Assembly: GCF_036964665.1 (NCBI RefSeq)
Contig: NZ_JBAMDA010000001.1
Location: 2,952,001 to 3,016,000 of the forward strand
Source: Nitrobacter sp. NHB1
Lineage (GTDB): Bacteria; Pseudomonadota; Alphaproteobacteria; Rhizobiales; Xanthobacteraceae
Reading direction: 5' to 3'
Length of the DNA: 64,000 bases
Position numbers and translations under genes: made by a program. The notes beneath the pieces are model-generated. The model had not been told where the DNA came from. It saw only the letters and a program-made list of their open reading frames with translations, and did no database searches. This document shows positions 1 to 64,000 of the stretch, one piece after another; the first letter of the stretch is position 1, and each line of letters opens with the position of its first letter.

Positions 1-1
1 G

Positions 2-973
2 CACCAGGGCGAAAAGACCGAAGTCGGCACGATGGCCGACGCGCTTCAGGTCTTCAAAACCGCGCTGATCGCCAAGAAGGCCGCCGACGAAGCCGCGGCG
101 CATGACGCCGACGCCAAACTCCGGCGCGCCCAGCGCGTCGATACCATCACCGGCCAGTTCGAATCGATGATCGGCGAACTGGTGGGCTCGCTGTCGTCGT
201 CCTCGACCGAACTCGAGGCAGCCGCCAACACCCTGACGACAACGGCAGAGGCCACCGGCCGGACATCCGGCGAAGCGGCCGCTGCCTCGCAGGAAGTTTC
301 CTCCAACGTGCAGTCGGTCGCCAGCGCCACCGAGGAAATTACCTCCTCCGTTCATGAGATCAGCCGGCAGGTCCAGGAGGCGAGCCGCGTCGCCGGCGAC
401 GCCGTCAGGCAGGCTGAAAAAACCGACACCAGCATCGCGGAGCTGTCGCAGGCGGCGGCCCGGATCGGCGATGTCGTCAAGCTGATCACTGCCGTCGCCG
501 AGCAGACCAACCTGCTGGCGCTTAACGCCACCATCGAGGCGGCGCGGGCCGGCGATGCCGGCCGCGGCTTCGCGGTGGTCGCCTCGGAAGTCAAGGCGCT
601 GGCGGCGCAGACCGCGAAAGCAACCGACGAGATCGGCACGCAGATCGCGGGCATGCAGTCCGCGACCCGGGACTCGGTGGCGGCGATCCGCGAAATCGGC
701 ACCACCATCAAGCTGATTTCCGAAATTTCCTCGACGATCGCCGCCGCGGTCGAAGAGCAGGGCGCGGCCACGCAGGAGATCTCCCGTAACGTCCAGCACG
801 CGGCCCAGCGCAGCGGCGAGGTCGCCTCCAGCATCACCGAAGTGAGCCGCGGCGCCGGCGAAACCGGCTCGGCTTCGAGCCAGGTCCTGTCATCGGCGCA
901 GATGCTGTCCACCGAAAGCACCCGCCTGAAAACGGAAGTCGAAACGTTCCTGCACACGGTCCGCGCGGCCTGA
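2..973 (+). CDS. Methyl-accepting chemotaxis protein, C-terminal part (5' end outside window)
   Basis: The reading frame is open from the left edge, so this is the 3' part (323 codons) of a chemoreceptor. The first residues (about 1-20, ending in MADALQVFK) look like the end of a HAMP linker. The rest is the alpha-helical cytoplasmic signalling domain that docks CheA and CheW. The invariant hairpin tip is present as EQTNLLALNATIEAARAG, followed by the GRGFAVVASEVKALA segment. Heptad-rich Ala/Ser/Thr helices lie on both sides. The sensor domain and any membrane segments are outside the window, so the ligand cannot be judged. No chemotaxis genes are adjacent. Confidence 0.95.
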   Translation, partial: HQGEKTEVGTMADALQVFKTALIAKKAADEAAAHDADAKLRRAQRVDTITGQFESMIGELVGSLSSSSTELEAAANTLTTTAEATGRTSGEAAAASQEVSSNVQSVASATEEITSSVHEISRQVQEASRVAGDAVRQAEKTDTSIAELSQAAARIGDVVKLITAVAEQTNLLALNATIEAARAGDAGRGFAVVASEVKALAAQTAKATDEIGTQIAGMQSATRDSVAAIREIGTTIKLISEISSTIAAAVEEQGAATQEISRNVQHAAQRSGEVASSITEVSRGAGETGSASSQVLSSAQMLSTESTRLKTEVETFLHTVRAA

Positions 974-1080
974 TCGCGGAAACGCGGGCGGCATCCGCCG
1001 CCCGCGCGGTCGCGGATGGGCAATGCCGCCCTTTTCGCAGCGACCTCCGACGCTATGTTCTGGATATTCTGGCGATCACA

Positions 1081-1154
1081 GGCGTTTTCGTCACGCGAAC
1101 CGGTGTCCATCCTCGGGGCAAGCCCGAGGACATGCCTCGCACGAAGCGTTCCAG
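1081..1154 (-). repeat. Dispersed intergenic repeat, copy 1 (minus orientation, diverged)
   Basis: Read on the minus strand this has the same order of blocks as the copies at 40637, 46609 and 62760: GAACGCTTCG, then GGCATGTCCTCGGGCTTG, then CCGAGGATGG, ACCGGTTCGCG and GAAAACGC. The terminal hairpin seen in other copies is missing, so it is truncated or diverged. It lies between the chemoreceptor and the first gene of the CO2-concentrating block. The rest of 974-1229 shows no gene. Confidence 0.6.
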
Positions 1155-1229
1155 TCCAAGGTTACCAGCGCCGCTTTCCGGGCCTCGACGACAAGATCAT
1201 ATCGATGTCCCACCCGCTGCCGGCCGCGG

Positions 1230-1523
1230 TTATTCCTCCTCCGACAGCTCGGCGTCCCAGCCACGCGCCTTGGCGCGGGCGATGGCCTCGGCATAGACGC
1301 GGTTGTGGCGCTCGGCCAACTCCGGCGGCAGCGCGCTGGGCAGATTGCCGTACTGATCCCAGAGCTGCTCCACCCTGTTCTTTAGCACCTGCATCTGGCC
1401 AATGCTCCAACCCGCGCAGTCTTGCGTCTCGGGGATGAGACCGAACACGCGCGCATCGAGCACGATGCGCCCGAGCTGGGTGATGCCGTGCCTGTCCTGA
1501 TCGAGTCCGACGTATTTGTTCAT
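1230..1523 (-). CDS. Conserved-looking small hypothetical protein upstream of the dab operon
   Basis: A 97-residue protein starting MNKYVGLDQD and ending in an acidic tail (LSEEE). I do not recognise a named family. It is charged, without membrane segments or signal peptide. A central stretch (VEQLWDQYGNLPSALPPELAERH) and the helix AEAIARAKARGWD suggest a compact helical protein. The frame stays open upstream to 1883, but that extension runs through the AT-rich regulatory region and across the start of dabB, so the ATG at 1523 is chosen; its ribosome site is weak. It is divergent from the dab operon and shares its promoter region, which hints at a role connected with carbon uptake. That link is inference from position only. 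Confidence 0.6.
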   Translation of the reverse strand: MNKYVGLDQDRHGITQLGRIVLDARVFGLIPETQDCAGWSIGQMQVLKNRVEQLWDQYGNLPSALPPELAERHNRVYAEAIARAKARGWDAELSEEE

Positions 1524-1598
1524 GGGAGAGCGCTTGGATAAAAACGAGTTTGCAGAGCGGGCGGTCGCCAAGGATGATATATCAGTTCGCCTTAGGTT

Positions 1599-1631
1599 TT
1601 GAATAAGAAAATCAAATTTTTTCTTATTCAA
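1599..1631. promoter_or_regulatory. 13-bp inverted repeat in the divergent promoter of the dab operon
   Basis: TTGAATAAGAAAA (1599-1611) is matched perfectly by its reverse complement at 1619-1631, with a 7-nt AT-rich centre. It sits in the only strongly AT-rich patch of the 1524-1749 spacer, between the divergent gene starting at 1523 and dabB starting at 1750. An operator for a LysR-type regulator such as the nearby CbbR, or a bidirectional promoter element, would fit. A terminator is less likely because neither flanking gene ends here. Confidence 0.5.
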
Positions 1632-1749
1632 TCCATCCCTTAGGGTGTTACGACCGGTCGTCGGCAGCCAGCCGGGGCTGACGGGAAGAGGGGGCCGCTG
1701 GCCGCTTCGACATTGTGTGCCATCCCGATCGAGCGAGGAGGTGTCTGCC

Positions 1750-3447
1750 GTGGACCAGTGGGTCTCTTGGTGTCTCGTGGCGTTGCCGGCGCTGCCGGCG
1801 CTATCGGCGATCGTCGCCCCGCTGGCCGGAGCCGGCCGCCGGGCACGGGCAGCGCGCATCAGCGTGGCCATGCTCTTTGCCACCTGCGCGGTCGCACTGG
1901 CGTTGCTGGTAGCGGTGCTGCGGGCGCCACAGACCGAGGTGGCGCTGGCGCAGTTCGGGCCAGCGGCTCTGCTGCTCGACCATCTCGCCGTGGCGATGGC
2001 GGTTCTGGTGGCAGCTATCAGCCTGATAGTGCATGTCTACGCCGTGCGCCACATGGCCGACGAGCCCGGCTACGCACGGTTTTTCGCCCTGCTGGACCTG
2101 ATGACGGCCGTGATCCTGCTGATGGTCACCGCCGCCGATCTGCTCACACTGCTGACCGCCTGGTTTTTGATCGGGGTGCTGCTGTTCTTCCTGCTGGGCT
2201 TCGACACCAGCCGCAAGGCTAGCGGCCGCTATGCCTTCTGGACGTTCCTGACCTATCGCGTGGGCGATCTGCCGCTGGTGGGCGCGGCGCTGCTGTTGTG
2301 GCATGGCTATGGCACGGCGCAGTTGCCGGAGCTGTTCGCGCGGATCGGCGCCGATCCGGGCGTGCAACTCGGAGGGATGGCGGTGGTGCCGCTGGCGGCG
2401 CTGCTGCTGGCGCTGGCGGCGTTTGCCCGCTCGGCCCAGTTCCTGTTGCATACCTGGCTACCTTACACCATGGACGGCCCCACACCGGTGTCGGCGCTGA
2501 TGCATGCGGGCATCGTCAACGCCGGGGGATTCCTGTTAAATCGCTTCGCTCCGGTGTTTATCCACGCGCCCGAGGCGCTGCACCTCGCCTTCGTCGTCGG
2601 GGTGGTGACGGCGCTGATCGGCTCGGCGCTGATGCTGACGCAGAACGACGTCAAAAAATCCCTGGGCTATTCCACCATGGGGCAGATGGGCTTCATGATC
2701 ATGGAATGCGGGCTGGGCGCATTTTCGCTCGCCGTCTATCACCTCATCGCACACGGGCTGTTCAAAGCTACGCTGTTTCTAAACGCGGGCAATGTGATCG
2801 GCGACACCCGCCGCGACGATGGCGTGCCGCCCGACGACATCTACACCTTCGTGGTCGAGCGCCGTCCGCTGCGTGCGGTGAAGGTGCCATGGCTGTTGGC
2901 TGCGCTCATCACCGTGCTGGTGCCGGCGCTGATGCTGGGCCTGTCGCACTGGCTGGTGGCGGAGGACTTCTACCGCAAGCAGGGCGCGGTGGTGCTGCTG
3001 TTCTTCGGCTGGGTCACCGGCGCGCAGGTGTTCTTCTCCATTCACAAGCTGCCCAGCGAGAACCCCTGGCGCTCGATGACCATGATCCTTCTGTCCTTCT
3101 TCATCGTGGTGGTAGGCTACACCCTGATCGCGCATGCGTTCGAGACCTTCCTCTACCCGGATCCGGTGCTGCGCGACGCCATCTATGCCGCGGCGGGCAT
3201 CAACGTCCTGGCTTTCGACGTCCTGGTGGTGTTCCTCACCGTGGTGCTGGTCGGCGCCTGGCTGGTGACTTTTTATGCCCAGTCGCTCGAATTGGAGGGG
3301 AAGCCAGGCACGCTGTGGAACGCCATCTACCTCAATCTCTACACCCTGTTTTCGCGAGAGTTCTACGTGCCCGACGTTTACGCCCAACTGGCACGCGGCG
3401 CGCTGGCCGCAAGCAAGCGGGTGAATATCTGGCTGCGCTGGGTCTGA
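1750..3447 (+). CDS. dabB: DabB: proton-channel-like membrane subunit of the bicarbonate uptake complex
   Basis: A 565-residue polytopic membrane protein of the NuoL/MrpA-type antiporter family (PF00361). In DAB complexes this subunit is thought to couple cation flow to inorganic carbon uptake by DabA. Family hallmarks are visible: HTWLPYTMDGPTPVSALMHA, a conserved lysine pair before SLGYSTMGQMGFM, and YHLIAHGLFKATLFLNAG. At least 12 hydrophobic segments are apparent. The frame is open from 1645, but GGAGG at 1737-1741 lies 8 nt before the GTG at 1750, which decides the start. Only 6 nt separate it from the next gene. The pairing with dabA rather than nuo genes argues against respiratory complex I. 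Confidence 0.9.
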   Translation: MDQWVSWCLVALPALPALSAIVAPLAGAGRRARAARISVAMLFATCAVALALLVAVLRAPQTEVALAQFGPAALLLDHLAVAMAVLVAAISLIVHVYAVRHMADEPGYARFFALLDLMTAVILLMVTAADLLTLLTAWFLIGVLLFFLLGFDTSRKASGRYAFWTFLTYRVGDLPLVGAALLLWHGYGTAQLPELFARIGADPGVQLGGMAVVPLAALLLALAAFARSAQFLLHTWLPYTMDGPTPVSALMHAGIVNAGGFLLNRFAPVFIHAPEALHLAFVVGVVTALIGSALMLTQNDVKKSLGYSTMGQMGFMIMECGLGAFSLAVYHLIAHGLFKATLFLNAGNVIGDTRRDDGVPPDDIYTFVVERRPLRAVKVPWLLAALITVLVPALMLGLSHWLVAEDFYRKQGAVVLLFFGWVTGAQVFFSIHKLPSENPWRSMTMILLSFFIVVVGYTLIAHAFETFLYPDPVLRDAIYAAAGINVLAFDVLVVFLTVVLVGAWLVTFYAQSLELEGKPGTLWNAIYLNLYTLFSREFYVPDVYAQLARGALAASKRVNIWLRWV

Positions 3448-3453
3448 ACCGCC

Positions 3454-4212
3454 ATGATCGCACTTCTCCTTGCCTTGATCCTGCTGCCGCTGTTTCCCCT
3501 GAGCCTGTTGGTCAATGCCGTGCTCCAGGCGCTGCCCGTGTGGCTGCGCGTCCCGGTGCTGCTGGCTTTACCCGCAGCGGGCGCACTGCTGCTCGGTCAG
3601 GCGACCGCGCCACCCGCGCCGCTGGCTACCGCGCTGGAGGTCCTCGCGGCGTTCACCGCGCTGCTCTATGCTTGGCGGCTGCTCGCGGTGCGCGAGGTGT
3701 TTATCTGGGCACGGCTGCAGGCCACCTCGGCCTGGCCGCTGGTGTGGCTGGCCTGGCTGCATGGCATGAGTGGTGTGGTACTCGTGCTCGTGGCCCTGGC
3801 GGTGACAATTCCCGCTGCGGTATTGATGATTCTCGGCTGCAGTCTGAGCCGCCGCCTCGGAGGGGCATATCTCGGACTGCGCGGACGTATCGGCGCGGCC
3901 TTTCCGCGCCTGACCGCCGTGTTTGTGGTGGCGCTGATCGCGGCACTGGCGGCGCCGCCGTTTCCCGGATTCTTCGCCATGCTCGCTGTGCTGCAGCAGG
4001 TTCCCGCGGGACTGGCGGCTGTGGTGCTCGCGGTGTGGCTTTTGTGGAGCTGGGCGGCCGGGGTGCTGTGGCAGCACGGCCTGTTCGGCGACGAATGGCC
4101 GCGCGCAACGGGCACGGTTGACCTGTCGCGCAGCGGTGCTGCCCTGTGGCTGGCGCTCGCCGCTGTTGCGGTGTTGGGTTCGATCGGAGGATGGTCATGG
4201 TGGATGCATTGA
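3454..4212 (+). CDS. Small membrane subunit between dabB and dabA
   Basis: A 252-residue, very hydrophobic protein with roughly six to seven predicted membrane helices (for example MIALLLALILLPLFPLSLLV at the N terminus). The pattern APPFPGFFAMLAVLQQVP near residues 168-185 resembles the proton-channel subunits of complex I (PPxxGFxxK type) but lacks the lysine. It therefore looks like a shortened, partly degenerate relative of DabB or NuoM. It starts 6 nt after dabB and overlaps dabA by 16 nt, so the three are translationally linked and it is probably a third component of the transporter. Function is inferred from position and topology. Confidence 0.75.
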   Translation: MIALLLALILLPLFPLSLLVNAVLQALPVWLRVPVLLALPAAGALLLGQATAPPAPLATALEVLAAFTALLYAWRLLAVREVFIWARLQATSAWPLVWLAWLHGMSGVVLVLVALAVTIPAAVLMILGCSLSRRLGGAYLGLRGRIGAAFPRLTAVFVVALIAALAAPPFPGFFAMLAVLQQVPAGLAAVVLAVWLLWSWAAGVLWQHGLFGDEWPRATGTVDLSRSGAALWLALAAVAVLGSIGGWSWWMH

Positions 4213-7200
4213 ACCTCGGGCAGCGTCTGCGGGTGCGCTCGACCGCCTACGTGGCGGGTGAGCCGGTGCCGTTTTTCTGGCCGATGCGCAACTTCATTCA
4301 CCACAACCCGCTCTACGGCCTCGAGCACATGCCTTTCGAGCAGGCGGTGCGCCGCGGTGCGGAGCTGTTCCACGCGCGCATGTTCCTGCCGCGCAGCAAC
4401 TACCAGCACTGGCAGCGCGAGGGTAAGGTGCGGCAGGACACCCTCACCGAGGAGATCGCGCGACGCTCGCAGGCCTTGCCCGCGGTGCCGGGCATCGACT
4501 GGCCACGCTGGCTGCAGGCGCTGATGCGGTTGGCGCATGACCGCGATGTGGTGGTGCCGCGCGTGCGGGCGCAGGACGTCCACGCCGCGCTGCACGGCCA
4601 GCCGCCTTCCACGCAGGCGGTGGACGTTGCCGCGCTGCTGCCAGATCTGGAGCAGCGCCTGCACGCGCGCACGCTGCCCGAAGCGGTCGATGCACTGTGG
4701 GGCACCCGCCTGGCCGACGAGTTCGACGAGCTGGTGATCAAGAGCTGCCTGGATTTCTTCGACGAAGACCAGTCTTCCTGGCGCATGCCCGGGCGCGAGC
4801 GCGGCCTGTTCGCTGCCTGGAGCGAGATCGCGCGGCGCAATGCGCGCATGTTTCTGCGCGGGCTGCACGTGCGCCGCATCCTCGATCGGGTGCAGGACGC
4901 CGAGAGCGCGGTTGTGCACGTCATGGAGGAGATGGGCATCGACGCCGACGACTGGTCGGCCTACTTCACCCGCGAACTCACCCGGCTGCACGGCTGGACC
5001 GGCTTTGTGCGCTGGCGTTCGTCGGCCAAGCACTACTACTGGGCGCAACGCTACCCCGCCGAGGTCGTCGATCTTCTGGCCGTTCGTTTGGTGGTGGGGC
5101 TGGCGCTGCTGCAGGAAAGCGCGCGCCATCGCCGTACGCCGGTTCGGCGCGAGCAGCTCGACGCCTTGCTGCACGAACGCGGCGCGGAATGCCTTCTGCG
5201 CAACGCGTTGCACAGCGGCGAGGTGTTGCCCGATTGGGCGCAGCGCATCGACGACACCTTGTCGCGCGGCGGCGGCAAGCGTTGCGAGGCTCTGCTGCAA
5301 CGCTACTGGCCATTGTGGCAAGCCCGCCAGGGACAGGATCAGGCCGCCGCCTTGCGCGAACTCGCCACCGCGGCGGACGCGACCGCGGCGCTTGAGGCGC
5401 TCTCGCCCGAGGATATCGCGGGACTGATTGAGGGGCTGCAGGAATTCGCGCCGCAGGAGGGCATGGTCTGGACCCTGGCGATGGAGGCGCACTCCATCGA
5501 CTATCTGCTCACGCAGGTGCAAGTGCCGCAGGATCTTGCAGCCGGCAAGCGGCCGTTCGCGCAGGCCTGGTTCTGCATCGACGTGCGCGCCGAGCCCATC
5601 CGCCGCCACCTGGAGCGCGTGGGCGATTACCAGACCTTCGGCATCGCTGGCTTCTTTGGCGTGCCCGTGGGCTTCCTCGGCTACGGCAAGGGCAGCGAGA
5701 GTCACTTCTGTCCGGCGGTGGTCACGCCCAAGAACCTGGTGCTGGAACTGCCCGCCGCACTGGACCCCAACGACGAAGATTTCGTCAGCACCCTCGGCCA
5801 TGTGCTGCACGATCTCAAGAGCTCGGTGCTCTCGCCTTACGTCACGGTGGAGGCGGTGGGCATGCTGTTCGGGCTGGACCTATTCGGCAAGACCCTGGCG
5901 CCGCTGAGCTACAGCCGCTGGCGCAGCCGCATCGATGCCGAAAAGCCAGTCACCCGCCTGTTGGTGGACAAGCTCACCCGCGAGCAGGCCGACTCCATCA
6001 TCCGCACGCTGCAGCGGGCGATGATCGTCAAGGCGCTGCAGGCCGAGCTGCATATCGAGCGCGAGCGGGTGGATGACGACATGATCCGCGAACTGCGCGA
6101 AACCGCGCTGCGCCACCGCGAGGGGCCGACGCGGCTGCGCACGGCCTTCGGCGTGCCGGACAAGCAGGAGGCCGAGTTCATCGACAAGCTGCGCGAGGGC
6201 TACCGCGTCGATGCCGACTACGCCAATTATCAGCTCGTACGGCTGGGGCGCATCGGCTACTCGCTCGACGAGCAGGTCAACTACGTGCACACGGCCCTGA
6301 CCATGATCGGGCTGACCAAGACCTTCTCGCGCTTCGTGCTCATCGTGGGTCACAGCGGGAAGACCGAGAACAACCCGTATGAAGCGGCGCTGGACTGCGG
6401 CGCCTGCGGTGGCGCCAGCGGCCTGGTCAACGCCCGGGTGCTGGCGCAGATGGCCAACAAGGCCGCGGTGCGCGAGCGCCTGCGCGGCATGGGCATCGAC
6501 ATTCCCGATGACACCTGGTTCCTGCCCGCGCTGCACATCACCACCACCGATGCCATCGAGCTGTCCGACCTCGACCTGCTGCCGCCGCGCCACCTGGTCT
6601 ATCTGGATCGTCTGTGCAACGGCCTGCTCGCCGCGTCCAAGCTGGCCGCGGCTGAGCGCATGCCGATGCTGCTGCCCGAGGCGCAGGCGATCGAGCCGGC
6701 GCAGGCCTGGCGCCTGGCACACCGCCTGGCGGTGGACTGGGCGCAGGTGCGGCCGGAATGGGGGTTGTCGAAGAACGTGTACGGCATCGTCGGCCGGCGC
6801 TCGCTTTCAGAGCGTGCCGATCTGCAGGGGCGCCCCTTCCTGATGTCGTACGACTGGCGCTGCGACCCCAAAGGTCGCTTGCTCGAAAACCTGTTGGCAG
6901 CGGCAGTGGTGGTGGGCCAGTGGATCAACCTCGAACACTTCTTCTCCACCGTGGACAATGCTCATCTGGGCAGCGGCAGCAAGGTCTATCACAACGTGGC
7001 CGGGCGCTTCGGCGTGATGACCGGTAACCTGAGCGATCTGCGCACCGGCCTGCCGACGCAGACGGTGATGCGCGAGGGCCAGCCCTACCACGAGCCGATG
7101 CGCATGATCGCGCTGATCGAGGCGCCGCTGGACTTTGCCGGCCGCGCGCTGCAAAGCGTGGTCAAGACCAAGAGCCTGGTGCTCGGCGGGTGGATCCGCG

Positions 7201-7310
7201 CCATCGTCATCGACCCAACCCAGGGCTACAAGCCTTTCGTCTTCAACAATGGCCAGTGGGAGGAGCGTCCGCCCTTGGTCGCTCCGACCGAGGAGGAACA
7301 CGCCGCATGA
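4197..7310 (+). CDS. dabA: DabA: zinc-binding subunit of the inorganic carbon accumulation complex (DUF2309)
   Basis: A 1037-residue protein of the DUF2309/DabA family, a beta-carbonic-anhydrase-like subunit that with DabB drives energy-coupled bicarbonate accumulation. The zinc-site residues known from Halothiobacillus DabA (Cys, Asp two residues on, then His and Cys 15 residues apart) are all visible: C460 and D462 in FCIDVRAEPIRRH, H719 in VGHSGKTENNP, and C734 in DCGACGG. ATG occurs at 4191 and 4197; GGAGG at 4186-4190 gives workable spacing (6 nt) only for 4197. The length is larger than in Halothiobacillus. The stop overlaps the start of the PII-like gene (ATGA). Confidence 0.93.
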   Translation: MVDALNLGQRLRVRSTAYVAGEPVPFFWPMRNFIHHNPLYGLEHMPFEQAVRRGAELFHARMFLPRSNYQHWQREGKVRQDTLTEEIARRSQALPAVPGIDWPRWLQALMRLAHDRDVVVPRVRAQDVHAALHGQPPSTQAVDVAALLPDLEQRLHARTLPEAVDALWGTRLADEFDELVIKSCLDFFDEDQSSWRMPGRERGLFAAWSEIARRNARMFLRGLHVRRILDRVQDAESAVVHVMEEMGIDADDWSAYFTRELTRLHGWTGFVRWRSSAKHYYWAQRYPAEVVDLLAVRLVVGLALLQESARHRRTPVRREQLDALLHERGAECLLRNALHSGEVLPDWAQRIDDTLSRGGGKRCEALLQRYWPLWQARQGQDQAAALRELATAADATAALEALSPEDIAGLIEGLQEFAPQEGMVWTLAMEAHSIDYLLTQVQVPQDLAAGKRPFAQAWFCIDVRAEPIRRHLERVGDYQTFGIAGFFGVPVGFLGYGKGSESHFCPAVVTPKNLVLELPAALDPNDEDFVSTLGHVLHDLKSSVLSPYVTVEAVGMLFGLDLFGKTLAPLSYSRWRSRIDAEKPVTRLLVDKLTREQADSIIRTLQRAMIVKALQAELHIERERVDDDMIRELRETALRHREGPTRLRTAFGVPDKQEAEFIDKLREGYRVDADYANYQLVRLGRIGYSLDEQVNYVHTALTMIGLTKTFSRFVLIVGHSGKTENNPYEAALDCGACGGASGLVNARVLAQMANKAAVRERLRGMGIDIPDDTWFLPALHITTTDAIELSDLDLLPPRHLVYLDRLCNGLLAASKLAAAERMPMLLPEAQAIEPAQAWRLAHRLAVDWAQVRPEWGLSKNVYGIVGRRSLSERADLQGRPFLMSYDWRCDPKGRLLENLLAAAVVVGQWINLEHFFSTVDNAHLGSGSKVYHNVAGRFGVMTGNLSDLRTGLPTQTVMREGQPYHEPMRMIALIEAPLDFAGRALQSVVKTKSLVLGGWIRAIVIDPTQGYKPFVFNNGQWEERPPLVAPTEEEHAA

Positions 7311-7633
7311 ACGCGATCAAACTGCATCCGCTGAAAAAGCTGGAGTTCATTCTCGAAGGCGTGCACAAGGAATTCGTCACCGACTTGCTCGATCGCGCCG
7401 GAGTCAAGGGCTACACCATCGTCGGCAATCTGTCGGGCAAGGGCAGCCACGGCTTGTACGGCGGGCACCTGATGTTCAACGAGGATGACGTCCTCATCAT
7501 GATCATCGCCGCGGTGCCGCAAAGCCTGGCCGATTCGCTGCTCGAGGGTTTTCAGCCGTTTTTCGAGGCCCACTCAGGGGTGATTTTCGTCAGCGACATC
7601 CAGGTCGGCCGCCCGGTCAAGTTCATGGCGTGA
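7307..7633 (+). CDS. PII-like signalling protein of the carboxysome-associated (CPII) type
   Basis: A 108-residue protein with the alternating beta-alpha pattern of the PII superfamily. It begins with LKKLEFILEG, has a central loop KGSHGLYGGHLMF in place of the classical T-loop, and ends VSDIQVGRPVKFM. The uridylylated tyrosine region of GlnB is absent. CPII proteins encoded next to dab/cso genes bind adenine nucleotides and bicarbonate in a characterised relative, and are thought to tune carbon uptake. The start codon overlaps the dabA stop by 4 nt, so the two are coupled. The 3' end overlaps the convergent cbbR gene by 11 nt. Confidence 0.85.
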   Translation: MNAIKLHPLKKLEFILEGVHKEFVTDLLDRAGVKGYTIVGNLSGKGSHGLYGGHLMFNEDDVLIMIIAAVPQSLADSLLEGFQPFFEAHSGVIFVSDIQVGRPVKFMA

Positions 7634-8555
7634 GCGGGACGGGCTGCGGATGCTTGGGCGAGGCCAGCGGGCGTGCCTGCTGGGTAAGGAACGCCAGGAA
7701 GGACTGCGCCACCGCCGACAGCCGCTTGCCCTTGCGGTGCACGACGAACCATTGCCGCACGATCGGAAAGTTCTCCACGTCGAGGGTGACCAGGCGGCGT
7801 GTCGCCAGCTCCAGTTCCAGGGTGTGCAGCGACAGGACGCCCAACCCCAACCCGGCTTCAACTGCCTGCTTGATGGCCTCGTTGCTGCTCATCTCCATCA
7901 CCGAATGGAATTCCACGCCGTGACGCGAAAAATGCCGCTCTGCCGCATTGCGCGTGCCAGAGCCCGGCTCGCGGGTAATGAAGCGCTGGTAACCTAGTTG
8001 TACCAGCGGAATCTGCCGGCGTTCGGCCAGGGGATGCGTGGGCGAGGCGATGACCACCAGCGGGTTGTCGAGGAACCCGCGCGCGACCAGCTCGGCGTCC
8101 TCTGGCGGTTGTCCCATGATGGCCAGATCCTGGTTCGACGCCGAGAGCGTCTCTAGGATATGCGTCTGGTTGGACACTTGCAGCCGCACCTGCACCTTGG
8201 CGTGGCAGGCGCAGAAGGCTGCAATCAGTTTGGGCATGAAGTAGTTGGCCGTGCTGGCCACAGTGAGGTCGAGCTCCCCGCGATGGATGCCACGGAACTC
8301 CTCCATCGCGGACTTGAGGTCGCGCATCTTGGCGCCGATGAGCGTGGCGTGGCGATGCAACTCGCGACCGGCGTCGGTCGGCTGGATCTGTTTTCCGACG
8401 TGGTCGAACAGCGGCACGCCGATCTGCTCTTCCAGATGTCGCATCTGCATCGAGACCGCTGGCTGGGTCAGGTGTAGCGCGTCGGCTGCGCGCGTAAAGC
8501 TCCGCTGACGCACCACCGCGTCGAAGATCTGGAGCTGTCTGAGGGTCAGGTACAT
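7623..8555 (-). CDS. cbbR: CbbR: LysR-type regulator of the CO2 fixation genes
   Basis: A 310-residue LysR-type regulator. The N-terminal winged helix-turn-helix is clear (LRQLQIFDAVVRQRSFTRAA, LTQPAVSMQMRHLEEQIG), followed by a periplasmic-binding-protein-like effector domain. The start at 8555 (MYLTLRQLQ) fits the family; a longer open frame to 8630 would intrude on the operator region. It is divergent from cbbL, the usual arrangement for CbbR, which senses metabolites or redox state in other bacteria. A candidate binding site lies at 8584-8597. The stop lies inside the 3' end of the convergent PII-like gene. Confidence 0.9.
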   Translation of the reverse strand: MYLTLRQLQIFDAVVRQRSFTRAADALHLTQPAVSMQMRHLEEQIGVPLFDHVGKQIQPTDAGRELHRHATLIGAKMRDLKSAMEEFRGIHRGELDLTVASTANYFMPKLIAAFCACHAKVQVRLQVSNQTHILETLSASNQDLAIMGQPPEDAELVARGFLDNPLVVIASPTHPLAERRQIPLVQLGYQRFITREPGSGTRNAAERHFSRHGVEFHSVMEMSSNEAIKQAVEAGLGLGVLSLHTLELELATRRLVTLDVENFPIVRQWFVVHRKGKRLSAVAQSFLAFLTQQARPLASPKHPQPVPLTP

Positions 8556-8583
8556 GGCTGATACATAAGCGGGTCTAATGCAT

Positions 8584-8597
8584 TTAATCAAAAATAA
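8584..8597. promoter_or_regulatory. Candidate CbbR half-site in the cbbR-cbbL spacer
   Basis: TTA-N8-TAA (TTAATCAAAAATAA) matches the TNA-N7/8-TNA core reported for CbbR operators. It lies 29 nt upstream of the cbbR start and about 170 nt before cbbL, in the AT-rich part of the 211-nt spacer (8556-8766). Further TTA/TAA-like steps occur nearby (TTATGCC, TTATCACGG), consistent with a composite recognition and activation site. No unambiguous -35/-10 pair could be fixed. Confidence 0.45.
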
Positions 8598-8766
8598 CAA
8601 TTCGCGTTTATGCCGAGACTCCTTTATCACGGCTCGTGAATCGACGGGCTGTGCTGAAACGCACGAACGTCATCCCCGGGCCGAGTGGGGGGATGGCCCC
8701 CGCATCGCGGTAGGTCCTCACCCGTCGTTCGCTACCGCAAAAGCGCGCATGAAGGAGTCCTCGAAG

Positions 8767-10188
8767 ATGGCAGTCAAAACGTACAATGCCGGCGTCACAC
8801 AATATCGAGAAAGCTACTGGCAGCCGGATTACGTGCCTCTCGACACCGATATCTTGGCCTGTTTCAAGATCACGCCGCAGCCCGGGGTGGATCGCGAGGA
8901 GGCGGCGGCGGCGGTGGCCGCCGAGTCGTCCTGCGGCACCTGGACTACGGTGTGGACCGATCTGCTGACTGACCTCGATTACTACAAGGGACGCGCCTAC
9001 CGTCTCGAGGACGTGCCGGGCGACGATACCTGCTATTACGCTTTCATTGCCTATCCCATCGACCTTTTTGAGGAAGGCTCGGTGGTCAACGTGTTCACCT
9101 CGCTGGTGGGCAACGTGTTCGGGTTCAAGGCCGTCCGGGCGCTGCGTCTGGAGGATCTGCGCTTCCCCATCGCTTACGTGAAGACCTGCGGCGGTCCGCC
9201 GCACGGCATCCAGGTCGAGCGCGACAGGCTCAACAAATACGGCCGCCCGATGTTGGGCTGCACCATCAAGCCCAAGCTCGGCCTGTCCGCAAAGAACTAC
9301 GGCCGCGCCTGCTACGAAGCCCTGCGGGGTGGTCTGGACTTCACCAAGGACGATGAGAACATCAACTCGCAGCCGTTCATGCGCTGGCGCGACCGTTTTG
9401 ATTTCGTGATGGAGGCGGTCCAGAAAGCCGAACACGAAACCGGCGAGCGGAAGGGTCACTATCTCAACGTGACCGCGCCGACGCCCGAGGAGATGTACAA
9501 GCGCGCCGAGCATGCCAAGGAAATCGGCGCTCCCATCATCATGCACGATTATCTTGCAGGGGGCCTTTGCGCCAACGCCGGCCTGGCGAACTGGTGCCGC
9601 GACAACGGGATATTGCTGCACATTCACCGCGCCATGCACGCCGTGATCGACCGCAACCCGCACCATGGCATCCACTTTCGCGTACTGACCAAGATCCTGC
9701 GTCTGTCGGGCGGCGACCATCTGCACACCGGCACCGTGGTGGGCAAGCTCGAGGGCGACCGCGCCTCCACCCTGGGTTGGATCGACCTGCTGCGTGAATC
9801 CTTTGTGCCCGAAGACCGCTCGCGCGGCATCTTCTTCGACCAGGATTGGGGCTCGATGCCCGGCTGCTTCGCCGTGGCGTCTGGCGGAATCCATGTCTGG
9901 CACATGCCAGCGCTGGTCACCATCTTCGGTGACGACTCGGTACTGCAGTTCGGCGGCGGCACACTGGGCCACCCCTGGGGCAACGCCGCCGGCGCGCACG
10001 CCAATCGTGTGGCGCTCGAAGCCTGCGTCCAGGCGCGCGGCGAAGGCCGTCATCTGGAGAAGGAAGGCAAGGAGATTCTCACCGCTGCCGCCGCCCACTC
10101 GCCCGAACTGAAGATCGCCATGGAAACGTGGAAAGAGATCAAGTTCGAGTTCGAGGCCGTGGACCAGCTCGCCATCGCCAACAAGTAA
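8767..10188 (+). CDS. cbbL: RuBisCO large subunit, form IA (carboxysomal type)
   Basis: A 473-residue ribulose-1,5-bisphosphate carboxylase/oxygenase large chain, the normal length for form IA. Active-site landmarks are present: [18 protein letters not shown] (loop 1 lysine), [17 protein letters not shown] (the lysine carbamylated for Mg binding), [18 protein letters not shown] (loop 6 lysine) and [11 protein letters not shown]. The frame is open from 8578, but AAGGAG at 8752-8757 and the family N terminus [10 protein letters not shown] place the start at 8767. Being first of a cso operon and followed by csoS2 marks it as the form packed into alpha-carboxysomes. Confidence 0.99.
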
Positions 10189-10267
10189 TCGCTTCGCCGG
10201 CTGCGGTCGGCAGCGCCCGATGGGCCGCGCCGCCGCCAGCACAACCGCTTTCGAAAGGACATAAGTC

Positions 10268-10594
10268 ATGGCAGTTCAAGCCTACCGCTCGATGAAAAAG
10301 TACGAGACCTTCTCCTATCTGCCGCCGATGACGCCCGATCAGGTGCGCCGTCAGATCGCCTACGCCATCGCCCAGGGTTGGAACCCGGCGGTCGAGCACA
10401 CCGAAAAGGGCACGCCCGCAAAGACGAGCTACTGGTATATGTGGAAACTGCCGCTGTTCGGCGAGCAGTCCGTCGATGCCGTGATGGCTGAGATCGAGGC
10501 CTGCCACCGCGAGTTCCCGGATCAGATGGTGCGTTTCCTCGCATACGACAATTACTCCCAGAGCCAGGGCATGGCGTTCGTGGTGTATCGCTGA
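10268..10594 (+). CDS. cbbS: RuBisCO small subunit, form IA
   Basis: A 108-residue small subunit, 79 nt after cbbL. It shows the family pattern [19 protein letters not shown], the segment [12 protein letters not shown], and [15 protein letters not shown] near the C terminus. It caps the L8S8 holoenzyme. The ribosome site AAAGGA lies before the ATG at 10268. The spacer to csoS2 is 104 nt and holds a GC-rich hairpin. Confidence 0.98.
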
Positions 10595-10648
10595 TGAGGT
10601 GGGCGCTGGAGCCAGACTCGATTCGGCGCCCCTGATTTGAACGCGGCG

Positions 10649-10664
10649 CGGCGCATCGGCGCCG
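10649..10664 (+). other. GC-rich hairpin between cbbS and csoS2
   Basis: CGGCGC (10649-10654) and GCGCCG (10659-10664) form a 6-bp stem with an ATCG loop. There is no following T-run, so it is not a convincing terminator. It could protect the 3' end of a cbbLS message or lower read-through into the shell genes, since RuBisCO is needed in excess. Role is inferred. Confidence 0.35.
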
Positions 10665-10698
10665 TACCCTTCATCGAGTTCTTTGTGCTGAGGTTCGT

Positions 10699-13383
10699 AT
10701 GACAAACATCGCCCCCGGTCATGCTACTGCAACCCTATCCGGCCGCGAGCTGGCGCTCCAGCGCCGGCAGGCCATGGCGCGTCACGGCAAGGCCCGCGTC
10801 ATCCAGACCGCGCAAACCGACAAGCGCTCCGCGGCCGGCCGCCTGCAACTGAATGCGGCACAGATCGCGAGCGCCCATCACGGTGGTGTTCCAGCCGCAT
10901 CGTCGGCGGCGGGCACGGCGTCTACGCTCACTCCGGTGGCGTCGAAGTCCGCGGCACGATCCCGGCGGCAGGCGCTGTCCACTACAGGTCGGGCGGCGTT
11001 GCAAAATGCTGGGCAGGGCGCGGCAACCCGCCCCGCGGCGCATCTGCGCCCCGGCCGGGCGGTGCCGGCCGAGGTGCGTGGCTCTGATGGCGGCTGCGGT
11101 TGCGGCGGGCAATGCGGTTGCGACACCGGCGGCGCGCAGCGCAAGGAGGCGGCGCAGATTGAAGCGGCGCAAGTCGGCACGCCCGCGGTGGAGCGCCCCG
11201 CGCTGAACGTGCAAGGGGCCGCTACCGGCCGCGCGCTGGCCAAGATGCGCCGCGCTGCGCTGAATCAGGATGGCAAAACGGGCCTCAAGCGCGTCGCCCA
11301 GGCCACGCGGATCGCCGCGGCGATGCCGGGCCAGGATTGGCAGAGTGCCATGCTCAAAGGCGCAACCGGCCGTCAGGTCGCGATGCAGCGCCGGCTGGTG
11401 CAGGCGCTGGCGGGCCGGGTCGACAAGACTTCCGGCGCCAGCACTCGCCCTACCGGCCGGATGCGTGCCCGCGACGTGGTCCCGGCGCCGGCCAAGGTCG
11501 AGCAGGGGCATACCCTATCGGGGCAAGCCGTCACTGGCACCCAGGTCGAGCGCAGCGTCAAGGTGACCGGCAACGAGCCGGGCTCCTGCCGCGCGGTCAC
11601 CGGCACTGAATACATTGGCTTCGAGCAGTTCCAGACCCTGTGCGGTACACGGCCCGAGCCGACGGCGCCCAAGGTCGCGGTCAGTAGCACGCTGCGCGAG
11701 CAACGCGTCACCGGCACCGCGCTGGGCCGATCCACCAAGACCACCGGCGATGAGCATGGCGCATGCCGTTCCGTGACCGGTACCGAATATCTCTCGAGCG
11801 AGCGCTTTGAGCAGTTCTGTTCGACGCGGCCGTCCGCGCCGCTGGGGAAGGTGGCTCTCGCCCGTACCGACAAGGGCCAAACCGTCACCGGTGCGCTGGT
11901 CGATCGTCCGCGCCGCGTCACCGGAGTTGAGTACGGCGCCGACCGCGCTATCACCGGTACACGCTACAGCCAGGCCGAGACCGATGACGCTCCACCCAAA
12001 GTGGCGGTCACTCATACGGCTGCGGGCAAACCCGTGACCGGCACGGTAGTGGGCCGCAGCGAGCGGCAGACCGGCGATGAGGCCGGGAGCTGCCGCCCGA
12101 TTACCGGCACCGAGTATCATACCGTCGAGCAGTTTCGCGATTTTTGCCGGACGCCGCCCCCAGGAGGAGGCCCGCGAAAGGTCAGCGTGATGTCCACCCG
12201 CGACGATCAGACCGTCTCGGGGACGGCCGTCGATCGGTCGGGCAAGGTGACCGGCAACGAAGTCGGCTCCTGCCGCAGCATCACTGGCAGTCAGTACTAC
12301 ACCACCGCTGATTTCGCGGGGCTGTGCAAGACGCCTAACCCCAGGAAAGTGTCTGAGATGCTGACGCTGCGCGGTCGGACCGTGACTGGTTCGGAGGTTG
12401 CGCCCAGCCCAAAATTGTCCGGTGACGAGTCATACGGGTGCGAACCCGTCACCGGCACGGACTACATTGGCACCCGCCAGTTGGCTGCGGTCTGTCCGGC
12501 AGCGCCTGCCGTCTCTCCGGTGAGCAAGGTCGTGGTCGACACCACGCTGAACGGCCAGACGGTCACGGGCGTCGCCGCGGGACGTGCGGACCACGTCACC
12601 GGCAACGAGGCCGGAGCGTGTTCGCCGATCAGCGGCACTCCATACATCGGCCAGGGCCAGTACGCCGCGTTCTGCCAGACGCCGCAGCGCCAGCAGCAGG
12701 CCGCGCGAGTGCGCGACAGCGCAGTGATCCCGGCCACCGTGGTCACCGGCGATCGGCCGGGCGCGGGCGGATCGCAAGTCACCGGCGACGAGCGCGGCGC
12801 TTGTGAACCGATTTCGGGAACGCCCTATCTCGGGCTGGACAATATCGTGTCCGGGCAATGTGCGATGAGCGACCGCTTCCGCACGCACGTTGTGGATCAA
12901 CGTCCGTCCGCTCCCCGGGATTTCAGTATCAGCATTCCGGCGCGGCAGGCTCGCGAGGAGCGGCAAACCGAGGTCATCACCGGCAGCGGCATGAGTAACT
13001 CGCGGATCACCGGCCCGAACAACAAGGCCGATGGCCTGATCACCGGCACGCCCGAATTCCGCCACGGCGACCATGTGCGCCGTCCACGCGAGGATGAGCA
13101 GTCGCTCCCCGCCGCGCGCCGCTTGAGCGGCGAAGGCAGCCAGCAGGGCCGGCGCGTCTCGGGAGACGCCTGGGACGGTAACAGCCGTGTCACCGGCACC
13201 GAAGGTTCGTCCAGCCTGTCGCGCAATCCCTCGATGCGCGGGCAGTCACGTGGGACCGGTGCCAGCGCCATGGCGTTTCGCAGCGTTGAGCGACCTGAAG
13301 TGCCTGAATCGGTGATCACCGGCTCGGCCGGCAATACCCGGGGCGGCGCCATGGTGACCGTCTCCGGCGGGGCGCGCGGCTGA
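10699..13383 (+). CDS. csoS2: CsoS2: alpha-carboxysome assembly scaffold protein
   Basis: An 894-residue, low-complexity, mostly disordered scaffold. The N-terminal region (about 1-270) carries four Arg-rich RuBisCO-binding repeats, e.g. SGRELALQRRQAMARHGK, SRRQAL, MRRAAL and MQRRLVQAL. The middle region (about 273-640) has seven VTG/TGTEY repeats of roughly 55 residues starting with KV; the third lacks its Cys pair and is degenerate. The C-terminal region (about 640-894) carries ITGS/VSGD motifs that anchor to the shell. An unusual Cys cluster (C133, C135, C139, C141) lies in the N region. A -1 frameshift cassette at 12393-12453 predicts a second, 575-residue product. Start ATG 10699 is preceded by GAGG. 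Confidence 0.97.
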   Translation: MTNIAPGHATATLSGRELALQRRQAMARHGKARVIQTAQTDKRSAAGRLQLNAAQIASAHHGGVPAASSAAGTASTLTPVASKSAARSRRQALSTTGRAALQNAGQGAATRPAAHLRPGRAVPAEVRGSDGGCGCGGQCGCDTGGAQRKEAAQIEAAQVGTPAVERPALNVQGAATGRALAKMRRAALNQDGKTGLKRVAQATRIAAAMPGQDWQSAMLKGATGRQVAMQRRLVQALAGRVDKTSGASTRPTGRMRARDVVPAPAKVEQGHTLSGQAVTGTQVERSVKVTGNEPGSCRAVTGTEYIGFEQFQTLCGTRPEPTAPKVAVSSTLREQRVTGTALGRSTKTTGDEHGACRSVTGTEYLSSERFEQFCSTRPSAPLGKVALARTDKGQTVTGALVDRPRRVTGVEYGADRAITGTRYSQAETDDAPPKVAVTHTAAGKPVTGTVVGRSERQTGDEAGSCRPITGTEYHTVEQFRDFCRTPPPGGGPRKVSVMSTRDDQTVSGTAVDRSGKVTGNEVGSCRSITGSQYYTTADFAGLCKTPNPRKVSEMLTLRGRTVTGSEVAPSPKLSGDESYGCEPVTGTDYIGTRQLAAVCPAAPAVSPVSKVVVDTTLNGQTVTGVAAGRADHVTGNEAGACSPISGTPYIGQGQYAAFCQTPQRQQQAARVRDSAVIPATVVTGDRPGAGGSQVTGDERGACEPISGTPYLGLDNIVSGQCAMSDRFRTHVVDQRPSAPRDFSISIPARQAREERQTEVITGSGMSNSRITGPNNKADGLITGTPEFRHGDHVRRPREDEQSLPAARRLSGEGSQQGRRVSGDAWDGNSRVTGTEGSSSLSRNPSMRGQSRGTGASAMAFRSVERPEVPESVITGSAGNTRGGAMVTVSGGARG
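12393..12453 (+). promoter_or_regulatory. Programmed -1 ribosomal frameshift cassette inside csoS2
   Basis: The elements occur in the order seen in bacterial -1 frameshift sites such as dnaX. An internal Shine-Dalgarno GGAGG (12393-12397) is followed by a 10-nt gap and then the slippery heptamer C CCA AAA (12408-12414), in the zero frame at codons 571-572. A 6-nt spacer follows, then a hairpin: GGTGAC (12421-12426) pairs with GTCACC (12448-12453), or ACGGGT/ACCCGT (12434-12439/12444-12449) pairs around a GCGA tetraloop. In the -1 frame a TGA occurs at 12423-12425, after three codons (I, V, R). Slippage would yield CsoS2A of 575 residues beside full-length CsoS2B. Halothiobacillus csoS2 is known to make both forms by this mechanism. 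Confidence 0.8.
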
Positions 13384-13394
13384 GGATCGCGGAG

Positions 13395-14906
13395 ATGGAC
13401 ACGCGCAAACGCCTTCAGGCCCTGCAACGAGAGGCCAACCCGGTTGCCGCGGCGGCCGTGCCCGATCATCCGGCGTGCATGATCGGCGGCGGGCAGACGT
13501 GCGAGCATGCGCTGGTCGATCGCGATCTCAACCGCCTGTTGTTCGACTACGAGCGGACAGTGCGCTCGCGTTTCACCCGCATCGTTGACGTGCTCAAGCG
13601 CATCTCCACGCATCAGCACGACGAGAACTTCACCGAGCGCGCGCAGCAGCTCGCGAGCGAGCAACTCGGTTTCGATCTGCCATCGCAGGTGCTCGAGGAT
13701 GCCTGGGTGTGCGGGCTGGATTTATCCGCGCTGCATTCGCGCTGTATATTCAGCGGCCTGAAATCCTGCGTCGAGAATGCGCAGACCGAGCAGGCCGGCT
13801 GGCGTCAGCGCATGCCGCTCGATGAGAACTTCCTGCGGTCCTGCGGCTATCATACAGTGGACATCAGCCCCTGCTCGGATGGGCGGTTGCAAGGCGTCAG
13901 CCCTTATGTGCTGCGCATTCTGCCCGGACCGAACGTGCGAGTGAAGGCCTATGCCGGCGCGTTGTTCGATGTCGAGGTCGATGTATGCGACTGGGCGCAG
14001 CGCGAAGTCGAGCGACTGTCGGGCGCGATGGTCGATGGCGAGCGCCTGAACTATCTCAAGATCGCCGTCTACCACTTCAGCAGCTCTTCGCCCAACGGTC
14101 ACGGTTGCGCCGCGCACGGCAGCGACGATCGCCAGGCGACCGAGGCGGCGTTGCAGCGCTTGCAGAATGAACTGCGCGCGGCGATCGATCAGACGTTCGG
14201 CGCGGGCGCCGCGCCCGATGTGCTGCTCATCGGCGTGGACACGGATCTGGATGCCCTGCGCATCCATCTGCCCGACAGCTTCGGCGAGGTCAACGCGCAT
14301 CGCTATTTTGAGACCGCGCAAGTCTATCGCGACACTCTCGGGCTTGCGCCCGAAGCGGCGCGGAAGCGCATCGCCGAGATCGTCGCCGATGCCGAGGGCA
14401 TGGGCGGTTGGGGCGAGGGCAACGGCCGCATGCATGAGGGCATGCGCCGCCTGGTGCTGGCGCTGGCCGAAGCCAATCTGTCGCAGATCGAGTACGTCAT
14501 CAGGCATCATACCGGGCGCTACGCGACCATTGGTCACGACGAGGAATGCATCGTCGCCGGCGAAGCGGTGCGGCCGCTGCAATTGCGCAACCTGTTTTAT
14601 TTCGCCCACCTCGACACTGTCGAGGAAGGCGCGCCTGACATGGATGTCGGGATCGAGATCTTCGCCAAGCTCAATGTCGCGCACGGTCTTCCGGTCCCGG
14701 TGCTGGTGCACTTCGAATATGACGCCCGGATCCCCGAATCACGCGAGCGGGCGATCGCGCGCGGCCGGCGGGTGCGTGACGCGATCGAGGCGCGCTATCC
14801 CGATCTGGCCGCAAGGGGTCTGCTCAATTGCGCGATTGCGGTGAGTGACCGCGCCGGCGACGAGTGCTGCGCCTTTGTCGCCGCCGACGCCGTCGACGAT
14901 CATTGA
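13395..14906 (+). CDS. csoSCA: CsoSCA: carboxysomal beta-carbonic anhydrase
   Basis: A 503-residue carbonic anhydrase of the divergent CsoSCA (formerly CsoS3) type, which dehydrates bicarbonate to CO2 inside the shell. Zinc-site and catalytic residues are visible: C160, D162 and R164 in SPCSDGRLQG, H227 in AVYHFSSSSP and C238 in NGHGC. The His-Cys spacing of 11 matches the Halothiobacillus enzyme. An N-terminal helical domain (about 1-135) and a C-terminal degenerate catalytic repeat (about 380-503) complete the three-domain layout. The start at 13395 is 11 nt after csoS2. Gene order csoS2-csoSCA-csoS4A is canonical. Confidence 0.96.
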   Translation: MDTRKRLQALQREANPVAAAAVPDHPACMIGGGQTCEHALVDRDLNRLLFDYERTVRSRFTRIVDVLKRISTHQHDENFTERAQQLASEQLGFDLPSQVLEDAWVCGLDLSALHSRCIFSGLKSCVENAQTEQAGWRQRMPLDENFLRSCGYHTVDISPCSDGRLQGVSPYVLRILPGPNVRVKAYAGALFDVEVDVCDWAQREVERLSGAMVDGERLNYLKIAVYHFSSSSPNGHGCAAHGSDDRQATEAALQRLQNELRAAIDQTFGAGAAPDVLLIGVDTDLDALRIHLPDSFGEVNAHRYFETAQVYRDTLGLAPEAARKRIAEIVADAEGMGGWGEGNGRMHEGMRRLVLALAEANLSQIEYVIRHHTGRYATIGHDEECIVAGEAVRPLQLRNLFYFAHLDTVEEGAPDMDVGIEIFAKLNVAHGLPVPVLVHFEYDARIPESRERAIARGRRVRDAIEARYPDLAARGLLNCAIAVSDRAGDECCAFVAADAVDDH

Positions 14907-14919
14907 GGATGTATGCGTC

Positions 14920-15177
14920 ATGAGAATCATGCGTGTGAAAACCACCCTCGTGTCGACCAATCGCATCCATGCCATGGGCCACCGTCCGTTGCTGGTCGTG
15001 CAGGAAACGCCGAATGGACCGCGCAGCGTCGCGGTCGACGCCGTCGGCTGCATTCCGGGAGACTGGGTGATCTGTGTCGGGTCCTCCGCGGCGCGCGATG
15101 CTGCCGGGGCCAGGGATTATCCGTCCGATCTCACGATCGTCGGCATCATCGACCACTGGAATCCGGAGGGGGCGTGA
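14920..15177 (+). CDS. csoS4A: CsoS4A: carboxysome vertex pentamer protein
   Basis: An 85-residue bacterial-microcompartment vertex protein (BMC-P, EutN/CcmL fold) that caps the shell vertices as a pentamer. Family motifs are KTLVSTNRI-like TTLVSTNRIHAMGHRPLL, AVDAVGCIPGDWV and CVGSSAARDAAG, ending DLTIVGIIDHWN. Two ATGs (14920, 14929) are possible; GAGGA at 14905-14909 and the family N terminus M(K/R)IM favour 14920. The stop overlaps the csoS4B start by one base. Confidence 0.95.
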   Translation: MRIMRVKTTLVSTNRIHAMGHRPLLVVQETPNGPRSVAVDAVGCIPGDWVICVGSSAARDAAGARDYPSDLTIVGIIDHWNPEGA

Positions 15178-15425
15178 TGGAAGTCTGGCGCGTGGTGGAC
15201 GATCTGGTATGCACCCGGCGTGTGCCGGGGATGAGTTCGGCTTCGCTTCGTATCCTGAAAGGCCAGAAGGGAGAAATCTCGGTGGCGACCGACCCGGTCG
15301 GAGCGCCGCCTGGCAAATGGGTATTCACCGCCGCGGGCACCGCCGCACGTATGGCCATGCCTGATCGAACAGTGGCCACCGACCTGACCATCTGCGGCAT
15401 CATCGATGGTTGGGAGGAGGAGTGA
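15177..15425 (+). CDS. csoS4B: CsoS4B: carboxysome vertex pentamer protein
   Basis: An 82-residue BMC-P vertex protein paralogous to CsoS4A, starting MEVWRVVDDLVCTRRV. It keeps the DPVGAPPGKWVF turn and the C-terminal DLTICGIIDGW strand. GGAGG in the end of csoS4A serves as its ribosome site, and the ATG overlaps the csoS4A TGA, so the two are translationally coupled. Loss of vertex proteins makes shells leaky in model species. A 101-nt spacer with a run of eight T (15499-15506) separates it from csoS1. Confidence 0.94.
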   Translation: MEVWRVVDDLVCTRRVPGMSSASLRILKGQKGEISVATDPVGAPPGKWVFTAAGTAARMAMPDRTVATDLTICGIIDGWEEE

Positions 15426-15526
15426 CCGACGCGGTGAGCAAAGAGCAAAACGGCGCGCGCGCAGCGGGCGTCAGGGTGCAGTGACTGGCTTGAGATTCTT
15501 TTTTTTCGACAACAAGGAGCGAACGA

Positions 15527-15823
15527 ATGGCTGAAATTATGGGTATTGCCCTGGGCATGATCGAAACTCGCGGACTGGTTCCCGCGATCGAGGCGGCGGA
15601 TGCGATGACTAAGGCCGCTGAAGTGCGCTTGATCTCGCGTCAATTCGTCGGCGGCGGCTACGTCACCGTGATGGTGCGCGGCGAGACTGGTGCGGTCAAC
15701 GCGGCGGTGCGGGCCGGGGCTGATGCCTGCGAGCGCGTTGGTGACGGCCTGGTGGCCGCGCACATCATCGCCCGCGTGCACAGCGAGGTCGAGGGCATTC
15801 TGCCGAAGACGCCGAGCGCTTAA
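15527..15823 (+). CDS. csoS1A: CsoS1: major carboxysome shell hexamer protein (first copy)
   Basis: A 98-residue BMC-H shell protein that tiles the facets as hexamers. The sequence is close to the family consensus: GIALGMIETRGLVPAIEAAD, RQFVGGGYVTVMVRGETGAV, and GDGLVAAHIIARVHSEVE. The pore loop FVGGGY is intact. AAGGAGCG lies just before the ATG, the strongest ribosome site in the operon, fitting the need for the most abundant shell subunit. Assignment to A versus C copy cannot be made from sequence alone. Confidence 0.95.
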   Translation: MAEIMGIALGMIETRGLVPAIEAADAMTKAAEVRLISRQFVGGGYVTVMVRGETGAVNAAVRAGADACERVGDGLVAAHIIARVHSEVEGILPKTPSA

Positions 15824-15836
15824 GCCCGGCTTTTTT
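15822..15836 (+). terminator. Weak terminator-like hairpin between the two csoS1 genes
   Basis: AAGC (15822-15825) and GCTT (15829-15832) form a 4-bp stem with a CCG loop, running into six T residues at 15831-15836. It begins within the stop codon of the first csoS1. The stem is short, so only partial termination is expected, which could lower expression of everything downstream relative to the first csoS1. Confidence 0.3.
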
Positions 15837-15863
15837 ACTGCTAGTAACTGGAAGGACAACGAC

Positions 15864-16214
15864 ATGGCAACACACGTGAACGGCATTGCCCTGGGCATGA
15901 TTGAAACCCGCGGGCTGGTTCCCGCGATCGAAGCAGCCGACGCGATGACCAAGGCCTCCGAAGTGCGGCTGATCGGCCGGCAATTCGTCGGCGGCGGCTA
16001 CGTCACCGTGCTGGTGCGCGGCGAGACCGGCGCGGTCAACGCGGCGGTGCGCGCCGGGGCCGACGCCTGCGAGCGCGTGGGCGACGGCTTGGTGGCCGCG
16101 CACATCATCGCCCGCGTGCACAACGAGGTCGAAGGCATCCTGCCGACCCAGCCGGATTCCAACGGCGGCAGCCGCGGCGGTCGCGACGCCGAGATTACGT
16201 CCACTCGCAGCTGA
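15864..16214 (+). CDS. csoS1B: CsoS1B-like shell hexamer protein with C-terminal extension
   Basis: A 116-residue BMC-H protein, nearly identical to the preceding CsoS1 over the 90-residue core (VLVRGETGAVNAAVRAGADA, FVGGGY pore). It has a 15-20 residue Ser/Gly-rich tail (PDSNGGSRGGRDAEITSTRS), the hallmark of CsoS1B in other species. The DNA of the two copies is also very similar, indicating tandem duplication or gene conversion. GGAAGGA precedes the ATG at 15864. It is likely a minor facet subunit. Confidence 0.93.
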   Translation: MATHVNGIALGMIETRGLVPAIEAADAMTKASEVRLIGRQFVGGGYVTVLVRGETGAVNAAVRAGADACERVGDGLVAAHIIARVHNEVEGILPTQPDSNGGSRGGRDAEITSTRS

Positions 16215-16232
16215 TCCTGCGCGGAGCGCATT

Positions 16233-16627
16233 ATGGCAGTCGATCGGCGAATCCTGGGCGGGCACACGCGCGCGCTCAGCCACGAGTTGGCGGCGTGCGG
16301 CAGTATCTCGCCCGAGCGTGCTCGCACGCCGGTCGGGAGATACCGAGCTGGCGCGCAATCTGCGCGCCGGGGCGGAGCGACCGGGTTATGCCGAGCCTTC
16401 GATGGAGCGGCAGATCCTGCTGGGTATGACACCTTGCAGCGGGCGGTTGCCCGCGGCGCGGCCGGGCCGGACAACGGCTCGGAGTCGAGGCCCGGCAGCG
16501 TTATGCAGACGCGCTGACGTATACGCGCAGGCTACGCGGCAAGGACACCGCGTCGCTGTTCGAAGGTTTTCTACAGGAGGCGCGAGCGCATCTCGACTAC
16601 GTCGTCACCCAGATCGAACCGGGGTAG
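16233..16627 (+). pseudogene. Broken bacterioferritin-like gene in the cso operon
   Basis: Ferritin-like sequence is recoverable only by changing frame three times. MAVDRRILGGHTRALSHELA (from 16233) continues after a one-base loss near 16293 as VRQYLARACSHAG. After another shift near 16330 it continues as SGDTELARNLRAG and MERQILLGMTP. A final shift leads to QRYADALTYTRRLRGKDTAS and FEGFLQEARAHLDYVVTQIE, with a TAG at 16625. A bacterioferritin-family gene occupies this slot in other alpha-carboxysome operons. Three shifts in 400 bp argue for a decayed gene rather than a single reading error. Flanking genes are intact. Confidence 0.75.
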
Positions 16628-16634
16628 GACATCC

Positions 16635-16901
16635 ATGACTGATGATTTCCAAGGCTGGGAGCGTCGCGACAAGCCGCCTACGTTGTTTCGTCGCTTCGCG
16701 TTTGCGCAATATGCACAGACCCGCGCCTTCCTCGACGCGCTATCGGCGCTGTCCGAGGAGATGCAGCGCCATCCGCAGAACATCAACTTCGGCACCACCT
16801 ACGTCAACGTCACCTTGGGGGCGGCCGACGACGCCACGCTCAGCTCCGAGGACGAGCTGTTCGCCCGGCGAATCGCCGCTCTGGCCGAGCACGGGGAGTG
16901 A
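16635..16901 (+). CDS. acRAF: acRAF: RuBisCO assembly factor with pterin dehydratase-like fold
   Basis: An 88-residue protein of the pterin-4a-carbinolamine dehydratase-like family. In cso operons this member is the alpha-carboxysome RuBisCO assembly factor rather than an enzyme. The remnant signature HPQNINFGTTYVNVTL is visible, but the catalytic His-His-His set of true dehydratases is reduced. A helix (FLDALSALSEEMQRH) precedes it. It lies directly after the broken ferritin-like gene and 3 nt before mcdA, in the usual order. Confidence 0.88.
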   Translation: MTDDFQGWERRDKPPTLFRRFAFAQYAQTRAFLDALSALSEEMQRHPQNINFGTTYVNVTLGAADDATLSSEDELFARRIAALAEHGE

Positions 16902-16904
16902 GCT

Positions 16905-17540
16905 ATGGGCAGCCCACGGATCATCGCTGTGATCAACCAGAAGGGCGGCGCCGGCAAGACCACCGTGGCCATGCATCTCGGCGCGGGTCTGGCGCGGCGC
17001 GCGCCGGCGGTGGTGGTCGATCTGGACCCGCAGGGCTCGGCCACGCAATGGGCTGCGGCAGGCACACAATCCTTTCCTGCCACGGTCAAGCAGTTGCGCG
17101 TGGGCGCGGCTGCGATCGATCTGCGGCGGGACTTTCGCGCCTACCCCTTCGTCGTGCTGGACTGCCCGCCCTCGGTCGACAGCCGCGCGGCGGCGCTGGC
17201 GCTGCAAAGCTGCGACGTGGCTGTCATCCCGGTGCTGCCGTCGCCGGTGGATCTGTGGGCCAGCCTGCGGCTGCCGCAGGACATCGATGAGGCCGGGCAA
17301 CTCAATCCCCGGCTGCGCGCCTACCTGCTGCTGAACCAGATCGAGGCGCGCAGCGCGCTGTCGGCGGCGATGCAGGAGGCGCTGGCCGAGTTCGGCCTGC
17401 CAGTGCTGCGCACCCCGGTGCGCCGCCGCGGCATCTACAAGACCGCTGCGCTTGAGGGCGTGTCGGCATACCAATTGGGCGCGCGCGGGCAAAGTGCCGT
17501 CGCGGAGATCGAAGGCCTCATAGAGGAGATCCTTGCATGA
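16905..17540 (+). CDS. mcdA: McdA: ParA-type ATPase that positions carboxysomes
   Basis: A 211-residue ParA/MinD-family ATPase. The deviant Walker A motif is clear (NQKGGAGKTTVAMHLG, residues 11-26), with the switch I-like VVVDLDPQGSATQW and Walker B-like FVVLDCPPSVDSRA. Its short length and lack of an N-terminal DNA-binding domain match the McdA group, which forms nucleoid-bound gradients that space carboxysomes. It overlaps mcdB by 4 nt. Location in the cso operon makes plasmid or chromosome partitioning unlikely. Confidence 0.9.
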   Translation: MGSPRIIAVINQKGGAGKTTVAMHLGAGLARRAPAVVVDLDPQGSATQWAAAGTQSFPATVKQLRVGAAAIDLRRDFRAYPFVVLDCPPSVDSRAAALALQSCDVAVIPVLPSPVDLWASLRLPQDIDEAGQLNPRLRAYLLLNQIEARSALSAAMQEALAEFGLPVLRTPVRRRGIYKTAALEGVSAYQLGARGQSAVAEIEGLIEEILA

Positions 17541-17755
17541 CCAGCATCAAAGATAAGCTCGCCAGCAGCGTGCGTCAGGCCAAGACCGCTGCCGATTCCG
17601 CCCCCAACGCCGACAAGGCGGAGGTACACAAGACGTCGCGCTCAGCTTCGGCCACCAAGGCGGCCGCCGCCGAGCCAGCGCCTGCAGATTCATTGGCGGC
17701 CGAGCCGCCGTCGAGCGTGCAGGAGTTGTTTCCCGACCGCATTTGGCCGGATTGA
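17537..17755 (+). CDS. mcdB: McdB: carboxysome adaptor for McdA
   Basis: A 72-residue, Ala/Ser/Lys-rich protein predicted to be disordered, starting [16 protein letters not shown]. The conserved feature is the C terminus, LFPDRIWPD, with a tryptophan three residues from the end. This fits alpha-type McdB proteins, which end in a short aromatic motif and link the carboxysome to McdA. The start overlaps the mcdA stop (ATGA). Such genes are easily missed because of low complexity; the operon position supports the call. Confidence 0.85.
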
Positions 17756-17774
17756 GTATTTCAGGAACCTGATC

Positions 17775-18698
17775 ATGCGTGACGATCCCTCTCTGCGCGG
17801 CTACCTGCCGCGACGCGACCCTGCCTTTCACATGCCCGCGGCTTCTACCGCGCCCGGCGGCGTGGCCCTGCGTGCGGTAACCGATACGGCCGGCACTGCG
17901 GCCGTACTCGATGCCTACCGCGTCACCAAGGAGCCATACTACCGCACGGTGGCCGATGAAGTCGGGCTGTATGAAGCCGCTTATTCGGTCCGCATGCCGA
18001 TGATGCTGAAGGGTCCGACGGGTTGCGGCAAGACGCGCTTTGTCGAATACATCGCGTGGAAACTCGGCAAGCCGCTGATCACGGTCGCCTGCAACGAAGA
18101 CATGACCGCCAGCGACCTGGTCGGCCGCTTTCTGCTCGACGCCAGCGGCACCCGCTGGCAGGACGGGCCGCTGACCATGGCCGCGCGTTTCGGCGGGATC
18201 TGCTATCTCGACGAAGTGGTCGAGGCGCGGCAGGACACCACGGTCGTGATCCACTCCCTGACCGACGCGCGGCGCATTCTGCCGCTGGAGAAAAAGGGCG
18301 AGATCGTCGAGGCCCATCCGGATTTCCAGGTGGTCATCTCGTACAACCCCGGCTACCAGTCGCTGATGAAGGATCTGAAGCAGTCGACCAAGCAGCGGTT
18401 CGGCGCGCTGGACTTCAACTACCCCGAGCACGAGGTTGAGGCCGAGATCGTCGTGCACGAGAGCGGCGTTGCGTTGGACGCGGCGAAAAAGCTGGTGCAC
18501 ATCGCCGAACATGCGCGCAACCTCAAAGGCCATGGGCTGGATGAGGGCATCTCGACCCGCATGCTGATCTACGCCGGCTCGCTGATTTCCCGCGGCGTCG
18601 CGCCGCTGGCGGCCTGCCGCGTGGCGCTGGTGCGCCCGATCACCGATGATCCCGATATGCGCGACGCGCTCGATTCCGCGGTGACGACTTATTTTTGA
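17775..18698 (+). CDS. cbbQ: CbbQ: MoxR-type AAA+ RuBisCO activase subunit
   Basis: A 307-residue AAA+ ATPase of the MoxR/CbbQ group. The Walker A motif [14 protein letters not shown] lies around residues 78-91, Walker B is [13 protein letters not shown], and sensor I is [11 protein letters not shown]. Hexameric CbbQ works with CbbO to remove inhibitory sugar phosphates from form I RuBisCO. The N-terminal extension (about 1-45) is longer than in denitrification NorQ relatives and may aid docking to the shell. It starts 19 nt after mcdB and is followed by cbbO, the obligate partner. Confidence 0.94.
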
Positions 18699-18789
18699 GC
18701 GTCTCCGAGCGGCTTCCGAGCCGTGAGGTGGGAAAGGAAACTTGAGGTCGGCCAAGGCAGCATCGCCAGGCAGTCCGAATTTACACATC

Positions 18790-21150
18790 ATGGCCATCCA
18801 CCTCGACGAATTCCAGGAACTCCTCGACGAACTGCCCGGCGGTGCGCAGGAGCTGCTGCGCGCGTCATGGAACGAGGCGGCGCGAGCCCTTAGCTCGCGC
18901 GGGCTGGACAACTATCTCAAGGGTGCGGTGGCGCTGCACCAGCTCGGTCGCGGCGAGGAGCTGGTGGTCAGTTTCATCCAGTCCATGCCGGAGGTGGGAC
19001 GCGCGATCGGTGAGGACGTGCTGCCCGATCTGGTCAACTTCCTGCTGGGCATGGCGTCCAAAACCTCGGGGCAGGTTCTGGCGCTGATCGCCGGCACCGC
19101 GCCGCTGGTGGCGCACCGCGTGGGCGATGCTGATCTGTTTCGCCGCTATCTGAAGGTGCTGGAGATCGTGGCGGCGCAGGTTCCGCGCGGCCTGCGGCCG
19201 ATGCTGGAAAACCTCGACCGTCTGCTCAATCAGCTTACGCTGGGCGGGCTGCGCCGCTGGGTGCAATGGGGTGCGCAGGCGTACAGGACCGATTTCGAAG
19301 GGCAGGCGGCCTATTTCGGGCTGCAGAGCGCCGATGCGCAGGCCGTGCTGCAGCAGGAGCGCAAGGGCACATTGTTCGTCGACATCCAGCGGCGGCTCAA
19401 CATCTACATGCGCGCGATCTGGGGCCGCGATTTTTTTCTGCGCCCCACCGCCGGCGATTACGAGAGCCGCGACGGGCTCAGGCCGTACATCGAGCATTAT
19501 GTCATCCACATCGCAGACGCCTATGACGACTACAAACCCCGGGGCGATGCGACCGCGCCCGAGCAGGTCGTCAGCGCGCTTGAGATCTACCGCGCCGCCG
19601 CCAACCACTGCGCCGCGCATCTGGTTTTCACCCAGACGCCGCTGTCGATGCAGCAGCTGCTGCCGGTGCAGATGGCGGTGATCGAGCTTTTCGAGGATGC
19701 GCGGGTGGAGGAGCTGGCGATCCGCAGCTTCCCCGGGATGCGCCAAGCCTGGCTGGCGCTGCATCCGGTGTTCGACTATTCGGCCCAGCCGCAGACCGTC
19801 GGCGAGTTGCTTGACCGCCTTGCCCGCGCCCTGCTCGACCTCGACTCGACCGACCCGCACCCGTTTGTGCGGCAGGGCGTGGCCGCGTTTCGTGCCCAGT
19901 CCGATCTGGACAGCAATCAGGTGAGCTGGAATCTGGGCGTGGATTTATCGCATCGCCTGTTCGAACTCGACCTGCCGACCTACCACAAGCTCACCGATGC
20001 GCTCAGCGCCATCTATCGCGACGACAACCGTGCCGTCTGGCATCTGGAGGAATACGACGAGGCGCAGGTGCTGGCCGCCACCTGGGAGACCCGCCAGCAG
20101 GTGCGCAGAAAAGTCAACGTGATGGAGATGGTCAACGAGGTGGACAGCGAGTTCGCCGGCGACGATGCGCAGGAGGTGTGGGAGCTCCCCACCGAGTTCT
20201 ATCTCGACCAGGAAGACGTGACCATCAACTCGCTCGAAGGCCGCCCGCCGGTCTCCGAGCCCTTCCACTATCCCGAGTGGGACTATCAGATCCAACTGGA
20301 GCGGCCCAATTGGGTGACGTTGCTTGAGTACCACCCGCTGATGGGCGAGCTGGAGGTGATCGAGGGCATCATCCTCGAGCACAAGCCGGTGATCTCGCGG
20401 CTCAAGTTCCTGATCGAGTCGATGGTGCCGCAGGGCATGCAGCGCATCCGCCACATGGAGGACGGTGACGAGATCGACATCAACGCCGCGGTGCGCGCGA
20501 TGATCGACATCCGCATCGGCCAGCAGCACGATCCGCGCATCATGATACGCTACAAGCGTGCGCTGCGCGATCTGGCGGTATTGGTTCTGCTGGACACGTC
20601 CGAGTCGTCCAACGACAAGGTGCGCGGCCACGACTACACGGTGATGGACCTCACCCGCGCCGCCACGGTGTTGCTGGCCGGTGCGCTCGACCGCATCGGC
20701 GACCCGTTTGCCATTCATGGCTTTTGTTCTGACGGCCGGCACGATGTGCACTATCAACGCTTCAAGGACTTCGATCAGCCGTATGACGATTCGGTCAAGG
20801 CGCGGCTGGCGGGGATGAAAGGGCGGCTCTCCACCCGCATGGGTGCAGCGCTGCGCCACGGCGCCCATTACCTGGCGCAGCAGCCCAAGAGCAAGCGCGT
20901 GGTGTTCGTCGTCACCGATGGCGAGCCGGCCGACAACGATGTGACCGATCCGCAATACCTGCGCCACGACGCCAAAGCCGCAGTGGAAGAACTCGGCCGC
21001 CAGGGCATCACGGTGTATGCACTGTCGCTCGACCCGCATGCCGACCAATATGTGTCGCGCATCTTCGGCATGAAGAACTTCACCGTCATCGACCAGGTCG
21101 AGCGCCTGCCGGAAAAACTGCCCATGCTCTACATGAGCCTGACGCGGTGA
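18790..21150 (+). CDS. cbbO: CbbO: von Willebrand A-domain partner of CbbQ
   Basis: A 786-residue protein with a long helical N-terminal region and a C-terminal VWA domain (from about residue 595). The metal-binding MIDAS motif reads [10 protein letters not shown], with later [12 protein letters not shown]. CbbO acts as the adaptor that brings CbbQ to RuBisCO. The frame is open from a TTG at 18742, but its ribosome site is too close (3 nt) and the family-like N terminus [16 protein letters not shown] supports the ATG at 18790, despite a weak upstream site. It lies 91 nt after cbbQ. Confidence 0.9.
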
Positions 21151-21163
21151 GGGCGGGCTGAAG

Positions 21164-21796
21164 ATGAAGATCACCCTGCGCACCTACGTGTTCATGGACG
21201 CGCTGCAGCCGCAGCTGGCGTCTTACATCGCGACGTCTTCGCAAGGCTTTCTGCCGGTGCCCGGCGATGCCTGCATGTGGATCGAGGTCGCGCCCGGCAT
21301 GGCGGTGCACAACCTCTCGGACATCGCGCTGAAAAAAACCAATGTGCGCATGGGCGAGCAGGTCGTCGAGCGCGCTTTCGGCTCGATGGAGCTCCACTTC
21401 CGCAACCAGAGCGAGGTGCTCGCTGCGGGCGAACTGATCCTGCGGCAGCTCAACACCACCATGGAGTCGCGGCTGCGCTGCAAGGTGGCGTGGAACGAGA
21501 TCATCCGCGCCATCACTCCCGACCACGCCACGCTGATTAATCGCCAGTTGCGCAAGGGCTCGATGATCCTGCCTGGCAAGAGCATGTTCATCCTGGAAGT
21601 CGAGCCGGCGGGCTATATCGTCTATGCCGCCAACGAGGCCGAGAAGGCCGCGCACATCACCCTGGTCGACGTCAAGGCCTTCGGTTCTTTCGGCCGCCTG
21701 ACCATGATGGGCAACGAGGCCGAGGCTGAGGAAGCGCAGCGCGCAGCGCTTGCCGCGATCGAGCGCCTGAACCAGCGCGCCGTCCCACACATGTGA
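21164..21796 (+). CDS. csoS1D: CsoS1D: tandem-BMC shell protein (gated pore)
   Basis: A 210-residue protein with two fused BMC domains (about 1-110 and 111-210), the BMC-T type. It stacks as trimers and forms a large gated pore for bigger metabolites such as RuBP. Recognisable parts are [38 protein letters not shown] and [20 protein letters not shown]. In other species it lies outside the main cso cluster or at its end next to cbbO, as here. Spacing to cbbO is 13 nt. Confidence 0.92.
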
Positions 21797-21801
21797 GCCC
21801 C

Positions 21802-22623
21802 ATGGAAATCGACTCCATCGCAAAAAAGCTGCTGTTTTCCACTGTGCGAGTGGATACCGAACTCGAGGATGGCAGCACCGGCTCGGGCACGGCCTTCATC
21901 CTCAGCCACGCCCACGCCCGGGGCAGCACGCCGTTTATCGTCACGAACCGCCATCTGGTCGAGGGCGTGCGCCGCGGCGGCCTGGTGTTCACCCAGACAA
22001 GTGAGGGCAAGCCGGCATTCGGCCAGCGCTTTCAGCTCAATATCGACGACTTCCCCGCGGCGTGGTTCGTCCATCCCGATCCCGAGGTCGATCTGGCCAT
22101 CGTGCCGCTGCGACCGCTCGAGCGTGCGGCGCGCGATCTTGGCGTGCAGCTGTATTACCACGCGATCGACAGCCAGAGCATTCCCGATGCGGCCGCGGTG
22201 CGGGGTTTCGACGCACTCGAGGAGGTGCTGTTCGTCGGCTATCCCAGCGGGGTGTGGGATCAGGTCAACCTCATGCCCATCCTGCGACGCGGCACTACGG
22301 CCACGCCGCTGGAACTCGACTTCGAGGGGCACAAGCAATTCCTGATCGACGCCGCAGTGTATCCCGGATCGAGCGGCAGCCCGGTATTCGTGGTGCGCGA
22401 CGATCCGCTGCGCCCGCGCGGCGACTCGGCGCGCACCATCTGGTTCGCCGGGGTGGTGGCGGAGGTGTTCTTCCGCGAAGAGGCCAACCAGCTCGTGCCC
22501 GGGCCGGTGCCGGCGCAGCCCCAGTCCGTCGGCGCGGAGATGATCGACCTCGGCCTAGTGATCAAGTCCGAATCCGTACGCGAGCTCATCGACGCATACG
22601 TACACAAATGGCTGTCTGACTGA
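21802..22623 (+). CDS. Trypsin-like serine protease at the end of the carboxysome operon
   Basis: A 273-residue protein with the chymotrypsin/trypsin-like fold. A full catalytic triad is visible: H51 in TNRHLVEG, D97 in EVDLAIVPL and S191 in YPGSSGSPVFVV. There is no signal peptide, membrane segment or PDZ domain, so it is unlike DegP and probably cytosolic. It begins 5 nt after csoS1D, inside the same operon; a GTG at 21793 is an alternative start. Possible roles are processing or turnover of a carboxysome protein. This is inference; I do not know a characterised carboxysome protease of this type. Confidence 0.85.
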   Translation: MEIDSIAKKLLFSTVRVDTELEDGSTGSGTAFILSHAHARGSTPFIVTNRHLVEGVRRGGLVFTQTSEGKPAFGQRFQLNIDDFPAAWFVHPDPEVDLAIVPLRPLERAARDLGVQLYYHAIDSQSIPDAAAVRGFDALEEVLFVGYPSGVWDQVNLMPILRRGTTATPLELDFEGHKQFLIDAAVYPGSSGSPVFVVRDDPLRPRGDSARTIWFAGVVAEVFFREEANQLVPGPVPAQPQSVGAEMIDLGLVIKSESVRELIDAYVHKWLSD

Positions 22624-22886
22624 ATCCGCCCGCGCCGCGGCTACGATGTCGGGCATGAATGCACTGGACGCCCTGTCCGCGGTTTCGGTCGTGGTGGTTG
22701 CGTATTTCGCAAAAGCGGGACAGCAGTTTCGCCAATTGGAGGACAGTGGTTTCGCGAAATCGCTACAGCGAGGCGGCGCTGGTTTTTTAACGCGAGAGGT
22801 TGGCTGGATTTTCCGATCTTTCACACGTGACGATCGAAGTCCAGCGGCAGACTTGGTCGCCGGAACGGCTGGAAGAGGCCAATAGC
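22624..22886. other. Spacer between the carboxysome operon and the next accessory block
   Basis: Short open frames exist on both strands (for example 22646-22885 plus), but none has a recognisable family, a good ribosome site or coding-like composition. No clear intrinsic terminator for the cso operon was found. It marks the right edge of the CO2-concentrating genes. Confidence 0.4.
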
Positions 22887-23645
22887 TCAGAATGTGAATA
22901 ATACCGCCGCATACCAAGAATACTGATTTGTGGCCGGTGCGTTCTGAATGCCTTTCGCGGCATAGCCGAGGAGATGGATGTTTTCATCCAGATCGTATTT
23001 CGCCCCGATACCGAGGCTTGTCGTCGCAAGGTTGCCCGCTCGGTCAGCGGTTTGATGAAAGACTTCGACGCCAAGCTGTAGCTTGGGCAAGACCTGTCGC
23101 GTTAAGGTGCCGCCATAGATGCAAAAATCGTGAGATCGTCCGGCGGCACTAAACTGACAGCCGCCTCCTCCGAACGCCGACCATTTGCCCCAATCCTTCT
23201 GCACCCAGATCGGCAACAGAAAAGACGCCTGGCGATCGCCGACGGATCGGGAGCCGCTTGGCAGGAAGACTCGCGGAAACACGGCGACGTCAAACCCGAA
23301 CGTATCCTGGTGGAGAAATCTGTACTTTGCCGCGAGTTCGATGTTGCTGAGGCCGATGGCAGTTGGCCCGTTCGAGGGAAAGTCGAAGCCGACGGGTAGC
23401 GTTGCGGTGAGTTGCAGGTCGGGGGCCGCACCATAGTTGAAATCGATTCCACTCGCCCCCGAGAGGCCTCCTTTCGAGCGGGTTCCCTTGTTGAAAGTGT
23501 AGATTTCATAGTGATGATAATCGGTCGGTTCGGGATCGTCGGACTGATAGGGAGGGCCTGCAATGGCTGGGAAGGCGTGCATGACCGTGAGCCCAGCAGT
23601 CAGGGTAACAAAACCAGTCCGGCGCCCGATGCGTCTTTTCGACAT
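22887..23645 (-). CDS. Predicted outer-membrane beta-barrel protein (phenol-degradation MetA-like)
   Basis: A 252-residue protein with a signal peptide (MSKRRIGRRTGFVTLTAG..., cleavage near AIAG/PP). The mature part is rich in alternating strands (LQLTATLPVGFDF, IELAAKYRF) and ends in phenylalanine (AVLFTF), as outer-membrane barrels do. The layout resembles the PF13557 family of barrels found near aromatic degradation genes. No such pathway is adjacent, so the transported compound is unknown. The frame is open to 23696, but the ATG at 23645 places the signal peptide correctly. Confidence 0.7.
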   Translation of the reverse strand: MSKRRIGRRTGFVTLTAGLTVMHAFPAIAGPPYQSDDPEPTDYHHYEIYTFNKGTRSKGGLSGASGIDFNYGAAPDLQLTATLPVGFDFPSNGPTAIGLSNIELAAKYRFLHQDTFGFDVAVFPRVFLPSGSRSVGDRQASFLLPIWVQKDWGKWSAFGGGGCQFSAAGRSHDFCIYGGTLTRQVLPKLQLGVEVFHQTADRAGNLATTSLGIGAKYDLDENIHLLGYAAKGIQNAPATNQYSWYAAVLFTF

Positions 23646-23712
23646 TTTGCTCACAATGGCCGCAGTTTCCAACCTTTCGTCGGCGCGAGGCAGCATACCA
23701 TTTCGTCCGGGA

Positions 23713-24495
23713 TCATGCAGGATGTTGGCCCGCTCGCTGGGGTAGCAGAAAAATCAGGCCAACGATGACCGCCGCCAGCATCGCCGAAGCGAGTGGCCTG
23801 CTCAAGTCAAGACCGCCATGGTTGATCGGTTTGTCGAGGAAGTCACCGACGGTCGCTCCGAGCGGTCGCGTCAAAATAAAGGCGGTCCAAAACAAGAAAA
23901 CGCGCGATACACTCGTCCAGTAATAGAGCGCAGCAACGACTGCGAGCGCGGCGCCGAAGACCAGAGCGCCGCCCTGATAGCCGAGCCCGCCAGTATCGGC
24001 GAGCCAATCGCCGAGTGCGGTGCCGAGCGTTTGGGAAAAGGTAATCGTCACCCAATAGAAGATTTCGACTTTTGGGGATGCAACTGTCATCACGTCCACA
24101 GTGCCCATGGCAAAATACCAGATCGCAAGGGAGGCCAGGACAAGACAAAAGAGAATCGACGCGCCACCGGTATAGCCAATACCTAAGGAGCGATCGAAAA
24201 AGTCTGCCATGGCGGTGCCGACTGTCGTCGACGCCACGATGGCGATCCAATAGACCCAGGCGTTGAATTTCTTCGTTGATATTTGGGCTGCAACCGCGGC
24301 GACAAATATCACGAGAAATATGCCTGTGCCGATCAGATATCCGCCATTGTGCGCATTTTTGTCAGCGTGAAAAACGCTCATTGTCACCGCATCGCCGCCG
24401 GTCTCCCCAAGCGTCGTTGCAAGAATTTTGATGATCCAGAACCCGAGCGTGACGGCGGGGACCTTGCTCAAGTTGGCAGAGACTTCGTTTTTCAT
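23713..24495 (-). CDS. DUF347-repeat membrane protein (COG4705-like)
   Basis: A 260-residue integral membrane protein with eight or so helices arranged as four copies of a repeat. Each repeat carries a glycine/acid motif: LATTLGETGGD, TTVGTAMADFFD, QTLGTALGDWLAD and RPLGATVGDFLD. These fit the DUF347 repeat. The acidic residues at the membrane edge hint at cation handling, but the function is not established. It lies upstream of, and divergent from, an OmpR-type two-component pair, which may control it. GAAGGT precedes the ATG. Confidence 0.75.
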   Translation of the reverse strand: MKNEVSANLSKVPAVTLGFWIIKILATTLGETGGDAVTMSVFHADKNAHNGGYLIGTGIFLVIFVAAVAAQISTKKFNAWVYWIAIVASTTVGTAMADFFDRSLGIGYTGGASILFCLVLASLAIWYFAMGTVDVMTVASPKVEIFYWVTITFSQTLGTALGDWLADTGGLGYQGGALVFGAALAVVAALYYWTSVSRVFLFWTAFILTRPLGATVGDFLDKPINHGGLDLSRPLASAMLAAVIVGLIFLLPQRAGQHPA

Positions 24496-24545
24496 GAGTA
24501 ATTACCTTCAATCGCTGCTTTTGCTTCCGGCCATACGTGTCGAAT

Positions 24546-24652
24546 CTAGAGCGTTTTCGAGCGAAGTGGGCACCGGTTCGCGTGAAGAAAACGCGTCAAT
24601 TCAAAATCATAGAGCCTCGCTTCTGATTCCATCAGAAGCGGAATGGCTCTAG
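24546..24652 (+). repeat. Dispersed palindromic repeat, copy 2
   Basis: A 107-bp element bounded by CTAGAGC and GGCTCTAG. It contains GCGTTTTCGAGCGAAG, CACCGGTTCGCGTGAAGAAA and a terminal hairpin CGCTTCTGAT...ATCAGAAGCG. It lies in the 437-nt spacer between the divergent genes at 24495 and 24933. The remaining 24653-24932 holds no recognisable gene and presumably carries the promoter of the two-component pair. Confidence 0.8.
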
Positions 24653-24932
24653 TGGCTTTCCCAGACAGGAGTCGGTGAGGTCGATCGCCAACGTGGATTC
24701 CGAATGAGCCAGCCGACTTAGGGGGAACTTAGAAATCGAGCGGTTGACGGGAGAATTGAGGTATCGTGCTAAGGCGCCGCTAAGTGCCCTGATGAATTCA
24801 GATCGAAACGTTCCCAACATGGAGGTGGGGATCGCCTTCGGGGAAACCGGCATGTCGCCGCTGAAAAAGGCCGAACTGGCCAGGGCGACTGGTATAAAGG
24901 GACGTTTCGACGGGCCGTCGGTACGGTGTTTC

Positions 24933-25595
24933 ATGCGTATCCTCTTGGTTGAAGATGACCGAATGGTCGGGGCGGCGGTGACGCAGGCGCTCAAAGACGC
25001 CGCCTATGCGGTGGATTGGGTGAAAGATGGCCAAACCGCGATCGAAGCAGCGCATGCGGTAACCTACGATCTCACATTGCTCGACCTCGGATTGCCATCT
25101 CCAGACGGCACCGAAGTGCTGCGCGCCTTCCGGAAGATGAACCGGCAGTTGCCCGTCATCATCGTGACTGCCCGCGATGCGATCGACGATCGTATCAACG
25201 GACTTGACCTCGGCGCGGACGATTACCTCGTCAAGCCTTTCGAAATCCGGGAGCTTCTCGCGCGCATGCGGGCCATCCTGCGGCGGCAAGGAAGCGGAAG
25301 CTCCGCAATCTTGAGCAATGGCACGATAAGTCTCGATCCGGCGACCCACGAGGTCACTCACGGTGGCGGCGCGGCACGCCTGACGGCACGGGAGTTCGCT
25401 CTTCTTCAGGCTCTCATGCTTCGCCCGGGCACGATCCTGTCGCGAGTCGATCTTGAACGGCACATCTACGGTTGGAACGAGGAGGTCGAGAGCAACGCCG
25501 TGGAGTTCCTGATCCATGCGATCCGCAAAAAGCTCGGAGCGTCGTCGATCCGCAACGTCAGGGGCGTCGGCTGGATGGTCGATCGGTCATGTTGA
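24933..25595 (+). CDS. OmpR/PhoB-family response regulator
   Basis: A 220-residue two-component regulator. The receiver domain (about 1-115) has the acidic pair VEDDR, the phosphorylated aspartate D51 in LLDLGLPSPDG and the conserved lysine in DYLVKPFEIRELL. The C-terminal winged-helix domain ends NVRGVGWMVD. It resembles QseB/PmrA-type regulators. The frame is open from 24744, but the receiver begins MRILLVEDD at 24933. It overlaps the downstream kinase gene by 7 nt and is probably co-translated with it. Confidence 0.93.
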   Translation: MRILLVEDDRMVGAAVTQALKDAAYAVDWVKDGQTAIEAAHAVTYDLTLLDLGLPSPDGTEVLRAFRKMNRQLPVIIVTARDAIDDRINGLDLGADDYLVKPFEIRELLARMRAILRRQGSGSSAILSNGTISLDPATHEVTHGGGAARLTAREFALLQALMLRPGTILSRVDLERHIYGWNEEVESNAVEFLIHAIRKKLGASSIRNVRGVGWMVDRSC

Positions 25596-26905
25596 TCGCC
25601 TCGCTGCGCGGGCGACTCTTCACGGGGCTCGCCCTACTCACCGTCGGGATGGCGCTCGCAGCGGGCTATCTCGCCTACCGGTGGGCGTTCGATGAGGCGA
25701 TCGAACTTCAGGACGCGATCCTGTTGCAGGTGGGATCGCTGGCGGCAAACAACCATCTGTCGACCAGACTTCCGCCGGAAGGAAATATTGACGGTGAGGC
25801 GCAGGTTCTTATCGAGGAGATCAAGCCGAACGGCGATACGACTACGCGGGGAAATGCGCAGTCGCGGTTCTCGAGCGATCTCCCGGACGGGTTCCAGACT
25901 GTCATGCGGGGCGGGACGCAATGGCGGATCCTCGTCCGGACACGTTCCGATGGAAGTCGCGTCGCCGTCGGTCAACCGACGGCCAACCGTGACGAAGTCG
26001 CGCAGGACAGCGCGCTGCGGACGATCGTGCCACTGGGAATCCTTGTTCCCTGCCTCATGGTGCTGATTGCCGTCGTGGTGGATCGGAGCCTGCGCCCGCT
26101 TTCCCGGTTGGCAAGGCATCTTGACGCGAAGAAATCGGACCATTTGGAAAAACTGCCGACGGACGCCATTCCAACCGAATTGGTGCCATTTGTCGCATCG
26201 ATCAATCGCCTCCTCGAACGCATCGCGATGATGTTCGACAAACAGCGGCGGTTCGTCGCCGATGCCGCGCATGAGCTTCGCACACCCATCACCGCCCTGG
26301 TCGTCCAGGCCGAGAATCTGGGGCAGGCCGATCTTTCGGAGGACGGGCGCGATCGTCTCAACTCCCTCAAGACCGGTATTCGCAGGATGGGGCACCTGTT
26401 GGAGCAACTGCTCGCGTTGGCGAGGTACGACAACGACACTTCCGCAGACGATCCGCAAACCGACTTTGGTCACGTCCTTAAGGAGGTGGTCGCCGATCTT
26501 CTTCCCGCCGCGCGGGACAAGTCGGTTGATCTTGGTTTTGCTTGCATCGAACCGGTTTCGGTTGGGGTCGAACCGGTCGCCCTTACGGTCCTTGCTCGAA
26601 ATCTGCTCGACAATGCCTTGAGACACACGCCCCCGGGCGGACGGGTGGACGTAAGTCTTTTTGCTGAAAAGGAGCTTGTGGTTTTCAGGGTTGAAGATAC
26701 CGGATCCGGAATTCCGGATGCTGATCTTGGTCGGATATTCGAGCCCTTCTTTCGGGGAAGTCATGCTCGCGGTGAGGGGGTCGGTCTTGGTCTTTCGATC
26801 GTACGGCGCATCGTCGATCGATGTCACGGATTAATCAGACTTCAAAATAAGCCAGGCATTGAAGGGTCTGGCCTGCGGGCGACAGTCTCCTTCCCGCAGA
26901 AATGA
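25589..26905 (+). CDS. Sensor histidine kinase, partner of the preceding regulator
   Basis: A 438-residue membrane kinase. There are two transmembrane helices (about 10-31 and 148-168) around a periplasmic sensor of about 115 residues, then a HAMP linker. The dimerisation domain has the phosphorylated H228 in VADAAHELRTPITAL, and the ATPase domain has N, G1 and G2 boxes (NLLDNALRHTPPGG, EDTGSGIP, GVGLGLSIVRRI). The organisation matches the QseC/PmrB group. The signal is unknown; the neighbouring DUF347 membrane protein and outer-membrane barrel are candidate targets. Confidence 0.92.
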   Translation: MLIASLRGRLFTGLALLTVGMALAAGYLAYRWAFDEAIELQDAILLQVGSLAANNHLSTRLPPEGNIDGEAQVLIEEIKPNGDTTTRGNAQSRFSSDLPDGFQTVMRGGTQWRILVRTRSDGSRVAVGQPTANRDEVAQDSALRTIVPLGILVPCLMVLIAVVVDRSLRPLSRLARHLDAKKSDHLEKLPTDAIPTELVPFVASINRLLERIAMMFDKQRRFVADAAHELRTPITALVVQAENLGQADLSEDGRDRLNSLKTGIRRMGHLLEQLLALARYDNDTSADDPQTDFGHVLKEVVADLLPAARDKSVDLGFACIEPVSVGVEPVALTVLARNLLDNALRHTPPGGRVDVSLFAEKELVVFRVEDTGSGIPDADLGRIFEPFFRGSHARGEGVGLGLSIVRRIVDRCHGLIRLQNKPGIEGSGLRATVSFPQK

Positions 26906-27296
26906 AGCGCAATGGGTTGCGCTGTAAAAGGAATCTGTGCGTTCGATCGCGGTACCGAACATCAGTTGGTGCCGTATGTTCTTCCGTCGTTTCGAACCTC
27001 ATTCTGCCTAAGCTTTCGAGGGGAGACCAACCCCGCGCGACCGCGCCTCCAGCTATGCCGGCGAAGGTGTCGGCAGAGCAGGCATAACCGCGGCGATGAA
27101 TTGACGCGCGACGATCGATGAAGACGTTTGACCCGGCCGAGTTTGTAGTATAAGATATATGAAGGATATGTATTTTTATTTGACGATGATGCGGCACAAA
27201 GGATTTCTCTAACCTCGCCGCGCTGTAAGAAGTGACACCTGATTTCGTCGGCTCTGCGTGAATCGCCTACCTGCTGGAAAACGCTGGGGAGGGGTT
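26906..27296. other. Spacer upstream of the oxidase operon, AT-rich patch
   Basis: No convincing gene in 391 nt. The stretch around 27140-27185 is unusually AT-rich for the window (TAGTATAAGATATATGAAGG followed by a T-rich run) and probably contains the promoter of the oxidase genes. I could not identify a clear FNR/FixK-type palindrome. Confidence 0.4.
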
Positions 27297-27833
27297 ATGG
27301 TTCAGGAAGTCGTCTGGGGCGTCTCAATCGTGCTGATGGGGACGCTCGCCGCTGTATTCGCTTGGGTGGCGATAGGCGCCAATGTCGCGCTCGCTGATTA
27401 CGGCCCTATCATCGCGTCGGCATACCGACTGCGCACATGGCTGTTCGGCCTCGCTATCATCGTCCTGATAGGAACGAACTATTACACCCTCGGCAAACTT
27501 CCCTACGTGTCGCGTATGTCTGCGCCAACGTCCGCCAAAGCGGCGCAGCCCGTCGAGGCCGTCGCCGAGCAGTGGTCGTGGAGTATCAAACCAGACGCGT
27601 TTCGGGTCGGAGAGACGGCGGAATTTCACGTCGCCAGCAAGGACGTGAACCACGGTTTTGCGCTCTACGATCCAGACATGCGCATCGTTGCTCAAACCCA
27701 GGCGATGCCCGGATACATCAACGTGCTGCGCTACACCTTCAATGAACCGGGCGTTTATCGGGTGTTGTGCCTCGAATATTGCGGGGTCGCGCATCACGAG
27801 ATGACGGCGGAAATCAAAGTCTCCACGCATTAA
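27297..27833 (+). CDS. Cytochrome c oxidase subunit II, short CuA-bearing type
   Basis: A 178-residue oxidase subunit II with one or two N-terminal membrane helices and a periplasmic cupredoxin domain. The CuA ligands are complete: H119 (VNHGFALYD), C158, E160, C162, H166 and M169 (CLEYCGVAHHEM). The short length and partner subunit I fit B-type (ba3-like) haem-copper oxidases. GGGGAGG just before the ATG at 27297 decides the start over an upstream alternative. It delivers electrons from cytochrome c to subunit I. Confidence 0.9.
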   Translation: MVQEVVWGVSIVLMGTLAAVFAWVAIGANVALADYGPIIASAYRLRTWLFGLAIIVLIGTNYYTLGKLPYVSRMSAPTSAKAAQPVEAVAEQWSWSIKPDAFRVGETAEFHVASKDVNHGFALYDPDMRIVAQTQAMPGYINVLRYTFNEPGVYRVLCLEYCGVAHHEMTAEIKVSTH

Positions 27834-27855
27834 GCGGCGCAGCCAGGAGGATGCT

Positions 27856-29310
27856 ATGACCGTCCAAGCCGTGCAAAGCCGGAGCGCGACGAGCGCACGC
27901 GCTGCTGTTCTCGCCTACATAGTCGTGTCTGGACTTGTTCTGTTGCTGATGATGCTGCTCGGACTGACGATGCGCCTGGCGCAGGCGCAATGGATCAGTA
28001 TCCAGCCGGATTTCTTCTACGTCATCATGACTATGCATGGCGCCGGCATGGTCGGCATCGCCGGCTTGAGCGGCGCTGCGGTGATGTGGTATTTTGTGCG
28101 TCGTCACGTGCCGGTGTCGACGGCGGTGTTCGTCGCCAATCTGGTGTTCTTCCTGATCGGCGCCGTACTCATTCTCGGTAGCGGTTTCATCGGCGGATTC
28201 GCCGCCGCCTGGACCTTCCTGTTCCCGCTGCCCGCACATTCCGGCGAGCTTTGGTCGGTCAATGCAGCCGCTTCCTACATGGTGGGCTTGCTGTTCGTCG
28301 GCGTCGGCTTTCTGCTGCTGCATCTCGACATCGCCCGCGGCATTCTTTCCGTCTATGGCGGGCTGGGCGCGGCGCTCGGTGTCAAACAAGCCTTTGGTCT
28401 GGCGCCGGAAGATGAAGGGCCGCCGGCTGCCGTCACAGCTTCGACGATGGTGCTGATCATCAACATCCTCGGCATTCTGCTCGGCGCCGCTGTGCTCGTC
28501 GTCTCGCTGGTCAATTTGTATGTGCCAAGCTTCACCTTCAACGCGTTGGCGGCGAAGAACATGATCTATTTCTTCGGCCACGTCTTTATCAACGCCACGA
28601 TCTACATGGCGGTGATCGCGGTCTACGAGATCTTGCCTGTCTTTACCCATCGCAAGTGGAAGACGAACCGCGCATTCTATTTTGCCTGGGTGCTCTCGAC
28701 GGTGATGGTGCTGACGGTCTACCCGCATCACTTGCTGATGGACTTTGCCATGCCGACCTGGGCGCTGATCGCCGGCCAGATCATCTCCTGGCTGAGCGGC
28801 CTGCCGGTTCTGCTGGTGACCGCCTTCGGCGCGCTCACCAATGTCTATCGTTCCGGGATCAAGTGGACCGTAGCGTCGGGCCTTGTCTTCGTCGGAGTGG
28901 CTGGCTGGGCGATCGGCGTCATCCCGGCGATCGCCGATGGAACCATCGAGGTGAACAGCTTCATGCACAACACGCAATGGGTGCCCGGCCACTTCCATAC
29001 CTATCTGCTGCTTGGCATGGTGGCGATGTTCTTCGGCTTCATGACCTACCTCGTCCCAAGGACGACGGGTGCTTTGCTGCCGTTCGGCTTCTGGCTCTAC
29101 CTCGTCGGCGGCTCGGTATTTGTGCTTTGCTTCCTCGCCGCCGGAAGCGTCAGCGTACCGCGCCGCTACGCGGTGCATCTGCCGGAGTGGTTGCCTTATG
29201 ACCGGGTGGCTTCGATCGGCGCGACGCTGGCGGTGCTGGGGGCATTGATCCTGGTGCTTAATTTCGTCATCGGATTGCCATCGGCAATGCGCGAGGAAGC
29301 CGAAGCATGA
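27856..29310 (+). CDS. B-type haem-copper oxidase subunit I
   Basis: A 484-residue membrane protein with about 12-13 helices. Haem and CuB ligands can be assigned: MTMHGAGMVG (low-spin haem His), FGHVFINATIYMAVIAVYE (CuB His and cross-linked Tyr), TVYPHHLLMD (CuB His pair) and PGHFHTYLLLG (haem ligands). The pattern lacks the D-channel residues of A-type enzymes, pointing to a ba3-like, high-affinity proton-pumping terminal oxidase. AGGAGG precedes the ATG. It is followed by a SCO-type copper chaperone gene, overlapping by 4 nt. Confidence 0.92.
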   Translation: MTVQAVQSRSATSARAAVLAYIVVSGLVLLLMMLLGLTMRLAQAQWISIQPDFFYVIMTMHGAGMVGIAGLSGAAVMWYFVRRHVPVSTAVFVANLVFFLIGAVLILGSGFIGGFAAAWTFLFPLPAHSGELWSVNAAASYMVGLLFVGVGFLLLHLDIARGILSVYGGLGAALGVKQAFGLAPEDEGPPAAVTASTMVLIINILGILLGAAVLVVSLVNLYVPSFTFNALAAKNMIYFFGHVFINATIYMAVIAVYEILPVFTHRKWKTNRAFYFAWVLSTVMVLTVYPHHLLMDFAMPTWALIAGQIISWLSGLPVLLVTAFGALTNVYRSGIKWTVASGLVFVGVAGWAIGVIPAIADGTIEVNSFMHNTQWVPGHFHTYLLLGMVAMFFGFMTYLVPRTTGALLPFGFWLYLVGGSVFVLCFLAAGSVSVPRRYAVHLPEWLPYDRVASIGATLAVLGALILVLNFVIGLPSAMREEAEA

Positions 29311-29924
29311 TGACGCGCGGCTTTCTTCCTCTGCTTGCGATCGTTGCTGCGACGGGAATCGCCGCGCTGGCGTGGGAGACCGATGGATTTCGCGTCGTCA
29401 CCAGCGCCGGCGCGCGGCAATTGTCCATCGAACGCACGCCACGCCTCCTCCCCGACGTGCGACTGGTCGATCAGGACGGTGATGCCTTCTCGTTGAGTTC
29501 ATACAAGGGCAGGGCCGTTCTGGTCGACTTCATTTACACCCGCTGCCCGACGCTGTGCCGCGTGCTCGGCGATGACTTTCATGGCGTGCTGCAGCTCATG
29601 CGCGACGCGGGAGCCGGCGCGCCGCTCGACTTACTCAGCATCAGCTTCGATCCGCAAACCGACGATCGGGAGGCGTTGCAGCTTTACGGCGAGCGCTATG
29701 GCGCGAAGGCGCCGCGCTGGCGGATCGCCGCGCTCGCCGACGAGCGTGGCCTCGCCACGTTGAAGCAAAGCTTCGGCGTCGTTGTTATCCCCGACGGCAT
29801 GGGCGGCTTCATTCATAACAGCGCCGTCTATCTCGTCGACGCACGAGGGCGTCTGACCCGCATCCTCGATCCCGATTCGCCTCCACAGCTCCTCGCGGAC
29901 GCGTTGCGCGTGTCGTCGCCATGA
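29307..29924 (+). CDS. SCO1/SenC-type copper chaperone
   Basis: A 205-residue thioredoxin-fold protein anchored by an N-terminal hydrophobic helix (about 6-22). The copper-binding CxxxC is C80-PTL-C84 and the distal ligand is H170 in GGFIHNSAVYLV. SCO proteins load or reduce the CuA site of oxidase subunit II, encoded two genes upstream. Start and stop overlap the neighbouring genes (ATGA both sides), so the four-gene operon is tightly coupled. Confidence 0.9.
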   Translation: MMTRGFLPLLAIVAATGIAALAWETDGFRVVTSAGARQLSIERTPRLLPDVRLVDQDGDAFSLSSYKGRAVLVDFIYTRCPTLCRVLGDDFHGVLQLMRDAGAGAPLDLLSISFDPQTDDREALQLYGERYGAKAPRWRIAALADERGLATLKQSFGVVVIPDGMGGFIHNSAVYLVDARGRLTRILDPDSPPQLLADALRVSSP

Positions 29925-30517
29925 GCCCGCGCTTGTGTTTCGTGGCCGCCATCGGATCATGGCTTGCCTTGTGGCTATGGCCGGTGCGCATCGCACTCGA
30001 GAGCGACATGGCCGTGCATATGACGATACAGGTGCCTCTGCTGATCGGCATCGGCTTGTTTCTTGCGAGCGGTGTCCGCGCACATGAGCCGCACTGGCTC
30101 GCCGATGCCGACTGGCTCGGTATTCCCGGCATTGTGATGGTAGTGTTGGGCACGTCTTTCTGGATGCTGCCGCGCGCCCTCGATGGTGCGGTCGCTGATC
30201 CGTTGGTGGACGCAGCCAAGTTCCTTAGCCTGCCGCTGCTGGTGGGCTTACCCCTGGGCCTGTCTTGGCGCCGTATGCCGCCGCTCGGACGCGCGTTCAT
30301 CTGGGCCAATTTCATTCCCAAGCTGGGCGCGATCGGCGGCCTCTACCTGGCGGCGCCAACGCGGCTTTGCGCCTATTATCGTCTCGACCAGCAGGCCGTG
30401 GCCGGCTGGACGCTGATCGTCCTCGCTGTCGTGCTGGGCACGCTATGGTTCATCGTCGCGTTCGTCGGCTGGCCGGCGCGTGGGCTGCGACAGCTCTCGC
30501 CGGCTGCACCTCCATGA
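29921..30517 (+). CDS. Membrane protein at the end of the oxidase operon
   Basis: A 198-residue protein with about five hydrophobic helices and conserved-looking His/Trp residues in loops (VRAHEPHWLADADWLG). I do not recognise a family name. Position suggests an assembly or accessory factor of the B-type oxidase, possibly analogous to CtaG-type copper proteins, but no sequence motif proves this. It overlaps the SCO gene by 4 nt. Confidence 0.65.
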   Translation: MSPRLCFVAAIGSWLALWLWPVRIALESDMAVHMTIQVPLLIGIGLFLASGVRAHEPHWLADADWLGIPGIVMVVLGTSFWMLPRALDGAVADPLVDAAKFLSLPLLVGLPLGLSWRRMPPLGRAFIWANFIPKLGAIGGLYLAAPTRLCAYYRLDQQAVAGWTLIVLAVVLGTLWFIVAFVGWPARGLRQLSPAAPP

Positions 30518-30593
30518 GGGTTCCTTGGCCTTATCCTGCTCGTTGTCGATCATGGCAAGAACTCGTCCAATATCGGCTCATCCCCGGCAACGA

Positions 30594-32993
30594 TCAGACG
30601 ACGTCAAGCCTGTAGTCGACACCCTCCCAGCGATCTTGCGCCGACCAGCGGATGGTGAAGACGATGGCGCTCCCGGGTTTGAGAGTTGCGGTATCGAGGT
30701 CGGCAAAGTGAATGCCGAGGCCGCTGTCCGCGGTCGCCGTGTCACGGATGTTACGCCAATCGTCCGCGCTCCAATGGACAAGGGCCTCCGACGGCAGTTC
30801 GATTCGTAAAACGCGCCCCGCCGGTATGCGGCGGCATTTGTTGTTGAAGCGCCAGATGGCATGGCGCGGGCGCTTGCCTTCAACCTGATAGCGCTCCCTG
30901 GGCTGCGGCGGCATATCGAAGACGCGGCCGTCCCTGAGCGAGCGCAGGAGCTTGACATGCTCCGCATGCGCCCAGACCAGCGGCATCGCCGACCCGGAAG
31001 GGCGGCCCAAAAAAAGCTCCCGCTCGGGAATGTCTGCGGCTTCCCAAATCTGCTCGGGGATGAGATGGCCGTCGCTCGCGAAGCCTTCGAGCGCCGCCAG
31101 CAAGGTCTCGGCCTCGGCCCGATGGCCGGCTGCGAGTTCGTAATGCGCGCGCTCGCCGGTCAGAAGGGGCCAGCATCGCCCCGTTCCGGTGCCGTCGAAC
31201 GGCCGGCCGTCCTCGTGTTCACCGTAGCCGTCACCATTGTAGCGATGCCAGCACGGACCCGCAGGCAAATCGACTTTCAGCAAGGCATCGATGACGCGCA
31301 CGGTGTTCAGAATGCGCGGGTCGTCGGCAGCGCGCAGCCCGAAGCGCACCAGCGCCAGCGCATCGGGGCTCACCAGCAGCGAGGCCTGCAGGCGGCTCGA
31401 CTGGGGCGGGCGGTTCTTGATCGGAACGAATCCGTCCAGGGGCGACGCGGCATCGGCGACCTCGGGCGGAGCGATGCGAGCGTAATAGCCGTCAACGCCT
31501 ATCTTTTCGGCGAGCGATGTGCCGGTGGCATAGGTCCACCGCTCGATCGAGCTGTTCCAGACGTCAGCGGTTTCGCGGAGATAGGCTGCTTTCCCGGGCG
31601 CGGACAGGCGGTCGGCAATATCGGCAGCAACCAAAAGCGCCGCGATCACAACCGCGAGCGTGAAGGGTGAATAACCGCTGTCTTCCTCCCACCGATCTTG
31701 CCCCGTAACAGGCCCGTTGCCGAGGATGAACGTGGCTGCTTTCTCGATCATCGGCCAGATGCCCGGCAACTCCGCCTCCGATAACGCGCCCTCACGAAAG
31801 GCAAGGTCAACGAGCAAGATGGGAAAGGCGCATTCGTCAAGCTGCACCCCATTCCAATAGGGCGTGCCGTCGAGCCAGCAATTCTGCGGCCAATGGCCGT
31901 CCGCCTCCTGGACTCCCTGAAGATAGGCGATGACGTGCCGTGCTTCCTTCTTCGCGCCCGCGGCAAGCAGCCCGCCCGCGTTCTCGACGAGATCGCGTGG
32001 CCAGACCAGATGATAACCGCCGAGATCGCCGTCCCCCTTGGCGAAGCCCCAGGGCACCGACAGGCTCGCAATATAGCCGCCGGCAAAGGAACTGGCCTCA
32101 TGGGTGCGCAGCACGGCGGTGCTCACTCTGTAGCTATTGTGGTTAGTCGCATGGCCGGCGGGGTCGAGCGGCAGAAGCGTGTCCTGCCAGCTGCGCCATC
32201 CGGCGATGTATTCTCCGATCTTCGTCTCCATGTCGTCGTCGAGACTCATGCGAACGCGGAGTGCTGCCTCGGCAGCCGTTCTGCCGAAACCCAGGGCCAG
32301 GACGATGTCGTTGCCTGTCGCCAGGCCGATTTCGCCGACCAGGGCAACATTGCCGTTCCGTGCGACATCGTAATGCCAGCGCAGTTCGGAATGCTGCCGC
32401 AGATCCTGCCAGCCGTCCGAGACGCCGACGAAGCCGACCGATCTCGCCACGAAAGGCGGCGAGCAACCGAGAGCAAGCGCGGTTCCGCCGCCTTCGGCAA
32501 ACAGCATCGGCACGCCCTTGTAGTCGTCGACCCAGGCAGTATTGTCCGCTCCCTTATTGACTAGGTGCGGTGCAAGCAGCGCATAGAGCCGGTATTCCGC
32601 CGTCGAGCCCACGAGCGCCTGCAATGAGATACGCTGAAGCACGACATCGCGGCGAGGATCGGCGAACACCAATTGCTCGATTTGATAACGGCCCTGAGTA
32701 CAGGTGCTGGTAATGGCGAAAGCAGGCACACCTTCAGCGATCGATCGAATGGTGCTGCGTGCGTCGCGCTTCTGTTCCGAGAAAAACCCGTGTTCGTCAG
32801 TGACGATGAGGCCTAAATCCCGGGTGCAGGCCTGGTCGATTCGAGGATAATAGATCTCGTTGAGGATACCGTGGCTCACTGTAAACCAGACGCGGCTGCG
32901 TGGCTCCAGCGCCGTGCCGACACCGCTTTTGGCGCTCGACGTCCACCGCGCCGGGCTGCCGGGCCACCCCGGTGCGGGCTTGTCCAAGGGCAT
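30594..32993 (-). CDS. Glycoside hydrolase family 15 glucoamylase-like protein
   Basis: A 799-residue protein with an N-terminal beta-sandwich domain (about 1-270) and a C-terminal (alpha/alpha)6 barrel of the GH15 type. Typical segments are SHGILNEIYYPRID near residue 40, YHLVWPRDLVENAGGLLAAG, and GHWPQNCWLDGTPYWNGVQL with DECAFPI, in the expected order for prokaryotic glucoamylases or dextranases. No signal peptide is evident, so it probably acts on internal glucans. GGGAG at 33001-33005 favours the ATG at 32993 over the one at 32999. It faces the oxidase operon tail to tail. Confidence 0.87.
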   Translation of the reverse strand: MPLDKPAPGWPGSPARWTSSAKSGVGTALEPRSRVWFTVSHGILNEIYYPRIDQACTRDLGLIVTDEHGFFSEQKRDARSTIRSIAEGVPAFAITSTCTQGRYQIEQLVFADPRRDVVLQRISLQALVGSTAEYRLYALLAPHLVNKGADNTAWVDDYKGVPMLFAEGGGTALALGCSPPFVARSVGFVGVSDGWQDLRQHSELRWHYDVARNGNVALVGEIGLATGNDIVLALGFGRTAAEAALRVRMSLDDDMETKIGEYIAGWRSWQDTLLPLDPAGHATNHNSYRVSTAVLRTHEASSFAGGYIASLSVPWGFAKGDGDLGGYHLVWPRDLVENAGGLLAAGAKKEARHVIAYLQGVQEADGHWPQNCWLDGTPYWNGVQLDECAFPILLVDLAFREGALSEAELPGIWPMIEKAATFILGNGPVTGQDRWEEDSGYSPFTLAVVIAALLVAADIADRLSAPGKAAYLRETADVWNSSIERWTYATGTSLAEKIGVDGYYARIAPPEVADAASPLDGFVPIKNRPPQSSRLQASLLVSPDALALVRFGLRAADDPRILNTVRVIDALLKVDLPAGPCWHRYNGDGYGEHEDGRPFDGTGTGRCWPLLTGERAHYELAAGHRAEAETLLAALEGFASDGHLIPEQIWEAADIPERELFLGRPSGSAMPLVWAHAEHVKLLRSLRDGRVFDMPPQPRERYQVEGKRPRHAIWRFNNKCRRIPAGRVLRIELPSEALVHWSADDWRNIRDTATADSGLGIHFADLDTATLKPGSAIVFTIRWSAQDRWEGVDYRLDVV

Positions 32994-33109
32994 CTGCATT
33001 CTCCCATTCGGGTGACAGGTGAGCGATAGCCGGAACGATCGGACGGTCGTCGCGCTCTTGATTGGATTTATTCGGGCAGGGTCTCATAAAGCTTAAGATT
33101 GTGGCGCGC

Positions 33110-33258
33110 CGATTGTTCCCGGCACCGCGATGTTGGCAGAATGGGTACGGGGCGCCGCGTACATGCTCTATGCCCTTGTCTTCGAGCCACGCGGCCAGAT
33201 CGCTCGCCACGTATGACGAACCGTTATCCGAGAGGAGCCGCGGTAAATCAGTCTTGCC
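33110..33258 (-). pseudogene. IS3-family transposase fragment
   Basis: Read on the minus strand this gives KTDLPRLLSDNGSSYVASD followed by LAAWLEDKGIEHVRGAPY. That is the second-aspartate region of an IS3-type DDE integrase core (rve domain). Homology stops at GAPY, where HPQTQGK would be expected, and the N-terminal part is missing. It begins at the base next to the tamB stop codon. It is a dead remnant and marks an old insertion or rearrangement end between tamB and the accessory block. Confidence 0.75.
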
Positions 33259-36200
33259 TCACCATTCGAATCGTGTGCCGAGCCCCACCGATGTCGAGCC
33301 CTTCGCATCGACATCGGATTCCACGCGGATATGGCGCGTTACGTCCACATTGGCCGAGAGGCCGGACTGGCTGGGGGTCGCACCGGTCCGGACGCCCACG
33401 CTCAGCCTGTCGCCGATCGCGCGCGACGCGCCGACCGTCGGGCCGCCGGCGCCGACGCCGACGTCCAGACTGTCGACGCCGAGCGAGCGGCGCATCCGGT
33501 CCAGCATCCCGTCGCCACCGCCTGCGAACTGCGCCGCGACTTCCGCGAGCTGCAGGGCCTGCGCCGTCGTCAGGCTGCCCGAGGCCTTCTCGAACAGGAT
33601 GCGCGACAGGATTTCATCCTGCGGCAGCTCCGGTCGCGACGTGAAGGCGAAAACCGGCGCCGCCGCCGGGCCCGAGATCCCGATCTGGGCGGTGATGTCG
33701 GAAGCCTGTATCTCCGCCGCGAAATCGAGTTCGGGCGCGAAGTCTCCATTGAAGGAGAGGTTGCCCTTGGTGAAATTCAGCGTCTTTCCCAGCACCGCCA
33801 TCTTGCCGCGATAGAGCGAGAACGCCCCCTTCGGCACGGGCTTGTCGGTCGTGCCGCCGACATGAAGGGAGCCGCCGAGTTCCGCATTCACCCCGCGGCC
33901 GTGCACGAAGACGTGGTTCGGCGCCGAGACGGTGACATCGAGCGCGGCGTTGAAGAGCGCCTGGCGGCCCTTGCCCTTGCTGTTCCTGGCGGCCTCCGCC
34001 TTGCGCGCCGCTGCCAGCCTGGTGGCGGCCTGGCCCGTGGCGTTGACATGGTCGATGCCCTCGATCGGCTTCAGCGTCGAGGGCAGGCGCTCCGGAATAT
34101 CGACGCTGACATGGGTGAGATCGACGCGGCCGCTTATCTTCGGATCCCGCGCAAGCGCGCCGGTGACGTTGATGGCAAGATTCGCCTGAGCGGTCGCGAG
34201 TGCGCTCGCCGCGAGCGTCGCCTGTTGTCCGCGGATCGAGACCGTGCCGGGAAAGCCCGCATCGGGCGCGATCCGGACCTGGCCGGACCCGGAGAGCGTG
34301 CCGCCGTTGGGCGTCGTCGCGCTCAGTCGCTCCACGGATATACGCTCGCCTTGCGCCGTGACCTTCGCCTCGATGGCATCGAGCCGCGTTCCGACCAGGC
34401 TGTCGCGGAAACTGCCGCCGCTCATGGTGGCGATGCCGTCGACCTGGGGCCTGGCGCGCGTGCCGCCCACGCGGGCATCGATCTGCACGATTCCGGAAAC
34501 GGTGCGGCCGGAGGCGGACAGCATGGCATTGGCGACCGCGGCATCGAGCCGGCCTTTCGCCGTCAGCGCGATTGCCTCCGCGGCATCGAGCGGCACGGTG
34601 CCGGCCGCCGTGAGGGTGCCTGCCTTGCCCGCTGAAGCAGTGGCATAGAGCTTTATGCGGGTCTTTTCGAGGCGGCCGTTCAGGGTGATATCGATCGGCG
34701 GCACGCCGGCGCTCCTGGTTTGCGGCGCCGTGAACCGCTTGACAGCGATCTTGTACTCTCCCGTCGGCGCGCTCGCGGAGCCGCCGATCGCGGCCGACGC
34801 ATCGAGCGTGCCGCCGAGGCCAAGGCCCGGCACAGCGACCTCGGCCTCGGCGAGCGGGACCGCGCTGGCCACGGCCTTGAGGTCGAGCACCTTGCCGGCC
34901 TTGCCGTCGAGCGTAAAGCGGCCGCCGCCGATCCCGATCGCCAGATGCTGGATCAGCACGGTGCCGTCGTCGAGCGTGAAGCTCGCGGGCGCTTGCAGCG
35001 CGACCGCCTTGGCGCCGCGTTTCGCGGTGAAGCGGTTGAGGTCGAACCGGATAGGCTGCTTCGGTGTCAACAGGCCTGCGGCGTGGAGATTGAAGCCAGC
35101 AGCCTTGGCGGACAGGCCGATCGTGCTCGCGTCGGCATCGCCTTTCGCGCTTAAGGTTGCGTTCGCGATCGTCTGGCCGCCGATCTCCGCGCCGTTGATC
35201 TCGGCATCCGCGTTGAGCACCGGACGGCTGTAGAGATCGTCGCCATCGGCGCGCAGATCGAAGTTGCGGATGACAGTGCTGGCGGCCCGGAGTCCCGTGC
35301 CCTTGCCGGTGAGGCGGATGGATTGCCGCCCGCCGTCGTCGGCCAGCGCAAGATCGAGCGAGGCCGCACCGGCAAGATCGGTGAGCGCGAGCGGCGCGAT
35401 GTCTGCCAGCGATCCGGCCGCGAAATGAACCTCTCCACGCGCTAGGTTTTGCGCGTCGGTCGCGCCCGCGCCTGTCAGCGACACCGACCCGATGGCGATG
35501 TCGAGGGTCCTGGCCTCCCATCCCGCGAAAGCGGGAGTCGGCTGCTCACCTCGATCGGCCTTGTTGCCGGAAGCGCGCTCGATTGAACGGCGGCTTGCCT
35601 GAACGATTCCGCGCGCCGGCTTGCCATCAACAGTGCCGTCGAGCTTGATGTCGATGGCGCAAGGTCCGTTGATGTCGGCGACTGTCGCCGTGAGTCCCAG
35701 ATGCGGGATCGGGCGCTGCATCGCCGTCGCGCGATCCAGCACCGCCGTGAGCGACAGTCCGGGATGCGCGAGTCCTCCGGTCAGCCGGGCATCGAGCGCT
35801 GCAACACCCGAGAGACGCGCATCGGCCGCCGCGAGATTCGGAAGTTCGATACGCGCCGCGAGGTCGCTCGCGTCCCGGGTCACGCGTCCCTTGGCGCGAA
35901 CCGCGACATGGGCGCCGTCGAGCGAAGCCTCGCGTATGGTATAGGTATCGTTGCCGCCGGACGAAAGATCGGCGGCAAGGGTGACACGCGGTCCCGCAAG
36001 TCCATCGAGCGCGGCAAGCCCGGTGGCGAACCGGTCGCCGGTGCCGGACAGCCTGGCGTCGATGCGGCCGTGTCGAAGGTCGCCGTCGAGATAAAGACCC
36101 AACGTCACCGCGCCCGCAAGCTTCAACCCGGCAAGGCCGCTGAAGCGGCCGAGATCGGGCACGGTGCCGGTCGCGCGCCCGCGCAGCCGGTCTCGGCTGG

Positions 36201-37716
36201 CTTCGCCCGTATACGCGGCCTGAACCGTGGAGGTGCCGACTTCCAGCCGCTCGATCTTTGCCTTGCCGCCGAGATCCGTGCTGCCCTTCAGCACGAGGGA
36301 TGCGCTGTCGCCGATCGCTGCCGCGAGAGCAGGGTCCCGCAGCGCGATGCCGGAAGCGCGCAAGCTTGCATCGATCGCGATGGTCGTGGCGAGATCGCTG
36401 AGTTCGGCCTCGGGAACGGCGTCGATCGAGGCTTCGAGCGCGTCAAGGCTGCCGTCGGGCAAACGGGCATCGGACACCGCGAGTTTCGCCGAAACGCGGG
36501 GCGCCTTCGCCGGGCCGTTGACCCGGCCGTCGAAGGTGAGGCTGCGGATCGAGCCCTGGTCGGTTTCGGTGACGTCGCCGTTGCTCGGCAGCGAGCGAAC
36601 GGTTGCCGAGAAATCCATTATCTTGTCGGCGCCGAGCGCGCCCTTCACCTCGAGCCGAGCGAGACGGCTGGTGAGCGTCAGCCCGTCCATGACGACGCTG
36701 CCGTCATCGCCGATGCGCGTGGCGCTATCGAGCCTGGTTTCGCCAGCGAAGACGGAGGCGGCAAGCGGCGGCAGCCAAGGCCCGAGATGACCGGAGACTC
36801 GGGTTGCGAGAACCCGGCCGGTCCCGCTTTGGTCGAGCGTGATGGCGCCGGTCGCATCAATCGTCGGGCCGGCCTGGAATTTCAGCGCGCCGCGAAAGCT
36901 GTCGAGCGTGCCCTTGCCGCGAAGCGCGAAAGCGATGGGCGGTTCGCCGGGAAACCGGCCGAGCTTGGACAACAGCCCGTGGGACGGCTCGTCCAACGTG
37001 ACATCGAGGGTGAGGGCATTGCCCTGCGGCACGAAGGCAAGCGCTACCTTGAAGCGGCCCGGGGAATCCTTGCGGGTCGCGTCGAGATTGAAGGTGAGCC
37101 CTTCCGAGGGCGAGCCCAGTTCGGTGTTTCCGGTCGCAGCCAAGCTTACGGCCTCGCCGAGAACCGGCTCACCGAGCACCAGCGCGTGCAGGTCGAACGC
37201 CTTCACCTGCACTTTCACCGGAAGGTCGGGCAGCATCGGCTGACTGGACTCCGCTGCGGATGGCCCCGGCTGTGCGGCGGGTTCGCTCGGCTCGGTGTCG
37301 GACTGGCCGGTCTCCGCGGTAGGCTGCTCAGGCTCCGCGACGGGCTGATCGGCGGCTTGCGGCTTCCGCCGGATCTCAAGCGTACCGATCTCGAGGCGGT
37401 CGATCTCCAGCCGGCCCAGCAGCAGCGCGGTGCGCCGCCAGACGAGGCGGGCGCGATCGAGCTTCAGCCAGATACCGTCCTTGTCGGTGATGGTAACGTC
37501 GCGGATCGTGGCGTCGGACGACAGCGCGCCATCGACGGCCCCGATATGCACCTGGGTTGCCGGCGTGGAGAGCGCCCGCGAAACGAGACCGGCGAGCAGA
37601 TCCTGCTGATTGTCGCCGGTCCCGCCGATCATCTTGTAGGCAACGACGCCGGCCGTCGTGACGCCGGCGAGCCCGAGTGCTGCGGCGGCAAGCAGGATGG
37701 TTCGCCGCGCGCGCAT
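33259..37716 (-). CDS. tamB: TamB: inner-membrane-anchored translocation and assembly module protein
   Basis: A 1485-residue protein with an N-terminal membrane anchor (RRTILLAAAALGLAGVTTAG) and a very long beta-helical/beta-taco body that bridges the periplasm. The C-terminal DUF490 domain ends SVGLGTRFEW, the typical TamB terminus, so the gene is complete despite the transposase fragment next to it. It works with TamA in outer-membrane protein insertion or lipid transport. A Pro/Glu/Ala-rich segment lies near residues 118-160. The ATG at 37716 overlaps the tamA stop by one base. Confidence 0.92.
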   Translation of the reverse strand: MRARRTILLAAAALGLAGVTTAGVVAYKMIGGTGDNQQDLLAGLVSRALSTPATQVHIGAVDGALSSDATIRDVTITDKDGIWLKLDRARLVWRRTALLLGRLEIDRLEIGTLEIRRKPQAADQPVAEPEQPTAETGQSDTEPSEPAAQPGPSAAESSQPMLPDLPVKVQVKAFDLHALVLGEPVLGEAVSLAATGNTELGSPSEGLTFNLDATRKDSPGRFKVALAFVPQGNALTLDVTLDEPSHGLLSKLGRFPGEPPIAFALRGKGTLDSFRGALKFQAGPTIDATGAITLDQSGTGRVLATRVSGHLGPWLPPLAASVFAGETRLDSATRIGDDGSVVMDGLTLTSRLARLEVKGALGADKIMDFSATVRSLPSNGDVTETDQGSIRSLTFDGRVNGPAKAPRVSAKLAVSDARLPDGSLDALEASIDAVPEAELSDLATTIAIDASLRASGIALRDPALAAAIGDSASLVLKGSTDLGGKAKIERLEVGTSTVQAAYTGEASRDRLRGRATGTVPDLGRFSGLAGLKLAGAVTLGLYLDGDLRHGRIDARLSGTGDRFATGLAALDGLAGPRVTLAADLSSGGNDTYTIREASLDGAHVAVRAKGRVTRDASDLAARIELPNLAAADARLSGVAALDARLTGGLAHPGLSLTAVLDRATAMQRPIPHLGLTATVADINGPCAIDIKLDGTVDGKPARGIVQASRRSIERASGNKADRGEQPTPAFAGWEARTLDIAIGSVSLTGAGATDAQNLARGEVHFAAGSLADIAPLALTDLAGAASLDLALADDGGRQSIRLTGKGTGLRAASTVIRNFDLRADGDDLYSRPVLNADAEINGAEIGGQTIANATLSAKGDADASTIGLSAKAAGFNLHAAGLLTPKQPIRFDLNRFTAKRGAKAVALQAPASFTLDDGTVLIQHLAIGIGGGRFTLDGKAGKVLDLKAVASAVPLAEAEVAVPGLGLGGTLDASAAIGGSASAPTGEYKIAVKRFTAPQTRSAGVPPIDITLNGRLEKTRIKLYATASAGKAGTLTAAGTVPLDAAEAIALTAKGRLDAAVANAMLSASGRTVSGIVQIDARVGGTRARPQVDGIATMSGGSFRDSLVGTRLDAIEAKVTAQGERISVERLSATTPNGGTLSGSGQVRIAPDAGFPGTVSIRGQQATLAASALATAQANLAINVTGALARDPKISGRVDLTHVSVDIPERLPSTLKPIEGIDHVNATGQAATRLAAARKAEAARNSKGKGRQALFNAALDVTVSAPNHVFVHGRGVNAELGGSLHVGGTTDKPVPKGAFSLYRGKMAVLGKTLNFTKGNLSFNGDFAPELDFAAEIQASDITAQIGISGPAAAPVFAFTSRPELPQDEILSRILFEKASGSLTTAQALQLAEVAAQFAGGGDGMLDRMRRSLGVDSLDVGVGAGGPTVGASRAIGDRLSVGVRTGATPSQSGLSANVDVTRHIRVESDVDAKGSTSVGLGTRFEW

Positions 37717-39749
37717 CAGAACGCCTGTCCGATGCTGACATAGACCGCCCATAGGCTGTCGCCGGGGCGCGGGTTCAGCGGCGTCGCGACATCGAGGCGG
37801 ATCGGCCCGACCGGCGTGAAATAACGCAGGCCGATGCCCGCGCCATAGCCGACATAGTCGTCGAAGTTCGGCAGCGATGAACTGGAGGCTGTGCCGAAAT
37901 CGATGAACGGCACGATGCCGATGGTCGGCGTGACCTTCACCCGCACCTCGGCGGAGCCTTCGACCAGACTGCGGCCGCCGACGATCTTGCCGAGCATCAT
38001 CGGCGAGATCGTATTGAAACCGAACCCGCGGACGGAGCCGCCGCCACCGGAGAAGAAGCGGTGCGCATCCGGAATACTGGCCAGCGGCGCGCCCCCGAGC
38101 GAGCCTACCGCCAGCCGGCCCGCCAGCACATATTTGGCGTCTTCGTCGAGCGCGTAATAAGTCGAGCCCGCGAGCCGCGCCTCATAGAGATCGATCGTCG
38201 AGCCCATCAGCTTCGGATAGGCATTGACCGTCGCGGCGAGACGCACGCCGCGCGTGGGATCGAGCAGGTTGTCGGTTGTGTCATAGCGTCCGCTGGCGGT
38301 GACGCCGATCAGCGTCGCATCGACCCGTCCGAGCACGTCCCGCGATTGCGATTGCTCGACCTGGAGGCCGGCCTGGGCCGAGGCCATCTCCGAAAAGCGA
38401 TGGATTACGCCGATGGTGCCGCGCACCGCATCGTTGGTGTAGCCGCCGAGGTCGTTGTTGCCGACGCGCTCGCGGAAGGCGGTGGCCTCGACGAGGAGAT
38501 CGTTGGGCGTACCGTATAAGGCTGGCTTGATGAAAGTCGCGGCGAATCGTGCGCCGAAATCGGAGGCGCTGAGATCTCTGAGGTTCGAATAGGAGGAGCC
38601 ATCGAGCCGCCGCAGCAGCGAGGCGGATGCATCGAGCCGCAAGCGCTCGGCGTTGCCGAACAGGTTGCGATGCTCGTAATAGGTGGAGACGCCGGGACCG
38701 TCGATGGTCGAATACTGCGCCGAGAAACCCGCCGCGTGCTTCGGCCTTTCGGTCACGTCGATGAAGATAGGCAGGTTGCCGTTGGCGTCGAGCCTGTCGC
38801 CCTCGCGGATGCGGATGCCGCCGATCGCCGGAATCTTGGCGATCGAGGTTTTCACCAGCGCCAGGCGCTCGGGCGAATAAGGCTCGCCTTCGCGCAGATG
38901 GACATGGGTGGCGACCACGCGCGGATCGATATCCCCGCTATCTGAAATCGCGACATGGCCGATGCCGGCCTTGGGACCGGGCTCGACCCGCAGCCGAAAA
39001 TCCATCGCGGCGGCGGCATGATCCACGGTGGCTTTCACGTCCGCAATCTTCGCCAGCGGATGACCGTTGCTGCGAAACCAGTCGATGAGTTTCAATTGCG
39101 CGGCGCGCAAATTGGCGGAGACCGCCGGATCGCCGGGCTTCAGCGGGAAGGCGCGACGCGGCAGCCGCTGCGGTGCCATCTCGCGGGGATAATCGACATC
39201 AACGGTGCGCAGCTTGAATATCGGACCGAGCCGCGCGGCGACCTTGACGGGAATGATTTTCCGGTTGCGAAAGCTCTCGGCGCGGCGCACTGCGGCGGCC
39301 AGACCGGTCTCGTCGGGCGAGACGGGAATCCCGTCGATCGTGATGTCGATCTCGGCGTTGTAGCGTCCAAGCCCCCAAAGGGCGTCGAGCAGCGGATTGA
39401 TGTCGGCCTGCAGGCGGCGCACGAGGCCTTCGCCGTCCTGCGGCGGCTCTTGCCGAAGACGATAGGTAGCGGAGGCATCGCGCAGCGCCTGTTCAGCGTC
39501 GCTGTCCTTCTTGCCGTCGGCCGTCCTGGCCTCGATTTCCACCCGATACGATAATGCTGTTGCGCTGATCGGTGGCGGCTTGTCGGAACCGAGCAGACCG
39601 GAAAGGTCGAACGCACGAGCAGGCTCGCATAGCGACCAGCCCGCGGTTCCGATGGCGGCACAACCGGTACACAGAAACAGCCTCGCCGCAGCGACAAAAT
39701 TTCTTCGTCTTGCCGGCCACTCCGAGGGAGCCGGGCATCGTGGCAGCAT
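37716..39749 (-). CDS. tamA: TamA: Omp85-family outer-membrane assembly protein
   Basis: A 677-residue protein with a signal peptide (hydrophobic stretch around residues 18-40, ending ARA), about three POTRA domains (to about residue 330) and a C-terminal 16-strand barrel. The barrel part includes GAGIGLRYFTPVGPIRLDVA, the conserved Omp85 motif, and ends VSIGQAF. It partners TamB, encoded immediately downstream. Start ATG at 39749; a shorter start within the leader cannot be excluded. Confidence 0.92.
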   Translation of the reverse strand: MLPRCPAPSEWPARRRNFVAAARLFLCTGCAAIGTAGWSLCEPARAFDLSGLLGSDKPPPISATALSYRVEIEARTADGKKDSDAEQALRDASATYRLRQEPPQDGEGLVRRLQADINPLLDALWGLGRYNAEIDITIDGIPVSPDETGLAAAVRRAESFRNRKIIPVKVAARLGPIFKLRTVDVDYPREMAPQRLPRRAFPLKPGDPAVSANLRAAQLKLIDWFRSNGHPLAKIADVKATVDHAAAAMDFRLRVEPGPKAGIGHVAISDSGDIDPRVVATHVHLREGEPYSPERLALVKTSIAKIPAIGGIRIREGDRLDANGNLPIFIDVTERPKHAAGFSAQYSTIDGPGVSTYYEHRNLFGNAERLRLDASASLLRRLDGSSYSNLRDLSASDFGARFAATFIKPALYGTPNDLLVEATAFRERVGNNDLGGYTNDAVRGTIGVIHRFSEMASAQAGLQVEQSQSRDVLGRVDATLIGVTASGRYDTTDNLLDPTRGVRLAATVNAYPKLMGSTIDLYEARLAGSTYYALDEDAKYVLAGRLAVGSLGGAPLASIPDAHRFFSGGGGSVRGFGFNTISPMMLGKIVGGRSLVEGSAEVRVKVTPTIGIVPFIDFGTASSSSLPNFDDYVGYGAGIGLRYFTPVGPIRLDVATPLNPRPGDSLWAVYVSIGQAF

Positions 39750-40075
39750 CTGTTCTTGAATTATTCCGCTCCCCCGAGCTTATTATCGGCTCAACCCGCG
39801 TCTTGATCCGCTCAGGCTCCGGCGATTCACTCGCCTCTGCAGCGCAACAGGCACCCCCGTGAAACTGTAGACATTATGATGGATTTTGTTGGGCGAAAAT
39901 ATGGAGCCGCGGTGCAGCGCACATCGGTTGAAAAAAGTCACGCATCTGAAGAGGTTCCTGGCGATACTTTTTCGCAACGTCGGTGCGGGAAGTACTCTCC
40001 TCATGCGGCTGCGGCTTGCGAAATCGAACGAATTGTGGCCTGTCTCGCCATGAAATCGATTGATGTGAGGAAATA
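39750..40075. other. Divergent spacer between tamA and the L,D-transpeptidase gene
   Basis: This 326-nt stretch has no credible gene on either strand. It must hold the promoters for tamAB (leftward) and the transpeptidase gene (rightward). The sequence is less GC-rich than its surroundings, but I could not assign promoter boxes or an operator with confidence. Confidence 0.4.
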
Positions 40076-40639
40076 ATGACGCGCGTTTTGGCTCTTTTGA
40101 TTGCCGCCGCCTTTGTTTTCAATGCGAAGTCCGCTTTCGCGCAGTACGTCGATACGCGCGGCTTCATGGATTTCGGGCCCAGTTTTACATCCGCAAATCC
40201 GATCCCGCGACAGCTTGTCCATTTCCAGAGCCGGTATGCGCCGGGCACCATCGTCATAAGCACCGCCGAGCGGCGGCTTTATCTCGTCCTCCCCGACGGC
40301 CAGGCGCTGAGATACGGCATCGGCGTCGGCCGCGACGGCTTCCGCTGGGGCGGCGTCCACCGCATCTCCGCCAAGAAGGAATGGCCGAGTTGGACCCCGC
40401 CGGCGCAGATGCTGCGCCGGCGTCCCGATCTGCCGCGCCACATGAAAGGTGGCATCGACAATCCGCTCGGCGCGCGCGCGCTGTATCTCGGCTCGACGCT
40501 CTACCGTATCCACGGCTCCAACGAACCGGAGACGATCGGACATGCGGTGTCCTCGGGCTGCTTCCGCATGACGAACGAAGATGTAAAGGACCTTTATGAC
40601 CGCGTGTCGGTCGGCACGACGGTCGTCGTCAAGAATTAG
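40076..40639 (+). CDS. L,D-transpeptidase (YkuD domain)
   Basis: A 187-residue secreted enzyme with a signal peptide (MTRVLALLIAAAFVFNAKSAFA) and a YkuD catalytic domain. The active-site pattern is complete: H146 in RIHGSNEPETIG and the nucleophile C162 in SSGCFRMTNEDV. Such enzymes form 3-3 cross-links in peptidoglycan or attach proteins to it. The stop codon TAG is the first triplet of a dispersed repeat. It is monocistronic by appearance. Confidence 0.92.
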   Translation: MTRVLALLIAAAFVFNAKSAFAQYVDTRGFMDFGPSFTSANPIPRQLVHFQSRYAPGTIVISTAERRLYLVLPDGQALRYGIGVGRDGFRWGGVHRISAKKEWPSWTPPAQMLRRRPDLPRHMKGGIDNPLGARALYLGSTLYRIHGSNEPETIGHAVSSGCFRMTNEDVKDLYDRVSVGTTVVVKN

Positions 40640-40766
40640 AGCGTTTTCGAGCGAAGCATGCCCTCGGGCTTGACCCGAGGATGGGCACCGATTCGCGTGA
40701 AGAAACGCGCCAATTGAAAATCATAGAGCCCCGCTTCTGATTCCATCAGAAGCGAAAAGGCTCTAG
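40637..40766 (+). repeat. Dispersed palindromic repeat, copy 3
   Basis: About 130 bp, from TAGAGCGTTTTCGAGCGAAG to GGCTCTAG. It includes CATGCCCTCGGGCTTGACCC, GATTCGCGTGAAG and the hairpin CGCTTCTGAT...ATCAGAAGCG. The first TAG (40637-40639) is the stop codon of the transpeptidase gene. Confidence 0.85.
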
Positions 40767-40854
40767 GTCGGGGCCGCGGGACGTAACGTCGGCCGGAATG
40801 CGCGCGCGAACACAGCGTTTGTGCCTACGCGCGGGTTAAGGGACCCCGGCCGTG

Positions 40855-41664
40855 ATGCATTCAGCTTTCCCGCGCAAGGTTGTCGCCGCCACCCTGATCG
40901 GAGCGGCGCTCTGCGCGCGCGCCGCCGTGCAGCCCGCCATCGCAGAGGTTGCGGGTGTCACCGCGCGCCAGCACGCCGACAGAAGGACATTCACCGACAG
41001 CGAGATTCTCGACGGGTTCTTCAAGATCGCCTTCGGCGCCGAGTACCATCTCGCCGGCCGGGTCGACCGCATCCGCAAATACGCCGGACCGGTGCGGGTG
41101 ATCGCAAACGGCATCAGGCGTGCCGACCGGAAGGCACAACTCGCGAAAGTGGTCGCCGATATCGCACGGCGCGTTCGGCATCTCGACATCGCCATGGCCG
41201 ACAGCATCGCCGCCGCCAACGTCACCGTCCGGCTGGTCCGCGACCGCGATCTCCATCGCACCATCGCCGCGCTCTATGGCGCCAGGCGGGCTCGCGAGAT
41301 TCACAAGTCGCTCGACCCTCAATGCCTGTCCGGCTTCCGCAAGAACGAGAAATACGAGATCCAGCATTCCGACGTGATCCTGACCGTCGACAACGGCAAT
41401 TTCATTTTCCTCGACTGCGCCTACGAGGAATTGCTGCAATCGCTGGGGCCGATCAACGACACCGATTCGGTGCCGTGGACCATGTTCAACGACAGCGTCC
41501 AGATGGGCTTCTTCGACATCTACGACCAGTACATCCTCAACATCCTCTACGATCCGCGCATCAACGCCGGCATGACCGTGCAGGAGGTCAAGGCAGTCCT
41601 GCCGCAGGTCATGATCGATGTGCGGGCATGGGTTGCGAAGGTCAACGACCTGCCGCTGGAGTGA
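40855..41664 (+). CDS. Secreted DUF2927-like protein
   Basis: A 269-residue protein with an N-terminal signal sequence (about 1-30, ending AIAE). The pattern ILDGFFKIAFGAEYHLAGRV, IRKYAGPVRV and CLSGFRKNEKYEIQHSDVIL, with a Cys-containing FLDCAYEELLQSLGP, resembles the DUF2927 group, which has no established function and may be a metzincin-like fold. No HExxH motif is present. GTG (40852) and ATG (40855) are adjacent; ATG is preferred. Confidence 0.7.
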   Translation: MHSAFPRKVVAATLIGAALCARAAVQPAIAEVAGVTARQHADRRTFTDSEILDGFFKIAFGAEYHLAGRVDRIRKYAGPVRVIANGIRRADRKAQLAKVVADIARRVRHLDIAMADSIAAANVTVRLVRDRDLHRTIAALYGARRAREIHKSLDPQCLSGFRKNEKYEIQHSDVILTVDNGNFIFLDCAYEELLQSLGPINDTDSVPWTMFNDSVQMGFFDIYDQYILNILYDPRINAGMTVQEVKAVLPQVMIDVRAWVAKVNDLPLE

Positions 41665-41675
41665 AGCGATTCGTC

Positions 41676-41810
41676 TCGTCATCCCCGCCTGCGCGGGGAT
41701 CCATACTCCCTGACGCGGTTGTCTTGCTATTCCCTTGCAAGAGACCAACCGGCGCTGCCTGCCCCACGAACGACGGTGCGTATGGGTCCCCGCCTGCGCG
41801 GGGACGACGA
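41676..41810. repeat. 135-bp element with 31-bp imperfect inverted ends
   Basis: The left end (41676-41706) and the reverse complement of the right end (41780-41810) agree at all but a few positions, both running from TCGTC through CCCCGC and GCGGGG to CCATAC. Each arm is itself palindromic (CCCCGCCTGCGCGGGG). It lies between two convergent genes (stop at 41664, stop at 41827), so it may act as a bidirectional terminator. Its form is that of a miniature inverted-repeat element. Confidence 0.6.
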
Positions 41811-41826
41811 CAATGTATGTCCGTGT

Positions 41827-43002
41827 CTACGCGGTCTTCTCGAACAACTCGCGGCCGATCAGCATGCGGCGGATTTCGCTGGTGCCGGCGCCGATTTCAT
41901 AGAGCTTGGCGTCGCGCAGCAGGCGTCCGGTCGGATAGTCGTTGATGTAGCCATTGCCGCCGAGCAACTGGATCGCATCCAGCGCGCACTGCGTCGCCTT
42001 CTCGGCAGCGTAAAGGATCGCCCCGGCCGCGTCCTCGCGCGTGGTCTCGCCGCGATCGCAGGCCTTCGCCACCGCATAGACATAGGCGCGGCACGCGTTC
42101 ATGGTGACGTACATGTCGGCGACCTTGCCCTGCACGAGCTGGAAGCCGCCGATCGGCTGTCCGAACTGCCTGCGCTCATGCACATAAGGCATCACCACGT
42201 CCATGCAGGCCTGCATGATGCCGAGCGGACCGGCGGCGAGCACGGCGCGCTCGTAATCGAGACCGGACATCAGCACGTTAATGCCGCTTCCGACCTCGCC
42301 GAGCACATTCTCCTCAGCCACCTCGCAGTCCTCGAACACCAGTTCACAGGTGTCTGAGCCGCGCATACCGAGCTTGTCGAGCTTCTGCGCGGTCGAAAAT
42401 CCCTTCAGGCCCTTTTCGACGATGAAGGCGGTGATGCCGCGCGACCCCGCTGCGGTATCGGTCTTGACGTAGACCACCAGCGTTTCCGCGATGGTCCCGT
42501 TGGTGATCCACATCTTGCTGCCGTTGAGAACGTAGCGGTCGCCCTTCTTGTCCGCCCTGGTCTTCATCGAGACCACGTCCGAACCGGCGCCCGGCTCCGA
42601 CATCGCCAGCGCACCGACATTCTCGCCGGAAATCAGCTTCGGCAGGTATTTGCGCTTCTGCGCCTCGCTGCCGTTGCGGCGCAATTGGTTGATGCAGAGA
42701 TTGGAGTGCGCGCCATAGGACAATCCGACCGAAGCCGAACCGCGCGAGATTTCCTCCATAGCGATGCAGTGTTCGAGGTAGCCGAGACTGGCGCCGCCAT
42801 AGTCCTCCTCGACCGTAATGCCGTGAAGACCGAGCGCGCCAAGTTTGGGCCAGAGGTCGCGCGGGAACTGGTTGGTCTTGTCGATCTCGGCCGCGCGCGG
42901 CGCGATCTCATTGTCGGAAAAATCGCGGACCGTCTCGCGGATCGCATCGGCGGTTTCGCCGAGGTCGAAATTGAAAGCACCAGGAGCGTTGGAAGGGGTC
43001 AC
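41827..43002 (-). CDS. ivd: Isovaleryl-CoA dehydrogenase-like acyl-CoA dehydrogenase
   Basis: A 391-residue FAD-dependent acyl-CoA dehydrogenase, the typical length for isovaleryl-CoA dehydrogenase of leucine breakdown. Signatures present are [57 protein letters not shown] and [20 protein letters not shown]. The glutamate in [13 protein letters not shown] sits at the position of the catalytic base characteristic of isovaleryl-CoA dehydrogenases. GGGAG precedes the GTG at 43002; an open frame to 43245 has no family similarity. Usual partners (methylcrotonyl-CoA carboxylase) are not adjacent in this window. Confidence 0.9.
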
Positions 43003-43198
43003 GCGAAGTCTCCCGTATGCACGACCGGAGACCGATCGCGTTTCATTCCAGCAGCGACCATGCCACGGAGAGGGGACGGAGAGAAGAGACCGGCGCGATA
43101 GCTCTCTCCCGTCAATGCCTCCATGATGCGAGCGCGCGATGCGTCCGTGACCTTGCGGGTCGCGATGCCTGTATCGTCCCGCTCCGCATGTAAAAAGC

Positions 43199-43870
43199 TC
43201 AGGCCAAGACGAGATCGAACACCGCCGTGTAATGGCAGGCCGCACCGAGCAGGACGAACGAATGCCAGATGGCGTTCTGGAAGCGGAGCCGCCGCCAGGT
43301 GTGGAAGATCACGCCGAAGCTGTAGAGCGCCCCGCCCACGACCACAAACCATAGGGCCGTCGCGGACAGCGACGGCACCACGTCGTCGTAGATCGTGACG
43401 CCGCTCCACCCCATCACCAGATAGAGAACGATCGACAGCCGGTCGAACCGGCCCGGCAGAACCAGCTTGAGTGTCACTCCGATCATCGCCACGCACCAGA
43501 CTCCGATCAGCAGAGCGAGCGCAAATGCACTGTCCTTCACCTGCATGATGAACGGCGTATAGGTCGCCGCGATCAGAACGTAGATCGCGGAATGATCGAA
43601 GCGGCGCAGCAGCCATTTCCGCGGCGACACCGGCCAGAGGTTGTAGGTCGCGGACAATACCAGCATGGCCATCAGGCCGGCGACGTAGATGGACACGACC
43701 GCCACGTCGCGGCCGCCGGCATAAACGGCAGTGAACGCGATCAGCACCGTGGCCGCGATCAGGCCGGCGAGGACGCCGAGCACATGCACGACGCCGTCGG
43801 CGATCAGTTCGGCGCGGTCGTAATTCCAGCGGATCGCGCCGGCCGTGGCATTCGCGGGGTCGGTTTGCAA
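43199..43870 (-). CDS. Haemolysin III-family (PAQR-like) membrane protein
   Basis: A 223-residue protein with seven transmembrane helices. The PAQR metal-site motifs are visible: [11 protein letters not shown] near the N terminus, [19 protein letters not shown] mid-protein and [18 protein letters not shown] near the end. The family (YqfA/HlyIII) is linked to membrane stress and lipid homeostasis, and the name haemolysin is historical. The start is a TTG at 43870, as no in-frame ATG precedes the first conserved motif. Confidence 0.85.
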
Positions 43871-44092
43871 CGTCCCTAACTCGGGTTTGGGTCTATTTTC
43901 AATGTCTTGCGCTTGCAGAAAGGCGCTACAATGACGGCCGGTCCATCGTCAACGAAGTCTGAACACAAATAATGTACGGGTTGCCTCAAAGCCGAAACTT
44001 GATTTCTGCCCGAAAATCGCCACTTTCGGGTTGCCCGCACGCGATTTTCACGCTGTTCCACCCCCTAGCATTATCGTTGACATCACATCGAC

Positions 44093-45558
44093 ATGGCCTC
44101 CAGCTTTTCCGATATCGTTGAAGAAGCGCGTTTGTCGGCGCGGGCGCTGCTGGACTACGGCGAGAGCTTCTTCAACCCGACGGTCAGGCTCGGCGTAACG
44201 GGCCTGTCGCGTGCCGGCAAAACCGTATTCATCACGGCGCTGGTGCATGGCCTGTCGCGCGGCGGCCGGTTTCCGGTTTTTGAATCGCTCGCCAGCGGAC
44301 GCATCGCCCGCGCCCAGCTTGCCCCGCAGCCGGACGACGCGATACCGCGGTTCAGCTATGAACATCACGTCCAGACGCTGATCGCGGAGCGGCGCTGGCC
44401 GAACTCGACGGTTGATATCAGCGAGTTGCGGCTCGTGATCGGCTATCAAGGGCAAAACGGCACGGACCGGACCCTGACGCTGGATATCGTCGACTATCCC
44501 GGCGAATGGCTGCTCGATCTGCCGCTGCTCGACAAGAGCTATGAACAATGGTCGGCCGAGAGCCTGGCACTGTCGCGGCAACAGCCGCGCGCGCGGCTCG
44601 CACAGGCATGGCACGCGCATCACGCAACGCTCCGGCCCTCGGCCCGCGAGGACGAGCAGGCGACGCTCACTGCGGCGCGGCTGTTCACCGACTATCTCCG
44701 CGCCTGTCGGGACGAGCGTTTCGCCATGAGCCTGCTGCCGCCCGGCCGTTTCCTGATGCCGGGCAACCTCGCAGGCTCGCCCGCGCTTACCTTCGCTCCG
44801 CTCGATCTGCCAGCCGGGGGGGTCGCGCCCGATGGATCGCTATGGACGATGATGCGGCGGCGCTACGAGGCCTACAAGGACCTCGTGGTTCGGCCGTTTT
44901 TCCGCGATCACTTTTCGCGGCTCGACCGCCAGATCGTGCTGGTCGATACGCTCGCCGCTTTCAATGCGGGGCCGGAAGCGCTGTATGACCTCGAAGCCGC
45001 CCTCGCCGGAATTCTGGATTGCTACCGTGTCGGCCGCAGCACGTTCCTGGGTACGCTGTTCCGGCCGCGGATCGACCGCATCCTGTTCGCCGCCACCAAG
45101 GCCGACCATCTGCATCACAGCAGTCATGACCGGCTTGAGGCGATCCTGCGGCGCGTTGTGGAACGCGCTGCCTCACGGGCCGAAGTCGCCGGCGCCGCCA
45201 TCGACGTCGTCGCCCTGGCGGCCGTCCGCGCCACCCGCGAGGCGCAGGTGCGGTGCGGGCGCGAAAAACTGCCCTCCATTCTCGGTACGCCCCTGGCCGG
45301 CGAAGTCGCCAATGGCCAGCCCCTTGACGGCAACACCGAAGTGGCGACATTTCCGGGCGACCTGCCCACCGATCTCAAGGGCCTTTTCAGCGGCAACGGC
45401 GCGTTCCGCGGGCTGTCCACGACGGCGGTGGACCAAACCGATTTTCGCTTTCTGCGCTTTCGCCCCCCGCGCCTCCAAAACGACGGAACCCGCGATCCGG
45501 CTCTGCCGCATATCCGCCTCGACCGCGCGCTTCAGTTTCTGATCGGAGACCGACTGCA

Positions 45559-45562
<4 letters not shown>
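44093..45562 (+). CDS. ycjX: YcjX-like P-loop protein
   Basis: A 489-residue protein of the YcjX/DUF463 family. The P-loop GLSRAGKTVFITALVHGL begins near residue 37, and LDIVDYPGEWLLDLPLL acts as the Walker B-like G-domain motif. ILFAATKADHLH resembles a TKxD guanine-specificity motif, consistent with GTP binding in this family. The stop overlaps the ycjF-like gene by 4 nt, the common alphaproteobacterial pairing. Related genes belong to envelope stress regulons, but no such regulator is adjacent here. Confidence 0.9.
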
Positions 45563-46608
<1,046 letters not shown>

Positions 46609-46611
<3 letters not shown>

Positions 46612-46745
46612 AGCGTTTTTGAGCGAAGCATGTCCTCGGGCTTGACCCGAGGATGGGTGCCGGTTCGCGCGAAGAAAACGCGCCAATCAAAATCATAGAG
46701 CCTCGCTTCTGATTCCATCAGAAGCGAAAAGGCTCAAAGGCTCTG
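46609..46745 (+). repeat. Dispersed palindromic repeat, copy 4
   Basis: About 137 bp beginning TAGAGCGTTTTTGAGCGAAG and containing CATGTCCTCGGGCTTGACCC, CGGTTCGCGCGAAGAAAACG and the hairpin CGCTTCTGAT...ATCAGAAGCG, with a duplicated end (AAAGGCTCAAAGGCTCT). The opening TAG is the stop codon of the ycjF-like gene. The next gene (minus strand) ends 8 nt further on. Confidence 0.85.
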
Positions 46746-46753
46746 ACTACCGC

Positions 46754-48376
46754 TCACCTGCTAACAAGGGCCAGACGGCGGCCACCATTACGCGGCAACG
46801 TGGCGTCGCCCTCCGCCAGTTGCCGCCATTTGTAGAGCGGCGAGCCCGGCGGCGGCGAGAGATCGGGTGTCCAGCCCGTCAGCTTTTCCAGAACATAGGT
46901 GTCCATCACCCGGCCGCGCCATATTCGTTGAACCTCGCCAAGCGGCGTCAGCACGGCAGATGTCGAGGCCAGAAACGAGGTGTCGTCGGGTTTCCTCGCA
47001 ATGTAGAGCCCCGCATGGCCTGCGATCTTGCTTAACCCCGGATCGCGGAAGTCCATGAAGCGGCTGCGTTCGTTGATCTGGATTACCGGCACGCGATCCT
47101 TGAGATGCCAGCGCAGCATCGCGTAAATCCGGTAATCGTCGGTCGCGATCCAGGTCGCGCCGGAGCTTTGCAATTCGCTTTCCGCGCGGCTTGCGATTTG
47201 CGCGAAGCCGGCCTCGCCGCCGATCGGATCGGTTTTGCCGATGAAATTCCAGGGGCTGACGATGTAATACAGAAAGACCGCGGCGACGAGGACGATGCCC
47301 GACGCGATCGCGGCGTTGACCCAGAAGGCCGACCATTTCACCATCCCCGCCGGCCATTTTTCGCGGCGGCGCGTTGCGAGGTCGATCGCCGCTGCCGCGA
47401 AGCCCAACGGCCAGATCAGCATCGGCCAGGTGTCGCCAATCCGAAGGGTCGTCGACTTCCAGAGGAAATACCCGAACGGCATCAGCACGGCCGTGGACAG
47501 CAGCACGGCGACCGGATCGCGATGCCGATATCCGCGCCATGCCGTGAGCGCCACGCCGAACATCACCACAGGCAGCAGGATCGGCCCGACCTGGCCGAAC
47601 TGAAGGCCGATATAGTCGCCGAGCGTGCGCAGCATGAAATCGTGCGCCGCGGTCGCGCGAACGAACTGAAACCTGAACGAAGCCCAGTCGTGCATCCCGT
47701 TCCAGATCAGGACCGGCGAAAACACCGCGACGGCAATCAACGCAGCGGCCCATGGATACGGGCTGCGCAGCCAGCGCCAACGCCAGTCCGGCACGACAAT
47801 GAAGGCGGCAATGGCGGGGACCAGCATCAGCGCGGTCAGTTTCGACAGCAGTGACAGACCGCCGAAGAGGCCGGCCGCGAGCCACCAGCGCGCGTCGCCG
47901 CTCTCGGTGAGCCGCACCAGCGACCAGACCATCGCCAGCTCGAACGGGATCAGCGCGACGTCGGGCGCGACCTTCGCCATCAGCAGGCCGTAGTACAGCG
48001 CTGCTTCCATCATCAGCACCGCCAGTATGGCGGCACGGATGTCGTGTGTGACGCGGCGGACGATATCGGCCAGCAGCAATTGCGAAACCGGCATCGCCAG
48101 CAGCCCGGCAAACCTGACGCCGAAATTGGTATCGCCGAAAATCGCGGTGCCGAAACGAATGAACCACGCGATCATCGGAGGATGATCGAGGAAAGACAAC
48201 GCGCTTTCCTTCGACCAGGTCCAGTAGTAGGCCTCGTCGGTGCGCAGATCCAGCGTGCCGGCAAAGATGCATCGCATCGCCGTCATCACAGCGATCAATG
48301 CCGCGACCCAAAACAGCGACGAAAGTGCCGGACGTTCCGGTTGCAACGCGGGTTTATCGGGCTCTGCGATTGTCAT
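46754..48376 (-). CDS. GT39/ArnT-like membrane glycosyltransferase
   Basis: A 540-residue polytopic protein of the PMT/ArnT class, which moves a sugar from a polyprenyl-phosphate carrier to an envelope acceptor. The first periplasmic loop has the family's acidic motif, LRTDEAYYWTWSKE, followed by SFLDHPPMIAWFIR. About eleven further hydrophobic segments follow, then a periplasmic C-terminal domain (about 390-540). The start is set at MTIAEPDK (48376). Donor and acceptor cannot be told from sequence; lipid A or a hopanoid/surface glycan are possibilities. Confidence 0.82.
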   Translation of the reverse strand: MTIAEPDKPALQPERPALSSLFWVAALIAVMTAMRCIFAGTLDLRTDEAYYWTWSKESALSFLDHPPMIAWFIRFGTAIFGDTNFGVRFAGLLAMPVSQLLLADIVRRVTHDIRAAILAVLMMEAALYYGLLMAKVAPDVALIPFELAMVWSLVRLTESGDARWWLAAGLFGGLSLLSKLTALMLVPAIAAFIVVPDWRWRWLRSPYPWAAALIAVAVFSPVLIWNGMHDWASFRFQFVRATAAHDFMLRTLGDYIGLQFGQVGPILLPVVMFGVALTAWRGYRHRDPVAVLLSTAVLMPFGYFLWKSTTLRIGDTWPMLIWPLGFAAAAIDLATRRREKWPAGMVKWSAFWVNAAIASGIVLVAAVFLYYIVSPWNFIGKTDPIGGEAGFAQIASRAESELQSSGATWIATDDYRIYAMLRWHLKDRVPVIQINERSRFMDFRDPGLSKIAGHAGLYIARKPDDTSFLASTSAVLTPLGEVQRIWRGRVMDTYVLEKLTGWTPDLSPPPGSPLYKWRQLAEGDATLPRNGGRRLALVSR

Positions 48377-48746
48377 CTGGATGCCGAGGACTGCGCCCGT
48401 CGCGCATCCTCGCATGGTTCTCCGGCATTCGGTCGCGCTTTCTTGACCACACAGGCTCCGGTGTCAATCTGAGGCAACGCCGGCCCGCCGCCGCCTGGTT
48501 CGCGCATATTTCCCAGCGGCATTTGCGCTGTGTGAGATTTCGCACACACGGTTCGAAATCCCGTCTGCCTGAACGTCCATTCAGAAAATTGTCGGTTCAC
48601 CCCGTCAGATTCTTCGAACCGCCTTTTCAAAGCAAGCGACGAACTTGCGACGGGCAAGAGCAACACCCAATCACGAGCCCGCAACCGGACAGTACGAATT
48701 GAAACGGAAACCCGCGCATCACGCGCTTCATTCAAGGAGAACGACC
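48377..48746. other. Divergent spacer without a gene
   Basis: 370 nt between the glycosyltransferase gene (leftward) and a small secreted-protein gene (rightward). Open frames here are short and lack family features. The stretch should carry both promoters; AAGGAGA just before 48747 is the ribosome site of the small gene. Confidence 0.4.
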
Positions 48747-48995
48747 ATGTTTCGTAAACTTGCTCTTGGATTTATTGCCGCTGCTTCCCTCGGTGCGGTG
48801 ACGCTGGCGCCTTCGGCCGCTTCTGCGCATGGCTGGGGCGGGCATCACCACCACCACTTCGGCCATTTCGGTCACGGCTACGGCTACGGCTATGGCGTCG
48901 CCTTTGTCGGCGGCTATGATGACGGATGCTACGTGGTGCGGCGCGTACCGACCCCGTTCGGCTACCGCCTGCGAACCATCAACGTCTGCGATTGA
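48747..48995 (+). CDS. Small secreted His/Gly/Tyr-rich protein
   Basis: An 82-residue protein with a clear signal peptide (MFRKLALGFIAAASLGAVTL..., cleavage after ASA). The mature part opens with HGWGGHHHHHFGHFGHGYG, then a short C-terminal region with two cysteines (CYVVRRV and INVCD). Histidine clusters suggest metal binding. Similar small His/Gly-rich exported proteins are common in Bradyrhizobium relatives; function unknown. A strong ribosome site precedes it and an intrinsic terminator follows 25 nt after the stop. Confidence 0.8.
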   Translation: MFRKLALGFIAAASLGAVTLAPSAASAHGWGGHHHHHFGHFGHGYGYGYGVAFVGGYDDGCYVVRRVPTPFGYRLRTINVCD

Positions 48996-49020
48996 GCCGG
49001 CCTTCGGTTCTCGATCGCAA

Positions 49021-49053
49021 AACCCCGGCTGCCCAGCGGCCGGGGTTTTGTTC
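49021..49053 (+). terminator. Intrinsic terminator of the small secreted-protein gene
   Basis: AACCCCGGC (49021-49029) pairs perfectly with GCCGGGGTT (49039-49047) around a 9-nt loop, and is followed by TTTTGTT-type sequence. The position 25 nt after the stop codon at 48995 fits a transcript end. Confidence 0.85.
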
Positions 49054-49215
49054 GTCGGCGGGCAGCCGCATCGTCCGCCCGAGCAAAAGTCGGCGAGACG
49101 ATCCATCGATGTTGTCGATCGAAAGCACCGATTGACTTGTAGGCTGGCGGTGCGAGACTTCGCGGATCGATGACCCGTGATGACGGGCCTCGACCGTAAA
49201 GCTTCGGAGGAAGCC

Positions 49216-50424
49216 ATGCTTGACAGACGAGAGATGCTGAAACGCGTCGGCGCCGGACTGGCGCTCGGCGCCACCGCCAGCCTGACCCCGTTCAAGGCCT
49301 TCGCGCTCGACAGTGTGACCTTGCCGTTCGAGAACGGCGAGCGCCCGCTGGTGAAATATCCGCAGAAGCGCTTGATGATCGGCCAGACAAGCCGCCCGCC
49401 GCAGCTCGAAACGCCGTTTTCAGTTTTCAACGAAGGCCCGATTACTCCGAACGACGCCTTCTTTGTCCGCTATCACCTGGCCGATCTCCCGCTCAACATC
49501 GATCCCGACACGTTTACGCTCGAGATCAAGGGTAAGGTCGATCGTCCGCTCAAGCTGTCGCTCAAGGACATCAGAAAGATGAAGGCGACGGAGATCGTCG
49601 CCGTCAATCAGTGTTCGGGAAACAGCCGTGGATTTTCCAATCCGCGCGTCGCCGGCGGACAGTCCGGCAACGGCGCGATGGGTAACGCCCGCTGGCGCGG
49701 CGTGCCGCTCAAGGCCGTGCTCGATCAGGCCGGCGTGCAGGGGAGTGCGAAGCAGGTGGTTTTTGGCGGCATGGACGGTCCCGTCAGCGACAAGACACCG
49801 GATTTCGCCAAGGCGCTCGACATCGACCACGCGCGCGATGGCGAAGTGATGCTGGCCTACCTCATGAACGGGCGGGATTTGCCATTTTTGAACGGCTTTC
49901 CGCTCCGGCTCGTCGTTCCCGGATATTACGGCACCTACTGGGTCAAGCACCTCAACGAGATCACCGTCATCGACAGCATCTATGACAATTTCTGGATGAA
50001 GACGGCCTATCGCATTCCGGACAATGCCTGTGCCTGCGTCGAACCGGGCACCGCGCCGAAAGCGACGGTCCCTATCAACAGGTTCAATGTCCGTTCCTTC
50101 ATCACCAATGTCGCCGACGGCGCGAAACTCAAGACCGGCGGCAAGCTGCTGAAGGGGATCGCATTCGATGGCGGCACCGGAATCAAGGAGGTCGCGGTGT
50201 CGATCGACGGCGGCAAGACCTGGAAGACCGCGCGGCTCGGCCGGAACTACGGCAAATACTCGTTCCGCGAATGGAAGATTCCCGTCAAGCTCGCCGCCGG
50301 TCCGCATGAACTGAAGGTGCGCGCGACCAGCAATGGGGGCCAGGTGCAGCCGGAGGAAGCCACATGGAATCCGGCCGGCTACATGCGCAACGTCATCGAG
50401 ACCGTCCGCGTGACGGCGGCTTGA
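49216..50424 (+). CDS. sorA: SorA-type sulfite dehydrogenase, molybdenum cofactor subunit
   Basis: A 402-residue periplasmic sulfite oxidase-family enzyme. An N-terminal twin-arginine-type leader (DRREMLKRVGAGLALGAT, ending KAFA) suggests Tat export of the folded molybdoprotein. The Mo-coordinating cysteine is C133 in AVNQCSGNSRGF. The dimerisation domain (about 285-402) includes GGTGIKEVAVSIDGGKTW. GGAGG before the ATG at 49216 selects this start over an open frame from 49177. The adjacent cytochrome c gene makes it a SorAB-type enzyme that passes sulfite electrons to cytochrome c. Confidence 0.93.
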   Translation: MLDRREMLKRVGAGLALGATASLTPFKAFALDSVTLPFENGERPLVKYPQKRLMIGQTSRPPQLETPFSVFNEGPITPNDAFFVRYHLADLPLNIDPDTFTLEIKGKVDRPLKLSLKDIRKMKATEIVAVNQCSGNSRGFSNPRVAGGQSGNGAMGNARWRGVPLKAVLDQAGVQGSAKQVVFGGMDGPVSDKTPDFAKALDIDHARDGEVMLAYLMNGRDLPFLNGFPLRLVVPGYYGTYWVKHLNEITVIDSIYDNFWMKTAYRIPDNACACVEPGTAPKATVPINRFNVRSFITNVADGAKLKTGGKLLKGIAFDGGTGIKEVAVSIDGGKTWKTARLGRNYGKYSFREWKIPVKLAAGPHELKVRATSNGGQVQPEEATWNPAGYMRNVIETVRVTAA

Positions 50425-50435
50425 GGGAGACGATC

Positions 50436-50768
50436 ATGACGCGTCCAGCTCTTCTCGCACTCGCAGTCGCCATCGGACTGGCCGGGGGCATCGGCGCCTT
50501 CGCTCCGACCACGGCCGGTGCCAAGCCGGTCAACTACAAGCTTCCCGATAAAGCGGCGGAGTTCAAACCCGGCCCTAATCTCGATATCGTGAAGAACAAC
50601 TGCACGGCCTGTCATTCGGCGGACTACGTCCAGACCCAGCCGCGCGGCCCGAAATTCAAAAAGGATTTCTGGCAGGCGGAAGTGAACAAGATGATCAAGG
50701 TGTATGGCGCGCAGATCGATGAGGCCGACATCGGCAAGATCGTCGACTATCTGACCGCGACCTATTGA
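50436..50768 (+). CDS. sorB: SorB: cytochrome c subunit of sulfite dehydrogenase
   Basis: A 110-residue exported monohaem cytochrome c. A signal peptide (about 1-29, ending AGA) precedes a single haem-binding motif C56-TA-C59-H60 in NNCTACHSADYVQ. A methionine in EVNKMIKVYG is the likely distal ligand. The gene follows sorA by 11 nt, and the pair matches the SorAB complex described in Starkeya. It would feed electrons to a terminal cytochrome c oxidase. Confidence 0.92.
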   Translation: MTRPALLALAVAIGLAGGIGAFAPTTAGAKPVNYKLPDKAAEFKPGPNLDIVKNNCTACHSADYVQTQPRGPKFKKDFWQAEVNKMIKVYGAQIDEADIGKIVDYLTATY

Positions 50769-51041
50769 CGTCCGGAAAGCCGATATTTGCCGGAAATTCT
50801 GGATCTTCTCGCTGATCGCCCCGCCTCGCCCGCCGCACCGGCGGGCGGATGCTTGGCGCCCTGGCGCGGGGAATGCCCAGAATTGTGGCAAAATTGTACC
50901 GTATTCAGATAGGAGTTGGTTCAGATATTTCGGGCTTGTGTTTGATCTATCAAGCCGGGCCGAGACCGCGTATCGTGCGCGCCGTCGGACGAGCCGGTTT
51001 CCGGGGACCGACGACTGTTTCAATCCTGCGGAGACTTGGGA

Positions 51042-51242
51042 ATGGCTAAGGGTACTGTGAAGTGGTTCAACCCGACCAAGGGTTACGGATTCATCCAGCC
51101 GGCCGGCGGCGGCAAGGATGTATTCGTCCATATTTCGGCCGTCGAGAAAGCGGGCCTCTCAACGCTCAATGAAGGCCAGACGGTTGAGTTCGAGGAAGTT
51201 GCCAACCGCGGCAAGACCTCGGCCGAAAACCTCAAGGTTTGA
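51042..51242 (+). CDS. Cold-shock domain protein (CspA family)
   Basis: A 66-residue single cold-shock domain that binds single-stranded nucleic acid. Both RNA-binding motifs are present: KGYGFIQP (RNP1) and [10 protein letters not shown] (RNP2), after the [10 protein letters not shown] start. The 273-nt upstream region (50769-51041) has no gene and may include the long 5' leader typical of cold-shock mRNAs; no specific element was recognised. The spacer after it (51243-51459) is empty. Confidence 0.96.
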
Positions 51243-51459
51243 CGCGACGACGCGATTCTCAAGACCCGGATAAAGTCGTGTCCTGACAGGCGGGATGCAC
51301 TCCGAGGAAAACGACATCGGCTTCGCCGACGTAATCAGGTTTACGCCATCCGCGCAGACCAGATCCGCCGGCGACGAATATCGGCGAACCACATGTATCG
51401 GCAAATCGCCGCGGCGCCGCGGCCGCGCGTGAGTGCATTGCTTCGATCTTCCTTGACCC

Positions 51460-52131
51460 TCAATCTTCCTTGACCCATCGATCCACGGTCATGACATCGG
51501 GCAGTTGCGCATAGCCGCGCGGCCACATGTCGACGACCCATTCCACATGCGTGGCGCGCTCCACCAGCACCGCGGTATTATGCGGGGTCTGCAGCACGAG
51601 CGTGTTGCCGCGATAATGCGGATTGCCCACGGTGTGAAATTTGAGAAGTCTCCAGTCCTGGAGGACCAGCAAGAGGCTGGTGACGTTGCGCGTCGTGTCC
51701 CAGCAATCGAAGTTGTGCTTGTCATCGCCGGCGCGAAAATCGGCTCGTGCCACACGCTTGTCGGTTCCGAGGATCGGCCCCATGCGGCGATCGAACCAGA
51801 CCACCGCCTTTTGGACCGCCCGGCGCTCTGCGGCGGCCGATGACCGGCCCGCCGCCAGAATCCGCGTCAGCGCAGCCCGATCGCCAGACGTGAAATCGAG
51901 GCTTTCACGGCGCCGGCATACGAAGCCGTAGCAGACCGTCATGGACTTCGCGGTTGGCGGATAGATCGAGACGGAGGTGTAAAGCTGCGCGATGCCGGGG
52001 CTGAGTTCAGCGGCCCCGGCAGGACCGTCCATCGTCTGGGCCATGAGCAGCATCGCACCCGCCGCAAACAGACGAGACAGGCGGCACGCACGCGATCCGT
52101 TAATTCGTCGATTTGGAAAGCCAGCCATCAT
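51460..52131 (-). CDS. Exported hypothetical protein
   Basis: A 223-residue protein with an N-terminal signal region (LFAAGAMLLMAQTMDGPAG) and a mature domain containing two Cys (VCYGFVCRRRE) and a third in NFDCWDTTRNVTSLLLVL. A Cys-then-His pattern (DCWDTTRN and later KFHTVGNPHYRGN) with WVVDMWPRGYAQLPDV near the end faintly resembles transglutaminase-like cysteine peptidases, but I cannot confirm the triad. Start is ATG at 52131 or the adjacent one at 52128. Confidence 0.65.
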   Translation of the reverse strand: MMAGFPNRRINGSRACRLSRLFAAGAMLLMAQTMDGPAGAAELSPGIAQLYTSVSIYPPTAKSMTVCYGFVCRRRESLDFTSGDRAALTRILAAGRSSAAAERRAVQKAVVWFDRRMGPILGTDKRVARADFRAGDDKHNFDCWDTTRNVTSLLLVLQDWRLLKFHTVGNPHYRGNTLVLQTPHNTAVLVERATHVEWVVDMWPRGYAQLPDVMTVDRWVKED

Positions 52132-52308
52132 ACGTCGATGAAACTCCCGATACCGGCGGTCCCATTGGCTCCATACCGGATTAAGCTTAGCTTGTTTGGT
52201 TGGAGAAAGGGTCGTACGGCCGCAACAGCATTTCAGATTCGTGTCGCGCGCGTGCGATCCACATGACAGTTCTCAAACGGCAGTTTGCGGAAGGCCGAGG
52301 AATCGCCG

Positions 52309-55300
52309 ATGTCGCCCGAACTTCCACCGCCGTTTTCGGCTCCCTACGTCTCGGACGACCGGACGATCGCGGCGCGCCTGCTGTCCGAGGTGCGGCTGAC
52401 GCCCGAACCGGAAGCACGGATCGATCGCACGGCCCGCGGCCTGATCGACGCCATCCGGCGAAACGACGACCCGCTGGGCGGCGTCGAGGACATGCTGCGC
52501 GAGTTTGCATTATCGACCAAGGAAGGACTCGCGCTGATGGTGCTCGCCGAGGCGCTGCTACGGGTGCCCGATGCCGATACCGCGGACCGGTTTATCGAGG
52601 ACAAGCTCGGGCAGGGCGACTTCATCCATCACGAGACCAGATCCAGCGCCTTCCTCGTCAACGCCTCCGCCTGGGCGCTCGGGTTGTCGGCGCGAGTTAT
52701 CCAGCCGGGCGAGACGCCGCTGGGAACCATCGGGCGGCTCACCAAGCGAATCGGCGTTCCTGCGGTCCGGGCGGCGACGCGGCAGGCGATGCGGCTGATG
52801 GGCAGTCACTTCGTGCTCGGCGAGACCATCGAGGCAGCGCTGGAGCGGGCGCACGCGCATTCAGCGGGATACGCCCGCTACTCCTTCGACATGCTCGGCG
52901 AAGGCGCGCGCACCGCCGCGGATGCGGACCGCTATTTCAAGTCCTACGCCGCCGCGATCGAGGCGATCGGCCAGGCCGCCGGCGACAGGCCCTTGCCCGA
53001 CCGCCCCGGCATTTCCGTCAAGCTGTCGGCGCTGCATCCGCGCTTTGAGGCGGTGAGCCGACAACGGGTGATGGCGGAACTGGTGCCGCGCGTTATCGAT
53101 CTTGCCGCGCGCGCCAAGGTCCGCGATCTGAACTTCACGGTCGATGCGGAGGAAGCCGACCGGCTCGAACTGTCGCTCGACGTCGTTGCCGCAATCGCCG
53201 CCGACCCTTCGCTCGCAGGCTGGAGCGGCTTCGGTCTCGCCGTTCAGGCCTATCAGAAGCGCGCCTGCGCGGTGATCGACTATGTCGACGACCTTGTGCG
53301 ACGGCTGAACCGACGAATGATGGTCCGTCTGGTGAAGGGCGCGTACTGGGACACCGAGATCAAGCGCGCGCAGGAACGCGGGCTCGACGGCTATCCTGTG
53401 TTCACTCGCAAGGCGATGACTGACCTGAACTACATCGCCTGCGCGAAAAAACTGCTGACGCTGCGGCCGCGTATTTTTCCGCAATTCGCGACCCACAATG
53501 CCCTCACCGTCGCCACGCTTCTCGAACTGACTGACGGAGCCGACGACGGATACGAGTTCCAGCGCCTGCACGGCATGGGCGAGGCCCTCTACGCCAGGCT
53601 CGGCAAGGATCGTCCGGCAATCGCCTGCCGCACCTATGCGCCAGTCGGCAGTCATCGCGACCTGCTTGCCTATCTGGTGCGCCGCCTTCTCGAAAACGGC
53701 GCCAACTCTTCCTTCGTCGCGATGGCCTCCGATCCCAATGTAGCGGCGGACGCCCTGCTGCGTAGACCGTCCGATATCATCGGGAATGCCGACAACGCCG
53801 GACATCCGACGATTCCACTGCCGCGCGATCTGTTGCAGCCGGAGCGCGTCAATTCGCGCGGCATCGAATTCGGCGAGCGCGCGGCGCTGAGCCGGCTGGT
53901 TGCCGACCTCGCGGCCGAACAAGCCCCGACCGTCACGGTGAACCACAGCGCGCCGGAAGATGTGAGCCGTGCCGTTGCCGCGGCGCGCGAGGGCTTTTCG
54001 CCATGGAGTCGGGCACCGGCGGCTGTGCGAGCGGCTGCCCTGGAACGCGCGGCCGACTTGCTGGAGCAGCGCATGGCGCATTTCATCGCGCTGCTGCAAC
54101 GGGAAGGCGGCAAGACGCTGGATGATTCCGTGTCGGAAGTCCGTGAAGCCGCCGACTTCTGCCGCTACTATGCCGCGCAAGGCCGCAAGCTGTTCGGCGA
54201 TGCGCAGCCGATGCCGGGACCGACCGGCGAGCGCAACACGCTGCGGCTGCGCGGGCGCGGCGTCTTTGCCGCGATCTCGCCGTGGAATTTTCCGCTGGCG
54301 ATCTTTGCCGGACAGGTGACCGCGACGCTGATAGCCGGCAATACGGTGGTCGCGAAACCCGCCGAGCAGACGCCGCGGATCGCAGCCGAGGCCGTGCGCC
54401 TGCTGCACGAAGCCGGCATTCCCGAAGCAGCGCTCCACCTGATCCAGGGCGATGGACCCATCGGGGCGGCGTTGGTCGCGCATCGCGATATCGCCGGCGT
54501 GGTCTTCACCGGCTCGACGGAGGTGGCGCGGTCAATCAATCGCACCCTCGCGGCCAAGGACGGCCCCATCGTGCCGTTGATCGCCGAGACCGGCGGCATC
54601 AACGCCATGATCGCCGACGCCACCGCGCTGCCCGAGCAGGTCGCAGATGATGTCGTGACCTCGGCGTTTCGTTCGGCCGGGCAGCGTTGCTCGGCACTGC
54701 GGCTGCTGTTCGTGCAGGAGGACGTGGCCGACCGCATGATCGAGATGATCGCGGGCGCAGCGCGCGAACTGAGGATCGGCGACCCGTCCGATCCCGCCAC
54801 GCATATCGGCCCGGTGATCGACCGCGAGGCCAAGGAGCGACTCGATGCGCATATCGCGCGCATGACGCGCGAGGCCCGCGTGCATTTCGCTGGGCTTGCG
54901 CCCGCGTCCGGCAATTTCGTCGCGCCACACATCTTTGAACTGGCCGACGCGCGGCAACTGAGCGAAGAGGTGTTTGGACCGATCCTTCACGTCGTGCGCT
55001 ATCGCGCCTCCGGCCTCGATGCGGTTCTGCAAGCCATCGACGACAGTGGCTACGGCCTGACGCTCGGCATCCACTCCCGCATCGACGACACGGTCGAGGC
55101 GATCGTCGACCGCCTCCAGGTCGGCAACGTCTACGTCAACCGCAACATGATTGGCGCGGTGGTCGGCGTGCAGCCGTTCGGCGGTCACGGCCTGTCGGGG
55201 ACCGGGCCCAAAGCCGGCGGCCCGCACTATCTCACCCGTTTCGCGACCGAGCAGACCGTGACGGTGAATACCGCAGCCGCCGGCGGCAACGCCGCATTGA

Positions 55301-55317
55301 TGACGGAAGAAGGGTAG
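52309..55317 (+). CDS. putA: PutA: bifunctional proline dehydrogenase / P5C dehydrogenase
   Basis: A 1002-residue two-enzyme protein that oxidises proline to glutamate. The proline dehydrogenase barrel (about 90-460) shows LMGSHFVLGETIEAAL, VKLSALHPRFE, MVRLVKGAYWDTEIKRAQ and RLHGMGEALY. The aldehyde dehydrogenase half (about 510-980) has SPWNFPLAIFAGQV, PLIAETGGINAMI and the catalytic C794 in SAGQRCSALRLLF. There is no N-terminal ribbon-helix-helix DNA-binding domain, so unlike E. coli PutA it is not its own repressor. GAGG 8 nt before the ATG sets the start at 52309. Confidence 0.95.
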   Translation: MSPELPPPFSAPYVSDDRTIAARLLSEVRLTPEPEARIDRTARGLIDAIRRNDDPLGGVEDMLREFALSTKEGLALMVLAEALLRVPDADTADRFIEDKLGQGDFIHHETRSSAFLVNASAWALGLSARVIQPGETPLGTIGRLTKRIGVPAVRAATRQAMRLMGSHFVLGETIEAALERAHAHSAGYARYSFDMLGEGARTAADADRYFKSYAAAIEAIGQAAGDRPLPDRPGISVKLSALHPRFEAVSRQRVMAELVPRVIDLAARAKVRDLNFTVDAEEADRLELSLDVVAAIAADPSLAGWSGFGLAVQAYQKRACAVIDYVDDLVRRLNRRMMVRLVKGAYWDTEIKRAQERGLDGYPVFTRKAMTDLNYIACAKKLLTLRPRIFPQFATHNALTVATLLELTDGADDGYEFQRLHGMGEALYARLGKDRPAIACRTYAPVGSHRDLLAYLVRRLLENGANSSFVAMASDPNVAADALLRRPSDIIGNADNAGHPTIPLPRDLLQPERVNSRGIEFGERAALSRLVADLAAEQAPTVTVNHSAPEDVSRAVAAAREGFSPWSRAPAAVRAAALERAADLLEQRMAHFIALLQREGGKTLDDSVSEVREAADFCRYYAAQGRKLFGDAQPMPGPTGERNTLRLRGRGVFAAISPWNFPLAIFAGQVTATLIAGNTVVAKPAEQTPRIAAEAVRLLHEAGIPEAALHLIQGDGPIGAALVAHRDIAGVVFTGSTEVARSINRTLAAKDGPIVPLIAETGGINAMIADATALPEQVADDVVTSAFRSAGQRCSALRLLFVQEDVADRMIEMIAGAARELRIGDPSDPATHIGPVIDREAKERLDAHIARMTREARVHFAGLAPASGNFVAPHIFELADARQLSEEVFGPILHVVRYRASGLDAVLQAIDDSGYGLTLGIHSRIDDTVEAIVDRLQVGNVYVNRNMIGAVVGVQPFGGHGLSGTGPKAGGPHYLTRFATEQTVTVNTAAAGGNAALMTEEG

Positions 55318-55346
55318 TCAACATCCACCGGGACAACCGAATAACT

Positions 55347-55390
55347 TAAAGCGCCCGTTCTGATTCCCATCAGAACGGTAAGCGCTCTAG
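55347..55390 (+). repeat. Short palindromic repeat downstream of putA
   Basis: CGTTCTGAT (left) and ATCAGAACG (right) form a 9-bp stem with a TCCC loop, flanked by AAAGCGC and GCGCTCTAG. It looks like the terminal-hairpin half of the dispersed repeats elsewhere in the window. It lies 30 nt after the putA stop and could help end transcription, though no T-run follows. Confidence 0.65.
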
Positions 55391-55509
55391 TCTCGGCTCA
55401 TGCGGGAACGCCAGCCGCCGTGAGGCAGCCATGCGCCGGCAATCCTTTGACGCGCGGCTGGAACGATGTTGATCTTGGGTTCGTTCGAAAGAAGGCGCGG
55501 AGCGCAAGG

Positions 55510-57057
55510 ATGAACGGTGCTGAAAGCCTGGTGCGAACGCTGGTTCAGGGCGGCGTGGACGTCTGCTTCGCCAATCCGGGCACCTCGGAGATGCATTTCG
55601 TCGCAGCGCTGGACCGGGTGGAGGGCATGCGCTGCGTGCTCGGGCTGTTCGAAGGCGTGGTGACCGGCGCCGCCGACGGCTATTTCCGCATGAAGGGTAC
55701 GCCGGCCTGCACCCTGCTGCATCTCGGTCCGGGGCTCGCCAATGGTCTTGCCAACCTTCACAACGCCAGGAAGGCGAATTCAGGCATCGTCAACATCGTC
55801 GGCCAGCACGCGGTCTACCACATCGGATACAACGCGCCGCTGACGTCGGATATCGAGGGGCTGGCCCGGCCGATGTCGGCCTGGGTCCGCACCTCGCCGG
55901 ATTCGAAATCCGTTGCCAGTGACGGCGCTGCGGCGATTGCGGCGGCGAAAAGCTCACCACCGCAGATCGCGACGCTGATCCTGCCCGCCGACACCGCATG
56001 GAACGAGGCCGACGGCATTGCTGCGGTGCCTGAGACGTCGCAGCGCGCCGGCTATTCGCCGCAGGCGGTCGATACCGCGGCCAAGATCCTGCGCGGCGGC
56101 GGCGGCGAGACTTTGCTTTTGCTCACGGGCGGCGCGCTGACCGAGCAGGGACTGGGGCTGGCCGCCGCTATCGCGGGCAAGACCGGCTGCAAGGTGATGG
56201 GGCAGACCTATAACCCGCGCATGGCGCGCGGCCGTGGCCGCTTTTCCATCGAACGCATCCCTTACGTGATCGAGCAGGCGTTGCCTGTCCTTAAAGACTT
56301 CAGGACCATCATCCTGGTCGAGGCTAACGATCCCGTCGCGTTCTTCGCCTATCCGGACAAGCCGAGCCTCTTGAAGCCCGAGGGCTGCGAGGTGCATCGC
56401 ATGACGGCGAGCGGCGAAGACTCGGTGGCCGCGCTTGAGGCGCTGGCAGGTGCTGTCGGCGCCAGGCCGCAGGACACGAAACCGCAAAAACCGATGGAAA
56501 TCGCGTGGCCGAGCGGGCCGCTCAACCACGCCTCCATCGCGCAGGCGATCGCGATGGCAATTCCGGAAAACGCCATCGTCGTCGACGAGTCGATCACGAC
56601 GGGGCGCGGATTCTTTCCGCCGACCGCTTCCGCTGCGCCCCATGACTGGCTGCAGAACATGGGCGGCTCGATCGGATTTTCGACGCCGGTGGCGACCGGC
56701 GCCGCGGTGGCCTGTCCGGACCGCAAGGTGATCTGCATGGTCGGCGACGGCAGCGCGATGTACACGCTGCAATCGCTGTGGACGCAGGCGCGCGAAGGGC
56801 TCGACGTCACCACGATCATTTTCTCGAATCGAACCTATCAGATTTTGCATGGCGAGTTCGACGGCGTCGGCGCCGGCGAGCCGGGCCGGCGGGCGATGGA
56901 CATGCTGAGCCTCGACCGTCCGACGCTCGACTGGGTTGCGCTCGCCAGAGGCATGGGCGTGCCGGGGCGAACCGTGACGACCGCGGACGACTTCAACGAG
57001 GCGCTTGCCGGGGCAATGGCCGAGAAGGGGCCGCGCCTGATCGAAGTGCAGATGTGA
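55510..57057 (+). CDS. ThDP-dependent acetolactate synthase-like enzyme
   Basis: A 515-residue thiamine-diphosphate enzyme of the acetolactate synthase large-subunit-like family. The N-terminal PYR domain has FANPGTSEMHFVAALD and the glutamate of GLFEGVVTGAADGY. The C-terminal PP domain has the ThDP/Mg motif VGDGSAMYTLQSLWTQAREG ending in SNRTYQIL. FAD-binding and herbicide-site features of true IlvB are not evident and no small subunit is adjacent, so benzoylformate decarboxylase- or oxalyl-CoA decarboxylase-like chemistry is equally possible. The substrate is unknown. Confidence 0.85.
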   Translation: MNGAESLVRTLVQGGVDVCFANPGTSEMHFVAALDRVEGMRCVLGLFEGVVTGAADGYFRMKGTPACTLLHLGPGLANGLANLHNARKANSGIVNIVGQHAVYHIGYNAPLTSDIEGLARPMSAWVRTSPDSKSVASDGAAAIAAAKSSPPQIATLILPADTAWNEADGIAAVPETSQRAGYSPQAVDTAAKILRGGGGETLLLLTGGALTEQGLGLAAAIAGKTGCKVMGQTYNPRMARGRGRFSIERIPYVIEQALPVLKDFRTIILVEANDPVAFFAYPDKPSLLKPEGCEVHRMTASGEDSVAALEALAGAVGARPQDTKPQKPMEIAWPSGPLNHASIAQAIAMAIPENAIVVDESITTGRGFFPPTASAAPHDWLQNMGGSIGFSTPVATGAAVACPDRKVICMVGDGSAMYTLQSLWTQAREGLDVTTIIFSNRTYQILHGEFDGVGAGEPGRRAMDMLSLDRPTLDWVALARGMGVPGRTVTTADDFNEALAGAMAEKGPRLIEVQM

Positions 57058-57143
57058 CGACCTATGCGGGGCGCGGCCGGACCGGTAAACAACCGTCGAT
57101 GCGCTGAGCGCAACTGGGACGCGCCGTGCGTGCGAGAGCCTTG

Positions 57144-57818
57144 ATGAGCCTGACCTATGTCATTCCCGATATTCACGGCCGCTTCGATCTCATGAGCGAG
57201 GCCTTGCACAGGGTTCATGTCTACGCCGCGGGCAATGGCGGCACGCTCGTCATGCTGGGCGACTACGTCGACAAGGGGCCGGACAGCAACAGGGTCATTG
57301 CCCGGTTGCGCCGCGGAATGCCGGACGGCTGGACCTTCGTTCCGCTCAAAGGCAATCACGATGCGATGATGGTCGCGGCGCGGCGCGACCCCGCGACAAT
57401 GACGCGCTGGCTGAAGCGCGGCGGCGATGCGGTCCTGGAATCCTATGGCGGCGATCACTCCGTTATTCCGGAGGCGGACATTGCCTGGCTCGAGGCGCTG
57501 CCGCTCATGCATATCGATGCGCACCGGATCTACGTTCACGCCGGGCTCGATCCCGGCGTCGCGCCCGATGCGCAGCCTGAGACCACGCTGCTCTGGAAAC
57601 GCTATCCCAAAGGCGATGCGGCCGGCTTCGAGGGCCGCCATGTCGTGCATGGCCACAACTCGTTTGCGCAGGGACCGGAGTCGTACCAGGGCCGCACCAA
57701 TCTCGATACCCGGGCTTGGCGAACCGGCCGTCTCGTGACCGGCGTGTTCGACGATGCGTTGCCGGGCGGGCCCGTCGATTTCATCGTCGTTCATGGCCCG
57801 GCACAGGGGTCGGGCTGA
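57144..57818 (+). CDS. Calcineurin-like serine/threonine phosphatase
   Basis: A 224-residue PPP-type metallophosphatase. The five metal and phosphate motifs are in order: PDIHGRFDL, GDYVDKGPDSN, LKGNHDAMMV, VHAGLDPGV and VVHGHNSF. It resembles PrpA/PrpB or bis(5'-nucleosyl)-tetraphosphatase-like bacterial enzymes. An upstream GTG (57126) is possible, but MSLTYVIPDIHG at 57144 matches the family start. The substrate cannot be told. Confidence 0.9.
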   Translation: MSLTYVIPDIHGRFDLMSEALHRVHVYAAGNGGTLVMLGDYVDKGPDSNRVIARLRRGMPDGWTFVPLKGNHDAMMVAARRDPATMTRWLKRGGDAVLESYGGDHSVIPEADIAWLEALPLMHIDAHRIYVHAGLDPGVAPDAQPETTLLWKRYPKGDAAGFEGRHVVHGHNSFAQGPESYQGRTNLDTRAWRTGRLVTGVFDDALPGGPVDFIVVHGPAQGSG

Positions 57819-57935
57819 CTCTCTGGCGTGGCGGAACCGCGCAAGGATTGATGAGGGACTGCGCCCGGCCTCTTTCGTGGGATAGCCTGATCGTTTGTCT
57901 TGACGGCCGCGCGCGGCGCAGGTCTTTCGTATGGC

Positions 57936-58193
57936 ATGGACAAGGTCTCCACCTCGGTCACGAAACTGCAAGCGACGTTCCGCATCACGGTGAACGGCGA
58001 GTCCGTCGCCATCGCGACGGTGGGACAGGCCTACGACTTCATCACCCACCTGAGCACCGTCGAATGGGCGGAGTTTCGCGCACTGCACGAGGAGGCCCGC
58101 GCAGCGCTCGAGGCCGCCGCCGGCAACGCGATGCTGAGCCGCAAGGCGACCGATGCGTTGCGGGCGCTGTTTGCGCGAACAAAACTGCTGTGA
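57936..58193 (+). CDS. DUF982-like small protein
   Basis: An 85-residue protein starting MDKVSTSVTKLQATFRITVN. The layout (a short beta-hairpin, then VGQAYDFITHLSTVEW and a C-terminal helix KATDALRALFARTKLL) fits the DUF982 family, which is widespread and multi-copy in Rhizobiales with unknown function. An upstream GTG at 57900 would add 12 poorly conserved residues. It ends 55 nt before the left copy of the tRNA-Val repeat. Confidence 0.7.
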   Translation: MDKVSTSVTKLQATFRITVNGESVAIATVGQAYDFITHLSTVEWAEFRALHEEARAALEAAAGNAMLSRKATDALRALFARTKLL

Positions 58194-58247
58194 GCGATCG
58201 GACCGGATGATTGCGGCGCGGTGGACTGGAATCCGTCGCCGGACAAA

Positions 58248-58292
58248 TGGTGGGCGCACAAGGGATCGAACCTTGGACCTCTCCCGTGTGAA
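58248..58292. repeat. Left attachment-site copy (partial tRNA-Val)
   Basis: Exact copy of the tRNA-Val 3' half from the anticodon arm to the CCA (starting TGGTGGGCGCACAAGGGATC on the plus strand). Identity ends at 58292 within the anticodon stem. It cannot form a tRNA alone because the 5' half is absent. Confidence 0.9.
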
Positions 58293-58355
58293 AGGAGAGG
58301 TTAGTTTCAATTCATGCATGTCCCGCAGGGCTTTTTCTCATTTCCAAACAGGCAC

Positions 58356-58371
58356 TGGGCGGATTTTGGGC
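58356..58371. repeat. 16-bp inner repeat, left copy
   Basis: TGGGCGGATTTTGGGC, identical to 59706-59721 and in the same orientation. The two lie about 110 nt inside the left and right tRNA-derived repeats, in near-mirror positions. This could be a recombinase arm-type binding site or an older repeat end. Confidence 0.6.
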
Positions 58372-58391
58372 CAATATGTTTTGCATCCGTT

Positions 58392-59495
58392 CTATTTGGG
58401 TTGATCGTCTGCAATTGTACCGCTAGTTGGTGACTCAATATTGAAAGTGCCGGTGGTGATTCCGTTGGCCTTCATCTTCTCCAATTGCATGCGTCGGCGG
58501 TTCTCCCAGTATGACCCTCGCCAAGGATGCTTGTTATTCCAATCTTCTCCAAGCGCTGCTTGCAGCATCATTTCGAAACGAGCGAGCTGACCTTGCCTGG
58601 ACCCTTGTAATATTATGCTAAGCCGATGATCATCGTGAGGAGCAATAGCTTCTTCGACTTGGAGTAGGTCTCGGAAACCTAACGTTTTAAGCAGTCTCGC
58701 CGTCCAATCGTAGTTCCAGCCGGACATTCGCCCGTCTGGCCCTAGCTTTCCGTCCAAAAAGAGCTTGAGAGCTTTCGGAGTGATCTCGATGCCTGACAGA
58801 TTGCCTGCTTCAACACTGGTTTTGGCGACCGTTTCAAGCGTGGAGTTTGCATCGTCTATCGCCTGAAATTCCCTGTCTGCTAGCTCAAGCATGCCTGCCA
58901 AGGCCACAAATCGGCGCCGAATTTCGGTCGGTATCGTCAGGGAGGATTTGTATTGAATATCGTGCTCGATCTCGGCCCAGGCATGCTGCAGAATTGTTCT
59001 TACCTGTACTTCTACTATGCTCCCCGCAAATCGCTGGTATTCCGCTAGTTGAGAGCGGTCGTTCTTTAGTTTGAGAAGATAATGGATGCTCTGATAACCG
59101 AAACGATCGGCCTCTATCAGGAGCATGCCCTTATTGGATTTTTCAACGATATCGAATTCTGTCCTCAGCATGTCGTCTACGTCAGACAAGGTACTGAGAA
59201 AGTGCGTGATTATGCGAACCCCGGCGAGATCAGTGATCTCGTGGAGGGGGTTAGTATATTTCGGTTTCGAGGGATCTTCTTCGGATGGCATCGCTGCTTT
59301 AACGGCAAAGCTCGCGGCGTCCTTTGCTCGTGACTGGACCGAGTGAATTTTTACTTCCCGGCCTTCCAACGATTGCTTGATAATGCGACCTACTACTTCA
59401 GCAAGATCGACGTAAAACGGCTGCAGCTTCAAATAGTCAACTGCAGCGGTGTCGGCGTGTGCCTTGAGCAAATCTTGGTCGGCATATGGCTGCAC
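58392..59495 (-). CDS. RelA/SpoT-domain protein (alarmone synthetase-like), sole cargo of the tRNA-Val element
   Basis: A 367-residue protein with a RelA/SpoT nucleotidyltransferase domain (about 45-190). The ATP-site pattern R56-x-K58...S62...K66 (SRAKDAASFAVKA), D89-x-x-G92-x-R94 (ITDLAGVRII), GYQSIHYLLKL and EVQVRTILQHAWAEIEH are intact, so (p)ppGpp- or pyrophosphate-transfer activity is likely. There is no hydrolase (HD) domain. The C-terminal about 170 residues have no motif I recognise. GAGG precedes the GTG start at 59495. Codon use is more AT-rich than the neighbours, indicating transfer. It could be a small alarmone synthetase or a toxin/defence protein. Confidence 0.85.
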   Translation of the reverse strand: MQPYADQDLLKAHADTAAVDYLKLQPFYVDLAEVVGRIIKQSLEGREVKIHSVQSRAKDAASFAVKAAMPSEEDPSKPKYTNPLHEITDLAGVRIITHFLSTLSDVDDMLRTEFDIVEKSNKGMLLIEADRFGYQSIHYLLKLKNDRSQLAEYQRFAGSIVEVQVRTILQHAWAEIEHDIQYKSSLTIPTEIRRRFVALAGMLELADREFQAIDDANSTLETVAKTSVEAGNLSGIEITPKALKLFLDGKLGPDGRMSGWNYDWTARLLKTLGFRDLLQVEEAIAPHDDHRLSIILQGSRQGQLARFEMMLQAALGEDWNNKHPWRGSYWENRRRMQLEKMKANGITTGTFNIESPTSGTIADDQPK

Positions 59496-59815
59496 ATTTA
59501 CCTCGCGGACTCGGCCACAACCGAGAATAGATTCTAACCCAGCTTTATCCCGTTCCGTGTGGGTCGCAAAGCCCAGCGGGGCTAATGGGAACCTCGTGTT
59601 TTACTCACTTAAGTAGCTGAATAGACAAGGTATTTCTATTTCATTGAAGTGAGCTATGCAAAATTGCCGAAAATAGTATTATAATACCGAAATCTCAAAA
59701 ACCAGTGGGCGGATTTTGGGCGTCATCAAACGTAAAATTACGTCTCCAAACGTATCCAAGCGCACTATGAGAACTTCCTGCGAACATAAAAACCATGCAT
59801 TTGCAAGGTCTTAAC
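59496..59815. other. AT-rich promoter-side spacer of the inserted element, with the right inner repeat
   Basis: 320 nt without a gene, upstream of the RelA/SpoT-like gene. It is the most AT-rich stretch of the right half of the window (around 59600-59700) and carries the second copy of TGGGCGGATTTTGGGC at 59706-59721. It should contain the promoter of the cargo gene. Confidence 0.5.
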
Positions 59816-59890
59816 TGGTGGGCGCACAAGGGATCGAACCTTGGACCTCTCCCGTGTGAAGGGAACGCTCTCCCGCTGAGCTATGCGCCC
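59816..59890 (-). tRNA. tRNA-Val (anticodon CAC)
   Basis: A full cloverleaf of 75 nt with encoded CCA reads on the minus strand. Acceptor stem GGGCGCA/TGCGCCC, D stem GCTC/GAGC, anticodon loop TTCACAC (anticodon CAC), and T stem CAAGG/CCTTG with loop TTCGATC. All stems pair. Its 3' half is duplicated at 58248-58292 by an integration event, which left the tRNA intact. Confidence 0.97.
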
Positions 59891-60028
59891 GGGATCGGCA
59901 TCTGCCGTAAAAATTGCCGGGCTCCGGTTTCGGCCGACCCGGCGCAGCGACCGAAGCCGCGATTTAGGGAATGCAGGGCAGGGGTGTCAAGCGACCTTGC
60001 GCCTGCGCCAGGTCGTTCAACCCGGCTA

Positions 60029-60129
60029 TAGCGTTTTCGAGCGAAGCGGGCACCGGTTCGCGTCAAGAAAGCGCGTCAAAACAAAAAGCGGAGCCCGGCT
60101 TTGATTCCATCAAAGTCGGAATAGCTCTA
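60029..60129 (-). repeat. Dispersed palindromic repeat, copy 5
   Basis: About 100 bp with TAGCGTTTTCGAGCGAAG at the left and TAGCTCTA at the right. The hairpin here is CTTTGATTCCATCAAAG, a compensated variant of the other copies. The CTA at 60127-60129 is, on the minus strand, the TAG stop codon of the coiled-coil protein gene. Confidence 0.8.
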
Positions 60130-61392
60130 ACGCGCGCTGCGAGAGGCGAGGGATTGCAGGGCGCGGATGCGGTCGGCCAGCGTGCCGGCGGAGGGGATCG
60201 CGCCGCTGCCGGCTGTGCCGTTCACGGTTTTCGCCGCCCTGGTCGGGGCCGCGTCTGCCGCCAGGATGGCCTTGATCGGGGAATTCGGCCCCTCGATGGT
60301 CATGGCCAGCCCGGCGACCTCGGCGGCGATGTCGTTGATGTGCTCACGCAACAGCGCGTTTTCCATGTGCTCGGTTGTACCGGACGATTCCGCCTGCTGC
60401 TGGATCACATTGATGTCGCGCTGCAGTTTGGCTCGCTCGTCGTGGGCGGCGCGCAGCGCCCGTTCGGCTGCGATCATCTCGTGGCGCAGTCCATCGATGA
60501 GCGGGGACTTGCCGCCGTTCAGCGACGCGATCTCCTCGCGCAATTCGCTGATGGCACGTTCCGCGGCCGCGTTGGCCTGCCGCAACCGACCGTTCTTCTC
60601 GTCTCGCTCGGCCAGCGTCTTGGTCTGCGCGGCGAGGTGGCTTTCGATCTCCCTGACACGACTGCCGAGCCGTTCCGCGTCCTTGACCTTGTCAATAAGC
60701 TCGCCGTCGATCTTGACGACGCGCTGGCTCAGATTTTCTACGTGTTTGCGCGCCTCGTCGCGCTCCCGGGCCGTGGCGGCCGATACGCTGCGCTGCTGCT
60801 CGAGCAGCGCCTGCGTGGCGGCGAATTCCTTTTCGACATCGTTGACGCGGCTCTGCAATCGCTCGATCTGCGCGCGCACCGCGAACAATTCGTTTTGCCG
60901 GGTCTCCGCCGTCAGCGAGCGGTCCGACAGCTCCTGACGGAGCCGGCCGAGTTCGGCCTGCCTGTCGGCGAGGGTCTGCTCGGTGCTTCGCAACGTTTCG
61001 GCCTTGGCGGCAAGCTCCTGTTCGGTGGACTGCAAATGCTCCCCGACCGTCTTCTCGTGCCCATCGAGATTGAATATCGTGGCGTTCTTCTCGCCGAGTT
61101 CGACCTTCAGGCGGTTGATTGCGTCGGCCTTTTTGCCGAGCTCGGCGGACTGGCTGGCGGTCTTTCTCTTGAGCTGGTCGACGCTCATCTCCAGACGCCG
61201 TGCCGACATCGCAAATTCGGCGCGCAACTGATCCTTGTCGGCCTGGATTTCGGCCATCGACATCGGGGTCGCTGCTTCGAGGCGTTTGGTGGTGAGGCGG
61301 ACGGCGCGGTTATGCACGAGCGGCATGACCATCAGCGCGCACAGCATCGAAACCAGAAAACCGATCGCCAGATACATGATCGGCTCGACCAT
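60127..61392 (-). CDS. Membrane-anchored long coiled-coil protein
   Basis: A 421-residue protein with one N-terminal membrane helix (MVEPIMYLAIGFLVSMLCAL, residues 1-24) and a long cytoplasmic coiled coil (about 50-350) rich in Glu, Lys, Arg and Gln heptads. The last 60 residues are Ala/Thr-rich. It is not recognisable as an SMC or Tol component. Such single-span coiled-coil proteins recur in Bradyrhizobium relatives, function unknown. The start is the ATG at 61392; a TTG two codons upstream is possible. Confidence 0.8.
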   Translation of the reverse strand: MVEPIMYLAIGFLVSMLCALMVMPLVHNRAVRLTTKRLEAATPMSMAEIQADKDQLRAEFAMSARRLEMSVDQLKRKTASQSAELGKKADAINRLKVELGEKNATIFNLDGHEKTVGEHLQSTEQELAAKAETLRSTEQTLADRQAELGRLRQELSDRSLTAETRQNELFAVRAQIERLQSRVNDVEKEFAATQALLEQQRSVSAATARERDEARKHVENLSQRVVKIDGELIDKVKDAERLGSRVREIESHLAAQTKTLAERDEKNGRLRQANAAAERAISELREEIASLNGGKSPLIDGLRHEMIAAERALRAAHDERAKLQRDINVIQQQAESSGTTEHMENALLREHINDIAAEVAGLAMTIEGPNSPIKAILAADAAPTRAAKTVNGTAGSGAIPSAGTLADRIRALQSLASRSAR

Positions 61393-61465
61393 GGGCAACG
61401 CTCCACACGCCGGATGAGGATTTGGTTACCATGCCACGGCCGGCCGGCAAAAGGCCAGCGCTACG

Positions 61466-61507
61466 CCCCGATAAGTTCGTCCGCGGTTGCGGACGAACTT
61501 ATCGGGG
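61466..61507. other. Perfect 19-bp hairpin between the DUF1134 and coiled-coil genes
   Basis: Positions 61466-61484 are the exact reverse complement of 61489-61507, with a GGTT loop. The stem begins CCCCGATAAGTTCGTCCGC. It starts 3 nt past the stop of the DUF1134 gene (minus strand). No T-run follows, so it is more like a dispersed palindrome or RNA-stability hairpin than a standard terminator. Confidence 0.8.
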
Positions 61508-61510
61508 ATA

Positions 61511-62140
61511 TCAGAACGGGTTCCAGGTCGCCCGCGGTGTATATTTCAGATAGCCGATATTGGCGCCGAGCCGCAGCCCGAGACCGGAGCGGATCGGCAC
61601 CAGCACGATGTTGTTTGCGGTCAGCGCCGTCATGCCGAAGCCGCCGATGATGTAGGCGGAGCCGTCGATGCCCGCGAAGCGCTGATAGATCGCGTTCGTG
61701 GCCGGCAGGTTGTAAACCAGCGTCATGGTGCGGGCGCCGTCGCCGCCCCAGTCGAAACCGACCGACGGCCCCTGCCAATAGACTTTCAGGTCGCCGGCAT
61801 TCTTGGTGTAGAGGGTGCCCTCGCCGTAGCGCAAGCCGGCGATGAAGGCGCCCGAGCCTTCCTCGCCCAGGATGTAGCCGTTGGGCAGGCCCCACTGGCT
61901 TACGGCGCGCTCGATGACCGAGGCCAGACCGCGAGAGACGTTGCCGAAGAACCTGGTTCCGGATTTGAGCAATTCGTCCGACGAATAGGTGTCGTGACCG
62001 GCGTGCCGTTGCGGCGGGGGCAGTTGCTGGCCCGGGGGCGCATCGTATGGCGGCGCCGATTGCTGGGCGGATGCCGGCACGATCCAGAATGTCGTCGCTG
62101 CAGCGAGCGCGACCGCTGCAAGGCGCGAAATGAAAGTCAT
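61511..62140 (-). CDS. Exported DUF1134-family protein
   Basis: A 209-residue protein with a signal peptide (MTFISRLAAVALAAATTFWI, ending ASAQ), a Pro/Gln-rich linker (about 25-45) and a conserved domain of alternating strands including GLRYGEGTLYTKNAG, VGFDWGGDGARTMTLVYNLP and GSAYIIGGFGMTALTANNIV. This fits the alphaproteobacterial DUF1134 group, periplasmic or outer-membrane associated, with unknown function. The start is set at 62140; five upstream codons are open. Confidence 0.82.
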   Translation of the reverse strand: MTFISRLAAVALAAATTFWIVPASAQQSAPPYDAPPGQQLPPPQRHAGHDTYSSDELLKSGTRFFGNVSRGLASVIERAVSQWGLPNGYILGEEGSGAFIAGLRYGEGTLYTKNAGDLKVYWQGPSVGFDWGGDGARTMTLVYNLPATNAIYQRFAGIDGSAYIIGGFGMTALTANNIVLVPIRSGLGLRLGANIGYLKYTPRATWNPF

Positions 62141-62255
62141 GGAAGCATCCCCCAAGGTAGCGAAACTTGTCGCTGTGTCTTTAACCCGATGCTGACAGGC
62201 GCTCGGTATGATGCGGCGATCGTCCCCCTCGACTCGTACGTTATCGGCACCAACT

Positions 62256-62762
62256 ATGACGGCACGGCGGCAGGAAAGAAATGGCTTGCGCCGCGGAATA
62301 GTCGTGATCGCCTTGCTGGGGTGCTGGTTCGCCTGCTGCGAGGTCGACTTCGCGGCCAGGGCGGCGACCTCCGAACGGGTCGTGATCGACCGCTATACGG
62401 GTCTGGCGATCGGCGGGTTCGATCCCGTGGCTTTCTTTACCGACGCCCGGCCGGTACAGGGCTATTCCGACTATGAGGTGTCGCAGGGCGGCGCCGTCTG
62501 GCGCTTCAGCAATCCCGACAATCGCGCGTTTTTTATCGCAAACCCCGACGTGTATAGCCCAGGTTTCGGCGGCTATGATCCGGTGGATATCGCGCGGGGC
62601 GTGACCTTCGCCGGAACCGCACGGCTCTGGCTGATTGTCGGCCAGCGGCTTTACCTGTTCGGCCATGAGGACAGCCGCGCGGCTTTCGCGGCCAATCCGG
62701 CGCGCTATCTGCTTGAGGCGACACGTCGCTGGGCCGTGCTGAAGGAAACGCTGGCGCAGTAG
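62256..62762 (+). CDS. Membrane-anchored or exported YHS-like protein
   Basis: A 168-residue protein with an N-terminal hydrophobic segment (GIVVIALLGCWFACC, possible lipoprotein or uncleaved signal) and a YHS-type domain: GLAIGGFDPVAFFTDARPVQ, YEVSQGGAVWRFSNPDNRAF, FIANPDVYSPGFGGY. The usual metal-binding cysteines of YHS domains are absent here, as in the group of YHS proteins with DPVAYF. Function unknown. The TAG stop coincides with the start of a diverged dispersed repeat. Confidence 0.7.
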   Translation: MTARRQERNGLRRGIVVIALLGCWFACCEVDFAARAATSERVVIDRYTGLAIGGFDPVAFFTDARPVQGYSDYEVSQGGAVWRFSNPDNRAFFIANPDVYSPGFGGYDPVDIARGVTFAGTARLWLIVGQRLYLFGHEDSRAAFAANPARYLLEATRRWAVLKETLAQ

Positions 62763-62853
62763 CAGCGGTTTCGACCGAAGCATGTCCTCGGGCTTGACCC
62801 GAGGATGGGCACCGATTCGCGGGAAGAAAACGCGTCAAGTCAAAATCATAGAG
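62760..62853 (+). repeat. Dispersed palindromic repeat, copy 6 (partial)
   Basis: Begins TAGCAGCGGTTTCGACCGAAG and continues CATGTCCTCGGGCTTGACCC, GGATGGGCACCGATTCGCGG, AAGAAAACGCG and ATCATAGAGCC, but lacks the terminal hairpin. The opening TAG (62760-62762) is the stop codon of the YHS-like gene. The cysQ gene ends 26 nt further on, on the minus strand. Confidence 0.75.
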
Positions 62854-62878
62854 CCGGCCGTGCAGCTTGCAGTCCGCG

Positions 62879-63694
62879 TCAAGGCGCGGCCGAGGGATCG
62901 CCCCAGGCGATAAATTCCGGCACCAGAAATCCCTCGCGCTTTTCGCCGAACCGCAGCGGAGCGCCGCGCCCGTCCGTGACCTTGCCGCCGGCGGCGGCGA
63001 CCAGGGCGTGACCTGCCGCAACGTCCCATTCGCTGGTCGGGGCGAGGCGGGGATAAATGTCGGCGCCGCCCTCCGCGATCCGGCAGAACTTGACCGCGGA
63101 GCCGAGCGGCTTGCGCACCGCGCCGGGGCGGCTGTCGATGAAGTCGTCCGAACGGCTGTCGCCGTGCGAACGGCTGATGGCGGCAATCCATTGGCAGCCG
63201 CGGTCGGGAAACGGTCGGGTCGCGATCGGCTCCGCGGCGCCGACGCCGCCGTCCGGCGTGACCGCGAGGCGCTGGGCGCCGTGGCCGACAAGGCCGCGCC
63301 AGATCGAGCCGAGCGCCGGCGCACCGACGATACCGAACAGCGGCAATCCGTCGGTCACGATCGCGAGGTTGACCGTGAATTCGTCGCGGCCGGCGATGAA
63401 TTCCTTGGTGCCGTCCAGCGGATCGATCACGAAGAAGCTGCCTGCATAAGGCGGCGTCGCCAGATGCACGCGCTCTTCCGACAGAACCGGAATATCGGGG
63501 CAGAGCCGCGTCAGCCCTTCGGCGATGATCCGGTCGGAGGCGAGATCCGCCTCTGTCACGGGAGACCCGTCGACCTTGCCGTCGATCGTCATGCGATCGC
63601 GGTTGACCGAGAGGATGGCGACGCCGGCCTTCGCGACCAGCGCCGTCAGCGCATCCATCAGCGCCGCAGCGGATTGAGCGTCGATCACCGGCAC
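62879..63694 (-). CDS. cysQ: CysQ-type 3'(2'),5'-bisphosphate nucleotidase
   Basis: A 271-residue member of the inositol monophosphatase superfamily that removes 3'-phosphate from PAP/PAPS in sulfur assimilation. The metal-binding motifs are intact: DGSPVTEADLASDR, the acidic LSEER, FFVIDPLDGTKEF and a second metal site in TSEWDVAAGHALV. The GTG at 63694, about 10 nt after AAGGA, is preferred; the frame is open to 63925 but the extra residues do not fit the family. Confidence 0.88.
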   Translation of the reverse strand: MPVIDAQSAAALMDALTALVAKAGVAILSVNRDRMTIDGKVDGSPVTEADLASDRIIAEGLTRLCPDIPVLSEERVHLATPPYAGSFFVIDPLDGTKEFIAGRDEFTVNLAIVTDGLPLFGIVGAPALGSIWRGLVGHGAQRLAVTPDGGVGAAEPIATRPFPDRGCQWIAAISRSHGDSRSDDFIDSRPGAVRKPLGSAVKFCRIAEGGADIYPRLAPTSEWDVAAGHALVAAAGGKVTDGRGAPLRFGEKREGFLVPEFIAWGDPSAAP

Positions 63695-63847
63695 GTTCGC
63701 AGCTTCCTTGCACGGTGCCGCAGAACGGCGGCGACCGCCTGGTGGTGGCAGCACAGGCTCCGGCGGTGTATCAAGCCATGAAGATCGTTTGATTCGCCGT
63801 GTCCGCGCGCTGGGGATTGGCCGAAACAGATCCCAGGAGCAGGTTTT

Positions 63848-64000
63848 ATGTCTGACACATCGTCTCCCGGTCCCGCTCCCGACACGCTCGAACTCGCGGC
63901 ATTGCTCTGCTCGCGCGTCTGTCACGACCTCATTAGTCCGGTTGGCGCAATCGTCAACGGGCTTGAGGTGCTGGACGACGATCCGAAGCCGGACGATCGC
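63848..64000 (+). CDS. chpT: ChpT-like histidine phosphotransferase, N-terminal part (3' end outside window)
   Basis: The first 51 residues show the phosphotransferase helix LELAALLCSRVCHDLISPVG followed by AIVNGLEVLDDD. The histidine of CHDLISP is the phosphorylated residue of ChpT, which passes phosphate from the kinase CckA to CtrA and CpdR in alphaproteobacterial cell-cycle control. AGGAG at 63836-63840 lies 7 nt before the ATG. The gene continues past the right edge of the window. Confidence 0.88.
   Translation, partial: MSDTSSPGPAPDTLELAALLCSRVCHDLISPVGAIVNGLEVLDDDPKPDDR

Follow-up and report, generated by a model that had tools for sequence, protein, structure and literature searches.

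The window, a stretch of 64,000 nucleotides from Nitrobacter sp. NHB1, carries on its forward strand a csoS2 gene (10699-13383) encoding full-length CsoS2B of 894 aa (Pfam CsoS2_M, PF12288, E = 1.1e-190). The gene order at the locus, cbbL-cbbS-csoS2-csoSCA, matches that of the N. hamburgensis plasmid, the protein is 91% identical to the csoS2 product of that plasmid, and the nearest relatives by csoS2 are Nitrobacter. Frameshifting in csoS2 determines how much of the scaffold in α-carboxysomes is shell-anchoring and how much is not; these organelles perform a large share of carbon fixation and are being transferred into crops. A programmed −1 frameshift was reportedly described in H. neapolitanus csoS2 by Chaijarasphong et al. 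in 2016.

The slippery heptamer and its conservation

The slippery heptamer C CCA AAA (12408-12414, + strand), with CCA as the P-site codon (12409-12411) and AAA as the A-site codon (12412-12414), lies in the sixth M repeat, MR6 (PRKVSEMLTLRGRTVTGSEVAPSPKLSGDESYGC); the window csoS2 has no other in-frame X XXY YYZ heptamer. Synonymous shuffles of the gene yield an in-frame CCCAAAR in 13.6% of cases and one with a stop three codons on in 1.05%. The −1 frame reads CCC AAA ATT GTC CGG TGA, whose tail ATT GTC CGG TGA (12414-12425, + strand; Ile-Val-Arg, with the stop TGA at 12423-12425) would be appended to 572 zero-frame residues to give a predicted product of 575 aa. All four elements reported in the initial annotation are present with the spacing it gave: GGAGG, 10 nt, C CCA AAA, 6 nt, a stem, and TGA in the −1 frame three codons on. 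The combination CCCAAAR plus GGTGAC occurs twice in the 3.79-Mb host genome, once inside csoS2; the second copy lies outside csoS2 on the minus strand (C1:3207894-3207912). Transcriptional slippage was rejected as an explanation because the A run is of four only.

The site was compared across 180 nonredundant csoS2 ORFs drawn from genomes, a sample of targeted families and not a census, since csoS2 was almost absent from a phylum-wide genome draw, and one that leaves out the α-cyanobacteria. Clade A1 denotes the genes of Nitrobacter, Thiomonas, Nitrosomonas and Thiobacillus, and clade A2 the H. neapolitanus-type genes. C CCA AAR in MR6 with a −1 stop at an identical distance is found in 64 of the 180 ORFs, and the stem is also kept in 64/64 of these genes, which fall in two clades. 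As this set was itself picked by heptamer plus −1 stop, the phylogenetic count makes the stronger statement: among the 65 genes of the two site-bearing clades, the site is missing from L095 only. The proline codon at the site is CCA in 64/64 genes, compared with 7% of Pro codons elsewhere in the same genes, and the glycine codon that creates the −1 stop is GGT in 64/64, compared with 22% of Gly codons elsewhere. Counted along the window ORF from stop to stop, codons 585-607 form the peak of synonymous constraint in the whole gene over the 64 sequences (z 5.6, with obs/exp reaching 2.0). Free synonymous variation of the heptamer and hairpin in close relatives had been named at the outset as one observation that would count against a frameshift signal, and the proposal survives this test in both the close and the wider (64/64) comparison: in seven Nitrobacter-type genes synonymous changes are confined to the spacer, L1 and upstream codons, while the SD core, the heptamer and both strands of stem 1 and of stem 2 are unchanged.

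Several observations on the sampled genes stand beside this pattern. L001, on a contig labelled as a Burkholderiales MAG, matches N. hamburgensis (L146) without a difference over 105 nt at its csoS2 site and is probably misbinned Nitrobacter DNA. Two genes that stand beside or inside site-bearing clades lack the site, L095 (691 aa, at the base of clade A1) and L159 (863 aa, in the short-gene clade B described below), and are candidate site losses. Among the other csoS2 clades (~80 genes), a search for equivalent slippery sites gave peaks of synonymous constraint, none tied to a slippery heptamer; one such peak, in the small sample of L122 and 14 related genes, lies at codons ~508-515 (ISSEMASDN; z 5.4). 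L106 and L109, whose clade is without the MR6 site, carry C CCA AAA early in the gene, at codon ~236-239 (CGRRRPK), and the −1 stop that follows is spaced as in the window.

Internal Shine-Dalgarno sequence and 3' structure

An internal Shine-Dalgarno (SD) sequence, GGAGG (12393-12397, + strand), lies 10 nt upstream of the heptamer, and GGAGG or GAGG stands at exactly this distance in 42 genes, comprising 41/42 A1 genes and, in A2, only L091. At the window site the anti-SD energy is −10.2 kcal/mol, compared with −7.2 at best in the other repeats, and mean ΔG over the compared sites is −9.7 as against −3.5 in other repeats. The Glu codon within the element is GAG in 42/42 genes, compared with 68/181 for the same motif in other repeats (p ~1e-26). 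The initial annotation had proposed a stimulatory SD, and codon choice relative to the same motif in other repeats supports the element as a selected feature, stimulation itself being its predicted role. On these sequence comparisons the SD is a selected, lineage-specific feature of clade A1, near-absent from A2 and lacking 5' of the site in H. neapolitanus.

The core of stem 1 begins 6 nt after the heptamer, in keeping with the H. neapolitanus-type csoS2 frameshift element, in which a 3' RNA structure follows closely. This core pairs GGTGAC (12421-12426) with GTCACC (12448-12453) and can be extended to 9 bp between CCGGTGACG (12419-12427, + strand) and CGTCACCGG (12447-12455, + strand). The core pairs are 100% paired in 58 distinct sequences, with only two variants, in both of which pairing is retained by G-U. 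This invariance makes covariation unobtainable for stem 1, and its support consequently comes from codon choice and folding energy: the site fold has z −2.7 against synonymous shuffles in the window and a mean z of −2.4 over the 64 genes, and hairpin energy averages −20.7 at the site compared with −16.1 kcal/mol in control repeats.

The loop of stem 1 contains CGGGTGC (12435-12441, + strand), which by comparative pairing forms the 5' strand of a second stem with GCACCCG (12470-12476, + strand), and stems 1 and 2 together are predicted to form an H-type pseudoknot whose loops measure 7, 5 and 14 nt. The loop hexamer GGGTGC hardly varies, even though GGG is seldom used for glycine (10%). Its exact reverse complement occurs downstream in 54/64 genes, compared with 15 expected from synonymous shuffles of the downstream peptides and 3.5 when windows elsewhere in these genes are taken; apart from two overlapping registers, the remaining hexamers of the region find 0-5 partners. 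The partner's distance to the slip codon ranges from 61 to 99 nt, across differing peptides and in two codon registers. Compensatory changes are found in L076 (GAGTGC/GCACTC, G-C to A-U), in L085 (GTGTGC/GCACAC, G-C to U-A, silent with the peptide unchanged) and in L086 (GGGCGC/GCGCCC, U-A to C-G). Wobble pairs occur in L007, L063 and L148, and in five genes (L121, L091, L087, L088 and L151) the stem is weakened at its end pair or shifted. Stem 2 follows in part from a Ser/Gly-Thr-Pro peptide, for which codon shuffling predicts 23%, and its duplex energy against synonymous shuffles is weak by itself (mean z −1.0; more than 1 sd beyond the shuffles in 33/64 genes), so that the claim is carried by the exact-partner and compensation tests.

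The principal alternative is that frameshifting is real and the stimulator is a plain hairpin, either the 6-bp stem or its GCGA-tetraloop variant, with stem 2 an accident of a conserved peptide. Stem 1 alone does fold with z −2.7, an inner hairpin GGGT-GCGA-ACCC (12436-12447, + strand) can form with its GGGT/ACCC paired in 88% of cells, and the H. neapolitanus element has been described as a stem loop by Atkins and colleagues (PMC5009743). The inner hairpin and stem 2 share the GGGT bases and are mutually exclusive, and it is the inner hairpin that is less conserved: a CGC or CTC codon ahead of GTC breaks it, and in those genes stem 2 mostly persists. An accident of the peptide also fits poorly with 54 exact partners where 15 are expected, found at varying distance, peptide and frame, and with three independent compensatory changes. 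We therefore regard a plain hairpin as improbable and conclude that the csoS2 frameshift stimulator is, from these comparisons, very probably an H-type pseudoknot, a structure that is provisionally new against the literature searched, which does not extend to Chaijarasphong et al. 2016. The 6-bp stem and 6-nt spacer of the initial annotation stand, but the plain or GCGA-tetraloop hairpin very probably does not, the GCGA form being a less conserved alternative to the pseudoknot; the interval 12393-12453 assigned to the signal proved too short, with the second pseudoknot strand (12470-12476) falling outside it.

Proposed programmed frameshifting in relation to known systems

We assign a probability of roughly 0.93 to the reading that the element is a programmed −1 ribosomal frameshift signal that would yield CsoS2A beside CsoS2B, with the SD and the pseudoknot as putative stimulators. 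A ribosome with CCA in the P site and AAA in the A site would be held by the pseudoknot ahead while 16S anti-SD pairing with GGAGG, 10 nt behind, would pull it back; some ribosomes would then re-pair on CCC AAA, append Ile-Val-Arg and terminate at the TGA within stem 1. The outcome would be a 575-residue CsoS2A alongside the 894-residue CsoS2B, the short form retaining the Rubisco-binding N-terminus and most M repeats and lacking the shell-binding C-terminus. The use of frameshifting in this Nitrobacter, its efficiency and the action of the SD and pseudoknot as stimulators are what we infer from the DNA.

Conservation could instead reflect another RNA function, such as mRNA processing, stability or translational pausing, with the heptamer unused for a shift; we consider this very unlikely, because the heptamer and the fixed-distance −1 stop are conserved at synonymous positions and frameshifting is proven at the homologous site of H. 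neapolitanus. A last alternative is coincidence, or conservation of nothing more than the amino acids of the M repeat motif TGSEV..PK.SGD...VTG, which recurs in every repeat and is able to fold into hairpins (~−16 kcal/mol in control repeats). It is already contradicted by the synonymous-site tests (GAG in 42/42 at the site vs 68/181 in other repeats, CCA in 64/64 vs 7% and GGT in 64/64 vs 22% elsewhere in the gene, site hairpins at −20.7 vs a mean of −16.1) and can be given practically no weight.

Sequence comparison makes the window site the homologue of the H. neapolitanus site at which frameshifting is proven. In the sample, L235 and L236 have as their products the published H. neapolitanus forms of 869 and 570 aa, with CCA AAG, three −1 codons and stem 2 present. 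The two systems share the gene, the repeat MR6, the C CCA AAR type, three −1 codons before the stop, the stem and stem 2; they differ in that the SD of the window site is missing from H. neapolitanus and from most genes of its clade. Frameshifting in H. neapolitanus csoS2 is ~50% efficient, without a 5' SD (PMC5009743), and the structure that the review calls a stem loop is indicated by the present comparison to be a pseudoknot. A slip site in Nitrobacter was to be expected, since the slippery sequence has been reported as widespread in proteobacterial csoS2 (PMC12312397), in 79/162 genes by one count (PMC5009743). Carboxysomes of Thiomonas intermedia contain two CsoS2 forms at ~1:1 (PMC4499774), and Thiomonas delicata (L005), in the window's clade, has the identical element type including the SD. 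When csoS2 was relocated to a neutral site in H. neapolitanus, only CsoS2B was seen (PMC11365436), which suggests that frameshift efficiency may depend on context.

The slip mechanism is thus already known from H. neapolitanus, and what is added here is a putative SD booster in this lineage and, very probably, the pseudoknot. Together they suggest specific synonymous changes by which the CsoS2A:CsoS2B ratio could be adjusted and the role of CsoS2A probed.

The arrangement of the window site also resembles that of E. coli dnaX, where a −1 frameshift at A AAA AAG with a simple hairpin produces a truncated isoform. In both, an internal SD ~10 nt upstream, a heptamer and a 3' structure lead (in the window, by prediction) to a truncated isoform; they differ in heptamer and 3' structure, and the dnaX gene and product are unrelated to csoS2.

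A putative second architecture in short csoS2 genes

A clade of 33 short csoS2 genes, clade B (e.g. L032, L034, L038, L040-L042, L153-L182), is without the MR6 C CCA AAR site and carries A AAA AAR at PKKVETSHTSAG, where an earlier M repeat begins, preceded by an SD (SD energy −8.1 vs −2.9). This putative site, which we call type B and treat as a lead separate from the window's own element, is closer to dnaX than the window site is, by virtue of its A AAA AAG and upstream SD. The −1 frame runs for 26 sense codons past the slip lysines, with the stop kept in 33/33 genes, a count partly built in because the set was chosen by heptamer and stop distance; the peptide and codon-position tests that follow are independent of how the set was picked. 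At the peptide level the −1 tail is conserved (KKGGN.SHERWRNGERHPTGS..E..RR), the predicted −1 product contains the peptide ERWRNGERHPTG, and nowhere in the gene is synonymous constraint stronger than over the tail codons. Between L040-L042, the most diverged members, and the rest of the clade, the −1 peptide is 51% identical and the zero-frame peptide 34%, where shuffling predicts 18% for the −1 frame (z 9.3), and third-position changes make up 27% of differences in the tail compared with 48% elsewhere. A search for a stimulatory hairpin in clade B found no strong one (fold z −0.5).

These comparisons point to selection on a −1 product that ends in a conserved tail of its own, and the short isoform is predicted at ~345 aa where the start is unambiguous. 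It is probable, on the patterns of codon and peptide conservation, that at least two frameshift architectures exist in csoS2: type A, with C CCA AAR, a pseudoknot and a lineage-specific SD, and type B, with an SD, A AAA AAR and a short isoform bearing a conserved 26-codon tail. Type B genes would imply that a short CsoS2 can also be reached in another way, one that gives it a distinct conserved tail. Like the pseudoknot, the type B site is provisionally new against the literature searched, which again does not include Chaijarasphong et al. 2016 and which yielded, on csoS2 with such features, only the Atkins review and a single carboxysome-engineering paper.

In the Halothiobacillus family (L234, L235, L236, L237 and L239), A AAA AAG or A AAA AAA occurs at codons ~259-315, at APKKVE(T/I)(G/S)HT, and a stop closes the −1 frame one codon past the slip codons. 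Judged by its sequence, this may be a second slip site in H. neapolitanus-type csoS2.
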